Origin: Xenorhabdus griffiniae
GTDB taxonomy: Bacteria; Pseudomonadota; Gammaproteobacteria; Enterobacterales; Enterobacteriaceae
Length of the DNA stretch: 64,000 nucleotides
Assembly (NCBI RefSeq): GCF_037265215.1
Contig: NZ_CP147737.1
Span: forward strand, 4,310,001-4,374,000
Reading direction: 5' to 3'
Each line of letters starts with the position of its first letter. Position 1 is the first letter of the stretch. Shown piece after piece: positions 1 through 64,000 of the stretch. The position numbers and the translations under genes are program-made. The notes under the pieces are model-generated. The model did not search any database and was not told where the DNA came from. It was given only the letters and a program-made list of their open reading frames with translations.

Positions 1-781
1 GATGCAGCGTCCCATGCGAGCAAGTACACGCCAGAAAACCTTCCGTTGCCTGATAAATTTCTCCTACGTCCCTGAATACGGCCTGCAACAGTTGGCGATC
101 TTGCGGTTCCAGCACTTCTGCCACCGAGATCACTTTAACCGGCGGTAATGATGTTTCACCTTGCTGGATCTTCAATGCCAATGCCCGCAACACCTGGGCG
201 GGCGCGACAATAATAGTGGGTTGATACGCGACTAATGCTTGTACCTGCTGATTAAAGTCAGCAAACAAGTCAAAAAAACGGAAGGATATCCAACGGTTCT
301 GGACACTCTCGTAGAGATTATTCCCCGCCCGTAAAAACAGCGCAACTCGCTCACCGTGAAATAAGCCGTTTGGTAGCATTTTGGCAAGCAGGGTTCCCGC
401 CCAAATGCTCCGCTCTTTCGGGCTGGCAACGAAAAGACCTCGTTGTCCTGATGTCCCCGATGACATGCCAACACTGAATTTGCCGACTGTTGGCGTGAAA
501 TCTCGTGACTGTTCACTCAACCGTGCACATGCCAAAAGCTCATCGCATTTGAGACCCGCCGTATTCATCTGGTCGAAATTTTCCATCATGATGGCTTTAT
601 TCATAAACGGATATTCCGCCAACGATAAATCACCATATGAGGAAAAATAAGGGCTTTTAGCCAGAACCCTATGCCTGAATCGCGCCAATTCTCTCAATTG
701 GTGTTGCTCAAGCTGCTGTCGGTTGGTGAATTTCCACCGTTTTTTGGCTCGCCAATAGTACCAAAACGTTTTAAATATCAT
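1..781 (-). CDS. F390/CoF synthetase-like AMP-forming ligase (3' part beyond window)
   Basis: An uninterrupted frame runs from an ATG at 781 to the left edge, about 260 codons. The ATG overlaps the TGA of the MBL hydrolase gene (ATGA), so the two are translationally coupled. The motif SSGTSGQRG at about residues 107-115 is the phosphate-binding loop of adenylate-forming enzymes of the phenylacetate-CoA ligase/coenzyme F390 synthetase-related group. The family activates a carboxylate with ATP; the substrate here is not visible. It is the last visible gene of a four-gene minus-strand operon with a ketosynthase III, an NAD-dependent reductase and an MBL hydrolase, which suggests activation of an acyl intermediate. 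The gene is cut by the window and family members are usually over 400 residues. Family assignment is fairly sure, function is inference. Confidence 0.75.
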   Translation of the reverse strand, partial: MIFKTFWYYWRAKKRWKFTNRQQLEQHQLRELARFRHRVLAKSPYFSSYGDLSLAEYPFMNKAIMMENFDQMNTAGLKCDELLACARLSEQSRDFTPTVGKFSVGMSSGTSGQRGLFVASPKERSIWAGTLLAKMLPNGLFHGERVALFLRAGNNLYESVQNRWISFRFFDLFADFNQQVQALVAYQPTIIVAPAQVLRALALKIQQGETSLPPVKVISVAEVLEPQDRQLLQAVFRDVGEIYQATEGFLACTCSHGTLH

Positions 782-1584
782 TCCAAATCTCCTTCATGGC
801 AGAGCTGGATAGGGATCTGTTTTTGGTCAATGTGATGCAGCTTATTCAGTGTTTCGTAATAGGCACGGCTGTCATCCATAATAAGATTCGCCAACTTTGC
901 AGGCCCACGCAGTTCACGGTAATTCGTTGGTGACCAGGCAGCATCTCCCGCTAACAATATCCAACCCTGATCACTCAATACACACAGGCCAAGATGCCCT
1001 GCCGCATGACCAGGCAGCGGAACAATCAGTATCTGCTTCTGGCTCCCCGGCACGGCATAACCTTTCCCCAATACCGATAACTCTTCTGGCAACGGACTGG
1101 CTTCAAACCCTTCATAAAAACTGACTCTGGATTCGAAATCTTCCGGCATTAATCCCCGCACAAAGGCTTTTCTTAGCGCCGCGATACCTCGTAAGTGACG
1201 CGTCTGCCGCCAACCTTCCCCCGAACAGATAAATTTGGCCTGCGGGAAATCCCGTAATCCAGCAATATGATCACCATGAAAGTGAGAAATGATAATGCCA
1301 TCAATATCACGTGCCTGAATACCTTCCCCTTTGAGTTGCATCACCAGTGCGTCTTTACTGTCAAAGTAAACCGGCGTGACCGTGCGATATAAGCGAATAA
1401 TCCCACTACGGGTATGATCGTAAAAATGGTTGGCGTATCCGGTATCAAGGAGCCAACGCTTATCATGACACTCCAGCAACCACGACCGAGCCGGAAATTT
1501 GCATACGCGAAAACTGGCGCCTTTCAATGCCATGCAACCGGAATGCGTACAATATCCCACGTCAAAAACACGTATCTTAACCAT
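778..1584 (-). CDS. MBL-fold metallo-hydrolase
   Basis: A 268-residue protein with the metallo-beta-lactamase motif HFHGDH (H101, H103, D105, H106) and a later histidine in PLPGHAAGH, the usual dinuclear zinc ligands. It resembles the lactonase/glyoxalase-II-like branch of the fold, so hydrolysis of an ester, thioester or lactone is plausible. No signal peptide is seen, so it is probably cytoplasmic. It overlaps the upstream epimerase gene by 8 bases and the downstream ligase start by 4, placing it firmly inside one operon. By position it may hydrolyse or release the product of the ketosynthase/reductase pair. That role is inferred from context only. Confidence 0.85.
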   Translation of the reverse strand: MVKIRVFDVGYCTHSGCMALKGASFRVCKFPARSWLLECHDKRWLLDTGYANHFYDHTRSGIIRLYRTVTPVYFDSKDALVMQLKGEGIQARDIDGIIISHFHGDHIAGLRDFPQAKFICSGEGWRQTRHLRGIAALRKAFVRGLMPEDFESRVSFYEGFEASPLPEELSVLGKGYAVPGSQKQILIVPLPGHAAGHLGLCVLSDQGWILLAGDAAWSPTNYRELRGPAKLANLIMDDSRAYYETLNKLHHIDQKQIPIQLCHEGDLE

Positions 1585-2596
1585 GTGAACCCGTTTGCTG
1601 GTCTGCCTGTTTTAGCCAATTGGCCGTTAAATGAATACCTTCCTCTATGGTATAAATCGGCGAATAACCCAGCTCTTCTTGCGCTTTTGCGTTATCCAGT
1701 GTCATGGAGTAATAAGCCGCGCCAATGCCATAACGCGTCAGCAATGGCTCTTTTCGGGTGAACATAGCAATGCCTTCCAGGATTGTCGCAACGCCATACA
1801 AAAGTGGATAAGGCAATGATTTGATCCGATAACTAAACTGCATCTCATCAAATAACTGCCCTAAGATCTTCGCCAATGGCTGTGGCTGTTGATTAGTAAT
1901 GTTGTATATCGCCCCACTTTGTATGCCTTCACGGTGAGTTGCCAATAACATGGCATGAACAACATTCATGACGTAAGTGAGATCCAGGGCATTCCTCCCC
2001 CCTGCTGGCAAAGCAACAACGCCTTTGCTGGCTTTAACCTGAGCCAACAAACGCGGCAACAATACTCTGTCATGCGGGCCAAATAACCCACGGGGGCGCA
2101 GGATAATGTAAGTCGTGTCAGGATAGCGGGGGATCAATTGACGTATGCTCTCTTCCGCCAGAAACTTGGTTCGGGCATAATCATTGGCGAAACGCTGGCT
2201 GCGCTGATGTTCGGTAACATGCTGTTGGTGGGAAAAATTAAAATACACAGCTGGAGTAGAAATATGGACAAATCGCTGGATACCACATATGCCAGCCGCC
2301 TGTGCCAAAATCTGTGTCGCAGCCACATTGATACGTTCAAACTCATCAGGATCGCCCCAGGGAGAAGATTTGGCGGCGCAATGCCAGACTGCATCACACT
2401 CTGACATCAGCCCGATGGCTTGCTCCTTCGTTAACGTCGCCAGCTCAGCACGGCGAAATTCCGCCCCCAATCGAGACAATTCCCTTCCCGCCTGCGGATC
2501 ACGTCCGGTTGCCACCACCGTCTCGCCACGGGATAACAGATAATTAACGGCATTACGACCTAAACCACTCGTGGCTCCGGTTACAAGAATTTTCAT
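1577..2596 (-). CDS. NAD(P)-dependent epimerase/3beta-HSD-type dehydrogenase
   Basis: A 339-residue extended short-chain dehydrogenase. The N-terminal GATSGLGRNAV (from about residue 7) is the Rossmann nucleotide-binding loop, and Y140/K144 in YARTK are the catalytic pair, with a Ser/Thr at HISTPAVY about 27 residues earlier. Overall it resembles NAD-dependent epimerase/3beta-hydroxysteroid dehydrogenase proteins, the family that contains OleD of long-chain olefin biosynthesis. Its start overlaps the ketosynthase stop by 4 bases. In this operon the likely role is reduction of the beta-keto product made by the ketosynthase. Substrate and product are unknown. Confidence 0.85.
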   Translation of the reverse strand: MKILVTGATSGLGRNAVNYLLSRGETVVATGRDPQAGRELSRLGAEFRRAELATLTKEQAIGLMSECDAVWHCAAKSSPWGDPDEFERINVAATQILAQAAGICGIQRFVHISTPAVYFNFSHQQHVTEHQRSQRFANDYARTKFLAEESIRQLIPRYPDTTYIILRPRGLFGPHDRVLLPRLLAQVKASKGVVALPAGGRNALDLTYVMNVVHAMLLATHREGIQSGAIYNITNQQPQPLAKILGQLFDEMQFSYRIKSLPYPLLYGVATILEGIAMFTRKEPLLTRYGIGAAYYSMTLDNAKAQEELGYSPIYTIEEGIHLTANWLKQADQQTGSHG

Positions 2597-3591
2597 GGTA
2601 TTAAAATCATCTCACTTAACGAAAGCCCAGCCGCTGTACCAAGCAACATCACATAATCACGGCCATAATAGCGATCTGTCATGATGGCTTCATGCAGTGC
2701 GCTTGGAATAGATGCCGCAACCTGATTACCGCGATAACGATAGATATTCACAAATCTCTCATCTTTGATATTCAAGCGCTTGAGAATATGTTTCAATCCC
2801 AAATGGCTTGCCTGATGAGGTATTACGGTACCGATATCGGACATGGCAAGATTGGCACTCCCCAATACACGCGCTGTAAATTCTTCAATCAATGAAGCGG
2901 TTAGTTTAAACAGTGGCTTACCCTGCATCTGGAACAGGAAATCGCTATCTTCCATACCTGTACGCAGATTCTTGCGGGTTCCGCCAGCCCGGATCTCACA
3001 TAATTCAAGGCCTTCTGGGTAGGTTTCATGTTTGTAGGTCACAATCCCACTTTTCCCATCCCCTTTTTCAACGATCACACAAGCCGCCCCATCACCAAAA
3101 ATCAGTGAGGATTCTTGATGCGACCAGTCAATTCCACGGGAAGCCATCTCCGAAGAAACAATAGCAATCCGCCGGTACTGTCGGGTTGCCAGCAATCCAC
3201 TCGCAATATCCAGCGCAGAAATAAAACTCACACAGCTTGCATTAATATCAAAACAGGCAGTTCCTGCCTTTAAACAGCTCGCTTTTAAAATATGTGCTGC
3301 GGAATAAGGTAAGGCTTGGATTGGGATAGCCGAAGCTGAAATCAGCAAATCAATTGAATCTGGCGAAATTTGATGTGTTTCTAACGTATTATGCAGTGCA
3401 TCTGCGGCTAATTTAGCTGGAGATGCTTCATAATTCGAATGATAGCGATACTCTATTCCAGAATGTTTTTCGACAAAACCCTTCGGCTTATTAAGCCTTA
3501 AATCTAAATCGGATGAATACACTTTGTTTTCTGGTAGGGCAATACCAGACGCAATGATCTTTAATGGGATCAATTCATTTATATTTTTCAT
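2593..3591 (-). CDS. 3-oxoacyl-ACP synthase III-like (FabH/OleA-type) ketosynthase
   Basis: A 332-residue thiolase-fold condensing enzyme and the first gene of the minus-strand operon. The full FabH triad is present: C120 in INASCVSF, H259 in VIPHQASH and N289 in YRGNQVAAS. Sequence around the active site is less conserved than in housekeeping FabH, and no other fatty-acid synthesis gene is adjacent, so a dedicated pathway enzyme is more likely than the primary FabH. The combination with an OleD-like reductase and an AMP-forming ligase recalls the ole hydrocarbon cluster, although no OleB-type alpha/beta hydrolase is present. The family is sure; the pathway is inferred. Confidence 0.85.
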   Translation of the reverse strand: MKNINELIPLKIIASGIALPENKVYSSDLDLRLNKPKGFVEKHSGIEYRYHSNYEASPAKLAADALHNTLETHQISPDSIDLLISASAIPIQALPYSAAHILKASCLKAGTACFDINASCVSFISALDIASGLLATRQYRRIAIVSSEMASRGIDWSHQESSLIFGDGAACVIVEKGDGKSGIVTYKHETYPEGLELCEIRAGGTRKNLRTGMEDSDFLFQMQGKPLFKLTASLIEEFTARVLGSANLAMSDIGTVIPHQASHLGLKHILKRLNIKDERFVNIYRYRGNQVAASIPSALHEAIMTDRYYGRDYVMLLGTAAGLSLSEMILIP

Positions 3592-3956
3592 TTTTTTATA
3601 ACTTCCAAGTGTTAATTTTTTGTTTAAATTCGTAGCCAGAATATGAAGGTGAATTCTGAGTAGGGTGAGAATAAATGAATATTTATCAGATAGCCGATTA
3701 AACAGGAAGTCTATATTTATGATACATCATATTACTAAATTGAAATATTCAATGCAGTTACTTGAAAAATAAAAAAATTTCTCAGTTTATAATTTCAGTA
3801 TCATAAAATTTTTTTAATGCAAAAAACACATTATGAGATTTAATCATGGCATTTGTTGTCTATATGTAAAATAAAGGTCAATGTTAATTGACAAATAAAC
3901 TAACTTGATTTAATTAATAGGAAATAGTCATTTATAGTTTTTGTTTTGTTAGTTAA

Positions 3957-4062
3957 ATATACCAACCTAACTTCAAGATGCATGTGATTTCTCCCCGCGT
4001 CGCAGGGAGAAATCACGTTTCATATCGTGCTGTAAATTCCAACATGAAGTTTAATACGTATA
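3957..4062 (-). repeat. ~105-bp palindromic intergenic element (family A)
   Basis: Element with imperfect terminal inverted repeats (ATATACC..AACTTCAAG at one end and CTTGAAGTTTAATRCGTATA or close variants at the other) and a central hairpin built on TCTCCCCGC/GCGGGGAGA. This copy is in the minus orientation, taking plus as starting ATATACGCATTAAACTTCAAG. Its central stem has one change (gtcgcaggg). It is one of at least eleven clear copies in the window, all between genes. It resembles the MITE-like repeats abundant in Xenorhabdus and Photorhabdus. Confidence 0.85.
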
Positions 4063-4217
4063 AAAAAGTCACCATAATATTTTGAATAAGTATGAGCTCA
4101 ATATTTTCATTGCTTTTAAGTAGAAGTAAAAAATCAAATAATCAATATATATCTCTATTAAAAGTAAAAATAACGAGTTTATTCTTCTGGATAATAAGCA
4201 TTCGTTCAGAAGAATGG

Positions 4218-4280
4218 TAAATAGCGTTTCAAAATGATAGGAGTACTCCAACATCTGATACTCTCAGTATTATGAAAACC
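4218..4280. repeat. Second repeat family (family C), short form
   Basis: A 63-base stretch from TAAATAGCGTTTCAAAATGA to AAAACC that reappears almost identically at 21297-21392. Here the centre is the simple palindrome GGAGTACTCC. In the other copy a 33-base hairpin sits inside this palindrome. Both copies lie just upstream of an accessory gene, here the HNH restriction enzyme. Confidence 0.75.
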
Positions 4281-4493
4281 ATTTATAAAAAACTTAATCG
4301 CCCAGTCCGGTATCAATGGAGCGTTAAATAATTCCCACATCGCTCTAACTAAAAGGTGTATAGCAATATGTTTTTACTGTCTATACACCATTTTCAGCAG
4401 CCCACCATAAATTTCTTTCAGACCAATACATTGCCTCTCATCATTTTTGCGAGCATGATCGTAATACCGTTACCCATTATTCAAACAACTTAC

Positions 4494-5366
4494 ATGTCTG
4501 CAATCAAAGAACTCCAAGTCGCAATTTCAAACCTTTCCGTATGGCGCAAGGGTGATCAACGTGCACCACATAAACCTTTATTGCTATTGTATGTCCTCTC
4601 GCAATATCAGAAAGGCCATGAAAGACTGTTTGCGTATGGGGAGGAGATCCACCAGCCACTCTTGGAGCTGCTCAATAACTTTGGTCCAAGACGCAAAACC
4701 CACTATCCCTCTTTACCCTTCTGGCGCTTACGTGGCGACGGGTTTTGGGAATTACAAAATACCGAACTCTGCACCCCACAAAAAGGTAGCAAGGAGCCGC
4801 CAAAACGTGAACTTATTGAATTTGGTGTCAAAGGTGGTTTCGACCAACAAAGCTACCAGTTATTACGCAAAAAGCCCGCTACCATCAATAAATTGGCACA
4901 ACAAATCCTGAGTGAACATTTTCCTGACAGCATACAAGAGCTGCTCGCCAACCAACTGGATTTCTCTTTAAGTGATATCCGCAAAATTCGTGATCCCCAT
5001 TTTCGCCAGCAGATACTGCGCGCCTATAACTACCAATGTGCAATATGTGGTTACAATTTGCGACATGACAGTACCCCCGTTGGGCTGGAAGCCGCACATA
5101 TCAAATGGAAACAATACGGCGGTCCCTGTACGGTAAACAACGGGCTTGCCCTCTGTTCTCTGCACCATTCTGCATTCGATATGGGATCAATCAGTATCGA
5201 CGATAATATGAATTTATTAGTTTCAGAAAGTGTCAATGGCGGCACGATAGTGAAGCAACTTTTCTGGAATTTGGCAAAACAGCCGATCTTGCGTCCCCTG
5301 AATAAAGATTATTATCCATTGGAAAGTTTTATTGCCTGGCATCGCAACCAAGTCTTTAAAGAATAA
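4494..5366 (+). CDS. HNH endonuclease, phosphorothioate-DNA-dependent restriction enzyme type
   Basis: A 290-residue protein when started at the ATG at 4494 (MSAIKELQVAISNLSVWRKG), where family similarity begins; the frame is open back to 4356, and the upstream 46 residues look non-coding. The N-terminal half carries the RAPHKPLLLLYVLS and LPFWRLRGDGFWEL blocks typical of the sulfur-binding domain of type IV enzymes that cut phosphorothioated DNA. The C-terminal half is an HNH nuclease with a structural zinc site: C182-x2-C185, H202 and C221-x2-H224-H225. No dnd/DndBCDE modification genes are in the window, which fits a solitary type IV defence against phosphorothioated foreign DNA. Domain type is confident, specificity inferred. 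Confidence 0.8.
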   Translation: MSAIKELQVAISNLSVWRKGDQRAPHKPLLLLYVLSQYQKGHERLFAYGEEIHQPLLELLNNFGPRRKTHYPSLPFWRLRGDGFWELQNTELCTPQKGSKEPPKRELIEFGVKGGFDQQSYQLLRKKPATINKLAQQILSEHFPDSIQELLANQLDFSLSDIRKIRDPHFRQQILRAYNYQCAICGYNLRHDSTPVGLEAAHIKWKQYGGPCTVNNGLALCSLHHSAFDMGSISIDDNMNLLVSESVNGGTIVKQLFWNLAKQPILRPLNKDYYPLESFIAWHRNQVFKE

Positions 5367-5385
5367 CCTGCAAGCATATTAAAAA

Positions 5386-5403
5386 GGGGAGCCAAAGCTC
5401 CCC
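5386..5403 (-). terminator. Terminator of potD
   Basis: Stem GGGGAGC/GCTCCCC with loop CAAA. On the minus strand it is followed by TTTTT. It lies 10 bases past the potD stop and 20 bases after the convergent HNH gene. Confidence 0.85.
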
Positions 5404-5413
5404 AATAATTCCG

Positions 5414-6478
5414 TCATTGACCTGCTTTCAATTTTTGGAAGTACTCTTCGTATAGGATACTGGCATTGCCAACATCACTCTGCCATTCGCCTTTTTTTAT
5501 CACTTCGGCGTCTGGATACAACGTCTTATCTTCTGTCATGGATTTCGGCAGTAATTTTTTCGCTTCCAGATTCGGTGTCGGGTAGCCAATTTTCTTAGCA
5601 ACCTGCGCCGCAATTTCCGGGCGTAACAAGAAATCAATCAATTTCATCGCGCCATCAACATTCTTGGCATTCGCTGGAATAGCCAAGCTGTCCATCCAGA
5701 AAATCCCGCCCTCTTTCGGCCAAATAATCTCAACCGGTGTACCAGCCTGACGCGCAACATAAGCAGAGCCGTTCCACATCATACCGATATCCGCCTCGCC
5801 TTCCATAAATGGGTTGGCAGGGTTGTCAGAATTAAATGCCAGTACATTTGGCATCAGTTTTCTCAGTTCCTGATAAGCAGCTTCAATCTCTTTCGGATCA
5901 GAGGTATTGCCGGAATATCCCAATTTCAGCAACGCCATCTGGAAAACTTCACGCGCATCGTCAGTCAGCACTAAACTGTTTTTGTACTCTGGTTTCCAAA
6001 GATCAGCCCAGGAAGAGAAGGAGTTAGGATCAATATTATCGCTATTGACGCCAATTGCCGTTGCACCCCAAATATAAGGGATAGAGTACTCGTTATTCGG
6101 GTCAAAAGACTTATGGAGCAGGTTAGGATCAAGGTTATGGAAGTTGCTCAATTTACTGGTATCGATTTTTTGCAACATCCCTTCTTTACTCATCTTTGAG
6201 ATAAAGTAAGTGGATGGAACCACTAAATCATAAGCGCCGTCTTTATAAGTTTTCAGCTTGGTGTACATGCTCTCATTGGATTCATAGGTGGAATAAATCA
6301 CCTTAATCCCTGTCTCTTTAGTGAACTGGTTGAGCAAACCAGGCGGAACATATTCAGTCCAGTTGTAGAAATACAGCGTCTTGCCATCATCAGCGGCAGC
6401 GGCATTCACCGAACCAATGCTTAATGCCATCATCCCAGCGGCTAACAGACAGAACCACTTTCTCATGTTGTTTTTCAT
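5414..6478 (-). CDS. potD: Spermidine/putrescine ABC transporter, periplasmic binding protein
   Basis: A 354-residue solute-binding protein close to E. coli PotD. A signal peptide is visible (MKNNMRKWFCLLAAGMMALS followed by an Ala-rich cleavage region near residue 28). The mature part starts with the family block LYFYNWTEYVPPGLL. It delivers spermidine and putrescine to the PotABC importer. GAGGGG lies about 10 bases upstream of the ATG. Unlike E. coli, where potC and potD overlap, here 149 bases including a hairpin separate them, so potD may have its own promoter or be set to a different level from potABC. Confidence 0.95.
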   Translation of the reverse strand: MKNNMRKWFCLLAAGMMALSIGSVNAAAADDGKTLYFYNWTEYVPPGLLNQFTKETGIKVIYSTYESNESMYTKLKTYKDGAYDLVVPSTYFISKMSKEGMLQKIDTSKLSNFHNLDPNLLHKSFDPNNEYSIPYIWGATAIGVNSDNIDPNSFSSWADLWKPEYKNSLVLTDDAREVFQMALLKLGYSGNTSDPKEIEAAYQELRKLMPNVLAFNSDNPANPFMEGEADIGMMWNGSAYVARQAGTPVEIIWPKEGGIFWMDSLAIPANAKNVDGAMKLIDFLLRPEIAAQVAKKIGYPTPNLEAKKLLPKSMTEDKTLYPDAEVIKKGEWQSDVGNASILYEEYFQKLKAGQ

Positions 6479-6591
6479 GTCGTGTTTCCCCTCGCAGTTG
6501 GTGCGTTAGTATCATATATAGGTTCGGCGTGAACCTATCCCCGAAAAAGGGGGCTATTATAAAAGTGACATTTAATGGGGTAAACTAATAA

Positions 6592-6618
6592 AAGCGTGGT
6601 CAACCCGCAACCACGCTT
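6592..6618 (-). terminator. Hairpin between potC and potD
   Basis: Perfect 9-bp stem AAGCGTGGT/ACCACGCTT with a 9-base loop, 10 bases past the potC stop. On the minus strand it is followed by TTTATTAG, a weak U tract. It could act as a partial terminator or a 3' mRNA-stabilising hairpin for potABC. Confidence 0.6.
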
Positions 6619-6627
6619 AAAAGAAGG

Positions 6628-7407
6628 TTAAGACTTTTCTGTGCGATCACGCATCACAAATTGGCTAATCAGCACCAAAACCAAAGACATAAGTAATAAA
6701 ATCGTTGCCAATGCGTTCACTTCTGGCGAAATTCCCACTTTTACCATTGAATAGATCTTAAGTGGCAAAATCTCGTAGCTTGGCCCCGTCACAAATGAAG
6801 AAACAACCACATCATCCATCGATAGGGTAAAGCTTAGTAGCCAACCCGCCATAACCGCTGGCATTGCCAGCGGCAGGATGATTTTTCGCAGGATAGTCAA
6901 TTCACCCGCACCCAAATCACGCGCCGCTTCCAGCATTTTGACATCGAAATCTTTCAGGCGGGAGTACACCGTTATCACCACAAACGGCAAGCAGAAAGTG
7001 ATATGCGAAAACAGTAGTGACCAGAATCCCAGTGAAACGCCGAGTAGCATAAACAGCACCAGCAGTGAAATCGCCATCACGATATCCGGCGACATCATCA
7101 CGACAAACAGCATACCGCCAACAAACTTTTTGCCCCGGAAGGAATAACGATACAAGGCGACCGCAGTCAGGGAACCAATCAAGGTAGCAAACGTGGCGGA
7201 TGTGACCGCCATCGTCAGAGAATGGCCTGCCGCTTGAAGCAAACTGTCATTCGCGAATAGCAGGCTATACCATTCAGTGGTAAAACCCTGCCAATGAATG
7301 CCAAAGCGTGATTGGTTAAACGAGCTTACCAACAGGATAATAATCGGGATATACAGGTAAGCATAAACGATGGTCATGAAGCCACCGCGCAACAGGCGTC
7401 CGATCAT
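6628..7407 (-). CDS. potC: Spermidine/putrescine ABC transporter permease
   Basis: A 259-residue inner-membrane protein, nearly colinear with E. coli PotC from [11 protein letters not shown] onward, with about six transmembrane helices. The EAA loop that docks PotA is [17 protein letters not shown]. Together with PotB it forms the channel for polyamine import. The start overlaps the potB stop by 4 bases (ATGA), as expected for a coupled subunit. Confidence 0.95.
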   Translation of the reverse strand: MIGRLLRGGFMTIVYAYLYIPIIILLVSSFNQSRFGIHWQGFTTEWYSLLFANDSLLQAAGHSLTMAVTSATFATLIGSLTAVALYRYSFRGKKFVGGMLFVVMMSPDIVMAISLLVLFMLLGVSLGFWSLLFSHITFCLPFVVITVYSRLKDFDVKMLEAARDLGAGELTILRKIILPLAMPAVMAGWLLSFTLSMDDVVVSSFVTGPSYEILPLKIYSMVKVGISPEVNALATILLLMSLVLVLISQFVMRDRTEKS

Positions 7408-8264
7408 TCCAGCTCCACCTTCTTGTTCAGCAACTTAGCCGCACGATAATAAACCAATAACATCAATCCCATTACCAACGTCAAACAGATGCTAGTCGCT
7501 GCCCCAAATGGCCAGTCACGGATATTGAGAAATTGGCTCTTAATCACGTTCCCGATCAGCAGGTTCTTCGCCCCGCCCATCAAGTCAGCCACATAGAACA
7601 GCCCCATCGCCGGTAACAAAACCAACAAACAACCCGCGATAATGCCCGGCATGGTCAATGGCACAATGATGCGGATAAAAGTCTGCAATTTCCCCGCCCC
7701 CAAATCGCGCGCCGCTTCCAGACAGGATTTATCCAGCTTCTCAATACTGGAATAAAGCGGCATCACCATAAACGGCAGCAGGATGTAAACCACCCCCAAC
7801 ACAACCGCTTCGGGGGTATACATAATGCGAAAGGGCTTATCGATAATCCCCACCCACATCAGAAAATCATTCAAGTACCCGCGGGTACTGAGGAACATCT
7901 TCAAGCCATAAATACGGATTAACGAGTTCGTCCAGAATGGCACGATCAACAGGAATAGCATCAGGGAACGCAGTTTCTTTGGCATACGAGCCAGGAAAAA
8001 AGCGAACGGATAGCCAATCACCAGACAGCATAGCGTCGCTATAATCGCCATATTCAGCGAATGCAGCAGCACCTCGGCATACAGCGGATCAAACAATCGG
8101 CTATAGTTATCCAGCGAGAATATCATCTGCACTAAATTGGCGTCATCACGGGTCAGGAAGCTGGTTCCGATGATCATCAGGTTCGGCAAAAAGACGAACA
8201 GCATCAGCCAGGATACGATGCCCGTAATGACGATATTCTGGAATAGTTTACGCGTCTTCTTCAT
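7404..8264 (-). CDS. potB: Spermidine/putrescine ABC transporter permease
   Basis: Inner-membrane permease of the PotABCD importer, 286 residues from the ATG at 8264 (MKKTRKLFQ), which matches the known PotB N-terminus; an in-frame ATG four codons earlier is less likely. The EAA loop is [17 protein letters not shown], and the C-terminus LLNKKVELE is characteristic. The start lies inside the end of potA, overlapping by 17 bases, so translation is coupled. Confidence 0.95.
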
Positions 8265-9363
8265 CGACCAGCACAACCTCCCAGCTTTCTACCCAAGTGA
8301 CCGCAATCTTCTGGTTCAGAGAATGGTCAACATCAGGATCGTCTTCGTTGAAGAATTCGCTCACCATGACCATCTTGCTATTTTCCATTTCGACCACGGA
8401 GTCCAGCGTCATGCCCTTGTAGTTACGCTCACGGACGTAACCAATCAGTCCCGATACCTGCTCACCGTTATTGATCTCTTCCACGCGCAGGTCTTCCGGG
8501 CGTAGCAAGACTTTCAACGTTTGCCCAACGGTCACTGGCAGCGAGGTGAAAATATCACACTCATGGCCTTCGACATTAGCGCGTATCCGTTGATCATCAA
8601 TACGATGCAGCACTTTAGCATCAAAGATATTGATTTCGCCGATAAAACGGGCAACAAACAGGTTTTTCGGCTCTTCGTAAATCTCACGCGGAGAGCCATC
8701 CTGTTCAATACGCCCGTTACGCATAACCACGATACGGTCTGACATAACCAGAGCCTCTTCCTGATCGTGGGTCACAAAGATAAAAGTAATGCCAAGCTTA
8801 CGCTGGAGCGCCTTTAGCTCATTTTGCATCTGCTTGCGCAACTTGTAATCGAGCGCGGACAGCGATTCATCCAACAGCAAAACTTTCGGTTTATTGACAA
8901 CCGCACGGGCAATCGCCACACGTTGCTGTTGGCCGCCGGAAAGCTGGGCAGGTTTACGCAGGGCAAACTCTTCAAGCTGAACCATGCGTAATGCCTCCTC
9001 AACACGCGGAGCAATCTCTTTTTCCGGTGTTTTCTGCATCCGAAGTCCAAAAGCGACATTTTCAAATACGGTCATGTGGGGGAACAGGGCATAACTTTGG
9101 AAAACCGTATTAACGCAACGGTGCTCGGCAGGAATATCCGTAATATCCTGCCCTTCCAGCAAAATTTTGCCGCTGTCTGCATCTTCTAGCCCGGCAATCA
9201 GGCGAAGTACTGTAGTTTTGCCACAACCGGATGGCCCAAGAATGGTCAGAAACTCGCCATCATTGATTGTCAGATCGAGCTGTGAAATAACTTGTTTACC
9301 GTCGAAGCCCTTACTCAAGGCTTTCAATTCAACGAGTGGTGTCAGAGAGGTGTTCTCAGTCAT
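8248..9363 (-). CDS. potA: Spermidine/putrescine ABC transporter ATPase
   Basis: A 371-residue ABC ATPase and first gene of the pot operon. Walker A is GPSGCGKTT, the signature is LSGGQQQR, Walker B is [11 protein letters not shown] and the switch histidine is in [10 protein letters not shown]-terminal TOBE-type regulatory domain follows from about residue 240. It energises polyamine uptake through PotBC. It is slightly shorter than E. coli PotA (378). The SD before the ATG is weak. Confidence 0.95.
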
Positions 9364-9847
9364 TTATGCTATCATCTATCCCTTGGAATAATGCAGATAG
9401 AACCGCCACGGGAAAAGACTGTGTTAGCTAGCAGGAGACATCATTTCTCCGCTAAAGCTCAAAGCCAGTGGCGCCGGTTGAAATTACGAAGCGCGCATCA
9501 TAAACGCAGTAAGCCCAAATTGAAAGCCGAAACAATGACAATATGTCATTTTTTATTACTATTTTATGAATGTTAACAACGTGCTCTATTTTGCTCCGAA
9601 TTTTACCGGATGGAAATAGTTTCATATCGGATATTTTTGGAATAAAAAAATGCTATTGTTTTTCAATGCATTTAGGCAGGTATCCAACCGATTCGGGATC
9701 AGGCTGCGGCCAGCTTTAAACTTCCCCCTTCCAGCGCGTGTTACTTTTGGGAAAAATTTTTTTATCTCTCTATGCCATATTCTTCTTCAATAGTGTGATA
9801 TTTTCCCTAAAAAAATATCTTGATAACTCATTTATAGGACTACAAAA
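9364..9847. other. Divergent intergenic region between potA and the PLP-enzyme gene
   Basis: About 480 bases carrying promoters for the pot operon (leftward) and the PLP-enzyme/antiporter operon (rightward). It is AT-rich near both genes. I see no MetJ-type tandem box, riboswitch or repeat element. TAGGA sits about 9 bases before the rightward ATG as a ribosome-binding site. Confidence 0.5.
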
Positions 9848-10993
9848 ATGATAAAAAATATAGCCACAGCATTAATCCACGGTGGAAAACAGCAAGACAA
9901 AGAAAACCATGCCATTTTCCCCCCTATCACAACAGCCAGTACTTTTGTACAGAAAGATTTATCTGAACATGGTGAATACTGCTATTCCCGTTGCAGTAAC
10001 CCCACACGCTATGCCTATGAAACATTATTAGCCGAAATAGAAGGGGGTATTTATGCAACGGCAACCGCCTCTGGTGTAGCTGCCGCGGCTTTAGTCTTAA
10101 ACTTGTTACCTAAAGAATCCCATATTATCGCAATGAAGGGAGTTTATGGTGGCACATTTCGTTTATTTGAACGGGTAGCGATTGAAAATAATGGCCACCA
10201 ATTTGACTATGTTGACTTAAATAACCTTACTGATATTAAGGATAAAGTAAGAGAGAATACTCGATTAATTTGGATAGAAAGCCCAACCAATCCATTATTA
10301 GAATTAGTTGATATCAAACGTATTTGTGCATTCGCAAAAAATCACAATATCTTAACTTGTGTTGATAATACATTTGCAACCGCATGGAACCAAAAACCCC
10401 TCGAATTAGGGGCAGATGTTGTGATGCTATCTACCAGTAAATATATTGGTGGCCATTCGGATCTTATTGGCGGAGCCGTTATTACACATCGGGATGATTT
10501 AGCCAATAAGCTGGATTTTTTAAAAACGACCACTGGTGCCATTGCCTCTCCCTTTGATGCCTATTTAGCATTACGTGGATTAAAAACATTAGCGTTACGC
10601 ATGTCAGCGCAATGTGCTAATGCTCTTGAAATTGCCAATTTTCTGCAATCCCACCCCAAAATTGAACAGGTCTATTATCCTGCTTTACCCACTCACCCGC
10701 ACTATTCCATTTGCCAGCAGCAAATGCGCGCAGGTGGTGCAGTCGTTACGATCAGATTAAAAGGTGAACTGGAAGATACAAAGAGGTTTGTAAGTAAGCT
10801 ACGCTATTTTGTTTTGGCAGAATCTCTCGGTGGCGTGGAGAGCATGGTTAACCATTCTGCCACAATGTCACATGGCTCAATGACAAAGGAAGAACGTGAA
10901 GAGATTGGTATTTATGATACTGTGTTACGCTTATCAGTAGGGATTGAAGATATTCGCGATTTATTAGCTGACCTTGAACAAGCATTAGAATAA
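9848..10993 (+). CDS. Transsulfuration-type PLP enzyme (cystathionine gamma-synthase/lyase family)
   Basis: A 381-residue Cys/Met-metabolism PLP enzyme. The PLP lysine is K198 in STSKYIGGHSD, the cofactor phosphate is bound around YSRCSNPTR, and the GVYGGTFRLF block follows. In methionine gamma-lyases the position after YG is usually a catalytic cysteine; here it is Gly, which favours a cystathionine lyase/synthase activity over methionine gamma-lyase. The next gene, 45 bases downstream, is an NhaC-family antiporter, so the pair probably handles a sulfur amino acid together with ion-coupled transport. The family is certain; the exact reaction is not decided by the sequence. Confidence 0.85.
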   Translation: MIKNIATALIHGGKQQDKENHAIFPPITTASTFVQKDLSEHGEYCYSRCSNPTRYAYETLLAEIEGGIYATATASGVAAAALVLNLLPKESHIIAMKGVYGGTFRLFERVAIENNGHQFDYVDLNNLTDIKDKVRENTRLIWIESPTNPLLELVDIKRICAFAKNHNILTCVDNTFATAWNQKPLELGADVVMLSTSKYIGGHSDLIGGAVITHRDDLANKLDFLKTTTGAIASPFDAYLALRGLKTLALRMSAQCANALEIANFLQSHPKIEQVYYPALPTHPHYSICQQQMRAGGAVVTIRLKGELEDTKRFVSKLRYFVLAESLGGVESMVNHSATMSHGSMTKEEREEIGIYDTVLRLSVGIEDIRDLLADLEQALE

Positions 10994-11038
10994 ATTTACT
11001 TAATATAGAAAATAACAATAAAATAAGGTAAGTAAAAA

Positions 11039-12463
11039 ATGAATGATTACGGTATTTGGACCATTATTACCCCTGTTGTCACAATTATTTTAGCTATATT
11101 CACACGCCAGGTTATTTTATCACTACTACTCGGCATATTAGTGGGTTTTACTGTCATTAATAACCATAATGTTATTTTAGGTATACAAGGAACTATTGAA
11201 GGTATTATTGATACTTTTTCCTCTTCCGGTAATACAAAAACCATCATTTTTATGTTGATGATTGGTGGCATAATGCGGCTTGTGGTTGTTACAGGAGGCG
11301 TGCGATCGTTAGTTCGTTTACTCACGGAAAAAACACAGCTAATTGAAAATAAAAAAGCAGTGCAATTTTTGGCAATGATCATTACATCATTAATTTTTAT
11401 TGAAAGCTCTATTAACCAATTAATTGCGGGAGCATCAACCAAGAAATTAGCCAGAAATTACGCTATCCCACCAGAAAAAATGGCTTACATTATCCAAACA
11501 TCCTGTGTTTCTGTTTGTTCTTCCGCCATGATCAATGGTTGGGGCGCTGCAATGATGGGGGTCATAGGTGTGCAGATTTCCAGAGGATTAATCAGCGGTG
11601 AACCATTCGATATCCTGGCTGGCTCTATGGTTTATAATATTATGGCTTGGTTATCTCTGGCTTCTGTCTTATTTTATATTTTTTCTAATGTTTCTTGGGG
11701 GCCAATGAAAACTGCGGAAATGTGCGCCTTACATGAACATGTAAATAGTGATATTGAAAACAAGCACAGTGAAGATAATGATGATATTATTGAACATCCC
11801 AACTGCCATACTTCATTAAACTTTTTTATTCCTATCTTATCAACGGTATTCATGCTCCCTATTGCTCTCTATATCACAGGTGATGGTGATTTTAGTAAGG
11901 GCAGCGGTTCAACCTCTATCTATTGGAGTGTTATCTTTGGAACCACAATCTCTTTTTTCTGGTTCTTATTACGCCGAGTTTTAACCATCGAAGCCTTTTT
12001 TAAAGAGCTTTATATTGGTTATGCCAGCATGATAAAAATAAGCTCTGTCATGGTATTGGCCTTCTTAATGGGTAACGTTTCCGCTGAGTTAAATACCGGT
12101 GCTTATATTGCACAAATGACTTCTGGTATTATTCCGGCGGGTTTTTCCATCGGTTTTATTTTCCTGATGAGTTCTATCATGTCATTAGCAACAGGCACCT
12201 CATGGGGGACATTTGCAATTATGATCCCCATTGGGGTACAGCTAGGTATTTCAGTGGGTATGCCTCCTGAATATATGATCGGTGCCGCAATTGCGGGTTC
12301 CATTTTTGGTGATATGACGTCGCCAATTTCCAGCGATGCTATCGTCGCATCAATGGCAACAGATTGTGATCATATTGAACATATTCGGACTCAAATGCCA
12401 TATGCGTTGGTTACTGCAAGTTTCGCTCTCGTTATCTATTTCTATTTAGGTTTCACTTATTAA
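11039..12463 (+). CDS. NhaC-family Na+/H+ antiporter-like transporter
   Basis: A 474-residue inner-membrane protein with about 11-12 hydrophobic segments. Typical NhaC-family blocks are FIESSINQLIAGASTKKLAR, LATGTSWGTFAIMIPIG and GDMTSPISSDAIVAS, followed by CDHIEHIRTQMPYAL. Members exchange Na+ and H+, or sometimes amine or amino-acid substrates. A hydrophilic, acidic loop lies around residues 235-260. It is cotranscribed with the upstream PLP enzyme, so a substrate tied to that enzyme (amino acid or amine product) is as plausible as simple Na+/H+ exchange. Confidence 0.85.
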   Translation: MNDYGIWTIITPVVTIILAIFTRQVILSLLLGILVGFTVINNHNVILGIQGTIEGIIDTFSSSGNTKTIIFMLMIGGIMRLVVVTGGVRSLVRLLTEKTQLIENKKAVQFLAMIITSLIFIESSINQLIAGASTKKLARNYAIPPEKMAYIIQTSCVSVCSSAMINGWGAAMMGVIGVQISRGLISGEPFDILAGSMVYNIMAWLSLASVLFYIFSNVSWGPMKTAEMCALHEHVNSDIENKHSEDNDDIIEHPNCHTSLNFFIPILSTVFMLPIALYITGDGDFSKGSGSTSIYWSVIFGTTISFFWFLLRRVLTIEAFFKELYIGYASMIKISSVMVLAFLMGNVSAELNTGAYIAQMTSGIIPAGFSIGFIFLMSSIMSLATGTSWGTFAIMIPIGVQLGISVGMPPEYMIGAAIAGSIFGDMTSPISSDAIVASMATDCDHIEHIRTQMPYALVTASFALVIYFYLGFTY

Positions 12464-12516
12464 CGGCAACCCACTAAGAATAATCGGTCTTTAAAATAAA
12501 ATTTAGGGGGATGATT

Positions 12517-12555
12517 ATGAAAAAAGTAGCAAAAATAGGCGTAACCAAGACATAA
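12517..12555 (+). other. Twelve-codon open frame with a strong SD (possible gene stub)
   Basis: ATG at 12517 preceded by AGGGGG gives MKKVAKIGVTKT and then TAA. It lies 53 bases after the antiporter stop in the same direction. The basic N-terminus looks like the start of a real protein. Either a short peptide is made, or this is the remaining 5' end of a lost third gene of the operon. Nothing downstream continues it in any frame. Confidence 0.3.
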
Positions 12556-12581
12556 ATAGACAATGTACAGATATCGCAAAA

Positions 12582-13205
12582 TCATCGTCGACTACTCATT
12601 ACGAGTTTAAACGCAAACAGCAAAAATAATCCGCCTGTCGCGCGATTCATCCACTTGATGACATTTTCACGGCGTAATAGATGGGAAAGCGGACGTGTGG
12701 CATAAATCAGTAACAATGACCACAATGTGCCAAGTAAGACATGGATCGTCACCAAACTAAATGTCCATAAAGTGGGTGAATGCCCTTGAGGAATAAACTG
12801 CGGCAGGAATGAAACATAAAACACGCCCATTTTGGGATTCAGTACATTTCCAAACATTCCTTTGATAAACCAATTCTGCCCCTTAACGGAAGAAGATACC
12901 TCTCCGCCAAGATCTTTGTTGGGGTGCCAGATCATTTGAATTCCCAACCAGCATAAATATAATGCGCCACACCATTTTAATATGTTGAACGCCAGCTCTG
13001 ATACCGCAATCAATGTGCCAAGGCCAAATGCCACCATTGCCCCCCAAATAAAACAACCCGTATTAATACCAAGAGCGGCCTGAAAAGCTTTTTTACCCCC
13101 TTCCACTGTTGCAGTTCGCAGAACTAGCGCAGTATCCAGGCCAGGGGTCAAAGTGAGCAAAGTCGCCGCCACTGTAAAGGCAAGCAAGGAATCCATAACT
13201 GTCAT
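12582..13205 (-). CDS. LysE/RhtB-family amino-acid exporter
   Basis: A 207-residue membrane protein from the ATG at 13205, chosen because GGAGA lies 6 bases upstream; the frame extends 10 codons further without a good SD. LTLTPGLDTALVLRTA near the N-terminus is the signature of the LysE/RhtB translocator family, and about six hydrophobic segments are present. Members export amino acids such as lysine, threonine or homoserine. The gene sits between the antiporter operon (convergent) and kptA, whose stop is 36 bases upstream in the same direction. Substrate is not predictable. Confidence 0.85.
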   Translation of the reverse strand: MTVMDSLLAFTVAATLLTLTPGLDTALVLRTATVEGGKKAFQAALGINTGCFIWGAMVAFGLGTLIAVSELAFNILKWCGALYLCWLGIQMIWHPNKDLGGEVSSSVKGQNWFIKGMFGNVLNPKMGVFYVSFLPQFIPQGHSPTLWTFSLVTIHVLLGTLWSLLLIYATRPLSHLLRRENVIKWMNRATGGLFLLFAFKLVMSSRR

Positions 13206-13240
13206 GTTTATCTCCGAATACAAAAACAGGGGCAAAAATG

Positions 13241-13786
13241 CTAAATGACACTGATATATTTAACAGGCACCGTTTTTGTCAACCAAACACCATTATCTGC
13301 CTGATAAAATTTAAAGCCTTGCTCATACATCAACTGAGTATCAATCTTCAAGATAATCACCTTACCGTGTCGTTGCCCCACTTTGATCGCCGTGGATTTT
13401 TCCGCCGATAAATGTACGTAATGACGTGTTCCCGCCACTAAGCCTTGCTTAAAAATCGAATCCAAAAAACGGGTGGCCGTTCCATGATATAAAATCTCAG
13501 GGGGCGTTTTTTCCTGATAGCGAATATCCACCTTCTGCGTTGAGTGCCCTTGTACTGCCCTGATACGTTTCTGATCCACAGAAATGGCAAACCGTTTTTT
13601 ATCATTGGTATCGACAATTTTTTCTATGATTGCATAGTTCAATCGCTTACCGTGATTGGCGGCACATTTGATCAATGTGCCGATATCGGCCCATCCTTCG
13701 CTATCTAAAACGAGGCCAATGGACTCCGGTTGATGACGCAATACGTAACTTAAGAACTTACTGATTTTAGTATCAACTTGATCCAT
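13241..13786 (-). CDS. kptA: RNA 2'-phosphotransferase
   Basis: A 181-residue Tpt1/KptA protein. In yeast the family transfers the internal 2'-phosphate left by tRNA ligation to NAD+; bacterial homologues retain the activity but their natural substrate is unclear. The N-terminal winged-helix block [17 protein letters not shown] and the C-terminal ADP-ribosyltransferase-like blocks [13 protein letters not shown] and [17 protein letters not shown] are typical, with length as expected. It is followed by the LysE gene and lies near vapBC, rtcB, rtcR and rbn, all RNA-cutting or RNA-repair genes. Confidence 0.92.
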
Positions 13787-13845
13787 ATTTTCACCTGTTA
13801 GTCTGAATTCTTTGCCCGTTTAACTCGCAACAGATCGTTAAGTTC

Positions 13846-13951
13846 TATACCAATCTCACTTCAAGATGCATGAGATTTCTCCCCGCAAAGCGGGGAGAAG
13901 TCAGGTTTCATATCGTGTTGTAAATTGCAACTTGAAGTTTAATGCGTATAT
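13846..13951 (-). repeat. ~105-bp palindromic intergenic element (family A)
   Basis: Minus-oriented copy between the divergent kptA and vapBC. The central hairpin TCTCCCCGCaaaGCGGGGAGA is intact. It ends about 40 bases before the vapBC promoter. Confidence 0.85.
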
Positions 13952-13988
13952 GTTAATTAATTGGTTAATATTAAATCTTACCTGTACT

Positions 13989-14028
13989 TTGACATAGACT
14001 TAAAGATGGCATATGCTTTGGCATATGC
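13989..14028 (+). promoter_or_regulatory. vapBC promoter with paired palindromic operator
   Basis: TTGACA (13989-13994), a 17-base spacer and TATGCT (14012-14017) form a good sigma-70 promoter. Two identical palindromes GCATATGC at 14009-14016 and 14021-14028 cover and follow the -10. This is the arrangement expected for autorepression by a VapBC complex, although binding is inferred. Confidence 0.65.
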
Positions 14029-14047
14029 ATACTATTTTTAGAGGTGA

Positions 14048-14314
14048 ATGATGGAAAGAATCGTAAAAATTTTCAAAAATGGGCGTAATCAAGCTATTCG
14101 GTTACCTGTCATGTTTGAATTTGATACTGATAGAGTTTACATCCGCCAAGATAAAAATGGGGATCTTATTTTGTCAAAAAACAAATCTAAACATGATGAT
14201 TGGGATTTATTTCTCAATATGTTAACTAATCTTTCTGTTCCAGATGATTTTTTAGATACCAGTGATCGTAATCAGGACATAACGAAACGCGATCCATTTG
14301 AAGGAACTCTTTAA
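14048..14314 (+). CDS. vapB: VapB-type antitoxin (AbrB/SpoVT fold)
   Basis: An 88-residue protein with an N-terminal swapped-hairpin DNA-binding domain (KIFKNGRNQAIRLPVMFEF, then VYIRQDKNGDLILS) and an acidic C-terminal tail that would wrap the toxin. GAGGTGA lies 6 bases before the ATG. Its TAA overlaps the vapC ATG by one base. It neutralises the PIN-domain toxin and, with it, probably represses the promoter upstream. Confidence 0.88.
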   Translation: MMERIVKIFKNGRNQAIRLPVMFEFDTDRVYIRQDKNGDLILSKNKSKHDDWDLFLNMLTNLSVPDDFLDTSDRNQDITKRDPFEGTL

Positions 14315-14706
14315 TGTACATGCTGGATACAAACACGGTCAGTTATATTTTTCGGAAAAATCAATTAATAATCAACAAATTGCGCACAATACCACCATCA
14401 AGAATATGCATATCCAGTATTACTGAAGCTGAATTACGCTATGGGATTACCAAACGGCAAAACAAGGAACTACAAAATATCGTCAACATGTTTATTGAGT
14501 CGGTCACTGTTTACGATTGGGACAGTGCCGCTGCAAAAACTTATGGCGAACTCCGTGCCAGTATGGAACAAATTGGTCGTGTTATGGGCACAATGGATCA
14601 ATTGATTGCTGCTCATGCCCTCAGTAAAAAACTGACGATGGTTACCAGTGATGCTGCATTTGGGATGGTTCATGGTTTAAGTGTCGAAGACTGGAGCAAA
14701 TATTGA
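14314..14706 (+). CDS. vapC: VapC-type PIN-domain toxin ribonuclease
   Basis: A 130-residue PIN-domain protein. The acidic metal-binding residues are in place: D5 in MLDTNTVSY, E40 in TEAELRYG, D95 in MDQLIAAHA and D113 in TSDAAF. Enteric VapC toxins cut initiator tRNA in the anticodon loop, and this protein is of that length and pattern, so tRNA cleavage is a reasonable guess. The ends made by PIN enzymes are 3'-OH and 5'-phosphate, which are not RtcB substrates; this matters when judging a link with the nearby rtcB. Confidence 0.88.
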   Translation: MYMLDTNTVSYIFRKNQLIINKLRTIPPSRICISSITEAELRYGITKRQNKELQNIVNMFIESVTVYDWDSAAAKTYGELRASMEQIGRVMGTMDQLIAAHALSKKLTMVTSDAAFGMVHGLSVEDWSKY

Positions 14707-14709
14707 CAG

Positions 14710-14727
14710 GTGGGACCACGGTCCCAC
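14710..14727. terminator. Hairpin between convergent vapC and rtcB
   Basis: Perfect stem GTGGGACC/GGTCCCAC with a two-base AC gap, just past the vapC stop. There is no clear T tract on either strand, so termination strength is uncertain. It lies 48 bases from the rtcB stop. Confidence 0.45.
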
Positions 14728-14774
14728 TTAACCCACAACCTCTCCTCCCCTAACGGATAACACTTCTTTGCTCC

Positions 14775-15995
14775 CTATCCTTTTACACACACTACCTGAC
14801 GTAAGGTATGCACGATTTCCACCAGCGATGATTGTGCTTCCATCACAGCATCAATATCTTTGTACGCCATCGGAATTTCATCGATCACATCGCTGTCTTT
14901 ACGACATTCTACATGGGCCGTCGCACGTATTTGGTCACTTACAGTGAAGCGTTTTTTCGCCTCGTTACGGCTCATTACCCGCCCTGCACCGTGGCTACAC
15001 GAACAAAAACTTTCTTCGTTCCCAAAGCCGCGGACGATATAACTTTTCGCACCCATCGATCCCGGAATAATCCCCATCTGGCCTTTACGTGTTACCAAAA
15101 CTTCTTCACCGTAATGCTGTTCACGCTGGACATAGTTATGGTGGCAGTTCACGGCTTCCTGTTGTGTTGTAAAGGGCTTGGGGATCTCACGTGACAACGC
15201 TTCAAGCACGCGGTGCATCATCACTTCTCGGTTCTGGCGGGCGTAATCCTGTGCCCAACCTACCGCTTCCATATAATCGTCAAAATAACGACTTCCTTCT
15301 TCGAAATACGCCAAGTCACGATCAGGCAGGTTAGCGATATGTTGTTGCATATCCTTTTGCGCCAATGTGATAAATAAATTCCCGATAGCATTACCTACAC
15401 CACGAGAACCGCTATGTAACATCACCCAAACGCGATCTACTTCATCAAGACATAACTCGATAAAATGGTTTCCCGTCCCCAACGTTCCCAAATGCTGATG
15501 GTTATTGGTGTTCAATAGTTTTGGGTATTTATCGGTAATACGCTTAAACCCATCCGCCAAAGTCGCCCAATGTTGATCCACAATCTCCGGTGCATTATGC
15601 CAAGCACCTTTATCGCGGCCGCCACGGTGTGTGGTTCGTCCATGCGGTACGGCTGCTTCAATGGCATGGCGAATATTTAACAGACTATCCGGTAAATCAG
15701 ATGCCACCAGCGAAGTACGCACCGCAATCATTCCACAACCGATATCCACCCCAACCGCCGCCGGAATAATGGCGCCTTGTGTCGGGATAACGCTACCGAT
15801 GGTAGAACCTTTACCGACATGGACATCCGGCATTACTGCCAGATGTTTGAAAATAAAAGGTATCTTGGCTGTATTTTGCAATTGGCTAATGGCTTTGGGA
15901 TCAACGGGTACGCCATTTGTCCACATTTTTACTGGCGCACCATTCTCTTGCGTCAATAAGTTATAAGCGTTGGTTTTCATTCCCGAGGTTATCAT
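14775..15995 (-). CDS. rtcB: RNA-splicing ligase RtcB
   Basis: A 406-residue RtcB (E. coli 408). It seals RNA 2',3'-cyclic phosphate or 3'-phosphate ends to 5'-OH ends using Mn2+ and GTP. Visible family blocks are VDIGCGM (metal-binding cysteine), HSGSRGVGN, and CSCSHGAGRVMSR containing the guanylylated histidine. AGGAG precedes the ATG. The gene diverges from rtcR, its activator, and has a sigma-54 promoter 75 bases upstream. rtcA, the usual partner in E. coli, is absent here: the gene is alone in its transcription unit. Confidence 0.95.
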   Translation of the reverse strand: MITSGMKTNAYNLLTQENGAPVKMWTNGVPVDPKAISQLQNTAKIPFIFKHLAVMPDVHVGKGSTIGSVIPTQGAIIPAAVGVDIGCGMIAVRTSLVASDLPDSLLNIRHAIEAAVPHGRTTHRGGRDKGAWHNAPEIVDQHWATLADGFKRITDKYPKLLNTNNHQHLGTLGTGNHFIELCLDEVDRVWVMLHSGSRGVGNAIGNLFITLAQKDMQQHIANLPDRDLAYFEEGSRYFDDYMEAVGWAQDYARQNREVMMHRVLEALSREIPKPFTTQQEAVNCHHNYVQREQHYGEEVLVTRKGQMGIIPGSMGAKSYIVRGFGNEESFCSCSHGAGRVMSRNEAKKRFTVSDQIRATAHVECRKDSDVIDEIPMAYKDIDAVMEAQSSLVEIVHTLRQVVCVKG

Positions 15996-16070
15996 TGTTG
16001 TGCTCCTTTAATTTTTACTAATCCGTCGTTTAAGACACATACTATCTCAGTGTGCTGACCATCTGGTTAT

Positions 16071-16087
16071 TGCCAATTACGTGCCAA
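16071..16087 (-). promoter_or_regulatory. Sigma-54 promoter of rtcB
   Basis: On the minus strand TTGGCACGTAATTGGCA matches the sigma-54 consensus, with GG and GC spaced by exactly 10 bases. It points at rtcB, 76 bases from the start codon. The divergent gene encodes RtcR, a sigma-54 activator, which makes the call strong. Confidence 0.85.
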
Positions 16088-16238
16088 CTTTGAAAAAAAA
16101 ACAGAAATATTTTTTATCTATTTGAAAAATAATTGATTTTATTTTCATCTAATCTTATTGATTGTTTTTGCAGATTAAACTCCCTATCTTTCTATATCGT
16201 TGTTTATAAATTTAGATAAGAAGAATCTAGGGAAGACA

Positions 16239-17813
16239 ATGAAACGCAGAGTCGCTATTGGTATTTTAGGTACAAAGTTAGACAGGCGAGGTAAGAAGGC
16301 TAATCGCTGGACGAAATGGCGCCCGACCATTGGTATGTGCCAACAACCAGAGTTGCCGATTGATAAGCTGGAGTTACTCCACCAAACCAATGACTCAATT
16401 TTGGCAGAAAGAATTAAGGAGGATATCGCCCAAGTTTCACCTCAGACAAAAGTGGTACTGAACGAAATCCACATTGGTGATCCGTGGGATTTTGAAGAAG
16501 TGTATACCGCGTTACTGGATTTTGCTGTCCGTTATCCTTTCGATATTGAAAACGAAGAGTATTTAGTACATATCACAACCGGCACTCACGTTGCACAGAT
16601 CTGCTGGTTCCTGCTGACTGAAGCCCGTTATCTGCCCGCTCAACTGCTCCAAACCTCACCTAAAAATGGGAAAGATGAAAACCATCCCGAAGGCGTTTAT
16701 ACGATTATCGATTTAGATCTTAGTCGGTACACTGCCCTAACCAACCGTTTCCAACGTGAACAACAGGAGCAAGTCGCATTCTTGAAGTCAGGTATTGCTA
16801 CACTCAACGCCAATTTCAACCACCTGATCGACCAAGTGGAACGCGTCGCCCTGCGCTCCACTGCACCGATTTTGCTGACTGGGCCAACGGGTGCCGGTAA
16901 ATCCTTTCTCGCCCGCCGGATCTATCAGTTACGGCAAGCACGCCATTTAATCAAGGGGCGATTTGTGGAAGTAAATTGTGCCACCTTGCGCGGTGATAAT
17001 GCGATGTCTACGCTGTTTGGTCACATCAAGGGCGCATTTACAGGAGCGATTCAGCCACGCACCGGACTTCTTCGTGAAGCCAATGGCGGCATTCTGTTTC
17101 TTGACGAAGTGGCAGAATTGGGGTTGGATGAGCAAGCAATGCTGTTAAAAGCGATTGAAGAAAAGAGCTTTCTGCCTTATGGATCGGATAAGGAAATACA
17201 CAGCGATTTTCAATTAATTGCCGGTACACACCGTGATCTGCGAGATTGGGTGATTCAGGGAAAATTCCGCGAAGATCTCTATGCCCGTATCAATATGTGG
17301 ACTTATCAACTGCCCGGTCTGGCACAACGTCACGAAGATATCGAGCCAAATATCGATTATGAGCTTGCCCGTTATGCTCAAATGCAACAAACGCAAGTTC
17401 GCTTTGATAAAGAAGCACGGCAAATTTACCTGCATTTCGCCTGTTCCGAGCAAGCACCGTGGCGGGGAAATTTTCGCGAACTCAGCGCTTCTGTCGCACG
17501 AATGGCGACCTTCGCTGAAAATGGCCGTATCAACCAACAGTTGGTTGAAGAGGAAATTACGCGGCTCAAGCAAAACTGGCGTACTGAAGTGCAATCTTCT
17601 TTGCTGCCAAATAACCTGCCGGAAATTGACCTGTTTGACCGCCAACAGTTGGAAACGGTGATCAAAGTCTGCCATGAATCCAGCAGCTTATCGGAAGCAG
17701 GTCGCAAACTATTTGCCGTTTCTCGCCAACAGAAAAAACAGCCTAATGATGCCGACAGGTTACGCAAATACCTTGCCCGCTTCGGTCTTGATTGGGAAAG
17801 CATTCGACATTAA
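16239..17813 (+). CDS. rtcR: Sigma-54-dependent activator of the rtc genes
   Basis: A 524-residue protein from the ATG at 16239 (MKRRVAIGILG, GGGAAG just upstream); an in-frame ATG 13 codons earlier has no SD. Residues 1 to about 170 are the RtcR/CARF-type sensory domain. The AAA+ domain follows with GPTGAGKS near residue 213, GAFTGA near 264 (sigma-54 contact) and FLDEVAEL as Walker B. The C-terminus has a helix-turn-helix (LSEAGRKLFAVSRQ). It activates rtcB when RNA damage is sensed; CARF domains bind RNA-end or cyclic nucleotide signals. rbn follows after 30 bases in the same direction. Confidence 0.93.
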   Translation: MKRRVAIGILGTKLDRRGKKANRWTKWRPTIGMCQQPELPIDKLELLHQTNDSILAERIKEDIAQVSPQTKVVLNEIHIGDPWDFEEVYTALLDFAVRYPFDIENEEYLVHITTGTHVAQICWFLLTEARYLPAQLLQTSPKNGKDENHPEGVYTIIDLDLSRYTALTNRFQREQQEQVAFLKSGIATLNANFNHLIDQVERVALRSTAPILLTGPTGAGKSFLARRIYQLRQARHLIKGRFVEVNCATLRGDNAMSTLFGHIKGAFTGAIQPRTGLLREANGGILFLDEVAELGLDEQAMLLKAIEEKSFLPYGSDKEIHSDFQLIAGTHRDLRDWVIQGKFREDLYARINMWTYQLPGLAQRHEDIEPNIDYELARYAQMQQTQVRFDKEARQIYLHFACSEQAPWRGNFRELSASVARMATFAENGRINQQLVEEEITRLKQNWRTEVQSSLLPNNLPEIDLFDRQQLETVIKVCHESSSLSEAGRKLFAVSRQQKKQPNDADRLRKYLARFGLDWESIRH

Positions 17814-17843
17814 CAGGAAAGCAATAGATAGGAGAACAACAAC

Positions 17844-18761
17844 ATGGAACTGAAATTTCTAGGCACCAGCGCTGGCATACCTACAAAAGAGCGCAATGTC
17901 ACCAGCCTGATCCTCGATTTACAGGGCACTCGCAACGCGCTGTGGATGTTTGATTGTGGTGAGGGAACCCAACACCAGATCCTTCATTCTTCCATCAAGG
18001 TATCTAAACTGGAGAAAATTTTTATCACTCATCTGCATGGTGATCATATTTTCGGCTTACCCGGATTATTGTGCAGCCGTTCAATGGGCGGTTCTAGCGC
18101 TCCCCTTACCTTATATGGGCCAACGGGGATACGTCAGTTTGTAGAAACCACATTGCAATTGAGCAGTTCTTTCTTGACCTATCCGTTGGAAATTATTGAA
18201 GTCCAGCCCGGACAGTTGTTTGATGATGGCGAACTGAAGGTCACGGCTTATGCCTTGAACCACCGCGTAGAATGCTATGGCTACCGTATTGAAGAACACG
18301 ATAAACCCGGCGCACTTGATACGGAAAAATTAAATCAGGATAACATTCCCCGTGGCCCGTGGATGCAGGCTTTAAAGCAGGGCGGCACAATAACCCTGGA
18401 AGATGGCCGTACAATTTGCGGCAAAGATTATCTAGGTACACCGATTCGTGGCAAATCATTGGCTATTTTTGGGGATACTGAACCGACACCCGAAGCACTA
18501 AAACTGGCAGCCAATGTTGATGTGATGGTACATGAAATCACGCTGGAAGATGCATTTACCGCGAAAGCCAACGAGAGAGGACATTCCACCACCAAACAAG
18601 CTGCAACATTGGCGCGTGATGCCAAAGTCAAACACTTTATCGCTACGCATATTAGCGGACGTTATGGACTTGAGGATTGCCCTCGATTATTGGCGGAATG
18701 CCGGGAAATATTTCCAAATACTGATTTGGCCGCAGATTTCGCCGCATTTATTGTTAAATGA
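17844..18761 (+). CDS. rbn: Ribonuclease BN / RNase Z (tRNA 3' processing)
   Basis: A 305-residue MBL-fold nuclease (E. coli RNase BN/ElaC 305). The zinc motif is [15 protein letters not shown], with later ligands in FGDTEPT and ATHISGRYG. It trims or cuts tRNA 3' ends and can act as exo- or endonuclease. AGGAG precedes the ATG. It lies only 30 bases behind rtcR with no terminator between, so it is probably cotranscribed with the RNA-repair regulator. Confidence 0.92.
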
Positions 18762-18783
18762 AAATGTTGCAAGGAAAATGTAA

Positions 18784-18888
18784 TACCTATAGACCTATCG
18801 CCTTTCAAGATGCGTCTTATATCTCCCCACGTAGAGGGAGATATAAACAATCACATTGATTTGCAAGCTGCAACTTGGGATTGATCTA
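18784..18888. repeat. Diverged palindromic element (family B)
   Basis: Related in layout to family A but with a different body: central ATCTCC..GGGAGAT stem and the arm TTGCAAGCTGCAACTTGGGA. Its right half matches, inverted, the fragment at 20915-20971. It sits directly downstream of rbn. Confidence 0.65.
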
Positions 18889-18913
18889 TATCAGTCTGGC
18901 AGAAAATAGATTT

Positions 18914-19022
18914 ATATACCAATCTAACTTCAAGATGCGTGTGATTTCTCCCCGCGAAGCGGGGGAGAAATCAGGTTTCATATCGTGTTGTAAATTGCAA
19001 CTTGAAGCTTAATGCGTATATA
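18914..19022 (-). repeat. ~105-bp palindromic intergenic element (family A)
   Basis: Minus-oriented copy, 26 bases after the family B element, with an extra G in the central stem (gcggggga). It fills most of the gap before the AhpD-like gene. Confidence 0.85.
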
Positions 19023-19070
19023 TCTGATTAATTCCCTGCAACACAAAAATAAAATATCTGAGAGATAAAA

Positions 19071-19499
19071 ATGAATTACGCAAAAGTCTCACCCAAGATT
19101 ATTAGTCCATTATATAAAAGCTATGAAGAAATCCATGCCTCTGAACTGGATCAAGCACTTATTCTGCTGGTGGAAACACGGGTATCTCAAATTAATGGTT
19201 GTGCCTATTGCTGCCATCTTCATGCCGAAGCAATCCGCAAAGATCATGGTATAGAACAAGTAAAATTGGATAAGTTACCTGCATGGTTCAATTCCAATAT
19301 CTACAGCCCCAAAGAAAAACTGGCATTGGAGTGGTGCGAAGCCTTAACGACAAATCCCAAACAAAGTACCTTAGATAAGATTAAAGAGCGGCTGGATGCT
19401 GTTTTTACAGAAAAAGAGATTGTTGACCTGACAGCAACGATCTCCTTAATGAATGCCCTGAATAGAATGGCTATCAGTTTAGGTGATCGAAACGAATAA
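19071..19499 (+). CDS. Carboxymuconolactone decarboxylase / AhpD-like peroxidase family protein
   Basis: A 142-residue all-helical protein with the family redox motif NGCAYCCHLHAEAIRKDHG, i.e. CxxCxxxH. In AhpD-like proteins these cysteines reduce peroxides or partner proteins. The fold is shared with gamma-carboxymuconolactone decarboxylases, but the cysteines favour a peroxidase-type role. It stands alone between the palindromic elements and the pyr leader. Substrate and partner are unknown. Confidence 0.85.
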   Translation: MNYAKVSPKIISPLYKSYEEIHASELDQALILLVETRVSQINGCAYCCHLHAEAIRKDHGIEQVKLDKLPAWFNSNIYSPKEKLALEWCEALTTNPKQSTLDKIKERLDAVFTEKEIVDLTATISLMNALNRMAISLGDRNE

Positions 19500-19564
19500 T
19501 CAGATTATTATGCAGGCTATTTAACCTGGCCATGAATTGACACAAAAATTTCTTCCGGCAATCC

Positions 19565-19604
19565 TTGCGATGAATGCTATCGTGAGTATAATGCGCGACG
19601 ATTT
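19565..19604 (+). promoter_or_regulatory. pyrLB promoter and UTP-sensitive start region
   Basis: TTGCGA (19565-19570), 16-base spacer, TATAAT (19587-19592), then GCGCGACGATTTGC. In E. coli pyrBI, U addition at a short run of Ts at the transcription start (AATTTG) lowers output when UTP is high. The same ATTTG lies at the expected start here, so that control may be conserved. A second TTGACA is at 19537. Confidence 0.55.
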
Positions 19605-19617
19605 GCTGGGAGAAAAC

Positions 19618-19731
19618 ATGAAAAATTGCGCTGTAACACAACACCAAGCTAACGAAACACTGTCTGCTGGCAGCGTCATTGCGTTGTTTTTCCCATTGCT
19701 TAACCGAACATTTAAAAAGCCCCTCAATTGA
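19618..19731 (+). CDS. pyrL: pyr operon leader peptide
   Basis: A 37-residue peptide starting MKNCAVTQHQ, with GGGAG 5 bases before the ATG. Its sequence is unlike E. coli PyrL except for the U-rich Phe-Phe-Pro-Leu codons, where RNA polymerase pauses. Its stop codon falls inside the attenuator stem, so a ribosome following closely would block the hairpin. This is the UTP-controlled attenuation layout of pyrBI. Confidence 0.85.
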   Translation: MKNCAVTQHQANETLSAGSVIALFFPLLNRTFKKPLN

Positions 19732-19744
19732 GGGGCTTTTTTTT
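19714..19744 (+). terminator. pyrL-pyrB attenuator
   Basis: Stem AAAAAGCCCCTC/GAGGGGCTTTTT with loop AATT and a run of eight Ts. It lies 45 bases before pyrB and is overlapped by the leader-peptide stop codon. Confidence 0.93.
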
Positions 19745-19789
19745 GCCTGACCAGTCCAAGGCTAGAAGTCATAAAAGAGGAACGTAAAC

Positions 19790-20731
19790 ATGGCTAATCC
19801 GTTATATCGCAAGCATATCATTTCAATTAATGATCTGAGCCGCGCAGATCTGGAACTGGTATTGCAGACGGCCGCTGCATTAAAAGCCAATCCACAGACT
19901 GATTTACTGAAACACAAGGTGATAGCGAGTTGCTTCTTTGAAGCCTCCACACGTACCCGTCTCTCTTTTGAGACCGCCATTCAGCGGCTCGGCGCTTCCG
20001 TTGTGGGCTTCGCTGACAGTAGTAATACTTCACTGGGTAAAAAGGGTGAAACGCTGGCTGATACCATTTCCATTATCAGCCAATACGCCGATGCAATCGT
20101 TATGCGTCACCCACAGGAAGGTGCGGCACGACTGGCTTCTGAGTTTTCCGGCCACATCCCTGTTATCAACGCCGGCGATGGCGCAAACCAGCATCCAACC
20201 CAAACGTTGCTCGACCTGTTCACCATCCAAGAAACGCAGGGCAGGCTGGAAAACCTGAAAATTGCGATGGTCGGTGATTTGAAATATGGTCGTACTGTTC
20301 ATTCACTGACACAAGCATTGGCGAAGTTTAACGGCAACCATTTCTGTTTTATCGCTCCAGATGCACTTGCCATGCCAAGCTATATTCTGCATATGCTGGA
20401 AGAAAAACAGGTGAGTTACAGCCTCCACAATAACTTTGAAGATGTGTTGCCCGAACTGGATATTCTGTATATGACCCGTGTCCAGAAAGAGCGTCTTGAC
20501 CCTTCAGAATATGCCAACATCAAGGCTCAGTTTGTCCTGCGCGCGGCGGATCTGATGAATGTTAAAGAGAACCTGAAAGTCCTACACCCGCTGCCACGTA
20601 TTGATGAAATTACGGTAGATGTCGATAAAACACCATACGCTTACTACTTCCAGCAAGCAGGAAATGGCATTTTTGCCCGTCAGGCATTATTATCGCTGGT
20701 ATTGAATGAAGATGTTGTTATAGACCGCTAA
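19790..20731 (+). CDS. pyrB: Aspartate carbamoyltransferase catalytic subunit
   Basis: A 313-residue ATCase catalytic chain making carbamoyl-aspartate in pyrimidine synthesis. The carbamoyl-phosphate motif STRTR is in [13 protein letters not shown], with the aspartate-binding loops and HPLPR near the end. In E. coli the regulatory subunit pyrI follows within a few bases. Here no pyrI follows: the next 9.8 kb are accessory genes and pyrI is at 30506. Catalytic trimers can work without PyrI but lose CTP/ATP control. Confidence 0.97.
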
Positions 20732-20736
20732 GAAAA

Positions 20737-20847
20737 ATATATACGCATTAAACTTCAAGTCGCCATTTACAACACGATATGAAACCTGATTTCTCCCCCG
20801 CTTCGCGGGGAGAAATCACACGCATCTTGAAGTTAGATTGGTATATA
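20737..20847 (+). repeat. ~105-bp palindromic intergenic element (family A)
   Basis: Plus-oriented copy immediately after the pyrB stop, at the left edge of the DNA that separates pyrB from pyrI. The centre is TCTCCCCCGCTTCGCGGGGAGA. Confidence 0.85.
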
Positions 20848-21417
20848 GCCATTAATATTATGATTAAGGATATTACACCTTAGTCATAATATTGTTTTTT
20901 TAGAACACCTTTTATACCCAATAAATTTCAAGTTGCAGCTTACAAATCAATGTAATTGTTTATACCTCCCATTATTACCTAACGCAATTTTCTGTCACAC
21001 CAATAAATATAACAAATAGTGACAATTTAAACTCCAATAATTAACTTCAAATACGAACATGTTTTAAAGCCCTTTTCTTATTTTAACCTGTTATGAAATT
21101 AGGTTATTATCGTACGTTTCGATAAATTCGTTTTGTATTTTCTCCGCCAGTTGCAAATATTAAAGGGATGTCCATTATTATGTGTCTATTACGACGAATC
21201 ACTAACACGATGTATGAACTTAGAAACAATCACAGGTGCAAGGAAGTATGGGCTATAGCTGGTTATGAATATTGTTTTAAAAACGGGATATTAAGTTAAA
21301 TAGCGTTTCAAAATGATAGGAGTATTCCTTATCCCGCGCGCTGCGCGGGATAAGGAACTCCAACATCTGATACTCTCAGTATTATTAAAACCTCTTTAAC
21401 ACAAAGAAATAAGATAA
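20848..21417. other. AT-rich intergenic region before the T6SS effector gene
   Basis: About 570 bases without a gene. It holds a family B fragment (about 20915-20971: ATACCCAATAAATTTCAAGT onward, matching the inverse of 18784-18888) and the long family C repeat (21297-21392). I see no other structure. Confidence 0.55.
21297..21392. repeat. Second repeat family (family C), long form with inserted hairpin
   Basis: Same flanks as the copy at 4218-4280. Inside the central palindrome, between GGAGTA and CTCC, lies a 33-base perfect hairpin at 21325-21357 (15-bp stem TTCCTTATCCCGCGC, 3-base loop). It ends 25 bases before the effector start. Confidence 0.8.
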
Positions 21418-24400
21418 ATGGAAAAATCGATATTAACGAACGCAAATGATGCGCTTGAGATTGCCGCGAAAAAAGTGGAAAAAACATTTGAAGAACTTGT
21501 CGATATGGCGAGGGAATATATACCCCATGATTTGGATATGGATACCGTTGTCAGGCCCTGTGACGTCAATATCCGGCCTGTTTATCCTGTCAGATATGCT
21601 TATATGAATTTTTTTGGCGACAAACAGATAAATGCACAATTACCGCCACCCATCAGCACCTTTCTTGATCCTTATGATAATTCATTAAATGCAAGCGTCT
21701 TGGGGGGTTATAGCATTCGCATGCCAAGAGCGGGTTGGATCTATGTCAAAGAAGAAGGACCGATTAAAACCAGAGGCTCCCAACACGAGGGAAAGTTATT
21801 AATTTTCAAATTCAGCCCTGAAATTGTCACATTAGAGGGCAAAAGAGGGATGGTCACAAAATACACCAAGTATGAGCAAAGAGCCGGAAGCTCATCATGG
21901 GAAGAAATCCAGCCTGCCAGTGGTACAGCGGGATTAGGCTATCCTTTTCTGGCTCTTAATAAAGACGTATCCAAAATAAGTATTGTTTATAGTGAGGTTC
22001 CTTTTTCCGAACGAATCCTAGACAAGATAGATAAGGATGAATCTTTTCGCAGAAATGCAATGCAATTTGTGGAGTTAGATCGTGAGGACTCAGAGTATAC
22101 CATAGAAGCCAAACAAGAACATTTCGATGGCTTAGTGGAAGATTTCAAAGATCCTGAAAAACGATTTCAGGCATACAAAAATCAATTATCTGATCCACTT
22201 TTACAATCTGCTGATTTGGGAGATATTTCAACAGAAGGCAGTTTTTTCATGGATGCCGATATGGAAATGCGTTACATAGACAGTTTGCTATGCCCTTATT
22301 ACAAAGATAAAGCGAATATTGTGGTATTGCATGATCCAGTGGGATATCAGCGTGATATTTTAATGGCTTATATGTTACTTAATCTTTGGGAGTTAAGCTA
22401 TAGTGCGACCAATATGTATCCTCTTACTATAGGAAATTTTGTTGAAATATTAGCTGCATCAAAAAATGAAGAAGTCAAAAAATGTGTTAAGGAGTGTATT
22501 CACCAAGAAAATTGGAAAACCTGGTGGCCTAAATTAACTACGCCGATTAAGCGTGTAAAAGAAAAAAAGAAAGAGATTCTTGAATTATATAAAGCATTTT
22601 TTGAAAGTGAAATGATTGCAGGGAAATTAGGTGGACTTACACATTATTTTAAAAACTTTTTCTCTGTCTCTGATAAAAAGGATTTTTATACCGAAGATGA
22701 TGCAAAAGAATTCGAAAGATTCTGTATTTTATACGCTGAATTAATGGAGCCGCTCAAACATTCAGAAGAAGGATTGTTGGCGATGGAAAGTATTATTGCT
22801 GGTCCATTGGCTATAGAAGGAAATAGCGCATGGGATGTTGCTCTTAATGGAATAGTGAATTCATTAGGTCATGATGGTGTTGATAAGGTTTCCATTGCAA
22901 GGATCCTCAATCGGGGAGTAGATATAATACTCAGTGTCGTTGGCAATTTACTGGCGAGACTTTATGTATTTACAACAGAATTATCATATAAAGGAATATT
23001 ACACTTGCACGTGTTGAGTGTAAAACAGGTAACACATAAACTGATTCCTAAAATATTAGATTATTTAGGGCTTGAAATCAAACAAGGACAATATCTCGAA
23101 TTAACCGAGAAAGAATATTATAAATTTCTAAAAAAAATTGAAGAATATGAAAATCAAGGTGTATCAGGAAAAATTAAGAAGGGCCTAGCTCAAGCTGAAT
23201 CTGGTTTGAACAAATTTATAGGTAAAAAAGTATTTGATTGGTCCAACAGATTGGATAATTACAATAATAATATAAAGATAAAAATACCGTTGGTTAAATT
23301 AAAAAGACCTGAATTAAATCTTCAGTTTAAATTTTTCTATAATACAAATAAGTCTGCCGGCTACTTATTAAGTTCTGGCTTAAGTGGCTTGGATTTATTT
23401 ATGAAGAGTTATGTATTATATAAATTGACATCAATGTCTCGTTTCGACAAAAGTGCCCCATTTAACGCAAATAGACTTCCTTATTATTATGTTTCAAGCT
23501 ATGCGAATACTATATTAGGTGGGTTAATTTCTGCAAAAGGTGTTTCCGCTATTGGTGGAGATACTCTTAAATTTGCAGCGAGATTAGCAAATAAACTAAA
23601 TAGCCCCGCAGCAAAAGCGTTATTGGATTCTGCATCACGCAGGCTTCTGTTAGAAAGTGCTGCCATAACAAAATGGGTAAATGGTGGACTCATTGCCACA
23701 GGTTTTGTGAGTGGCGCACTTTCTTATTATGATGCCTATAACTCTTTTAGTTTTGGAAATAATAAAGAAGCTTATTCTCATATTGCAATAGGTACAGGCT
23801 CAATAATAATGGCTGTAGGATGGTCTATCGCGGTAGCAACAGCGGAAGTGACTTTTGGCGTCAGTCTTCTGGTTGCACTAGGCGCTTCACTCATGCTTGG
23901 TGGAACATTCGCAGCGATATATTTTAATTGGGTAGATTTGGAAACATTGTTAAAGAACTGCTTTTGGGGCAATGGAGAGAAATATGCTTTTTGGAGTACG
24001 AGTGAAGATCGCCCGAGATTAAGCTCTCAATTTAAGACAATAATGCTCAATGAGAAAAACACCAGAGATGCATATTTGGTTGAGTTTCAAGAATTTTTAA
24101 ATACTTTTATTAAACCAACTGTAAAAATTGGAAATAATAAACAAGGAAAGATAATCTATAAATTTATATTACCTAACTTCAAATGGGGAGAATCAGAGAT
24201 ATATCATGAAGTTATTCCATCTGGGTTATCAGATGGCTATAGCGATCCTGATTCATCAATAACTGAGCGTAGTTATGGTAGATATCTTTATTCTGTAGCA
24301 AAAGATAAGTTTGATAAAGCGATAAATATTACTCGTAAAAATCGTGCAAATCTCATTTTTGATGAAGAGAGCGGTTTAACTACACTAACCGTAGAAGTAG

Positions 24401-24543
24401 ATGAGCAATATGCTGCGTATATGAAAGTATTTTGGTATTACAAACCAACAAGAGATACTATTTCTCCACTTCACTATAAATGGGGAAAAGAACCCACGTT
24501 AGAAAACGCAGTTTATGGATATGAAGATGAGGTACTACGTTAA
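21418..24543 (+). CDS. T6SS effector of the VasX / BTH_I2691 type (putative membrane-active toxin)
   Basis: A 1041-residue protein. The N-terminal ~200 residues resemble the toxin VasX N-terminal region: CDVNIRPVYPVRYAYMN followed by the Tyr/Trp-rich RMPRAGWIYVKEEGP block. The middle is long and helical. Near residues 755-835 are about three strongly hydrophobic segments (e.g. IAIGTGSIIMAVGWSIAVAT), followed by a soluble tail. In that family such proteins travel with VgrG and permeabilise target membranes. No vgrG or T6SS structural gene is in the window, so this is an orphan cassette. The adjoining gene is a likely immunity protein. AT content is high, consistent with acquisition. Confidence 0.7.
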   Translation: MEKSILTNANDALEIAAKKVEKTFEELVDMAREYIPHDLDMDTVVRPCDVNIRPVYPVRYAYMNFFGDKQINAQLPPPISTFLDPYDNSLNASVLGGYSIRMPRAGWIYVKEEGPIKTRGSQHEGKLLIFKFSPEIVTLEGKRGMVTKYTKYEQRAGSSSWEEIQPASGTAGLGYPFLALNKDVSKISIVYSEVPFSERILDKIDKDESFRRNAMQFVELDREDSEYTIEAKQEHFDGLVEDFKDPEKRFQAYKNQLSDPLLQSADLGDISTEGSFFMDADMEMRYIDSLLCPYYKDKANIVVLHDPVGYQRDILMAYMLLNLWELSYSATNMYPLTIGNFVEILAASKNEEVKKCVKECIHQENWKTWWPKLTTPIKRVKEKKKEILELYKAFFESEMIAGKLGGLTHYFKNFFSVSDKKDFYTEDDAKEFERFCILYAELMEPLKHSEEGLLAMESIIAGPLAIEGNSAWDVALNGIVNSLGHDGVDKVSIARILNRGVDIILSVVGNLLARLYVFTTELSYKGILHLHVLSVKQVTHKLIPKILDYLGLEIKQGQYLELTEKEYYKFLKKIEEYENQGVSGKIKKGLAQAESGLNKFIGKKVFDWSNRLDNYNNNIKIKIPLVKLKRPELNLQFKFFYNTNKSAGYLLSSGLSGLDLFMKSYVLYKLTSMSRFDKSAPFNANRLPYYYVSSYANTILGGLISAKGVSAIGGDTLKFAARLANKLNSPAAKALLDSASRRLLLESAAITKWVNGGLIATGFVSGALSYYDAYNSFSFGNNKEAYSHIAIGTGSIIMAVGWSIAVATAEVTFGVSLLVALGASLMLGGTFAAIYFNWVDLETLLKNCFWGNGEKYAFWSTSEDRPRLSSQFKTIMLNEKNTRDAYLVEFQEFLNTFIKPTVKIGNNKQGKIIYKFILPNFKWGESEIYHEVIPSGLSDGYSDPDSSITERSYGRYLYSVAKDKFDKAINITRKNRANLIFDEESGLTTLTVEVDEQYAAYMKVFWYYKPTRDTISPLHYKWGKEPTLENAVYGYEDEVLR

Positions 24544-25533
24544 ATGAATAACTTAATAAAAAAATTGCTCAAAAAAGTTTTTCGAGTGAAAACGCCGCCA
24601 ACAGAGCCATTATCGACATTTGGCGATCCTGTTCTGGCGGAAAAGTTAATTCTGCTAGATAATAAGACTGTAAAACGTGCAGGATTTTTGGATACCATCA
24701 ATAGCAAAGAATGTCATTTTCGGCATAATCTTATCAGAGCAAGAAAAGAAGCTATAATCCCTGTGATGATAGGGTTTATGCTAGGTTTTGGTCTTTTTAT
24801 TAACGATTTTGTTAAGGGATGGAAAGCAAACGAAAGAGCTCTTCTTAGATATGTTAATGATGCTAAAATACTTTATGGAGAACAAATTTTTTTAAGTCAT
24901 GAGTTATCGGAAGATCTTGAATCATTAAAAATGATATCTGATGAAAAAAAAGTATCATTACCAAAATATCTATATATGCGCTATTCTAAAGATGGCTATT
25001 ATGGTGAAGAAAGAGCCAGGCGATATCTGATTATAGATGCAAGTTTCGGATTGTTTTTCCTGAGCGCCAATATTCTTGCTATTACCATATTTTTAAGATT
25101 ACGTAAGCCTGCTAATTTCATCATTGATCATGAAAGGCAACTTTTTTACACTTGGAAAAAAGGGAAAGTGTATGTAGCTCGCTATAAAGAGTTAAGTGTA
25201 GCATTTACTAATAATATTCTGCATTTTAAATGTTATGGCTTAAACGAAAATCATGAACTGACATACCAATTTTTTACCCCTTATCTTAGTCTTTTCAATT
25301 CAGAAGAGGATAAAGCTTATATCTTAGCCTTTATGTCAAAATATTTATTACAGGGAAAAGATGCTGTCAGCTCAGTGGATTTTAAACGTCGAGATCGATT
25401 ACCGTGGCTTCGAAAGCAAGTAAAACCAACAGATTGGGAACAACAAATTTCAGCCATTTTAGCTGAATTAGATCGCTCAGGAGTACCTGATATTGCGTTA
25501 TCTGAAAAAATAACCAAAAATATGCCATCATAA
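24544..25533 (+). CDS. Two-helix membrane protein, probable immunity partner (DUF6708-like)
   Basis: A 329-residue protein whose ATG directly follows the effector TAA with no gap. Two hydrophobic segments, about residues 70-92 (IPVMIGFMLGFGLFINDFV) and 160-187 (ASFGLFFLSANILAITIFL), anchor it in the inner membrane, with a soluble C-terminal half starting NFIIDHERQLFYTWKKGKVY. This resembles DUF6708-type proteins found beside VasX-like effectors. Protection of the producer is the natural inference; there is no direct sequence proof. Confidence 0.6.
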   Translation: MNNLIKKLLKKVFRVKTPPTEPLSTFGDPVLAEKLILLDNKTVKRAGFLDTINSKECHFRHNLIRARKEAIIPVMIGFMLGFGLFINDFVKGWKANERALLRYVNDAKILYGEQIFLSHELSEDLESLKMISDEKKVSLPKYLYMRYSKDGYYGEERARRYLIIDASFGLFFLSANILAITIFLRLRKPANFIIDHERQLFYTWKKGKVYVARYKELSVAFTNNILHFKCYGLNENHELTYQFFTPYLSLFNSEEDKAYILAFMSKYLLQGKDAVSSVDFKRRDRLPWLRKQVKPTDWEQQISAILAELDRSGVPDIALSEKITKNMPS

Positions 25534-25564
25534 AAATGGCAGTAATAATGTCTTATTATTTACA

Positions 25565-25590
25565 ACCAGAGCGTTTATTTCCGCTCTGGT
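25565..25590 (+). terminator. Hairpin after the effector/immunity pair
   Basis: 9-bp stem ACCAGAGCG/CGCTCTGGT. The following bases (AGAATAAATT) are not a U tract, so it may protect the 3' end rather than terminate. Confidence 0.5.
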
Positions 25591-25599
25591 AGAATAAAT

Positions 25600-25698
25600 T
25601 AAACTTCAAGTTGCAATTTACAACACTCTATGAAACCTGATTTCTCCCTGCTTCGCGGGGAAAAATCACACGCATCTTGAAGTTAGATTGGTATATAA
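25600..25698 (+). repeat. ~105-bp palindromic intergenic element (family A)
   Basis: Plus-oriented copy missing the first few bases of the left end; centre TCTCCCTGCTTCGCGGGGAAA has two changes from the consensus stem. Confidence 0.8.
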
Positions 25699-25744
25699 CA
25701 ATGAGTGACAATTGAAATTACAATAATTAATTTAAAATATGATA

Positions 25745-25770
25745 ACGCCTCCTGGTTGGGGGGCGTCTTT
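25745..25770 (+). terminator. Terminator-like hairpin
   Basis: ACGCCTCC/GGGGGCGT stem with one G-T pair, followed by CTTTCTT on the plus strand. It lies between the immunity-type gene and the convergent molybdoenzyme. Confidence 0.5.
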
Positions 25771-25853
25771 CTTAAGATGATGGATACAAGTCCCAATGAA
25801 TTTAAAAACCGAACCTGAATCGACATATTTGTAACAAAAGAACTATAAATGCC

Positions 25854-28172
25854 TTATACAATGCGCTGAGGTTCAAATTCATTCTGTTCAGTAAGAGATA
25901 ATGTCACCGGTACAGATTTTGAAGTTGGCGTACCTGTGCCATCACCAACACTTTCCATTGGAACTAATGGGTTAGTTTCAGGGTAATAAGCAGCAAGATT
26001 CCCGCGCGGAATGGCATAAGGCACTAACTTAAAGCCGGAAACTTTACGCTCAATACCGTCATTCCATACTGTTTCAATATCGACCAAATCACCAGCCTGA
26101 TATCCCAATTGCGCAATATCTTCTGGATTCATAAACAACACTTCCCGCTGACCATAAACTCCACGATAACGATCATCCAACCCATAAATCGTGGTGTTAT
26201 ATTGATCGTGTGAACGCAAGGTTTGCAAAGTGAAAGGAACATCAGCACCTTCAATTTGTGGGAACAGCGTTTTCGGCAGTGGTGCATGACTGAATTCGGC
26301 TTTTTTGCTCGGCGTCGCAAAACGTAATTCAGCCGCCGCATTGCCAAGATAGAAACCACCAGCGTGTTCACATTTTTTATTAAAATTATCAAACCCAGGA
26401 ATGGTCGCTGCAATATGATCGCGGATTTTATTGTAATCTCCCGCTAATTCCAGCCAGTTAATAGTTGTGGTATTACCGACTGTCGCATTAGCAATACCGG
26501 CAATAATCGCTGTTTCAGAACGCTGGCTATCAAATAATGGCTTATTTACGCCCTCTGAGGCATGGACCATGCTGAAAGAGTCTTCTACGGTCACAAACTG
26601 TGCACCTGTGGCCTGAATATCTCGCTCGGTGCGTCCTAATGTCGGCAGAATCAATGCGCCTTTTTTACCGGTAATAAGATGACTCCGGTTTAATTTTGTG
26701 CTGATGTGTACCGTCAAATCACAGTGCCTAAGCGCTTCTTCTGTTCGCGGACTATCTGGTGCCGCTGCCGCAAGGTTTCCACCCAGCGCGATCAAAACCT
26801 TAACTTCATCACGCAACATGGCACTCAACGCTTCCACGACATGATGACCATGAGCACGAGGTGGTTCGAAACCAAAATGAGCAGCCATGCTATCCAAAAA
26901 AAGTTTGGCCGGTTTTTCATTAATTCCCATCGTCCGGTTACCCTGTACATTACTGTGTCCACGTACCGGACAAAGTCCTGCCCCCGATTTACCCAATTGT
27001 CCAAAAAGCAATTGAAGGTTAACGATTTCACGCACCGTAACCAAAGAGTGTTTGTGTTGAGTTATCCCCATTGCCCAAGTACAAATGACGCGTTCGGCAT
27101 TCTGATAAATAGCAGCCGCTTCACGCAATTGTGCTTCAGTCAATCCCGATTGATCTTCAATCAATGACCACTCAGTTGCTGCAACACGTTGCAAATAAGC
27201 ATCCACTCCGTTGGTGTAAGTTGCGATAAATGCCAGATCAAAAATACCTGATTTGCCTTCACTCAACAGGGCATTATGGGTCTCTAAAAGTGCTTTGACT
27301 ATCCCTCGCACCGCAGCCATATCGCCACCCAATTTGGGCTGATAGTAACGGTGGCTAATTTCCCCAGCCATTGGGGTAATCACTTCAAGCGGTTTTTGTG
27401 GATCAGCGAAACGTTCCAATCCGCGCTCACACAAGGTATTAAAAGTGACGATGCGTGCTCCACGTTCAGCAGCCTGTCGTAAGCTATGCAGCATTCGTGG
27501 GTGATTTGTTCCTGGGTTTTGACCAAATATAAAAATGGCATCGGCGTGATCAAAATCTTGCAGCCGGATGGTGCCTTTCCCAACACCTAAGCTTGCCAAC
27601 ATACCGGAACCGCTGGCTTCATGGCACATATTAGAGCAATCCGGGAAGTTGTTGGTTCCCACTACACGACCAAACAACTGGTACAACCATGAAGCCTCAT
27701 TACTGGCGCGCCCTGAAGTGTATAGCTCAAGCTGATTAGGGTTATCCATCGCCTTAATGTGGTTGGCAATCAGGGTAAAAGCATCATCCCAACTGATCGG
27801 CTCATAATGATCCGTCTGCGGGTTATAGCTCATCGGTTCAATCACTCTTCCCTGGTATTCAAGGAAATAATCACTTTGTTGGTAAAGTTGACTAACGCTA
27901 TGGGTTGCGAAGAATTTTCGATCAACATACCGACGAGTTGCTTCCCAAGTAACTGCCTTGGCACCGTTTTCACAAAAACTAAACAAGCTTTTGTTGTCAT
28001 CTCCCCATGCGCATCCGGGGCAATCAAACCCCTTGGGTTTATTCATGCGCATCAGGTTAACCATATTTTTCAGTGCTTGTTTACTATCAAAGACAAAACG
28101 GGTTGTTGCCTCCAGTGAACCCCAACCACCAGCTGCCGCATGGTAAGGTTTTATTTTTGACTTGAATTTCAT
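25854..28172 (-). CDS. FdhF/YdeP-family molybdopterin oxidoreductase
   Basis: A 772-residue molybdopterin enzyme of the YdeP type, related to formate dehydrogenase H. The N-terminal FDCPGCAWGDDN keeps a CxxC, but the full four-cysteine cluster motif of classical formate dehydrogenases is not obvious. The bis-MGD-binding blocks include FIFGQNPGTNHPRML and ALGGNLAAAAPD. Cys in NMCHEASG occupies the region where FdhF carries selenocysteine. YdeP in E. coli is linked with acid resistance, but its reaction is unknown. No fdhD or electron-transfer subunit is adjacent. It faces leftward inside the region that splits pyrB from pyrI. Confidence 0.85.
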   Translation of the reverse strand: MKFKSKIKPYHAAAGGWGSLEATTRFVFDSKQALKNMVNLMRMNKPKGFDCPGCAWGDDNKSLFSFCENGAKAVTWEATRRYVDRKFFATHSVSQLYQQSDYFLEYQGRVIEPMSYNPQTDHYEPISWDDAFTLIANHIKAMDNPNQLELYTSGRASNEASWLYQLFGRVVGTNNFPDCSNMCHEASGSGMLASLGVGKGTIRLQDFDHADAIFIFGQNPGTNHPRMLHSLRQAAERGARIVTFNTLCERGLERFADPQKPLEVITPMAGEISHRYYQPKLGGDMAAVRGIVKALLETHNALLSEGKSGIFDLAFIATYTNGVDAYLQRVAATEWSLIEDQSGLTEAQLREAAAIYQNAERVICTWAMGITQHKHSLVTVREIVNLQLLFGQLGKSGAGLCPVRGHSNVQGNRTMGINEKPAKLFLDSMAAHFGFEPPRAHGHHVVEALSAMLRDEVKVLIALGGNLAAAAPDSPRTEEALRHCDLTVHISTKLNRSHLITGKKGALILPTLGRTERDIQATGAQFVTVEDSFSMVHASEGVNKPLFDSQRSETAIIAGIANATVGNTTTINWLELAGDYNKIRDHIAATIPGFDNFNKKCEHAGGFYLGNAAAELRFATPSKKAEFSHAPLPKTLFPQIEGADVPFTLQTLRSHDQYNTTIYGLDDRYRGVYGQREVLFMNPEDIAQLGYQAGDLVDIETVWNDGIERKVSGFKLVPYAIPRGNLAAYYPETNPLVPMESVGDGTGTPTSKSVPVTLSLTEQNEFEPQRIV

Positions 28173-29126
28173 AAAAATCTCTATTTTTTATGTCGTGACC
28201 AACACGATCAGGCCACATATTTACAGGTGAACCAATAACATCGATTTCATTCATTGGCGGCTTACCACCGATGTGATCATACTCCTATCTGCCCATTGTG
28301 ATAATTATTTCCGTGGTTATATCACGAAAAAACCGAACTATTTGCCAAGTATACAGGCACTATTGCTAGTGCCCTTGATGCCATTAAGATCAAAAATTAG
28401 TGCTGAACGTATCAAAGTTATCGGCTTTAACAAATTTGGCAGCGTTAAGCATCTCTTTACCATCTTTGTCTTCACTTAGTTCATTGTTATTGAAAGTAAT
28501 TTTCATCACATCCTGAATCTTACCTTTACCATCAATATAACCTTGAGACAGAAGATACTGGAAAATCTCTTCTGATTTATTCGCTCCACTGATGCCGTGA
28601 ATCCTCCTACATAATAGATTCACTAAAACAGGGCAATAGCTTGATAAACAAGGGATTAGGAAAGTATCGAGTGGAATGAAGATTGCACACTATCTCACTT
28701 TTTAAGCTGGGTATTTGGTGAGAATCAGGCACAAAAAAATAGTAATGAAATTGGCTTAACAATTACCACCAACTATTGAAATGTCATATGCATCACAACA
28801 CATAACAAAAATAAATGAAATACTCTATTATGTGATATTTATTTAACGTGTAGAATTAATATAAAATCCATTTACGACAAACAACTAAACATTAACATGA
28901 AAATTGCCATTATTAAATTAAACAAATAAATTACTATATTCACTCCCATTCTCCCTACAATGAACATTTAAAAACAACCAACAATGCATCCAATAGATAA
29001 GAATAAATCGCTATACAAAACTTGTAACACAGGTATTATTATTATTTATATAGAAGTTCACAGTTATAGCTAATGATATTTTTTCCAGCTTTAACATGAA
29101 TAAACTACAAATTAGGAGAAAATAAA
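28173..29126. other. AT-rich region with only a doubtful short gene
   Basis: About 950 bases. Apart from the short minus-strand frame at 28390-28623, listed separately, I see no gene, repeat or RNA. The strip from 28700 to 29100 is extremely AT-rich, as is common in acquired DNA. Confidence 0.5.
28390..28623 (-). CDS. Short hypothetical protein or gene fragment
   Basis: A 77-residue frame ending KADNFDTFSTNF. The best ribosome-binding site, TAGGAGG, lies inside the frame rather than before its ATG and is followed after about ten bases by ATC, not ATG; reading from there would give a ~68-residue SGANKSEEIFQYLLSQGYID protein. This looks like either a gene with a non-standard or mutated start or the tail of a larger lost gene. 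I do not recognise the family. Confidence 0.3.
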   Translation of the reverse strand: MNLLCRRIHGISGANKSEEIFQYLLSQGYIDGKGKIQDVMKITFNNNELSEDKDGKEMLNAAKFVKADNFDTFSTNF

Positions 29127-29881
29127 ATGCCATTCCATGAGCCTTTTACAAAAAAATAAAAATTGGAGATCTAATTTACGGATTGCATCCAGAAAGAATA
29201 AAATATTTAAAACACTACGAACCATTTAAAAGTATCATCCCAGCTAAAAGCACTAATGGCTTTGAATGTGTTGATAAAGTTAATTACTTTCACTTTCGAC
29301 CAATATTCATAGATAATTACGTTCTCCCACAGGAAAAACCTCGACGAAAGGGAGAATCACCAAAGGAGATAGAAGAATATGAAGACCGCTATTCCATCTG
29401 GAAACGCGATTCGGACAACATGAAATCGTCGAAACACTACCCCTACCAAAAAAGCTTTACCTCATATGGTAATAACCATAAAAAATATAATACTGCATTT
29501 AGCGAAACACTAACAAAAGAAGGGATTGGTAAATTATTTTCACGAAAATGTAAGGCAGGATTATCTTGGATAACCATGAGCAATAGTAATAATGATATAG
29601 TTAAAAATAATACGATACATTTTATTCTTGATAATATAGATATGTGGTATGTAACAACGAAATCAAACTATCGTCAAGATAGACCTGATGTAACTGCAAC
29701 AGAATTGAGGTGGATCTATAGAAACAGGGAAAATCCTAACGTGCAAGAAAAAATACAGTTTTGGCTGAATGGTCACCCCACTCTACCACCTTGGGAAAAT
29801 GAAAAAGGAAAAGAAATATGGAAACTATATACACCAAAGTCTGAAATTGAAGAGGCTTTTAACGCTAACTTACAGCTATAG
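29127..29881 (+). pseudogene. Hypothetical protein gene, frameshifted in a seven-A run near the start
   Basis: AGGAG 8 bases before an ATG at 29127 starts MPFHEPFTKK, then TAA at 29157 stops it. The A7 run at 29150-29156 just before the stop would, with one more A or a -1 slip, join the frame KIGDLIYGL and the long open frame that runs from 29183 (TTG) to 29881. The joined product would be about 251 residues, basic and aromatic-rich, with WIYRNRENPNVQEKIQFWL near the C-terminus. I do not recognise the family. It may be an inactivated gene, a phase-variable gene, or one using slippage. Codon use is as AT-rich as its surroundings. Confidence 0.5.
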
Positions 29882-29938
29882 ATTGATATTTCTAATGCAT
29901 ATAGAAAAAATTTATTTGGGTGAATAATTTTGTTAACC

Positions 29939-30098
29939 TCAGCTTCGTTTAAAAATAGCGATATCATTATCCCGTAGATTCAAGCTCGGTTTTTTAGGCT
30001 GGAAGGTATAGGCAATAAGGCCTGCGGCGATTTCCATTTCCAGCAGAAAACCGAGCTGACTACGACGTCTGATCATGTATTCAAATCGTTGATCGTCC
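29939..30098 (-). other. Unidentified coding-like tail next to the IS remnant
   Basis: On the minus strand the frame RRRSQLGFLLEMEIAAGLIA to NDIAIFKRS and stop is open beyond the transposase end. It could be the 3' tail of a disrupted gene, but I cannot name it and it has no start of its own. Confidence 0.25.
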
Positions 30099-30392
30099 TC
30101 AAACATAATATTCACGTTCAATGAAAGTGCCGATGATTTTGTCATGCATTTCAGGTGATTTTGAATAACCGAGTGTTTTACGGTTCAGGCGCTTTATTCG
30201 GTTACGTAAAGCTAAGTTTTCGCGTTCGATACGTTGAGTAAAATATTGTCCAACCAGATGGTTGGCGGAAGGCAGTCAATTATAGGCTCGGTAATTATCA
30301 GTACACCAAAAGGCTATCTTGAATTTAGACAGTTTTTTCAATAACTTTTTCAACGTTTTCTTGTTTCGTCTACCAAAAGCATGCGCGAGTTA
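30099..30392 (-). pseudogene. IS1-family transposase (InsB-like) C-terminal remnant
   Basis: Reading leftward, the frame gives HAFGRRNKKTLKKLL, FWCTDNYRAYN, a TGA stop at 30276-30278, then QYFTQRIERENLALRNRIK and IGTFIEREYYV. These are characteristic blocks of the IS1-family transposase catalytic and C-terminal parts. An in-frame TAA at 30390-30392 precedes it, and the N-terminal part and InsA are missing. So it is a dead fragment. It lies about 100 bases before pyrI, at the right end of the DNA separating pyrB from pyrI. Confidence 0.8.
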
Positions 30393-30469
30393 AATCGTCT
30401 TTTATATTCAAAAAGTAATCAGGTGAAATGCCAAATCGTCTATGACAAAATAAGCCGACCCTAATATCT

Positions 30470-30515
30470 GGAGGAGGAATACCGAGACGGTATTCATGAC
30501 ACAACATGACGCAAG
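30470..30515 (+). promoter_or_regulatory. Unusual start region of pyrI: SD in a hairpin plus duplicated start
   Basis: GGAGG at 30473-30477 runs into an 8-bp hairpin, GAATACCG AGA CGGTATTC (30477-30495). Next come two near-identical decamers, ATGACACAAC (30496) and ATGACGCAAG (30506). The second ATG starts pyrI; the first is in another frame and ends after 15 codons. The pyrI ATG has no SD at normal spacing unless the hairpin forms and brings GGAGG closer. Confidence 0.55.
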
Positions 30516-30970
30516 ACCATCAACTACAAGTAGAAGCCATTAAATGTGGCACAGTTATCGATCACATCCCAGCTCATGTCGGCTTTAAGTTATTGTCACT
30601 GTTCAAACTCACCGAAACAGACCAGCGCATTACGATTGGCCTGAATCTACCTTCCAACCATTTGGGTAAAAAGGATCTGATCAAGATTGAAAACACCTTT
30701 CTGACAGAACAACAGGCAAACCAACTCGCCATGTATGCACCCAATGCCACAATCAATAACATTGAAAATTACGTTGTCGTCAAAAAAATGCCAATCAACT
30801 TGCCAGACCAGATCGACAGTGTTCTTGTCTGCCCAAACAGTAATTGCATCAGCCATAACGAACCTGTCGACAGCAGCTTCTATGTTATGTCAGAAAAAGA
30901 CGATGTGGTGTTACGCTGTAAGTACTGTGAGAAAGAATTTGATCGTCAAGCCGTTATCGATAACGATTAA
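30506..30970 (+). CDS. pyrI: Aspartate carbamoyltransferase regulatory subunit
   Basis: A 154-residue PyrI close to E. coli: [20 protein letters not shown] at the allosteric nucleotide domain and the zinc site [15 protein letters not shown] (four cysteines). It binds CTP/ATP and imposes feedback control on PyrB. All key residues are kept, so it appears functional although 9.8 kb away from pyrB. What transcribes it now is unclear: upstream are only an IS1 remnant and a frameshifted gene. Confidence 0.96.
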
Positions 30971-31108
30971 CCGCCGATTCAAATAATCTATCTGCTGCCA
31001 GTTCAGGTAATCTGTAAGAATGTCCTGTATCAATTGATGCGGGACAAAGGATCACTATAATGGCAATCCAGAAAATTTTTCCATTTAGATGTCAAACAGG
31101 AGTTTCTA

Positions 31109-31495
31109 ATGTCACGTTCTATCCATACCGAAAATGCTCCAGCAGCCATCGGCCCTTATGTTCAAGGCGTTGATCTGGGCAGCATGGTTATCACTTCCGG
31201 CCAGATCCCTGTTGATCCAAAAACCGGTGCTATCCCTGAAGAAGTCACTGCTCAAGCCCGCCAATCTTTGGAAAACGTTAAAGCGATTATTGAACAATCT
31301 GGCTTAAAAGTGGCTGATATCGTAAAAACCACGGTGTTTGTTAAAGATCTGAATGACTTTGCTGCCGTGAACGCAACTTACGAAGCGTTCTTCGCTGAAC
31401 ACAATGCGCCATTCCCTGCCCGTTCATGTGTTGAAGTTGCCCGTCTGCCAAAAGACGTGAAAATCGAAATCGAAGCTATCGCTGTTCGTCGCTAA
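31109..31495 (+). CDS. ridA: 2-iminobutanoate/2-iminopropanoate deaminase
   Basis: A 128-residue RidA/YjgF protein that hydrolyses reactive enamine/imine intermediates formed by PLP enzymes. The signature SCVEVARLPKDVKIEIEAIA carries the substrate arginine in the preceding PARS. AGGAG precedes the ATG. It follows pyrI as in E. coli, confirming that this is the original pyrBI-ridA locus. Confidence 0.96.
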   Translation: MSRSIHTENAPAAIGPYVQGVDLGSMVITSGQIPVDPKTGAIPEEVTAQARQSLENVKAIIEQSGLKVADIVKTTVFVKDLNDFAAVNATYEAFFAEHNAPFPARSCVEVARLPKDVKIEIEAIAVRR

Positions 31496-31511
31496 TTTGC
31501 CGTTTTTCCAG

Positions 31512-31534
31512 CCCTGATCACTTCGGTATCAGGG
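31512..31534 (+). terminator. Hairpin after ridA
   Basis: Stem CCCTGAT/ATCAGGG, 17 bases past the stop. The following TTGATATT is a poor U tract. Confidence 0.5.
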
Positions 31535-31608
31535 TTGATATTCCCATCTGGTTTTCCTCTTTTTCTTTGTCTTAGATCAACTTCTTCGGTTGTATATTGA
31601 CGCATAAA

Positions 31609-31654
31609 ATCTACATATTGTGCTTTAATATAATAAACACACTATATATAGTAT
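31609..31654 (+). promoter_or_regulatory. Putative tandem NrdR boxes before nrdD
   Basis: ACACTATATATAGTAT at 31639-31654 is a near-perfect NrdR box. ATCTACATATTGTGCT at 31609-31624 is a weaker one, offset by 30 bases, close to the spacing seen in other nrd promoters. NrdR represses ribonucleotide reductase genes when dATP is bound. Confidence 0.6.
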
Positions 31655-31739
31655 TTATACACAAAATTATCCACATCAATAACAGAAAGTGAGACGTCCT
31701 CTCATTTTTGCTGTGGATAACATATTGAGGTGCCATATT

Positions 31740-33668
31740 GTGAAAATGGTTGTGACGCAACAGGGTGACATGAGTAAGGGCAATACCTGTGAACAGGCAT
31801 CCCATACATGGCATGATCGGTTAGATCAAGAAATTCGGGGCCTGATCGAGCAAAGCAATTTCTCTCTTCTCAATGAAAATGCCAATAAAGACAGTAAGGT
31901 TATTCCAACCCAGCGTGACTTATTGGCGGGAATTGTCGCCCGACAATATGCGAAGCAGCATATGCTACCGCATGATGTTGTACAGGCACACGATAGAGGA
32001 GAAATTCACTATCATGATCTGGATTACGCCCCGTTTTTTCCTATGTTCAACTGTATGCTGATCGATTTGCAGGGTATGTTGACTAACGGTTTTAAAATGG
32101 GCAATGCGGAAATTGAACCGCCCAAATCCATATCTACCGCCACTGCGGTCACTGCCCAGATTATCGCGCAAGTTGCCAGCCACATTTATGGCGGTACAAC
32201 CATTAATCGCATCGATGAAGTCCTCGCCCCTTTTGTGAAAGCCAGTTATGACAAGCATCTGGCGATTGCCAAAGAGTGGAATATTGCCGATCAAGTTGCC
32301 TATGCAGAAGCCCGCACAGAAAAAGAGTGTTATGACGCTTTCCAGTCCCTGGAATATGAAGTCAATACACTGCATACCGCCAATGGACAAACGCCGTTTG
32401 TTACTTTCGGCTTCGGCTTGGGAACAACCAAAGAAGCCCGTTTGATCCAAATCTCAATTTTGCGCAACCGCATTGCGGGTTTGGGAAAAAACCGCAAGAC
32501 CGCCGTTTTCCCCAAGCTGGTTTTTGCCATTCGTGATGGATTGAATCACCGGTTTGGTGATCCCCACTATGACATTAAATTGCTGGCCCTGGAATGTGCC
32601 AGTAAACGCATGTATCCCGATATTCTCAATTATGATCAAGTGATTAAAGTAACGGGATCATTTAAAACCCCAATGGGTTGCCGCAGTTTTCTCAGCGTTT
32701 ATGAGGAAAACGGTCAGCAAATTCATGAAGGGCGTAATAATTTGGGTGTCATCAGCCTGAACCTTCCCCGCATTGCGCTCGAAGCCAAGGGTAATGAAGC
32801 TGATTTTTGGCAAATTTTAGATCAACGCTTGTTACTCGCTAAAAAAGCACTGATGACCCGAATTGCTCGCCTCGAAAAGACCAAGGCTCGCGTTGCCCCG
32901 ATCCTCTATATGGAAGGGGCTTGTGGTGTACGCCTGAAAGCAGATGACAATATTGCCGATATTTTCAAGCAAGGCCGTGCTTCTATCTCATTGGGCTATA
33001 TCGGTATTCATGAAACGATAAATGCGTTATATGGCAATCACATTCATCTGTTTGATGATAAGCAGCGCCAGCAGAAAGCCATTGCGATGGTTAAACACTT
33101 ACGTAAGGCCGTCGATCTGTGGAGGCAGCAGACGGGTTATGGGTTTAGTTTGTACAGTACACCAAGCGAGAATTTATGTGACCGCTTTTGCCGTTTGGAT
33201 ACCACTGAGTTTGGCGTAATCCAAGGTGTCACCGATAAGGGCTATTACACCAACAGCTTCCATCTGGATGTGGAAAAGAAGGTCAATCCCTACGATAAGC
33301 TGGACTTTGAAGCACCCTATCCACCATTGGCAAACGGTGGTTTTATTTGCTATGGCGAGTATCCCAACCTGCAACATAATTTGAAAGCATTAGAAGATGT
33401 CTGGGATTACAGTTATTCACGTGTGCCTTACTATGGCACCAATACGCCCATTGATGAGTGTTACCGATGCGGCTTTACCGGAGAATTTTCCTGTACCAGC
33501 AAAGGATTCACCTGCCCCCAATGCAAAAACCATGATCCAGCTCAGGTTTCAGTTACTCGCCGTGTTTGTGGCTACCTTGGCAGCCCGGATGCTCGTCCAT
33601 TCAATGCAGGTAAACAGGAAGAAGTGAAACGCCGTGTGAAACATCTCAGCAATGGACAGATAGGTTGA
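31740..33668 (+). CDS. nrdD: Anaerobic ribonucleoside-triphosphate reductase lacking the N-terminal ATP-cone
   Basis: About 640 residues; the catalytic part matches E. coli NrdD (712) throughout, from LDQEIRGLIEQ to the C-terminus. The glycyl-radical motif RRVCGYLGSPDARPFNAGK and the zinc site CYRCGF..CPQC are intact. Missing are about 85 N-terminal residues that form the ATP-cone, which mediates shut-off by dATP; only ~25 unrelated residues precede the core. I chose the GTG at 31740 because GAGGTG lies 8 bases upstream; ATG at 31746 is the alternative. It makes dNTPs anaerobically, activated by NrdG encoded 4 bases downstream. Confidence 0.93.
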   Translation: MKMVVTQQGDMSKGNTCEQASHTWHDRLDQEIRGLIEQSNFSLLNENANKDSKVIPTQRDLLAGIVARQYAKQHMLPHDVVQAHDRGEIHYHDLDYAPFFPMFNCMLIDLQGMLTNGFKMGNAEIEPPKSISTATAVTAQIIAQVASHIYGGTTINRIDEVLAPFVKASYDKHLAIAKEWNIADQVAYAEARTEKECYDAFQSLEYEVNTLHTANGQTPFVTFGFGLGTTKEARLIQISILRNRIAGLGKNRKTAVFPKLVFAIRDGLNHRFGDPHYDIKLLALECASKRMYPDILNYDQVIKVTGSFKTPMGCRSFLSVYEENGQQIHEGRNNLGVISLNLPRIALEAKGNEADFWQILDQRLLLAKKALMTRIARLEKTKARVAPILYMEGACGVRLKADDNIADIFKQGRASISLGYIGIHETINALYGNHIHLFDDKQRQQKAIAMVKHLRKAVDLWRQQTGYGFSLYSTPSENLCDRFCRLDTTEFGVIQGVTDKGYYTNSFHLDVEKKVNPYDKLDFEAPYPPLANGGFICYGEYPNLQHNLKALEDVWDYSYSRVPYYGTNTPIDECYRCGFTGEFSCTSKGFTCPQCKNHDPAQVSVTRRVCGYLGSPDARPFNAGKQEEVKRRVKHLSNGQIG

Positions 33669-33672
33669 TAGC

Positions 33673-34134
33673 ATGAATTATCATCAATATTATCCAGTTG
33701 ATGTGGTAAATGGTCCCGGAACCCGCTGTACGCTGTTCGTGTCAGGTTGTTTGCATCAATGCCGTGGCTGCTACAATCAAAATACATGGCGAGTCGATTC
33801 AGGGCTGCCTTTTACGCAAGCAACCGAAGATCAGATCATCGCCGACCTAAAAGATCACCGCATTAAACGGCAAGGTCTGTCACTGTCTGGCGGCGATCCG
33901 CTGCATCCTCATAATGTTCGCCGCATACTGCAACTGGTTAAACGTGTACGGGAAGAATGCCCAGATAAGGATATCTGGCTATGGACAGGTTATGTCCTCA
34001 ATGAATTAAGTGGAATTCAACAAGAAGTGATCAGTTACGTTCATGCGGTTGTGGATGGGAAGTTTGAACAAGCGCTGTATGATCCCACGTTAATTTGGCG
34101 AGGCAGCCATAACCAGGTCATCCACTATTTTTAA
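33673..34134 (+). CDS. nrdG: Anaerobic ribonucleotide reductase activating protein
   Basis: A 153-residue radical-SAM activase (E. coli 154). The cluster motif CLHQCRGC is CxxxCxxC, and the SAM-binding GGDPL follows. It creates the glycyl radical on NrdD. It starts 4 bases after nrdD. Its stop overlaps that of convergent yhbP in a TTAA shared by both. Confidence 0.96.
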   Translation: MNYHQYYPVDVVNGPGTRCTLFVSGCLHQCRGCYNQNTWRVDSGLPFTQATEDQIIADLKDHRIKRQGLSLSGGDPLHPHNVRRILQLVKRVREECPDKDIWLWTGYVLNELSGIQQEVISYVHAVVDGKFEQALYDPTLIWRGSHNQVIHYF

Positions 34135-34562
34135 CGCTGCCAATGCAATTTTTTGCCAAACCCGAGGGTGTTATTCACCATTTTGATTTCATTGATATTG
34201 AGCTGCCAAATTGGGGATTTGGCCGTCAAAGCGATAGGAAAACGGCGGCAATAACGTGCTCTGGCGATGGTTTCTGCTTCACCTGTCAATGAAATCACTT
34301 CACCCCGAAATTGAACACCTTTAATTTGGGCGATATTGCGGGTTTGGCCGGCAACAGTGCCTGCAACGATGGGATTATTTTGCATCATCTGACCGTGGCG
34401 TGTATCGGATTCCGTCATAAACCAGAATGCCATGCTAGCCGCATCAAAGACATAAAAGCAGCTCGCACACCATAAATCCTGAGCTGAATACGTGCAAAGA
34501 GTGAATACATGTTGTTTGGCAAGATATTGACGAATTATTAAAATTTCTTTATTTAAATCCAT
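34131..34562 (-). CDS. yhbP: YhbP-family FMN-binding split-barrel protein
   Basis: 143 residues from the ATG at 34562 (MDLNKEILIIRQYLAKQHVF), where similarity to E. coli YhbP begins; the frame is open 28 codons further but TGGA lies at proper distance here. Family blocks are LWCASCFYVFD, GTVAGQTRNIAQIKGVQFRG and the tail NTLGFGKKLHW. The fold is that of pyridoxamine-phosphate-oxidase-like proteins; no biochemical function is established. Confidence 0.88.
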   Translation of the reverse strand: MDLNKEILIIRQYLAKQHVFTLCTYSAQDLWCASCFYVFDAASMAFWFMTESDTRHGQMMQNNPIVAGTVAGQTRNIAQIKGVQFRGEVISLTGEAETIARARYCRRFPIALTAKSPIWQLNINEIKMVNNTLGFGKKLHWQR

Positions 34563-34679
34563 ATATTTCCACGCCGTTATTTTATTCAAGTCATAACAGA
34601 ACACGACTGGCACCTTATCCAGTGACGTGTTCTGAATTTGACTCAATAAACCCTGAGATTTGTATAGGAACTCTATAAA

Positions 34680-34931
34680 TTATTTATAAATTTCGGCAAT
34701 TCCAGTGAGTTGATTCTGGCCATTTGCAGACACAATACGGAAATAGGTTGCGCCAGATTCATCAGCTTTTTTGGATAACTCTGCGGTCAGGCTATCTAGT
34801 GTCGCTGCACCACTCGCAGAAACAACGCCAATTTTTTCTCCCTTAGCAACCTGAACTTCTGTAGCAGCAAAAGTACCGAAAGAGACCGCACTTAATGCTA
34901 AGATAGCGATAATGTTTTTTACATTTTTCAT
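34680..34931 (-). CDS. Small periplasmic DUF1471 (YhcN/BhsA-type) protein
   Basis: An 83-residue secreted protein: signal peptide MKNVKNIIAILALSAVSFGTFA with cleavage near residue 22, then the DUF1471 domain with IGVVSASGAATLDSLTAEL and GATYFRIVSANGQNQLTGIAEIY. E. coli relatives (YhcN, BhsA, McbA) respond to acid, peroxide and biofilm conditions. A good SD (GGAGC) precedes the ATG. Role here unknown. Confidence 0.88.
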   Translation of the reverse strand: MKNVKNIIAILALSAVSFGTFAATEVQVAKGEKIGVVSASGAATLDSLTAELSKKADESGATYFRIVSANGQNQLTGIAEIYK

Positions 34932-35212
34932 GTTTTGCTCCTCTACTCATTTTTGACATGGGATTAATTTCTTGTAATTGTGAGCATGTTATACGCTTGT
35001 TCAAAATATTATAATTAGCAATTATTGCTATATTTTTTCAATTTTTTTGAACAAAAAACACTGGCATGGGTTAACAAATAGCATATATTTTAATAAATTC
35101 ATTTGGTTATATTTAGAAATCATCAAAAATCTGGCTTATAATCATGTTCATCACTGAAATGTGAATTAATTTCCCACATAAATTAACTTATTAAAATAAT
35201 TAAATATAAATA

Positions 35213-35569
35213 ATGAATATTAACGTATCTAACTGGTCTATCTATCTGATCAAAACACGGAATGGCAGCCTGTATACCGGAATAACGACCAATGTATCTC
35301 GGCGATTTATGCAACATGCAGCCGGAAAAGGGGCAAAGTGCCTCAGAGGGAAAGGTCCCTTAATGTTGGTCTATCAAAGTCAGATAGGGGAGCAAAGTGT
35401 GGCATTGAAAATGGAATATCGCGTGAAAAAACTGAGTAAACAGCAAAAAGAAAGGCTAGTTATTGACCAGCCTCTCTGCATAATGACTTATTTAACCAAA
35501 ATCGGTTCATCTGAGAAATTTTTCACTCAGGTTATGCCCACAGGTGATCAAAATGGGCAGGATAAGTAA
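35213..35569 (+). CDS. yhbQ: GIY-YIG nuclease-like protein YhbQ
   Basis: A 118-residue single-domain GIY-YIG protein: [20 protein letters not shown], then the conserved Arg in [21 protein letters not shown]. coli YhbQ is about 100 residues; the extra C-terminal tail here overlaps the end of yhbS by 38 bases on the opposite strand. The family is thought to act on DNA, with no settled role. Confidence 0.88.
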
Positions 35570-36041
35570 CCAGACCGTGACAGTCTTCCTGCGAAATGTC
35601 AGCCAGAGGATAGATCAAGAAGTAACTCTCGCAATCAGGCCATTGGCAATACACTTGATACTCATTAGCAAGCTTAAAACCCAAACGGTGGTAGTATTCA
35701 GGCTCCCCCAACACAACAACCGCGCCATAGCCAAACTCGTTTAGACTATCCAGTCCTTCATAAACCAACTTTTCACCAAGTCCATGACTACGATATTGTT
35801 CCGCCACCGCCAATGGCGCCAAACCTACCCATTGATGATCTTCACCATTGATATCAACCGGCGCGAAACCGGCATAACCTATCACATGACCTTCATCGTC
35901 GGTCGCAACAATACCTAATGTCAATAAACCATCTTCTCTTAGTTGATGAATTAACTCAGCTTCTGCCGATGTTTCAAAAGACTGACGCAACAAACGATCA
36001 ATCCCCATAGCATCGACAGGAATTTCGACCCTGATTAACAT
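35532..36041 (-). CDS. yhbS: GNAT N-acetyltransferase YhbS
   Basis: A 169-residue GNAT enzyme (E. coli YhbS 167). The acetyl-CoA loop is [20 protein letters not shown], and [11 protein letters not shown] is conserved in the family. Substrate unknown. Its start overlaps the end of the broken ubiT, the E. coli arrangement. Confidence 0.9.
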
Positions 36042-36240
36042 GACGATAACACGCGATCGTTCTGATCTGCGCCCTCATTCTGTCCCGCTTTGATTAATCC
36101 AGCCAAACGCAATAGACCAAAGCGAAGGATGGATGGCATAGATCCCGCTCTAATGGAATCCATCTGATTTTTCACATATAGTCCCAATTTGGTATTCCCT
36201 TCAACCCGCAAACGATGCAGAAAAACAATGTATCAGGAAA
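36035..36240 (-). pseudogene. ubiT: Remnant of ubiT (yhbT), anaerobic ubiquinone accessory protein
   Basis: Translated leftward, LHRLRVEGNTKLGLYVKNQM and the following PSILRFGLLRLAGLIKAG match the C-terminal part of E. coli YhbT/UbiT, an SCP2-type lipid-binding protein needed for oxygen-independent ubiquinone synthesis. Just before it PDTLFF appears in another frame, so a T has been lost in the T5 run at 36221-36225, and the N-terminal half is absent. The stop codon still overlaps the yhbS start. ubiU and ubiV, its usual partners, are not next to it. Confidence 0.75.
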
Positions 36241-36400
36241 AAGATTAAAGAGAAAAGGCGTTGCTTACAATGGGAAATTCGATGATAAATCCCCTATTAA
36301 AAAACGTCTACAGAACGGATCGCAACAGCCCTGCAACAATGTAATATTTGAATGATCAAATATCCCTGTTTGCTTCTTTATGGCTGTGATTTTATGAGTA

Positions 36401-37573
36401 TTATGATGAAAAAAATTGTTTAATGCGCTGGATGATACAGCGAAATTCTTTATTACGCAGCATACCAACCAAAATACCCAGCACCATATACATCACGCCA
36501 AGCAACAGCATCATGCCAATATCTTTGTACACGCTGTGCAACGGTAATTCCATCTGGTTAACCCCTGCTATCGCTTTTGTTGCCCAGGTCGATGGCAGGG
36601 CTGATGAAATTATTCTGACCCACTCAGGCATCGCCTGAAGTGGCCAAATTGTGCCTGATATATAGAAGATTGGTGTGGTAATAAAAGCCAGCGTTAAATA
36701 AATCATTTCCACGCTACGCAGACATTCTGTCACCAATTTTCCCAATCCCAATACCGCCAACAGGAACGGGAATGTCAGTAAAAGTACGAGGTAAATCGGT
36801 GCATCTTGCCGATATCCCAATATCCACGGCCACAGAATAAAAAAGATCACTGACAGAAATAGCCAGATTGGGATCAAAGCAGACAATGTTCCTAAATAGA
36901 CGGGCAGCGGTGGGTTACCTTTAGGGGTTTCCCGTAGGGTAATACTGACGCGAACACAAGCCACTAACAAGGAGTGTTGCAACAGCATGACCAATAAACC
37001 AGGAAATATGATTGCAGCATAGCTGACACCCGGATTAAATAGCCCAATAGTTTCACTGCGAATCGGTTGTAGCAAGGTTTTCACCTGTTCAATGCTAAAA
37101 CCCGATTGTAAAAGTAATTTACCATTGTATTCTGCCAAAAGTTGTTGATAAGCCAGCGCTAAATCGTGCTGAATCTGTCCATTGGCGAGACGATTTGTCG
37201 CATCACCATAAACCGGCACGGTGACATTCTGTCCATTTAGTAGACGTTTTTCAAAATCCACCGGCACAATGATAATGGCAAAGATGGTGCGCTCTAGCAT
37301 GTCACGACGGGCATTATCGAGATTATTGTAGATTTTAGGGGCTACTTTTGGCATGGCGTTAATATTACGGATTAACATGCGGCTCGCATGGCTGTGATCA
37401 TTATCGATCACTGCGATCGGTAAATCCCACACAGAAGGGCGAATGTAAACCAGGCTCATGACACATAACGAAACCATCAATAGCAACCACATGGGTTTTT
37501 CCAGCATCCCCAAAAATACATCGCGCAGTGTTTGCCAATACAACGTCCAATTTGTTTGCCCATTATTTACCAT
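36401..37573 (-). CDS. ABC-2 type transporter permease (second of pair)
   Basis: A 390-residue membrane protein of the ABC-2 family: one N-terminal helix, a large periplasmic domain (SVWDLPIAVIDNDHSHASRM), then five or so C-terminal helices, with FITTPIFYISGTIWPLQAMP as the family block. E. coli relatives are YhhJ and YbhR/YbhS. Its start lies inside the end of the preceding permease gene (overlap of 11 bases). With that permease and the HlyD-type protein it forms an exporter operon, but no ATPase gene is present. Confidence 0.85.
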   Translation of the reverse strand: MVNNGQTNWTLYWQTLRDVFLGMLEKPMWLLLMVSLCVMSLVYIRPSVWDLPIAVIDNDHSHASRMLIRNINAMPKVAPKIYNNLDNARRDMLERTIFAIIIVPVDFEKRLLNGQNVTVPVYGDATNRLANGQIQHDLALAYQQLLAEYNGKLLLQSGFSIEQVKTLLQPIRSETIGLFNPGVSYAAIIFPGLLVMLLQHSLLVACVRVSITLRETPKGNPPLPVYLGTLSALIPIWLFLSVIFFILWPWILGYRQDAPIYLVLLLTFPFLLAVLGLGKLVTECLRSVEMIYLTLAFITTPIFYISGTIWPLQAMPEWVRIISSALPSTWATKAIAGVNQMELPLHSVYKDIGMMLLLGVMYMVLGILVGMLRNKEFRCIIQRIKQFFSS

Positions 37574-38717
37574 TAACGGTTTCCTCTGATTGATTAAGTC
37601 GCTTCCACAAGCGATTGCGAATCAAAAGGCCGCAAACCACAGGATAGATCATCAATATCAGGCAAACAGACACAATAACTTGTAGTGATACTTCCCGCAG
37701 GAAGATGTCAAACATAGCCTGCAAAGCATAGGTTAATGGTTCAAGCGTAGCGATAACTCTTGCGGGCCATACCATAGAAAGTACGGGTACGAGCATACCA
37801 GAAAATGTCATCGCAATACTGACCAACATGCCAATCAAGGTGTAGGCCGTTATGACACTGTTGGTAAAGGAAAACAGCAATAGGCCAATGCTTTGCGCGG
37901 CAATCACATAAAAAAATCCTACGATCGGCATATACACTGGATTACCCGCGACTTTTGCTCCCGAGGAAATAACCAATATCGTAATTTCTACCATCAATAG
38001 CAGTGTGAACATCAAGGTATAAGGCGCCAATTTTCCCAACAATGCGCCGGCGAAATCTTTGGCTTCCAAGAGCTGGCTTCCTCTGGCCATGGTGTAAATA
38101 GTACATGTGACGACAAAAAGTTGTAATAGATGAATGGTTGCCGCAAATTGCTGGTAATAAATATAACTGCCGCTGGCGTTAAACAAGCTGTCATAGGACA
38201 TGGTTGCTTTCGCTAATGGAGGTAACTGCCGACCTATTTCAGAAGCAATAATGGCACGATATTTTGCATTCGTTTCTGCCACCAATCCGCTGAAATCCTG
38301 GATCGAATAGCGACCAGCACCATAAAACAAGGCATTGTAATACATACTTACCATCGGACGTTTTCCACTTAGCGCATCTTTTTCAAAATCTTCTGGAATA
38401 TAAAGTAGGGAGTAATCCTGCGCTCTGCGCAAACGTTCTATAGATTCTGGCAAGCTATTGTCATAAGACTTGATATTTGCATGAGGGGCGGCATTCAGGT
38501 TACGGATAAAGGTGCGTGACAGCACACTGTGGTCATTATCCACGACCGAGACAGGCAAATTAAACAGTGTTCCTTCTGAAAAATTAGCACTAATTAAGAT
38601 AAACAGTAGCAAAGGGAACAGCCATCCTAACCAGTGAAAAACCGGGCTGTGCAACGCAATACTAAATTCTCGCGTAAATTCCTGTTCAAAACTGCTCCAC
38701 GCAGCTTTTCTCTTCAT
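37563..38717 (-). CDS. ABC-2 type transporter permease (first of pair)
   Basis: A 384-residue ABC-2 permease with the same layout: a helix, a periplasmic domain (FNLPVSVVDNDHSVLSRTFI), then a cluster of helices. The repeated VVDNDHS motif in both permeases shows they are paralogues that probably heterodimerise. It is separated from the HlyD-type gene upstream by 124 bases containing a palindromic element. Substrate unknown; drug or polymer export is typical of the family. Confidence 0.85.
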   Translation of the reverse strand: MKRKAAWSSFEQEFTREFSIALHSPVFHWLGWLFPLLLFILISANFSEGTLFNLPVSVVDNDHSVLSRTFIRNLNAAPHANIKSYDNSLPESIERLRRAQDYSLLYIPEDFEKDALSGKRPMVSMYYNALFYGAGRYSIQDFSGLVAETNAKYRAIIASEIGRQLPPLAKATMSYDSLFNASGSYIYYQQFAATIHLLQLFVVTCTIYTMARGSQLLEAKDFAGALLGKLAPYTLMFTLLLMVEITILVISSGAKVAGNPVYMPIVGFFYVIAAQSIGLLLFSFTNSVITAYTLIGMLVSIAMTFSGMLVPVLSMVWPARVIATLEPLTYALQAMFDIFLREVSLQVIVSVCLILMIYPVVCGLLIRNRLWKRLNQSEETVNGK

Positions 38718-38730
38718 CTGGCGCCCTTAT

Positions 38731-38837
38731 TTATACGCATTAAACTTCAAGTTGCAATTTACAGCACGATATGAAACCCGATTTCTCCCCACTGCACTGG
38801 AGAGAAATCACACGCATTTTGAAGTTAGATTGGTATA
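38731..38837 (+). repeat. ~105-bp palindromic intergenic element (family A)
   Basis: Plus-oriented copy inside the exporter operon, between the HlyD gene and the first permease. The centre TCTCCCCACTGCACTGGAGAGA is diverged and gives a weaker hairpin than other copies. Confidence 0.85.
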
Positions 38838-38841
38838 TTCC

Positions 38842-39813
38842 TTACTTATTCCAAAGCCATAAGGCACTCATGCCCGGACGTAAGCCATCAACGGGTTGCA
38901 ATGGATATAGCCGAACCTCAAACGTTCTCAGGTCAAAATCTCCTGTCGCTCGGGTTGCTCGTTTCGTCGCATAGTCCCCCATTGGGGCGATATAACGAAT
39001 TTCAGCTTCTATCTCTTTGTTACCCAGTGCAGGTACACGTAATTTAATTTTGTCTCCCTTGCGAACGTGCGCCAAAATATCTTCACGCAGGTTATAAACA
39101 AAATAAGCCTGTGAAATACGTACCAATGTCGCCAACGGGCTATTAGCATTAAAAAGTTGTCCAACTTCTGCTGGCAATGGCCCAATTTCACCATCAACAG
39201 GCGCTTTGACTTGCAGATCATCACGCTGTATTTTCAGTTCACGCAGTTTTTCTTCTGCTTCATCCAATGCTGCCTGGAACTGCTGTCTCAACTCTATGCG
39301 GTCGCCATTTTTTCCTGCATCCAGATCGGCTTTAGCTCCCAGCATTTTTTGATAGGCAATATCCCGTGCGTTGCGCGCATTATCCAGCTCACTGGCAGAG
39401 ACATAGCCGTTGATTGACATATTTTTGAGACGATTAAATTCACGCTGTGCATTGGCGTATCCTGATTGAGTCTGAGCAAGAATAGCTTCTAAATTTCGAA
39501 TGTTCTCCTCACGAGTCCCGTGCAGGGATAATTCAAGTTTTGCTTTAGCTTGATCACGTACGGCTTGCGCTGCGGCAACTTTAGCCGTCAGTTCAGGGCT
39601 ATCAAGACTCACCATCAGTTGCCCGACTTTGACACTTTCTCCTCGTTCAACATGAACTTTAGCTACTCGTCCCATAGCCTTGGACGCAATCATAACTTCC
39701 GGCGCATCAACCTCTCCTTGCAGCAAGAGTTCCTGGCTGTGGGAACGAAAAAGCACTGCCATTGCGATTAGAAAAATAATCAGTAAGATTGTGAAAAGTG
39801 TTCTTTTCTTCAT
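38842..39813 (-). CDS. HlyD-family membrane fusion protein
   Basis: A 323-residue periplasmic adaptor from the ATG at 39813. It has one N-terminal anchor helix, a lipoyl half-motif (GRVAKVHVERGESVKVGQ), a long coiled-coil hairpin at about residues 90-190, the second lipoyl half (LQVKAPVDGEIGPL) and a beta-barrel C-terminus. It links inner-membrane pumps to an outer-membrane channel. It leads the exporter operon with the two ABC-2 permeases and resembles E. coli YhiI. No outer-membrane factor gene is nearby. Confidence 0.88.
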   Translation of the reverse strand: MKKRTLFTILLIIFLIAMAVLFRSHSQELLLQGEVDAPEVMIASKAMGRVAKVHVERGESVKVGQLMVSLDSPELTAKVAAAQAVRDQAKAKLELSLHGTREENIRNLEAILAQTQSGYANAQREFNRLKNMSINGYVSASELDNARNARDIAYQKMLGAKADLDAGKNGDRIELRQQFQAALDEAEEKLRELKIQRDDLQVKAPVDGEIGPLPAEVGQLFNANSPLATLVRISQAYFVYNLREDILAHVRKGDKIKLRVPALGNKEIEAEIRYIAPMGDYATKRATRATGDFDLRTFEVRLYPLQPVDGLRPGMSALWLWNK

Positions 39814-40090
39814 TATGTTCTGCAAGCCCTAAACGTACCACCAGGTAAAATTCTTAATAAAATCAAAATCCTAATTCAATACCCGTTAGCGTGTCAGTAA
39901 AAGTTGAGCAGAGGTTTTAAGCCAACTTAAACACGCTCCACTGCCTAAATCTTAGCACCTCTAGGAAAAATGCCTTGTCAGTTATAAATCTTGCCATAAA
40001 CCAATTAATGCCAATAAACACAGGCTATATCGTTATAAATCCTTATGATAATAGTATGATGTTTTTTAACAAATACAAAACATTTAGCAC

Positions 40091-40505
40091 ATATACGCAT
40101 TAAACTTCAAGTTGCAATTTACAACACGATATGAAACCTGATTTATCCCCGCTTCGCGGGGAGAAATTACATACATCTTGAAGTTGGATTGGTATATACG
40201 TATTAAACTTCAAGTTGCAATTTACAACACGATATGAAACCTGATTTATCCCCGCTTCGCGGGGATAAATTACATACATCTTGAAGTTGGATTGGTATAT
40301 ACGTATTAAACTTCAAATTGCAATTTACAACACGCTATGAAACCTGATTTATCCCCGCTTCGCGGGGATAAATTACATACATCTTGAAGTTGGATTGGTA
40401 TATACGCATTAAACTTCAAATTGCAATTTACAACACGCTATGAAATCCGATTTCTCCCCGCTTCGCGGGGAGAAATCACACGCATCTTAAAATGAGATGG
40501 GTATA
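40091..40505 (+). repeat. Exact four-copy tandem array of the family A element, 103-bp period
   Basis: Copies start at 40091, 40194, 40297 and 40400, each exactly 103 bases apart, all in plus orientation and sharing the ATATACG junction. Copies 1-3 have a TTATCCCCGCTTCGCGGGG-type centre and ACATACATCTTG right arms; copy 4 has the standard TCTCCCC centre and CACGCATCTT. The shared differences show that the array grew by duplication of one unit. Confidence 0.93.
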
Positions 40506-41260
40506 ATCATATAAAACTGAATAGTAATCACAAAAATAATTAATTAAATGATTTTTATATTAATTTAAGTTAATAAAAAGAATAAAGTTAGTCTCTATAA
40601 TCCTTTTTTATCCAAGATAATAAAAAAGGAATAAAAGAACTGTGAAAAACAGGGATCAATTATGCAATAAAATTGCATACAATAATGACCGCTATAAATT
40701 CTCATATATTAATAAAGTAAAAAATAAATACTATTTCCCCGTTTCAAATACTCTCGAAATATATTCATTTTAATAATGAACTATTAATTTGAATCTATAA
40801 AAAATAAACAGCCATTCATCATATTACCTTATACTTCATCCTGTCTTTATTCTAAATCTGAAAAAGCATCAATATAATGCAAAACAAAATGATAACTATT
40901 TATTTTTACTTAATTATTTAAATAAAATAGGGTGTTAATATCAACCTAACTCAGAATGTATTGATAACGAAAGTTATATTGATCAAAAAATGATTTTATG
41001 CTGGAATAAAAAACCATACAAAAACAAAATAGCAGTTCAATAATCTGATTGTTAACTAACAAGTAAAATTTTTTAACTATTTTGTGATATCCCAAATCAG
41101 GTAATGCCATGTTATCACCCCTTTATTGTGTACTTATATGGTATTTCACCCCCTGATTAGATGACTTATGGCAAGCAGTAAACGGGAAATAATATCCTGA
41201 AATGGATAGGTTTACTGTTGGCTATCGCATGGTATTTTTTATTGTTACAGGTCTATAGAT
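40506..41260. other. Long AT-rich leader region of the inverse autotransporter gene
   Basis: About 750 bases with no coding sequence I can support. It is extremely AT-rich, as expected for an H-NS-silenced promoter region of a surface adhesin. I see no defined operator. Confidence 0.5.
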
Positions 41261-44200
41261 ATGAACAAAAAATCCGATCAGCCGCAATTGTTACATAAAC
41301 AGCAAAGTGTGGTGAAACGTGTAGCCTGGGTGAACATTATGGCTCAACTCGCGTTCCCAATTGCTGGCGCATTCACCCCCGTGATCGTTGCGGCCAAAAC
41401 GCCCTCAACTTTTCAAAATGAAAAATGGGTTTTACCAACAGAGCCTTATGTCCTGAAATCAGGGGAAACAGTCAAGAACATCGCCAAACGTTATGGTTTA
41501 ACTGTCTCCGATTTAAAAAAAATCAATCAATTGCGTACCTTTGATAAGCCTTTTACCGCACTCGGAGTGGGTAATGAGATTGATGTTCCAAAACCTCGTA
41601 ACAATAAATTTCTGCCTTTTAACTATTCCTCATTAGAAATATCTTCATCAAAACAGCCTTTATTAAAACAATCTTCATTAAAGCTCCCCTCATTAGAGCA
41701 ACTTTCATTCAACAAAACCGCGAGAGAAGACAAGACGTCTATTACAGATAATACAACCCAAGATGCTAACCATCTGGCTGAGATTTCCTCTCGCATTGGT
41801 CAGTTGCTGGCCAGTGACGACATTAAGAATAATGTTGCAAGTCAATTAAGCAGTCTGGCAGTGGGAGAAGCCAATCAGAAAATTCAAAATTGGCTGGGGC
41901 GCTACGGCACAACGCGTGTACAACTCAATATGGATAGTCATGGCCATTTAAATGACAGCCAATTTGATATGTTATTGCCGTTGTATGATACCCATCATCA
42001 GATGTTTTTTACCCAGTTCGGCCTGCGCCATATTGATAAACGCAATACCGCTAATATTGGATTTGGACAACGCCATTTTTTTGATGACTGGATGCTGGGC
42101 TACAATGCTTTCTTTGACCACGATATCACCGGCGATAATAGCCGACTCGGCCTTGGCGCAGAATATGCCCGCAATTACCTGAAATTGGCGGCTAATGGCT
42201 ATATTCGCTTAAGTAATTGGCAAGAGTCCCGCCTTCTGACTGATTATGATGAACGCCCTGCCAATGGCTTCGACCTGAAAGTACAAGGTTATTTGCCTTC
42301 GTTACCACAACTCGGTGGCAAGTTGATGTATGAGCAATACTTCGGGGATGAGGTCGGTCTTATCAGTAAAGATCACCGCAAGAAAGATCCTGCTGCCTTC
42401 ACTTTTGGGATTAATTATACACCTATTCCATTACTGACTTTCGGTATTGACCGCAAACAAGATATGTCTGGTGATGGGGAAACCCAGTTCAATATCGAAC
42501 TGAGTTATGAAATTGGTACACCGTGGGCCAAACAGATTGATCCAGATGCCGTAACGTTTAAGCGTTCTTTGCAAGGCAGCCGCTATGATTTAGTCGATCG
42601 CAACAACCAGATCGTTTTGGAATACCGCAAACGTGAAGTGATTTCTCTGGCAATAGATAACCTGATTATAGGCTATGCAAGAGATACCAAACCTCTCCAT
42701 ATCAGTGTCAATAGCAAATATGGGTTTAAAGATATTGAGTGGGATGCAGCAGACTTTTTTGCCAATGGCGGTAAGATCCAACATCAAGGTGGTACGCACT
42801 ATCTGTTGACCTTGCCAAAATATCAAACCCAGGGCAACAATACCTACGCGGTGGGAGCCATTGCTTACGATGAGCACGGTAATGCTTCCAAACGAGCCGA
42901 AATGAAAGTACAAGTGCTTCCTGCGGAAATTAATGCGAATAAATCCACCTTCTCAGCAAAAGATAAAGAGCTGCTGGCTGATGATCATTCAACCACCCTT
43001 CTGACATTAATCCTGAAAGATAAGGATGACAAACCTATCGTTGGCGTTGCCTCAAACATCAAATTGGTTTCAACTGGATTAAGTGGAAGTGGCAGCGATC
43101 CAAAGATCGATCAAATGAAAGAAGTCCAGCCGGGTGTCTATGAATCCCAGCTCACTGCTGGCAAAAAGACTGGGGTATTGAAAATTACCCCAGAAGTGGA
43201 GGGTATTACCATCAAGCCTGTCGAAATCACGTTCGTACACCCTGATGCCCCCATCGTCAAAAACTTAACTATCGTTGGCAAGTTAGAAATGGGCCAGAAA
43301 TTAAGGGCAACCTATACCTTTATTCCTAATCACGGTGACCTAACGGATAAATCGATCTATGTATGGGGCAATAAGGGCGATATTGACCTGACTAAAGGCC
43401 ATACAGTAACAGAATCGGGCAAAATTCCTGACTATACATTAACACTGTCAGATGCCGGTAAGGTGAAAGAGATTGCCGTCCAGGCAAAAAATGCGATGAA
43501 TCTGATCGGTAATACACAGCGGGTTGATACCAGCATGAGTGCCGATCAAGGGAACCACACTCATGATGGTGGAAAAGGCGGCACTGTCAGAGGGCTAGCC
43601 GATGACATGGTGATCACGGTCAGTGCTGATAAGGTTAAAAAACAAGAACCGATCATACTGACAATCAAAACGCTAAATCACGAACAGCCAGCCAGAAATG
43701 TAGCCGTCAGAGTTAACGCCATTAAGGCACTGAATCGCCAGAATACCAGTCAGAAAATCACAGCCTTACTGAGCGGCAAATCAGGTGTATATCAGGGGGT
43801 CACAGATTCTCAAGGTGTCTTGTCTATTGCCGTCGCCGATCCGAACGGATCTGGCGTGAAGACGACGTTGTCTATCTCGGCAGACGGTACTGCTGCCCCA
43901 CAAACTAAAGACGTTATTTTCACGGTAGTGACTAGCCCAGACGTTCCCGTCGCTAATTTCTGGGGGCATATGCCTGATACCGTAGTAGCTGAAAATGGCG
44001 TTGTCTTTAAGCGCCCTCGGTTGCAAGCAGAGCTAATGGCTAATCATTTATATGCAAATGACACTTATTCCGAAAGTGGTGAAATATGGCCGCGACGTCG
44101 CGAAGGGGGAGCCACATGGTATTGTGAGAAAACACATAGCAAGTTACCAACAAAAGATGATTTGTTGGCTTTGTACCGTGCCCATCCAAACAATGCAATG

Positions 44201-44359
44201 CACGATCTACTGGGTTGGCCCGAACATCGTTCCTACCGTTCAGCCACAGTAGGAAAAGACGAAAAAGGAAGAGATGAACATTACGCCGTGAATATAGACG
44301 AAGGATTTGAACATGTTATCAATGATAAAATCTATGATTACGTCATCTGTGAGGAATAA
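41261..44359 (+). CDS. Inverse autotransporter (invasin/intimin family) adhesin
   Basis: A 1032-residue outer-membrane adhesin. Order: an extended signal region to about residue 46, a LysM peptidoglycan-binding domain (YVLKSGETVKNIAKRYGLTV, about 64-110), a Ser-rich linker with SSLE/K-type repeats, the 12-strand barrel (about 190-430, e.g. IGFGQRHFFDDWMLGYNAFF), then Ig-like domains including Big_1 types. At the C-terminus a lectin-like domain has two cysteines (C955 in ATWYCEK, C1030 in YVICEE), the disulfide pattern of invasin D5. It likely mediates contact with insect or nematode cells. The ligand is unknown. Confidence 0.9.
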   Translation: MNKKSDQPQLLHKQQSVVKRVAWVNIMAQLAFPIAGAFTPVIVAAKTPSTFQNEKWVLPTEPYVLKSGETVKNIAKRYGLTVSDLKKINQLRTFDKPFTALGVGNEIDVPKPRNNKFLPFNYSSLEISSSKQPLLKQSSLKLPSLEQLSFNKTAREDKTSITDNTTQDANHLAEISSRIGQLLASDDIKNNVASQLSSLAVGEANQKIQNWLGRYGTTRVQLNMDSHGHLNDSQFDMLLPLYDTHHQMFFTQFGLRHIDKRNTANIGFGQRHFFDDWMLGYNAFFDHDITGDNSRLGLGAEYARNYLKLAANGYIRLSNWQESRLLTDYDERPANGFDLKVQGYLPSLPQLGGKLMYEQYFGDEVGLISKDHRKKDPAAFTFGINYTPIPLLTFGIDRKQDMSGDGETQFNIELSYEIGTPWAKQIDPDAVTFKRSLQGSRYDLVDRNNQIVLEYRKREVISLAIDNLIIGYARDTKPLHISVNSKYGFKDIEWDAADFFANGGKIQHQGGTHYLLTLPKYQTQGNNTYAVGAIAYDEHGNASKRAEMKVQVLPAEINANKSTFSAKDKELLADDHSTTLLTLILKDKDDKPIVGVASNIKLVSTGLSGSGSDPKIDQMKEVQPGVYESQLTAGKKTGVLKITPEVEGITIKPVEITFVHPDAPIVKNLTIVGKLEMGQKLRATYTFIPNHGDLTDKSIYVWGNKGDIDLTKGHTVTESGKIPDYTLTLSDAGKVKEIAVQAKNAMNLIGNTQRVDTSMSADQGNHTHDGGKGGTVRGLADDMVITVSADKVKKQEPIILTIKTLNHEQPARNVAVRVNAIKALNRQNTSQKITALLSGKSGVYQGVTDSQGVLSIAVADPNGSGVKTTLSISADGTAAPQTKDVIFTVVTSPDVPVANFWGHMPDTVVAENGVVFKRPRLQAELMANHLYANDTYSESGEIWPRRREGGATWYCEKTHSKLPTKDDLLALYRAHPNNAMHDLLGWPEHRSYRSATVGKDEKGRDEHYAVNIDEGFEHVINDKIYDYVICEE

Positions 44360-44395
44360 CGTTATTTGTCAGTCATTTTCATTGCTTAGTTAAAC

Positions 44396-44418
44396 AATCC
44401 GCCCCACAGGGGCGGATT
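44396..44418 (+). terminator. Terminator of the adhesin gene
   Basis: 10-bp stem AATCCGCCCC/GGGGCGGATT with loop ACA, followed by ATTCTTT, 37 bases after the stop codon. Confidence 0.85.
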
Positions 44419-44497
44419 ATTCTTTCCCATTCCCGTCAATACATTATCCTGTTAACACCTCTTGACGATATTAAATTCCACCTTTGATAATAACGTC

Positions 44498-44603
44498 TTA
44501 TACCAATCTAACTTCAAGATACGTGTGATTTCTCCCCGCAAAGCAGGAAGAAATCAAGTTTCATATCGTGTTGTAAATTGCAACTTGAAGTTTAATGCGT
44601 ATA
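44498..44603 (-). repeat. ~105-bp palindromic intergenic element (family A)
   Basis: Minus-oriented copy with a diverged centre (TCTCCCCGCAAAGCAGGAAGA), ending 17 bases before the insertion sequence. Confidence 0.85.
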
Positions 44604-44620
44604 AATGCTTATTGTTATTA

Positions 44621-45500
44621 GGGGCTGTTGACGTTTTGAGTTCACCATTTACTCAACCTACATCGGTAACCATATAATGACAAACGCCAGTGCCAACATA
44701 CTGGCGTAATTTCGCGCCAATTTATCGTATCTTGTCGCAATAGCTCGAAAATGTTTTATTCTGGCAAACGCATTTTCGACCAAATGCCGATAACAGTATA
44801 AAACTTCATCAATACTTTTATCGGGTTTTCGGCTATTTTTTCGATAGGGAATGACCGTTTTTGAACCTTGTTTTTCAACGAAATCTCTGAAAGTACCGCT
44901 ATCGTAACCTTTATCCGCGATCACAAAATCGGATGCGGGTGAATGGGTGACCAAACTTTCTGCATGTACAATGTCGTGCGTTTGACCCCCTGACAGCTCA
45001 AAATGGACAGGCAAACCATAACTGTCTACGGCCAAATGAATTTTAGTCGAACGTCCACCTCGACTTTTACCGATGGCTTCATCTTCTGTTGAAGCTGCCC
45101 CTGAGCTATGTTGATGAGCGCGGATAATACTCCCATCAATGAATAACCATTCGGTGTCTGTATTTTCAGATAACAATTTGAATAATAATTCAAAAACACC
45201 TTTCTTTGACCAGGCGTTAAAGCGCTTAAAAAGCGTATTCCATTTGCCAAATTCATCGGGTAAATCCCGCCACGGACATCCCGTTCTCATTCGATAAAGG
45301 ATCCCTTCGAAAGTCAGGTAATGCGCGTCTTTGTGGTAAATACATCCATGTTGTTGCATTAATACAGCTAGCGTATTCCATAAAGATTTTGATAACATTG
45401 TTCTTGGCATGATGAGCTGGGGTAATGGTTTTTTCGCGAAGACAATGATACCAGATCATCATGCTGTTCAAACTTCCCTCCACGAAACGTCAACACGCCC
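44621..45500 (-). mobile_element. IS5-family insertion sequence, apparently complete
   Basis: About 880 bases with 20-base terminal inverted repeats matching at 16 positions: GGGGCTGTTGACGTTTTGAG on the left and GGGCGTGTTGACGTTTCGTG inverted on the right. The flanking bases (TTA left, TAA right) do not show a clear target duplication. The right end is 20 bases before the btsS start. Confidence 0.85.
44658..45410 (-). CDS. IS5-family transposase
   Basis: A 250-residue DDE transposase filling the element. The N-terminal helix-turn-helix region includes TFEGILYRMRTGCPWRDLP. Catalytic blocks are FIDGSIIRAHQHSSGA (first Asp), DFVIADKGYDSGTF (second Asp) and HLVENAFARIKHFRAIATRY (Glu). The frame is intact, so the element may be active. 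It is of the shorter IS5 type related to IS1031/ISL2. Confidence 0.9.
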   Translation of the reverse strand: MPRTMLSKSLWNTLAVLMQQHGCIYHKDAHYLTFEGILYRMRTGCPWRDLPDEFGKWNTLFKRFNAWSKKGVFELLFKLLSENTDTEWLFIDGSIIRAHQHSSGAASTEDEAIGKSRGGRSTKIHLAVDSYGLPVHFELSGGQTHDIVHAESLVTHSPASDFVIADKGYDSGTFRDFVEKQGSKTVIPYRKNSRKPDKSIDEVLYCYRHLVENAFARIKHFRAIATRYDKLARNYASMLALAFVIIWLPM

Positions 45501-45520
45501 TAATTACAAAATGAAAAGAT

Positions 45521-47224
45521 ATGTACGAGTTTAACCTTGTGTTGTTATTACTCCAGCAGATGTGTGTCTATCTGGTAATCGCTTGGCTCCTGAGTAAAAC
45601 TCCCCTGTTTATTCCCCTGTTGCAAGTGACCGTCCGCTTACCTCATAAGCTGATGTGTTACGTGATTTTTTCCATCTTTTGCATTATGGGAACGTATTTT
45701 GGGCTGCATGTTAACGATTCGATTGCCAATACCCGCGCGATTGGTGCTGTTCTGGGAGGTTTTCTCGGCGGGCCAACAGTAGGGGCGATGGTCGGATTCA
45801 CTGGGGGCTTACACCGCTATTCTCTCGGCGGAATGACCGCATTTAGCTGTATGGTATCCACTATTGTAGAAGGTGTATTGGGCGGCCTTGTCCATATTTA
45901 TCTGATGAAAAAAGGACAAATCAATAAATTATTGAACCCGTGGACAGCGGCCATTATCACTTTCCTTGCTGAATGTACCCAAATGGGCATTATCCTGCTA
46001 CTTACCAATCCCTTCAGTGAAGCGCTGAGTTTGGTGAAAGATATCGCGGCCCCTATGATCATCGCCAATAGTATTGGTGCGGCCATGTTTATCCGCATTT
46101 TATTGGACAGACGCGCTATTTTTGAAAAATATACCAGTGCTTTTTCTGCCCAAGCGCTAAAAATTGCTGTCTGTACAGAGGGAATTTTACGTAAGGGGTT
46201 CAATGAAGATAACAGTATGCGCGTGGCAAAAGTCATTTATCAGGAGTTAGAAATCGGGGCTGTCGCAATTACGGATCGGGAAAAATTACTGGCATTTATT
46301 GGTATCGGTTCAGATCACCATCTGCCTGGTACGCCAATTGCTTCCAAACAGTCTCATCGTGCTATTGAGAATAATGAGGTTGTGTATGCCGATGGCAATG
46401 AAACACCTTATTGCTGTTCCCTTAACCCAACCTGCAAACTTGGCTCGGCGCTGGTGATCCCTTTACGGGGAGAAAACCAACAGGTCATTGGTACAATCAA
46501 ACTCTACGAAGCCAAGAATCGCCTATTCAGTTCCATCAATCGCACATTAGGAGAGGGAATTGCCAGTCTGCTCTCAGCCCAAATTCTTGCCGGACAATAT
46601 GAACGGAATAAACAATCTCTGCTGCAATCAGAAGTAAAGCTCCTTCACGCGCAAGTGAATCCTCACTTTTTATTTAACGCCTTAAATACGCTGCAAGCTG
46701 TTATCCGTCGGGATAGCCAACAGGCAGGCCAGCTGGTGCAATATCTTTCAACATTCTTCCGTAAGAATTTAAAGCGACCTAAAGATATTGCCACACTGGA
46801 AAATGAGATAGAGCATGTAAACGCTTACTTACAAATTGAGAAGGCCCGTTTCCGTGAACGCCTCCAAATTGCCATCGAGATACCTGAATCTCTGCGCGAT
46901 GCGCACTTACCCGCTTTTTCCCTTCAACCAATGGTAGAAAATGCGATTAAACATGGCACATCACAGTTACTGGATACAGGAAAAATTACGATTAGAGCCT
47001 ATCAAAAAGACCAATTGCTATTGGTAGCGATTGAAGATAATGCAGGACTATATTGCCCCAAAAAAGTGGGAGATGATGGCCTTGGGATGAGTTTGGTAGA
47101 TAAACGTCTGCGGCTTCGTTATGGTAAACAATATGGGGTAAGCGTTGAGTGTCAGCCAGAAGAATTTACCCGTGTCATTTTGTGTTTACCATTAGAAAAA
47201 AAACAGGCTAAAAAAGCGGCGTAA
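45521..47224 (+). CDS. btsS: Pyruvate-sensing histidine kinase BtsS (YehU)
   Basis: A 567-residue LytS-type kinase nearly colinear with E. coli BtsS (561) from [20 protein letters not shown] onward. It has six N-terminal helices (5TM-5TMR_LYT domain), a GAF domain ([21 protein letters not shown]) and a His-kinase domain with the phospho-His in [13 protein letters not shown]. It senses extracellular pyruvate at high affinity and signals to BtsR. The IS ends only 20 bases before the ATG, so its own promoter has been displaced or replaced. Confidence 0.95.
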
Positions 47225-47226
47225 AT

Positions 47227-47946
47227 ATGAATATATTGATTGTTGATGATGAGCCATTGGCTCGTGAGAATCTACGTTGTTTGCTGGAAGAGGAAATTGA
47301 TATTCAAATCATTGGAGAATGTGCCAACGCAGTAGAAGCGATTGGTGCTATCCATCGCCTGAAACCCGATGTTGTTTTCCTCGATATTCAAATGCCCCGC
47401 ATTACCGGACTGGAAATGGTTGGTATGCTCGATCCAGAGCATCGCCCTTATATTGTTTTTCTGACTGCATTTGATGAATATGCGGTGCAAGCCTTTGAAG
47501 AACATGCATTCGATTATTTATTAAAGCCACTGGAAAAAGAGCGTCTGAGTAAGACACTGCAACGCCTGCGTTCTGGCTATCAAAAGCAAAATCTGACCGA
47601 TCTTCAACGTGAAGATGAACAGCTGAAATATATTCCCTGTACCGGACATAGCCGAATCTGGCTGATGCCATTGGATGATGTCCTGTATGTCACTTCCCGC
47701 CTGAGTGGTGTCTATGTCATAAGTGCTAACGGACAGGAAGGCTTTACCGAGTTGACCCTGCGGACGCTGGAAACTCGCACTTCACTCACTCGCTGCCATC
47801 GCCAGTATTTAGTCAACATGACTCAATTACGGGAAATTGTTTTTGGCGAAAATGGGCAGGCAGAGCTGGTACTTAGCAATGATGAGCGTATTCCTGTAAG
47901 TCGTCGCTATTTGAAACCGCTTAAAGAAGAGTTGGGGTTAACTTGA
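47227..47946 (+). CDS. btsR: LytTR response regulator BtsR (YehT)
   Basis: A 239-residue regulator: receiver domain with the phospho-Asp in [13 protein letters not shown] and a C-terminal LytTR DNA-binding domain ([30 protein letters not shown]). It starts 2 bases after btsS. In E. coli it activates the pyruvate transporter gene btsT. btsT is not in this window. Confidence 0.95.
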
Positions 47947-48128
47947 TCGCCGCTTAAGGCATAATGATCCTGAAAAACCTCAGAAATCAACAAGAGCGGG
48001 AGATTGCGGGAAATTTCAACGTTTGCTGATGGGTGACTTTTATAACGCGATGTTTCAATTAAATGCTCTTCCCAATCAGCATGGCCTCCTGCAAGGAATT
48101 AAACAGTTTTTTCATTCAATGAATTTGG

Positions 48129-48232
48129 ATATACGCATTAAACGTCAAGTTGCAAGTTGCAATTTACAACACGATATGAAACCTAATGTCTCCCCGCTTT
48201 GCGGGGGATATGCATTAATCTCAACTAGATTG
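48129..48232 (+). repeat. Degenerate family A palindromic element
   Basis: The left half matches the consensus, with AAGTTGC duplicated. The right half is eroded after the central CTCCCCGCTTTGCGGGG stem. Confidence 0.65.
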
Positions 48233-48273
48233 CCAAGAAAGAAGATTTAATAAAATTAGCAAGATAAATAGCA

Positions 48274-48305
48274 AAAGCCCTTTCTCCGTTAAGAGAAAGG
48301 GCTTT
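48274..48305. terminator. Bidirectional terminator between btsR and deaD
   Basis: 13-bp stem AAAGCCCTTTCTC/GAGAAAGGGCTTT with a 6-base loop. A-rich on one side and T-rich on the other, so it can serve both convergent transcripts. Confidence 0.85.
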
Positions 48306-48371
48306 ATTTAATTGACCATTGCGATATTTTTAGCGCAACGATGAATCAAGCCATTCAATGAAGATTAGTGC

Positions 48372-50264
48372 TTATACATTACCACTGCTTTGACGGCGAC
48401 GTGGTGCTTCATCGTTGCCGCGACCGCGGAAAGAACCACGCTCACCACCACCACGACGTTCGTTGTTAAAACGACGACCACCGTTATTACCGAAACCATC
48501 ACGGTCACGACGTGGACCATTGCCACCATTACCGCCATTACCATTGCGGCCACCACGACGCTCACGGCGCTCAAAGGGTTGCGCGTCTCCCATCAACTGC
48601 ATATTCATTGGTTTGTTCAGAATACGAGTACGGGTAAAGTGAGACAGCAACTCCCCTGGCATACCTTTTGGCAGCTCAATCGTAGAGTGGGTAGCAAACA
48701 GTTTGATATTACCGATATAACGGCTGCTGATATCGCCTTCATTTGCAATCGCACCCACAATATGGCGAACTTCAACACCATCATCACGGCCAACTTCAAT
48801 GCGATACAGTTCCATATCACCCACGTCACGACGCTCACGACGAGGACGATCACCTCTGTCACGCTCACCAAAGCCATTGCCATTGCCATTGCGACGACGA
48901 TCATCACGCTCGTTGAATTCACGGCGAGGACGACGCACTGGATCAGGTGGCAGAATAAGTGGGCGCTCACCTTGTGCCATTTTCAGCAGGGCTGCTGCCA
49001 GTGTTTCCATATCCAGCTCATCGCCAGTACCCAGCTTAGACAGCAAGGCGCGGTATTGATCCAGATCGCTGCTTTCCAGTTGATTCTGAACATTAGCCGC
49101 AAATTTCTCCAGACGACGCTGGCTCAGAAGCTCTGCGTTTGGCAGTTCAACTTCTGGGATGGTCAGTTTCATGGTGCGTTCAACGTTACGCAGCAAACGA
49201 CGTTCGCGGTTTTCAACAAACAACAGCGCACGACCCGCACGACCCGCACGACCAGTACGACCGATACGGTGTACATAAGATTCAGCATCCATTGGAATAT
49301 CGTAGTTAACCACCAGGCTAATACGATCAACATCCAAACCACGAGCAGCAACATCAGTCGCAATCAAAATGTCCAAACGGCCATCTTTCAAGCGCTCAAG
49401 TGTCTGTTCACGCAGAGCCTGGTTCATGTCACCATTCAGTGCCGCGGAGTTGTAGCCGTTACGCTCCAGTGTTTCTGCAACTTCCAACGTTGCATTCTTG
49501 GTACGCACGAAAATAATCGCAGCATCAAAATCTTCTGCTTCCAGGAAACGCACCAACGCTTCATTTTTGCGCATTCCGTAAACAGACCAGTAGCTCTGGC
49601 TAATGTCAGGACGGTTTGTCACACTGCTCTGAATGCGAACTTCCTGCGGATCATTCATGAAACGACGGGTGATACGGCGGATCGCTTCTGGCATTGTCGC
49701 AGAGAACAGCGCGGTTTGATGTTCAGCAGGGATCTGGCTCATGATGTTTTCAACATCTTCGATAAAGCCCATACGCAACATTTCGTCAGCTTCATCTAAT
49801 ACCAAACCTTTCAGGTTGGACAGATCCAATGTTCCACGCTTCAGATGGTCAAGCAAACGTCCTGGTGTACCCACCACAACTTGTGGCCCCTGACGCAAAG
49901 CACGTAACTGAACGTCATAACGCTGTCCACCGTAAAGTGCAACAACATTCACATTGCGCATATGTTTGGAAAAATCTGAACACGCTTCAGCAACCTGCAC
50001 CGCCAGTTCACGGGTTGGCGCTAACACAAGAATTTGTGGCGCTTTAAGTTCAGCGTCAATGTTATTCAATAAAGGCAAGCTGAAAGCAGCTGTCTTACCG
50101 CTGCCCGTCTGTGCCATACCCAGCACATCACGGCCACTCAGCAGGTGAGGAATACATTGTTGTTGGATAGGAGAAGGCTTCTCATAGCCCAAGTCTCCCA
50201 ACGCAGAAAGGATAGGTGCCGATAAACCTAAATCAGCAAAAGAGATTTCAGTCTCAGTGGTCAT
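48372..50264 (-). CDS. deaD: Cold-shock DEAD-box RNA helicase (CsdA/DeaD)
   Basis: About 630 residues from the ATG at 50264 ([13 protein letters not shown]), which has GAGG at proper distance; an ATG five codons earlier does not. Helicase motifs: [12 protein letters not shown] in [12 protein letters not shown], and [14 protein letters not shown] DbpA-like RNA-binding domain follows, and the C-terminus is a long Arg/Gly/Asn-rich tail. It remodels RNA in ribosome assembly and mRNA decay in the cold. It overlaps yrbN by 11 bases, which probably couples their translation. Confidence 0.96.
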
Positions 50265-50334
50265 GTAATGGTGCCTCATTGATCATGGCGGCCAGTCTAC
50301 ATAACACAGTGAAAAGAATTTCTGTCATTTTCAT
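50254..50334 (-). CDS. yrbN: Small protein YrbN
   Basis: A 26-residue frame, [20 protein letters not shown] followed by APLHDH. It keeps the MK..E, LCRLAA and EA-LH positions of E. coli YrbN and lies in the same place between nlpI and deaD. Its last codons overlap the deaD start. YrbN is thought to affect deaD expression; its molecular action is unknown. Confidence 0.75.
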
Positions 50335-50435
50335 TTAAAATGTGAACTGGCTCAAATTATGTTATTAAACGAACAAACAAGCCCCCATCATCCAGAGATG
50401 TGGACTTTAAAATCTGTCGTGAAAATGTTCGTCAG

Positions 50436-51320
50436 CTATTGTTGGTTCGATTCCGATAAATCATCTTGTTTTTGGCCCAATAGTGCCAATTCCAACAATG
50501 CGTAGCGGTGCTCAACAAAGTTATGCACATTGTTAGCCACCGTCAGCTTGAATAACGCAGTTGCGCTATCCTCATCCCCCAGACTTAGGTAATGTTTACC
50601 TAAATAGAAGTCAGTTTCACTGAGATGCTCAGCGAGCGAAGTGTTATCTGTTGAACCCTGCTTTAAGCGTTCCATCAATGTTTTTTCACCGATTTTGCCT
50701 AAATAGAATTCAACAATATTCCAGCCCCATCTCCCTCGATTCGCTTTGTCAAAATGGTGCGACAAATTAGTCATTGCAGCCTTAGGATCAATTTTATCTT
50801 CCACAAGGTACAACCACAACGAACGGAAGGGATCATTTGGATCGTCTTGATAAAACGCCTGCAGATCATCCTGCGCCAATCGATAGCGGCCACCGTAATA
50901 CAGTGAAATGCCGCGATTCATTCGCGCGTAGTTGTAAGTTGGATCAAGCTCTAAAACAGAATCAAACGCTTCATAGGCAGAATCAAAATTGCCTGCCTGC
51001 GTAAAATAAATTCCTAAATAATTAAAAATTTCAGGAATATCAGGACGGATAGACAAAGCCACTGAAAAATCATTCTGTGCCAATGCCCTCAGCCCGAGGC
51101 TATCATACAGCACACCTCGTTCATATAAAAGCTGTGCATATTCATCTTCCGTCAGTGACCGACTCGCAAGTATTTGCTCCATACGAGCCAGAATAACCTC
51201 TTGTTGCAATGTCGGTTGTAATGGAATAGCAATAACTTCATTTTTACGCCACCCAGTGCCGCTACATCCCACAAGGAGAAAAATAGCCGCAACATAACAC
51301 CAGCGCAGAAAAGAATTCAT
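50436..51320 (-). CDS. nlpI: Outer-membrane lipoprotein NlpI
   Basis: A 294-residue TPR lipoprotein, same length as E. coli. The lipobox is FLLVGC (Cys 19 or so) and helical TPR units follow (e.g. [20 protein letters not shown]). It scaffolds peptidoglycan hydrolases and the protease Prc. GGGAGTGG precedes the ATG. It lies between pnp and deaD, the enteric order. Confidence 0.96.
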
Positions 51321-51503
51321 TTCCCACTCCCGAAGCCAGACATCAATCAGAATGCCCTATGACTCCACCCACATTGTATATTTCAGGCTTCCTGCCCAAA
51401 ATTAACTTCTTCTCATCTTTCGAACTATTACTAAGAACAATAATTCAAAATTTATTGAGATAAACGGCGCCCTTTTTACAGGACGCCGCTCTTTACGTCA
51501 AAT

Positions 51504-53642
51504 TTATTCTACTGATGATGCCGGTGATTGCACTTCCGCATCAGTGGTAATCACAGCTTCTTTCATGCTCAGGCGGATACGTCCCTGACGGTCAATTTCC
51601 AGCACTTTCACCGGAACTTCTTGCCCGATTTGCAGATAATCAGTGACTTTCTCAACACGTTTTTCAGCGATCTGAGAAATGTGTACCAGCCCTTCTTTAC
51701 CACCACCGATAGCAACAAATGCACCAAAATCAACAATGCGAGTTACTTTACCAGCATAAATACGGCCCACTTCAACTTCCGCAGTGATTTCTTCGATACG
51801 TCTGATAGCATGACGTGCTTTGTCACCGTCAGTCGCTGCAATCTTCACTGTGCCATCGTCTTCAATTTCAATGGTTGTTCCGGTTTCTTCCGTCAATGCG
51901 CGGATCACAGAACCGCCTTTACCAATCACATCTTTGATCTTGTCTGGATTGATCTTGATAGTGTGGATACGTGGTGCAAATTCAGAAATATCATTGCGTG
52001 GGCTATGAATTGCCTGCTCCATTACACTCAGAATATGCAAGCGAGCACCTTTAGCCTGATTCAGCGCAATCTGCATGATTTCACGGGTGATACCCTCGAT
52101 TTTGATGTCCATTTGCAATGCGCTGATACCATCACGGCTACCCGCAACTTTAAAGTCCATGTCACCCAGATGATCTTCGTCACCCAAAATGTCAGACAGA
52201 ACAACAAAGTTTTCGCCTTCTTTCACCAATCCCATCGCGATACCTGCAACGGCTGCCTTAATCGGTACACCAGCATCCATCAACGCCAGTGATGCACCAC
52301 AGACAGAAGCCATAGAGGAAGAACCGTTGGATTCAGTAATTTCAGATACCACACGAACGGTATATGGGAATTCGTTGATGCCTGGCATCACAGCCAATAC
52401 ACCACGTTTCGCCAGACGACCGTGACCAATTTCACGACGTTTTGGTGAACCGACCATACCCGTTTCACCGACAGAATATGGAGGGAAGTTATAGTGGAAC
52501 AGGAAGCGATCAGTACGCTCACCCATCAGCTCATCGATAACTTGAGCATCACGCTCTGTGCCTAATGTTGCGGTTACCAGTGCCTGAGTTTCACCGCGGG
52601 TAAACAGGGATGAACCATGAGTACGTGGCAGTACACCTGTGCGAACGTCAAGAGCACGAACCATGTCTTTTTCACGGCCATCAATACGCGGTTCACCACG
52701 CAGGACACGGCTACGAACAACATTTTTCTCCAGAGTAGCGAGAACTTCAAGCACCTCGGTTTCTTCCAGTTCAACGCCTTTTTCTGCAAATTCTGCCAGG
52801 ATAACCGCAGTGACTTCTTCTTTGATATTATCAACCTGAGCGTAACGTTCCTGCTTCTCAGTAATGCGATAAGCATCACCCAGACGACTTTCAGCCAGTT
52901 CTGCAATACGATCGTGCAGAGGTTGATTAACAGGCTCTGGCGCCCAATCCCATTTCTCTTTACCTGCTTCAGCAGCCAGCGCATTGATGTTATCAATCAC
53001 AATCTGTTGCTGCTCGTGACCAAACACAACCGCACCCAACATTTGCTCTTCAGTCAGCAGTTCCGCTTCGGACTCAACCATCAGCACCGCGTTGTTTGTA
53101 CCTGCAACGACCAGATCCAAACGGCTGTGTTTCAGTTCATCACTGGTTGGGTTCAGTACGTACTGATCGTTAATGTAACCCACGCGTGCAGCACCAATTG
53201 GGCCATTGAATGGGATACCAGATAATGCCAGCGCAGCAGAAGATCCGATCATGGCAACGATATCAGGGTTGACTTGTGGGTTAACAGAAACAACGGTCGC
53301 GATGATTTGAACTTCATTCAGGAAACCTTCTGGAAACAGAGGGCGTAGAGGGCGGTCGATAAGACGGGCAACTAATGTTTCACCTTCACCCGGACGGCCT
53401 TCGCGACGGAAAAAACTGCCCGGAATACGGCCAGCAGCGTAAGTACGCTCCTGATAGTTAACGGTCAGAGGGAAGAAATCCTGACCTGCTTTGACTTTCT
53501 TTTGACCGACAACGGTGACAAATACCGCTGTGTCATCCATATTTACCATAACAGCGGCTGTCGCCTGACGAGCCATCATGCCAGTTTCGATGGTCACAGT
53601 GTGCTGACCATACTGGAATTTACGAACAATCGGATTAAGCAA
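51504..53642 (-). CDS. pnp: Polynucleotide phosphorylase
   Basis: A 712-residue PNPase: two RNase PH domains, then KH ([16 protein letters not shown]) and S1 ([20 protein letters not shown]) domains. It degrades RNA phosphorolytically and works with RNase E and DeaD. The start is TTG at 53642 with AGGAAA upstream, the same rare start as in E. coli. The 5' leader carries the long stem cut by RNase III in autocontrol. Confidence 0.97.
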
Positions 53643-53705
53643 AATAATTTTCCTTTGTTAGTGTTGCCAATTTAAGAAACCAGCAACAATGGATTTTCTC
53701 TTCTT

Positions 53706-53777
53706 GCTACACCCTCACGACTAATGACAGTGCTCACTGCTTTGAGGACTCTCATTAGCCGCGCGAGTCACTGTAGC
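53706..53777 (-). promoter_or_regulatory. pnp leader stem-loop (RNase III/PNPase autoregulation)
   Basis: Long imperfect hairpin with arms GCTACACCCTCACGACTAAT and its complement ending CACTGTAGC, and an inner CAGTG/CACTG. Position and shape match the E. coli pnp leader stem that RNase III cuts to allow PNPase autorepression; the SraG sRNA region overlaps here in E. coli. Confidence 0.65.
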
Positions 53778-53858
53778 GGAAGAGGTTCAAATTTTAGAAA
53801 CGGTATAAAAACAGTGGATTAAATTTTCTGTTACCTATCAATTCCGTTTCCTAGAAGA

Positions 53859-53882
53859 AAAGGGGCCCGATTAGGCCCCTTT
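53859..53882 (-). terminator. rpsO terminator
   Basis: GGGGCC/GGCCCC stem extended by A-T pairs, with a T-rich stretch on the minus strand. It lies 18 bases past the rpsO stop, like t1 in E. coli, and lets only part of transcription reach pnp. Confidence 0.85.
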
Positions 53883-53899
53883 CCACTGAAACTCATCAA

Positions 53900-54169
53900 T
53901 TAGCGACGCAGTCCCAGACGCTCAATCAGAGCAGTATAGCGTGCAACATCTTTACGCTTCAGGTAGTCCAGCTGCTTACGACGCTGTGCAACCTTTCTCA
54001 GCAGACCACGACGGCTGTGGTGATCTTTTTTGTGCTCTGCAAAGTGGCCTTGCAGGTGGTTGATGTCAGCAGTCAGCAATGCGATCTGAACTTCGCTGGA
54101 ACCACTGTCGTTAGCGCCACGGCCAAATTCAGCAATAATTTGCGCTTTTGCAGCAGTACTTAGAGACAT
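53900..54169 (-). CDS. rpsO: 30S ribosomal protein S15
   Basis: 89 residues from the ATG at 54169 ([17 protein letters not shown]), the conserved start; the longer open frame upstream is the leader that holds the autoregulatory pseudoknot in E. coli. [20 protein letters not shown] is the 16S-binding region. It is followed by a terminator and pnp. Confidence 0.97.
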
Positions 54170-54343
54170 AGTATAACTCCAAATAAGTAATTTAAAATGA
54201 CGAGTGCCGATCTCTAATTCAGCCACTCATGTACAGACGCGGTATTCTACGCTGCAAATAGATGAAGCGCAAGACAGCACAATCACCGTCATTCTGCGCC
54301 CCAATTCAATTTACCTGCTGTAATTCCTTGTCTATTGCTATCA

Positions 54344-55288
54344 TTATTCCGTTTCAACAACCAGACGACGTGGAGCCACGAGTCCATCATCATCGATCAT
54401 GGCAATGCCGATGAATTTATTTTCATCTCCTTCGGTCACCCTCACCCATTCATCTGAAGCCAAATTATGTTTGCTGCGAACCGGCTGGCCTTGTTTGAAA
54501 TACGACGCAACGACAGATGTTAAGTGAATGACAGGAAAATGAACCACGGCGGTATCCATAGGTAACAATAATGGATCAAGCAATTCCCACGCCTCAATTT
54601 CTTGATCTTCAGCCTGTTGTTTTAACTCATATAACTGTTCCAACGTTACCATTCTTTGATTGGGATAGTTGGCAACCTGCAAGCGACGCAGATAAATGAC
54701 ATGCGCGCCACAGCCCAAAAGCTCCCCTAAATCATCAATGATGGTACGAATGTAAGTTCCCTTGGAACAGTGTATTTCCAATTCCAACTCATTCCCTTCC
54801 CAGCGAATGAATTGCAATTCATAAACAGTGATAGGACGCGCTTCCCGCTCCACTTCAATTCCCTGACGGGCATATTCGTATAGCGGTTTTCCTTGATGTT
54901 TCAATGCAGAGTACATGGAAGGAACCTGCATGGTATCACCACGGAATTGCTCCAATGCAGCATTAAGCTGAGATTCGGTGATTTTTACGTCACGCTCACT
55001 GATGATTGTTCCATGTGAATCCGACGTATCCGTGCGCTGCCCTAAACGGGCAATCACACGATAGCGTTTGTCAGAATCCAGCAAGAATTGGGAAAACTTA
55101 GTCGCTTCCCCCAGACAAATCGGCAACATGCCTGTCGCCAATGGATCCAACGCACCAGTATGGCCCGCCTTACTGGCATTGAAAATACGTCTGACTTTCT
55201 GTAACGCATCATTGGAGGAAATATCCTGCGGCTTATCCAGCAACAGTACACCGTGTATAGCACGGCCTCTACGACGGCGCCCCATCAT
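54344..55288 (-). CDS. truB: tRNA pseudouridine-55 synthase
   Basis: A 314-residue TruB with the catalytic Asp in [14 protein letters not shown]. It makes pseudouridine 55 in the T-loop and also acts as a tRNA chaperone. The start overlaps the rbfA stop by 3 bases. Confidence 0.96.
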
Positions 55289-55695
55289 TTTTCCTCATTG
55301 TGATCCGCAGATGCGCGACGCTTCTCATCGTTTTTAACGACGTTACTAACCAAATTCGACATCCGCATCCCTTCCACCAAAGAACTGTCATAAGAGAATG
55401 TCAGTTCAGGAATGATACGCAGGCGCATCGCTTTACCCAACAGGGAACGAATAAAACCAGAGGCTTCGTTCAATGCCTTGATACCCTCTTTAACCATCTC
55501 TGAATCATGCCCATCCACCAGCACATTCAGAAAGGTGACAAATACTTTGGCATAAGCCAGATCGCGGGAAACCTCAACACCAGAGACTGTCGCCATTCCA
55601 ATACGGGGATCTTTGATTTCACGCTGTAAAATGATGGCAATTTCTTTTTGCATTTCCTGTGCAACGCGCTGAGTACGACTAAATTCTCTTGCCAT
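55285..55695 (-). CDS. rbfA: 30S ribosome-binding factor A
   Basis: 136 residues from the ATG at 55695 ([19 protein letters not shown]), with GGAGATA upstream; a longer frame exists but lies over the SD. It helps mature the 16S rRNA 5' end, notably in the cold. It lies between infB and truB as in other enterobacteria. Confidence 0.96.
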
Positions 55696-55769
55696 TGTTA
55701 TATCTCCTGACATTTTGGGGGGCATGAAGCCCCCCAAGAATGGAATGAATCTATTGATAAATAATGGTA

Positions 55770-58538
55770 TTAATCGATGGAGCGTTTAACTTCAATCACT
55801 TCAAAGACTTCAATCATGTCACCAACGCGAACATCATTGTAGTTCTTCACACCGATACCACATTCCATACCATTACGGACTTCGTTAACGTCATCCTTAA
55901 AGCGACGTAAGGATTCCAATTCACCTTCGTAAATAACAACGTTATCACGCAGTACGCGGATCGGATTATTACGCTTGATGGAACCTTCTGTCACCATACA
56001 ACCCGCAATCGCACCAAATTTCGGTGACTTAAATACATCACGAACTTCGGCAAGACCCATGATCTGCTGTTTGTATTCTGGTGCCAGCATACCGCTCATC
56101 GCCTGTTTGATCTCATCAATCAGGTTATAGATAACGGAATAGTAACGCAGATCCAGATTTTCGTTTTCAATGATACGGCGTGCAGAAGCATCAGCACGGA
56201 CGTTAAAGCCCAGAATGATTGCTTCAGATGCCGCTGCCAGTGTCGCATCAGTTTCGGTGATACCACCCACACCAGAACCGATGATTTTCACTTTAACTTC
56301 ATCAGTAGACAATTTCAGCAGTGAATCACTGATTGCTTCACATGTACCTTGAACATCCGTTTTCAGAACAATGTTCAGTTCAGATACCTTGCCTTCTTCT
56401 AAGTTAGCGAAGATGTTTTCCAACTTAGCTTTATGCTGACGAGCCAATTTCACTTCGCGGAATTTACCTTGACGATACAAGGCCACTTCACGCGCTTTTT
56501 TCTCATCACGAACAACAGTTGCTTCATCACCCGCAGATGGCACATTGGACAGCCCCAAAATTTCCACTGGGATAGATGGGCCAGCCGAGGTCACTTCACG
56601 GCCAAGTTCGTTGCGCATCGCACGGATACGGCCATATTCGAAGCCACACAGAACGATATCGCCTTTGTTCAGCGTACCGGATTGAACCAGAATGGTTGCA
56701 ACTGGGCCGCGGCCTTTATCCAGGAAGGATTCAATGACCACACCATTCGCCATACCAGTGCGTACCGCTTTCAGTTCAAGCACTTCAGATTGAAGCAAAA
56801 TGGCTTCCAGCAACTCATCGATACCAATACCAGCTTTAGCAGATACATTGATGAACTGGTTTTCACCGCCCCACTCTTCTGAAATGATGCCGTATTGCGA
56901 CAATTCATTCTTCACGCGATCCGGATCAGCTTCTGGTTTATCAATCTTGTTCACAGCAACAACAACAGGTACGTTGGCCGCTTTAGCATGCTGGATAGCT
57001 TCTACGGTCTGTGGCATCACACCATCATCCGCTGCGACAACCAGAACAACGATATCTGTTGCTTTTGCACCACGTGCACGCATGGAGGTAAACGCAGCAT
57101 GGCCTGGGGTATCCAGGAAAGTGATCATGCCTTTTTCAGTTTTCACATGATACGCACCAATGTGCTGGGTAATACCACCCGCCTCGCCAGAAGCCACTTT
57201 AGTGGAACGGATATAGTCCAGCAGAGAAGTTTTACCGTGGTCAACGTGCCCCATGATGGTCACAACTGGCGCACGAGGTTCCGCCTGTGTTTCACCCGTA
57301 TCACGATCGCTCATCAGCGCTTCTTCCAGTTCGTTTTCACGACGCAGGATAACTTTGTGCCCCATTTCTTCGGCAACCAGTTGCGCGGTTTCTTGGTCGA
57401 TCACTTGGTTGATGGTGACCATTGCGCCCATGTTCATCATGGTCTTAATGACCTGAGCACCTTTAACGGCCATTTTGTTAGCCAGTTCGGCAACAGTAAT
57501 TGTCTCACCAATCACAACGTCGCGGTTAACCGCAGCAACAGGTTTCGTGAAACTCTGTTGTAAAGCACTAGGCTTACGTTGCTTACCTTTGGTACGACCC
57601 ACAGCACGAGCTTCTTCGCGATCAGCTTTTGATTCAGAATGTTTATTATTCTTCTTCTGGCGGGATTTACCGCCGCGGGAGCGGGAACGACGATCGCCTT
57701 CTACTTTGGCGTCATTTTCATCTTCCGCATCACGGGCATAGCGGGAAGTGGTTATGTGGTAGTCACTATTGTCACTGTTATCAGAGTCATAAGACCATTT
57801 GTCTTGGTTTTCCTCTGCCATTCGACGCGCTTCTTCTGCAACACGTTTCGCTTCCTCTTCCACCTTACGGCGCATTTCTTCTTCAGCTTTACGTTTTAAA
57901 GTTGCAGCTTCAGCCTCACGACGCGCTTTTTCATTTAGCGCGGCAGAATGATTCTGAACTGATTTTTGATTGTTTTCGGTATGTTGCTTAGTCACTTTTT
58001 CTTTTTCCGCCGCCTCACGCTGAGACAGTTTAGCCTCTTCACGTTTGGCTTTTTCTTCTGCTTCACGTCGAGCGCTCTCTTCCGCTTCACGTTTTGCCTT
58101 TTCTTCAGCTTCACGTTTAGCTTGCTCTTCCGCGAGTTTTTTCGCTTCAGCTTCAAGCCGCGCCTTCTCTTCTGCCTCGCGCCGAGCCTGCTCTTCCGCT
58201 TCACGCTTTGCCTGCTCTTCCGCTTTAGCCTGTTCAATGGCATCGCGGTTTACATATGTGCGTTTTTTGCGGACTTCAATCGCTACCGATTTACTTTTGC
58301 CACCGGTGCCAGGAACGTTCAGTGTACTGCGCGTTTTACGCTGTAGTGTCAATTTACCTGGCTGACCGCCAGAACCGCCTTGTTCGCGGTTCAGGTGGGC
58401 CAGCAAAGCTTCTTTTTCTTTCTGGGAAACAGAGTCAGTTGCGGTTTTCTGAATGCCAGCATCAGCAAATTGCTGGATTAGACGTTCCACCGATGTCTGG
58501 ATCTCTTCTGCCAGTATTTTTACGGTTACCTCTGTCAT
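55770..58538 (-). CDS. infB: Translation initiation factor IF-2
   Basis: A 922-residue IF-2 (E. coli 890). The G domain has [17 protein letters not shown] and NKID. The N-terminal region has a long run of charged Glu/Arg/Ala repeats ([14 protein letters not shown], about residues 105-245), longer than in E. coli and probably variable between strains. It brings initiator tRNA to the ribosome, and initiator tRNA metY is encoded in the same cluster. Confidence 0.97.
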
Positions 58539-58563
58539 TCTGTTCCTTCCTGCTACAGTTTAT

Positions 58564-60093
<1,530 letters not shown>

Positions 60094-60546
60094 TTAAAAG
60101 TGGGGTACCAGGTTCGCTTTCTGGATGTTGCTCAGTGCGAACACTTCGTCTTTTCCATCCACCGTAACCGTAATCATTTCACCATCAACTGACTTGATGA
60201 TACCTTGCCATTTGCGACGGTTCTGCATTGCCATGCGTAAAACCAAACTGACATCTTCACCAATAAAGCGCTGGTAATGTTCAGCCTTAAACAGTGGACG
60301 TTCAAGCCCTGGTGAAGATATTTCCAGGTTATAAAGCCCTGGAATAGGATCTTCAACATCAAGCACTGCACTGACCTGGTGGCTAACATCAGCACAATTA
60401 TCAACAGTGATACCCTCCTCACTATCGATATAGACCCGCAGCGTTGATACACGAGCGCGAATAAACTCCAGGCCAACTAATTCAAAACCCAAAGCTTCAA
60501 CTGGTGCTGAAATTATCTCTGTTAATTTTTGCTCTAATGTGGACAA
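60094..60546 (-). CDS. rimP: Ribosome maturation factor RimP
   Basis: 150 residues from a TTG at 60546 (reads as [11 protein letters not shown]), the conserved N-terminus; GGGGG lies just upstream and longer in-frame TTG/GTG starts would run over it. It is needed for 30S assembly. The end [12 protein letters not shown] is identical to E. coli. It is the first protein gene after metY and behind two terminator hairpins. Confidence 0.95.
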
Positions 60547-60570
60547 GCCCACCCCCAAGACATAAAAAAA

Positions 60571-60585
60571 GGGCTATATTAGCCC
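60571..60585 (-). terminator. Terminator/attenuator directly before rimP
   Basis: GGGCT/AGCCC stem followed on the minus strand by seven Ts, ending about 15 bases before the rimP SD. It is the second of two hairpins between metY and rimP. Confidence 0.75.
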
Positions 60586-60604
60586 AGTAGTTCTGCTGTC
60601 AAAT

Positions 60605-60628
60605 AACAAAAAACCCCGATACTCGGGG
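60605..60628 (-). terminator. Terminator after metY
   Basis: CCCCGA/TCGGGG stem with a 3-base loop, followed on the minus strand by TTTTTTGTTATTT. It partly ends metY transcription before rimP-nusA-infB. Confidence 0.85.
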
Positions 60629-60773
60629 CTTTATGCAACTGGACCCTATTTACTGCCAGCGGTCTCAACCTACTTCTTTATCTATACCTTTCAAAGCAAC
60701 CTGTCAAATCAGGGATCGATATCTCAATGGTTGCTGAATTATTTCTGTTGAAAAGATACAGGTTGTTAAGAAG

Positions 60774-60850
<77 letters not shown>

Positions 60851-60908
60851 TTCGAAAACGTGGCAAATCTTACGCTGATAATACTAAAAACGCAAGTTTC
60901 TAGATTAA

Positions 60909-60998
60909 TGGTGCCGAGGACGGGACTTGAACCCGTACGCCCGTTGTTTAGGCACTACCACCTCAAGGTAGCGTGTATACCAATTTCACCACCTCGGC
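60909..60998 (-). tRNA. leuU: tRNA-Leu (GAG)
   Basis: 90 bases with a long variable arm, starting GCCGAGGTGG and ending CCTCGGCACCA. Anticodon GAG lies in CTTGAGG. It sits between secG and metY; argG, which separates them in E. coli, is absent here. Confidence 0.97.
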
Positions 60999-61083
60999 AC
61001 TGATTTTATAGGCTTGTTATTTTAATGGTTATCTAAACTCATTATTAAAACCAACAACCCTATTTCAATTCTGTTACTGAATG

Positions 61084-61422
61084 TTACTGTGGGATATCAC
61101 TATTTGGTTTTGCTGGCGTTACCGGAACTTCTGCCTGTTTTTCAACTTTCACAGGATCAGCAAGGTTATCCCATTTGCTGCCAGAACCCGTTTTGTTACT
61201 GGTCATGTTACCGAGAATCAGGCTGATAACAATGAACAACGTAGCAAAAACTGCCGTCATGCGGGTCATAAAATTACCGGAACCCGATGAACCAAATAGC
61301 GTGTTAGATGCACCCGCGCCGAAAGAAGCACCCATATCAGCACCTTTACCCTGCTGTAGCAGAACCAGAGCGATTAGCCCGATACCAACCAGCAAGAATA
61401 TACCTAAAAGAGCTTCATACAT
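61084..61422 (-). CDS. secG: Preprotein translocase subunit SecG
   Basis: 112 residues from the ATG at 61422 (MYEALLGIFLLVG). Two hydrophobic segments flank the loop GADMGASFGAGASNTLFGSS, the family block. It assists SecYE in translocation. It is followed by leuU. Confidence 0.95.
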   Translation of the reverse strand: MYEALLGIFLLVGIGLIALVLLQQGKGADMGASFGAGASNTLFGSSGSGNFMTRMTAVFATLFIVISLILGNMTSNKTGSGSKWDNLADPVKVEKQAEVPVTPAKPNSDIPQ

Positions 61423-61481
61423 ATGTTGTACCCGTTTCCTCGTGGTATTTACCACAATTTCATAGCGACCTTATGTTGCAT

Positions 61482-61526
61482 CACCCGCTCACAAAATTAG
61501 AAAAATTAACTTATTGAGCGGGTGTG
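61482..61526. repeat. Inverted repeat between glmM and secG
   Basis: Arms TCACCCGCTCA and TTGAGCGGGTGTGA separated by an AT-rich 20-base loop. No T run follows on either side, so it may be a protein-binding site or a weak terminator. Confidence 0.45.
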
Positions 61527-61601
61527 AATACTAACCAAAGCGTATCAGACACGCAAGATTAATTTTAAATCCTGGCGCTGTTCGAGTAAAAAATCAACAA
61601 A

Positions 61602-62939
61602 TCAACCGATTTTTTTCACAGCATCAGCAATACGATGCGCCAATGCCGTGACTTGCTCTTCATCTTCACCTTCCACCATGACACGAATCAATGGTTCTGT
61701 ACCTGATTTACGCAGCAGAACACGACCACGGCCATTTAATTCAGTCTCAACTGATTTTACGGTTTCAAGCACTGATTCTGATTGCAGAGGATCAGAATTA
61801 CCTGCAAAGCGAACGTTAACCAAAATTTGTGGCAGAAGTTTCATGCCACTGCACAAATCATACAAGCTCATATTATTGCGTACCATTGCACTCAAGACTT
61901 GCAATCCAGCCACAATGCCATCTCCTGTTGTGGTTTTGTCTAGCAAAATCACATGGCCTGAATTTTCTGCGCCCAAACGCCAGCCTTTTTCCTGCAATTT
62001 TTCCAGCACATAACGGTCGCCAACTTTCGCACGTTCAAATGGAATACCAAGCTGTTTCAATGCCAACTCCAGCCCCATATTGCTCATCAACGTACCCACT
62101 GCACCACCACGTAGCTGACCTTGTCTCAATGCTTCACGTGCAATGATATAAAGGATCTGATCGCCATCAACTTTTTGCCCCAGATGATCAACCATGATGA
62201 TACGGTCACCATCGCCATCAAATGCCAGCCCAACGTGCGCCTGTTCTTCCAGTACACGCTGTTGCAATAAACGAACATCTGTTGCACCACATTCTTCATT
62301 GATGTTGATGCCATTAGGCTCACAACCAATGGTAATAACCTCCGCTCCCAGCTCTCTGAGCACATTCGGAGCAATATGGTAGGTCGCACCATTGGCGCAA
62401 TCCAAAACAATTTTCAACCCATTTAAACTTTGTTCACTAGGGAATGTCCCTTTGCAAAATTCAATGTAACGACCCGCTGCATCGACTATCCGATTTGCCC
62501 GACCTAACTCAGCAGATTCCACACAAGTCAGGGGTTTTTCCATTTCGGCTTCAATCGCTTCTTCAACATCATCCGGTAATTTAGTCCCGTCAATGGAGAA
62601 AAATTTAATGCCGTTATCATAGTAAGGGTTGTGGGAAGCAGAAATAACAATGCCAGCTTCTGCACGAAAAGTACGTGTCAGATATGCCACCGCAGGAGTG
62701 GGCATTGGGCCAGTAAAGGATGCCGATAATCCCGCAGCAGCCAATCCAGCTTCGAGGGCAGATTCCAACATATAACCTGAGATTCGGGTATCTTTACCAA
62801 TGATGATTTTTCGAGAACCATGACGCGCCAGCACTTTTCCCGCAGCCCAACCAAGTTTCAGTACAAAGTCAGGAGTAATTGGGGTATTTCCCACTCTGCC
62901 ACGGATACCGTCAGTACCAAAATATTTACGGTTACTCAT
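61602..62939 (-). CDS. glmM: Phosphoglucosamine mutase
   Basis: 445 residues from the ATG at 62939 ([14 protein letters not shown]), the conserved start. The phosphorylated serine is in [13 protein letters not shown], the metal loop is DGDGDR and the C-terminal phosphate site is [12 protein letters not shown]. It interconverts glucosamine-6- and -1-phosphate for peptidoglycan and LPS precursors. Confidence 0.97.
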
Positions 62940-63055
62940 AAATTTCTTTTTCCTTTGCTGAACGAATCTTTTGCTCTCAGCGTTTTTTGCTGACACCATG
63001 TTCTTTACAAACGATGTATTCTACAAACTCTGTATCCTATGAACATGTATTCTTT

Positions 63056-63910
63056 TCAGATACCGTATGCCGTACAGGTATTATTGGCAGACAGTGTTGC
63101 GTGAACGACTTGCATTGCCTGAACGGTTTCTTTTACATCGTGCACACGGATAATCTGGGCACCTTTCATCGCTGCAATCACAGCACAGGCAACACTTCCT
63201 GTCACACGCTCCTGTGGTGGTACATCAAGTAGTTGGCCAATCATGGATTTACGTGACATCCCTGCCAGAATAGGTAATCCCAAATGATGGAATTCTTGCA
63301 AGTGAGCCAATAACTGGTAATTATGCGATAAGTTCTTACCGAAACCGAAGCCAGGATCAAGGATCAGGTTGTTTTTTGCGATACCCGCCGCAACACAGCG
63401 TTCAATTTGCTGTATCAGGAAGGTTTTTACTTCCGAAACAACATCTTCATAGTGAGGTTCTGTTTGCATTGTGCGAGGTTGCCCCTGCATATGCATCAGA
63501 CAAATCGGCAAGCCACTTTGGGCTGCCGCATCAAGTGCTCCAGGTTCCTGCAATGCACGGACGTCATTGATAATATGCGCTCCCGCCTTGGCTGATTCTC
63601 GCATAACAACAGCTTTTGAAGTGTCAACAGAAATCCAGGTATCAAATCGTTGTACCAGCGTCTCAATCACTGGAATAACACGATCCAATTCTTCCTGCTC
63701 ACTTACCTCATTTGCTCCGGGACGAGTCGATTCTCCTCCCACATCAATAATAGTTGCCCCTTCTTTGATCATCCTGGCGGCATGCTCTAATGCTGCATTA
63801 AAAGTATTATGGGTTCCACCGTCAGAGAAGGAATCAGGGGTAACGTTTAAAATTCCCATCACTTGTGGGCAGGAAAGATCGAGGACGCTGCCTCTGGCTG
63901 TGAGTTTCAT
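63056..63910 (-). CDS. folP: Dihydropteroate synthase
   Basis: 284 residues from the ATG at 63910 (MKLTARGSVLDLS), matching the E. coli start. GILNVTPDSFSDGG and GESTRPGA are the pterin and pABA loops, with DPGFGFGKN further on. It makes dihydropteroate and is the sulfonamide target. It lies between ftsH and glmM as usual. Confidence 0.96.
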   Translation of the reverse strand: MKLTARGSVLDLSCPQVMGILNVTPDSFSDGGTHNTFNAALEHAARMIKEGATIIDVGGESTRPGANEVSEQEELDRVIPVIETLVQRFDTWISVDTSKAVVMRESAKAGAHIINDVRALQEPGALDAAAQSGLPICLMHMQGQPRTMQTEPHYEDVVSEVKTFLIQQIERCVAAGIAKNNLILDPGFGFGKNLSHNYQLLAHLQEFHHLGLPILAGMSRKSMIGQLLDVPPQERVTGSVACAVIAAMKGAQIIRVHDVKETVQAMQVVHATLSANNTCTAYGI

Positions 63911-63934
63911 CGCTAAGTGCCTTAATGTCAAAAC

Positions 63935-63955
63935 CCCAGGACAAGCCTGGGGTTT
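63935..63955 (-). terminator. Terminator between ftsH and folP
   Basis: CCCCAGG/CCTGGGG stem with loop ACAAG and, on the minus strand, a following TTTTG. It lies 22 bases past the likely ftsH stop. Confidence 0.75.
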
Positions 63956-63976
63956 AATACAAGATTGTTAGCCACG

Positions 63977-64000
63977 TTATGCGGTTGGATTACCATCCGC
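63977..64000 (-). CDS. ftsH: C-terminal end of ftsH (rest beyond window)
   Basis: Only seven codons and a TAA are visible at the right edge, reading ADGNPTA and stop. FtsH tails are Pro/Asn-rich and the gene normally precedes folP, so this is the most likely identity. The evidence is mainly position. Confidence 0.5.
   Translation of the reverse strand, partial: ADGNPTA

Follow-up and report, generated by a model that had tools for sequence, protein, structure and literature searches.

The genes kptA, vapBC, rtcB, rtcR and rbn of Xenorhabdus griffiniae do not make up one module; the core of the cluster is an RNA-repair locus under RtcR and sigma-54. With all parts of the explanation taken together, the locus in the window (the whole analysed stretch of 64,000 nucleotides) is on balance probably a reduced form of an RtcR-controlled bacterial RNA-repair locus. 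Fuller loci of sister species have the order sigma-54 promoter, structured RNA, slipin gene, rtcB, rlaP and kptA, divergent from rtcR-rbn. In the window, the leader RNA and the slipin gene were removed by a deletion whose junction can still be read in the rtcB leader, and rlaP is also gone. The whole locus decays often within Xenorhabdus; rtcR was not intact in 16 of 30 genomes, and gene remnants were common. The genus presents the same locus at many stages of decay, which separates kptA, a follower of RtcR, from lysE and vapBC, which do not follow it.

Results

An earlier note had placed five RNA genes within 5.5 kb and read them as a tRNA damage and repair module. All five were confirmed at their coordinates by the open reading frame list and family profile matches, and the note was upheld on an RNA-repair locus whose sigma-54 activator senses damage and on its link to kptA, but not on a single five-gene module. 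When conservation of the neighbourhood was checked, the complete set was found in only 2 of 30 Xenorhabdus genomes (G000 and G012), both of one species. The rtcR gene (16239..17813, plus strand, 524 aa; NF038308 839 bits, cut-off 650) is divergent from rtcB and encodes both a sensor domain (PF06956, residues 2-185) and a sigma-54 AAA domain (PF00158, residues 190-354), as in RtcR operons. The proposed CARF-type sensor was partly supported: PF06956 is the RtcR N-terminal domain, termed a divergent CARF in the available part of PMC7790460, although no model named CARF matched RtcR in the family profile search. The same part of that paper describes RtcR as bound by 5' tRNA fragments with 2',3'-cyclic phosphate ends. 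Broken tRNA would be sensed by RtcR, and the rtcB promoter would be switched on. According to the portion of PMC9650030 at hand, activation of RtcR in E. coli requires RtcA, so the RtcR of this locus may work differently or be partly inactive.

The RNA ligase gene rtcB (14775..15995, minus strand, 406 aa) matched PF01139 with 419.9 bits and RtcB relatives in the PDB. A -24/-12 promoter, TGGCAC-N5-TGGCA, lies at 16071..16086 on the minus strand, 91 nt upstream of the start codon, and was conserved in 14 of 15 Xenorhabdus leaders, the exception (G202) reading TGGCAT. Sigma-54-like sites occurred in the window at chance level (40 found, 41.8 expected), so that conservation, not the scan, is the evidence for this promoter. 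When activated by RtcR, it would drive transcription of the ligase gene. Two remnants were found in the rtcB leader by shuffle-tested alignment. The first, at 15998..16026 (minus strand), comprises the last 29 nt of the lost slipin gene; its score exceeded the best of 200 shuffles against all five slipin-bearing relatives, and each match was the slipin end. The second, at 16038..16068 (minus strand), is the 5' end of the lost RNA, with scores above the best of 200 shuffles against three of five relatives and below it against two.

The leader RNA of the sister species, a by-product of the analysis, is its most novel item. Changes on both sides were found in 19 of 24 pairs, and the proposed shape has a T-arm-like hairpin next to a long one, with a tRNA-like T-arm module after them. 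No Rfam match was obtained at gathering scores in six loci, nor up to E 5 in three loci, and no Ro60/TROVE protein was found in 20 genomes searched, including that of the window; identification as a Y RNA (YrlA) was dropped on both grounds. The slipin gene was likewise rejected as a Ro60 gene, as Pfam gave Band_7. Of 369 class genomes the RNA model matched one, G439, with 27.9 bits and away from any rtc genes, which was read as chance; matches of 13-19 bits and E 0.007-0.54 (L068, L036, L078, L076) were left out of the counts. One alignment (A1) contained a wrong stretch (L090), and no count was based on it. Our reading of this shape and of its role, taken jointly, is tentative: a structured RNA not described before might stand at the head of RtcR operons of the slipin-rtcB(-rlaP) type and, upon tRNA damage, be transcribed from their sigma-54 promoter with neither Ro60 nor RtcA involved. 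Mimicking tRNA, it might either draw off the nuclease that causes the damage, as a decoy, or gather RtcB, RlaP and KptA at broken tRNA, as a scaffold; the window strain would be a natural deletion of it. Should the RNA exist and be expressed, RNA repair would have an RNA partner that does not depend on Ro60.

The RNA 2'-phosphotransferase gene kptA (13241..13786, minus strand, 181 aa) matched the KptA/Tpt1 profiles over the whole protein (PF01885 168.8 bits, cut-off 26; NF002014 257.6, cut-off 239) and PDB 7kw8 with E 1.1e-48. It lies 5 bp upstream of lysE (12582-13235, minus strand), and immediately after rlaP in sister operons. Through repeated losses kptA tracks rtcR, whereas its neighbour lysE does not. 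It was intact in 11 of 14 genomes with intact rtcR versus 1 of 16 other Xenorhabdus genomes (Fisher 9e-5), being missing from three of the former (G224, G208, G219) and present in G205 without rtcR. Co-loss was tested on a species tree of 29 genomes built from a single gene, pyrB, and the Pagel-type p was 0.0025 for kptA-rtcR, 0.32 for lysE-rtcR (0.27 with unknowns) and 0.29 for kptA-lysE (0.15 with unknowns). Among the 18 genomes with intact lysE, kptA was intact in 9 of 11 with rtcR versus 0 of 7 without it (p 0.002). The link of kptA to the repair locus was thereby borne out.

RtcA (PF01137) was detected in none of the 30 Xenorhabdus genomes, including that of the window, although an E. coli positive control was detected. 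As a member of the same ancestral operon, KptA would process 2'-phosphate ends, which RtcB is unable to join; this is the job of RtcA in E. coli and is vacant here. Since RtcA is absent, KptA plausibly handles these ends and seems to stand in for the missing enzyme. KptA leaves a 2',3'-OH end, which is not an RtcB substrate, so its help to ligation would be indirect at best. In the text available from PMC9650030, RtcB joins 3'-phosphate or 2',3'-cyclic phosphate ends directly and does not ligate 2'-phosphate ends. A 2'-phosphate junction is therefore not expected, and the earlier suggestion that KptA strips 2'-phosphates after ligation is unlikely.

The antitoxin gene vapB (14048..14314, plus strand, 88 aa) matched PF04014 with 24.8 bits (cut-off 24.7), and vapC (14314..14706, plus strand, 130 aa) encodes a PIN-domain RNase toxin (50.6 bits; PDB 6sd6, 9h6a and 3tnd, E ~1e-20). 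VapC fell below the cut-offs of the tRNA(fMet)-specific models (best NF047863, 116.7 versus 140; NF010285, 86.5 versus 143); it is closest to tRNA(fMet)-specific VapC, and its nearest relatives suggest tRNA(fMet) as a putative target. A sigma-70-like promoter candidate for vapBC at 13989..14017 (plus strand) has 10 of 12 consensus matches, but 6 such sites were found in the stretch versus 11.0 expected, so the candidate is not above chance by itself; the sigma-70 and terminator scan as a whole gave fewer sites than chance. A perfect inverted repeat (14009..14028, plus strand; 8-pair stem, loop of 4) over the -10 region, terminator-like in the scan, may be an operator. Between vapB and kptA, a possible remnant of the 3' part of rlaP lies at 13807..13857 (minus strand; 17 residues by tblastn), weak with E 0.002 in the window and 3.1e-4 in G012. 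Strong rlaP remnants (E 1e-12 to 1e-17) occupy the same place beside vapB in G224, G223 and G210. vapBC was present at the locus in 8 of 30 genomes, with rtcR intact in only three of these. rlaP accompanied it in 0 of 8 genomes versus 11 of 22 without vapBC (Fisher 0.014; Pagel-type p 0.18). Membership of vapBC in the module was accordingly not sustained, while the earlier caution that VapC ends are not RtcB substrates stands. vapBC, probably a separate toxin-antitoxin cassette, lies in the former place of rlaP. The anatomy would allow RtcR-driven read-through from rtcB to kptA, which would be antisense to vapBC.

A single module, in which VapC cuts tRNA, RtcR senses the damage, ligase and RNase BN are raised together and KptA finishes the repair, is very improbable. 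It would accord with a VapC of the tRNA(fMet) type and with the sections of PMC5175333 available, in which ectopic VapC-LT2 induces rtcBA via RtcR in E. coli and inhibits growth more strongly when rtcR is missing; yet in those sections Rtc-dependent healing of the cut tRNA is not apparent. The full set is confined to a single species, rlaP is absent wherever vapBC is present, vapBC often has broken rtc genes next to it, and rbn has no sigma-54 site.

The RNase Z/BN gene rbn (17844..18761, plus strand, 305 aa) matched NF000800 with 511.7 bits (cut-off 398), while true_RNase_BN TIGR02649 gave 445.9, under its cut-off of 563.7; it is the sole RNase Z/BN match in its genome. Its start lies 30 bp behind the rtcR stop, as the earlier note had said. 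No terminator-like or promoter-like site was found in this gap, which agrees with the note's expectation but is weak evidence, since the same scan missed any rtcR promoter. No sigma-54 site was found on the plus strand between rtcB and rtcR or in the rtcR-rbn gap. As the conserved site faces rtcB and no RtcR-type promoter precedes rbn, the idea that the sensor raises rbn is unsupported and was dropped. rtcR and rbn probably form one transcript at a steady level, with rbn not induced by RtcR. The two genes were 11-82 bp apart on the same strand in 14 of 14 Xenorhabdus genomes with intact rtcR, and were also adjacent in some Providencia, Lonsdalea, Erwinia and Pantoea.

In the family sample, rtcR and rbn were neighbours in only 3 of 26 rtcR-bearing genomes, and rbn was distant or absent in 22. 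This finding, the common gene remnants, the 16 of 30 genomes with rtcR not intact and the retention of rbn in 9 of these 16 would fit a decaying RNA-repair locus in which kptA, vapBC and rbn are adjacent by history and share no function. We consider this rather unlikely, as kptA tracks rtcR more closely than does lysE, and rbn was lost or broken solely in genomes without intact rtcR (7 of 16 versus 0 of 14; Fisher 0.007, Pagel-type p 0.04).

The pairing might instead have no joint function and mark the place, immediately upstream of a resident rbn, at which the rtc module inserts or is retained. In relatives where the two are unlinked, the neighbours of rbn are unchanged: gor-rbn was seen in 6 of the 20 loci fetched and rbn-deoR-deoC in L114; L115 has gor-rtcB-ORF-rbn. 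Four changes of the linked label are needed on the Rbn tree and at least three on the RtcR tree; a single origin with later losses and several insertions both fit these numbers. The Rbn tree counts as linked one Providencia row with the genes 10 kb apart and four Xenorhabdus rows that lack rtcR, and the RtcR tree leaves out eleven near-copies and rows of <480 aligned residues. We judge this account unlikely, because three different surroundings (lysE/pyrB, deo, gor/rlmJ) all contain the pair, with rtcR always first and both genes on the same strand. A shared rtcR-rbn unit that moves between species was not upheld: Rbn branches by lineage, and rbn has the same position in relatives where it is unlinked.

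Discussion

The RtcR-controlled repair locus of Xenorhabdus resembles rtcBA-rtcR of E. coli and rsr-yrlBA-rtcBA of Salmonella, as far as these are covered by the accessible parts of PMC5175333, PMC7790460 and PMC9650030, in its sigma-54 rtcB promoter and a divergent rtcR with a CARF-like sensor. It differs in having no rtcA, and hence not the rtcBA form (PF01137 in 0 of 30 genomes searched), and no Ro60/TROVE (20 genomes searched), in carrying kptA in the operon and rbn behind rtcR, and in the rlaP, slipin gene and other RNA of the sister loci. With rtcB adjoining rlaP, the sister loci resemble RlaP-associated RNA ligase systems (for RlaP, the available part of PMC7824862), from which the window differs by its loss of rlaP. 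In the sister loci only, the RtcR-controlled operon includes a structured RNA, tRNA-like in parts, that recalls YrlA and the Y RNAs of Ro60 operons, but this RNA lacked an Rfam match in the loci searched and a TROVE partner in the 20 genomes, and was not classed as a Y RNA. The VapBC pair resembles the tRNA(fMet) VapBC of Shigella and Salmonella in its PIN toxin, the PDB matches at E ~1e-20 and the one-base overlap with a short AbrB/MazE-fold antitoxin; it differs in a VapC under the named NCBIfam cut-offs and in its place inside an RNA-repair locus. Work on RtcB and RtcR in E. coli and Salmonella concerns systems with RtcA, which is needed for activation (PMC9650030, part available). In Xenorhabdus, RtcR systems occur naturally that lack RtcA and have KptA in the operon, and they allow a direct test of the handling of 2'-phosphate ends and of RtcR activation without RtcA.

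The five genes and their distribution in Xenorhabdus

ORF calls and family profile matches confirmed kptA, vapBC, rtcB, rtcR and rbn within 13241-18761, with a distance of 30 bp between rtcR and rbn. The RtcR of the window (G000, genome size 4.77 Mb) is 99% identical to that of Xenorhabdus griffiniae VH1, the nearest named relative at the locus. Thirty Xenorhabdus genomes were searched for rbn, RtcR, KptA, VapC, RtcA and RlaP; the site was located via pyrB, which was found in all 30, and 28 loci were compared together with the window and X. griffiniae VH1. Contig ends cut three fetched stretches near the site (G160, G200 and G218), and kptA of G201 lies on a separate contig. The complete set of kptA, vapBC, rtcB, rtcR and rbn was present in two of the 30 genomes, both X. 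griffiniae. An intact rtcR was found in 14 genomes and a broken one in three (G223, G214 and G210); the remaining 13 showed no full-length or long match, some of them retaining short pieces. The rbn gene was intact in 23, broken in two and absent from five, kptA was intact in 12 and rlaP in 11 (a twelfth match was a fragment), and vapC was present at the locus in eight, once as a fragment. RtcA was found in none of the 30 genomes searched. The earlier note had read the genes as one module for tRNA damage and repair; of this, the RtcR RNA-repair locus and its link to kptA were borne out, but not a sensor raising rbn or vapBC as a member.

Outside the window, at G000:C1:2904448-2905482, lies another ORF of the RtcB family; it is about 374 aa long and shares 28-42% identity with the window RtcB. 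Palindromic REP-like repeats whose core is rich in G+C (CCCCGC..GCGGGG) were recognized by eye at 13845-13945, 18795-18875 and 18925-19015, in the kptA-vapB gap and the gaps downstream of rbn.

Pairing of rtcR and rbn

In all 14 Xenorhabdus genomes with intact rtcR the gap to rbn was 11-82 bp. The two genes also lie side by side in Providencia (four loci: L044, L045, L047 and L048), Lonsdalea (L052 and L057), Erwinia persicina (L055 and L056) and Pantoea coffeiphila (L059). A large insert separates them in P. rettgeri (L049, where it holds an invasin-like gene) and E. rhapontici (L054). The L049 insert (9644-17560, minus strand) encodes a 2638-aa invasin-like inverse autotransporter directly after rtcR, where sister species carry rbn; a large ORF is similarly placed between rtcR and rbn in genome G090. 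Next to rtcR no rbn was found in the loci examined from Morganella, Serratia, Chimaeribacter and Pantoea sp. AS-PWVM4, or in more distant ones. Of 198 genomes in a family sample, RtcR exceeded the cut-off in 26, and comparison of positions by hand placed rbn within 100 bp in three, 10 kb off in one and elsewhere in 21, one genome having no full rbn match. Adjacency in several genera, but in only 3/26 of this sample, indicates that the pairing is real and lineage-limited. The trees allow both one origin followed by losses and repeated insertion upstream of rbn.

The surroundings of rbn are kept in unlinked relatives, as rbn is adjoined in 6 of 20 fetched loci by a gene which we take to be gor (Pfam match, pyridine nucleotide-disulphide oxidoreductase). 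The order is rbn-deoR-deoC in L114 and gor-rtcB-ORF-rbn in L115. In the latter (genome G130, no RtcR over the cut-off) an intact rtcB lies between gor and rbn, likely a remnant of an rtc locus.

Persistence of rbn in 9 of the 16 Xenorhabdus genomes without intact rtcR indicates a role for it beyond the Rtc response. All seven rbn losses fell among these 16 genomes (Fisher 0.007, Pagel-type p 0.04). The proposal that RtcR raises rbn was not upheld, as a scan of the intergenic stretches showed no sigma-54-like site preceding either rbn or rtcR on the strand that carries them; rbn would therefore be expected to be expressed steadily together with rtcR. We conclude that rbn is a lineage-specific companion of the RtcR RNA-repair locus.

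The fuller locus of sister species and its leader RNA

Sister species carry lysE-kptA-rlaP-rtcB-slipin, in that order, on one strand and have rtcR-rbn on the opposite strand; the sigma-54 promoter is conserved in 14 of 15 leaders examined. The window has 91 nt between promoter and rtcB, the start resembling the leader RNA seen in relatives that have slipin and the end the last 29 nt of slipin, indicating that leader RNA and slipin were deleted together. The slipin-tail match exceeded 200 shuffles against 5/5 relatives and the leader-RNA match against 3/5. Lonsdalea L052 and L057 carry rtcR and rlaP, and no rtcB was found in their fetched stretches; in Chimaeribacter L077, rtcR and rlaP occur with a 105-aa piece of rtcB.

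A common fold was predicted for 16 leaders, which come from Xenorhabdus, Providencia, Lonsdalea, Erwinia and Morganella psychrotolerans; of its 28 predicted pairs, 22 show changes on both sides in one sequence or more. After trimming of the alignment, 96.9% of cells were paired, against 77.8% in shuffles, and 19 of 24 pairs showed both-side changes, in 93 cells (31.1 in shuffles); the structure was derived from the alignment used to test it, which favours the structure. Sliding the partner lowered pairing to 33-50%. Most leaders carry a T-arm-like GGGTTCGANTCCC motif after the RNA. Examples, all on the minus strand in the sigma-54 leader of the slipin operon at the rtcR locus, are L038 (7730-7820), L041 (7731-7821), L044 (7721-7813), L052 (7744-7834), L055 (7746-7835), L073 (7713-7802) and Azoarcus L062 (7587-7677); further loci carry it.

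An RNA model built from the sister leaders matched 17 of 47 sources at E 4e-8 or better, every one in an rtc leader. Fifteen of these had been used to build the model, and L056 nearly duplicates one of the fifteen; Azoarcus L062 (34.9 bits) is an independent match. With filters off, the Paraburkholderia and Burkholderia leaders scored 18 bits at the expected place, where ARAGORN found a tRNA-like element with no type called (L060 and L061, both Burkholderiales, 7591-7663, minus strand, between rtcR and slipin). The model gave no match in the window at E up to 1, nor in G000 in a class search (E up to 0.001). Rfam gave none in sister leaders (six loci at gathering score, three up to E 5), and no TROVE protein turned up in the 20 genomes searched. 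In the part of the literature covered on slipin/RtcB, RlaP/RtcB, RtcR with RNase BN/RNase Z and RtcR with a noncoding leader RNA, this RNA is not described, and it may be in print elsewhere; it is the lead with the greatest novelty.

Position of vapBC

VapC resembles tRNA(fMet)-specific toxins, yet scores below their curated cut-offs. Intact rlaP is missing from all eight vapBC-bearing loci, three of which have intact rtcR, and vapBC frequently lies beside broken rtc genes. G224, G223 and G210 retain rlaP remnants (E 1e-12 to 1e-17) located between vapB and either kptA or lysE; these, with a weak, possible remnant in the window (E 0.002), indicate that vapBC occupies the former place of rlaP. 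The exclusion was significant by Fisher test (0.014) but not on the pyrB tree (p 0.18), and the five changes of vapBC presence are compatible with one or several arrivals. These comparative data speak for replacement rather than a module part, and vapBC is, on sequence comparison, a bystander or replacement in the RtcR RNA-repair locus. The anatomy allows the idea that RtcR-driven read-through from rtcB to kptA would run antisense to vapBC; on the minus strand from rtcB to kptA, a scan of the window showed no site resembling a terminator. VapC-LT2 is reported to induce rtcBA via RtcR in E. coli and to harm cells without rtcR more, while Rtc-dependent healing of VapC-cut tRNA was not apparent (PMC5175333). 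VapC and RtcR may meet functionally in the window strain.

kptA follows rtcR

Intact kptA was found in 11 of 14 genomes with intact rtcR versus 1 of 16 others (Fisher 9e-5), and the Pagel-type test gave p 0.0025 (29 genomes whose fetched stretch includes pyrB). The neighbouring lysE showed no such dependence on rtcR (p 0.32; 0.27 with lysE unknown at cut contigs) or with kptA (p 0.29; 0.15 likewise), all Pagel-type tests using the single pyrB gene tree and a chi-square approximation. Large deletions might remove kptA and rtcR jointly; among 18 lysE-intact genomes, however, nine of the 11 that have rtcR retain an intact kptA, and none of the seven lacking rtcR does (p 0.002), indicating that joint loss is more than an effect of such deletions. 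We regard kptA as the interesting part of this variant of the RtcR RNA-repair locus. KptA is portrayed as an end-cleaning enzyme of RNA repair in PMC9503650. With RtcA absent and kptA in the operon, gene content makes KptA a natural candidate for handling 2'-phosphate ends in place of RtcA, the partner used in E. coli.
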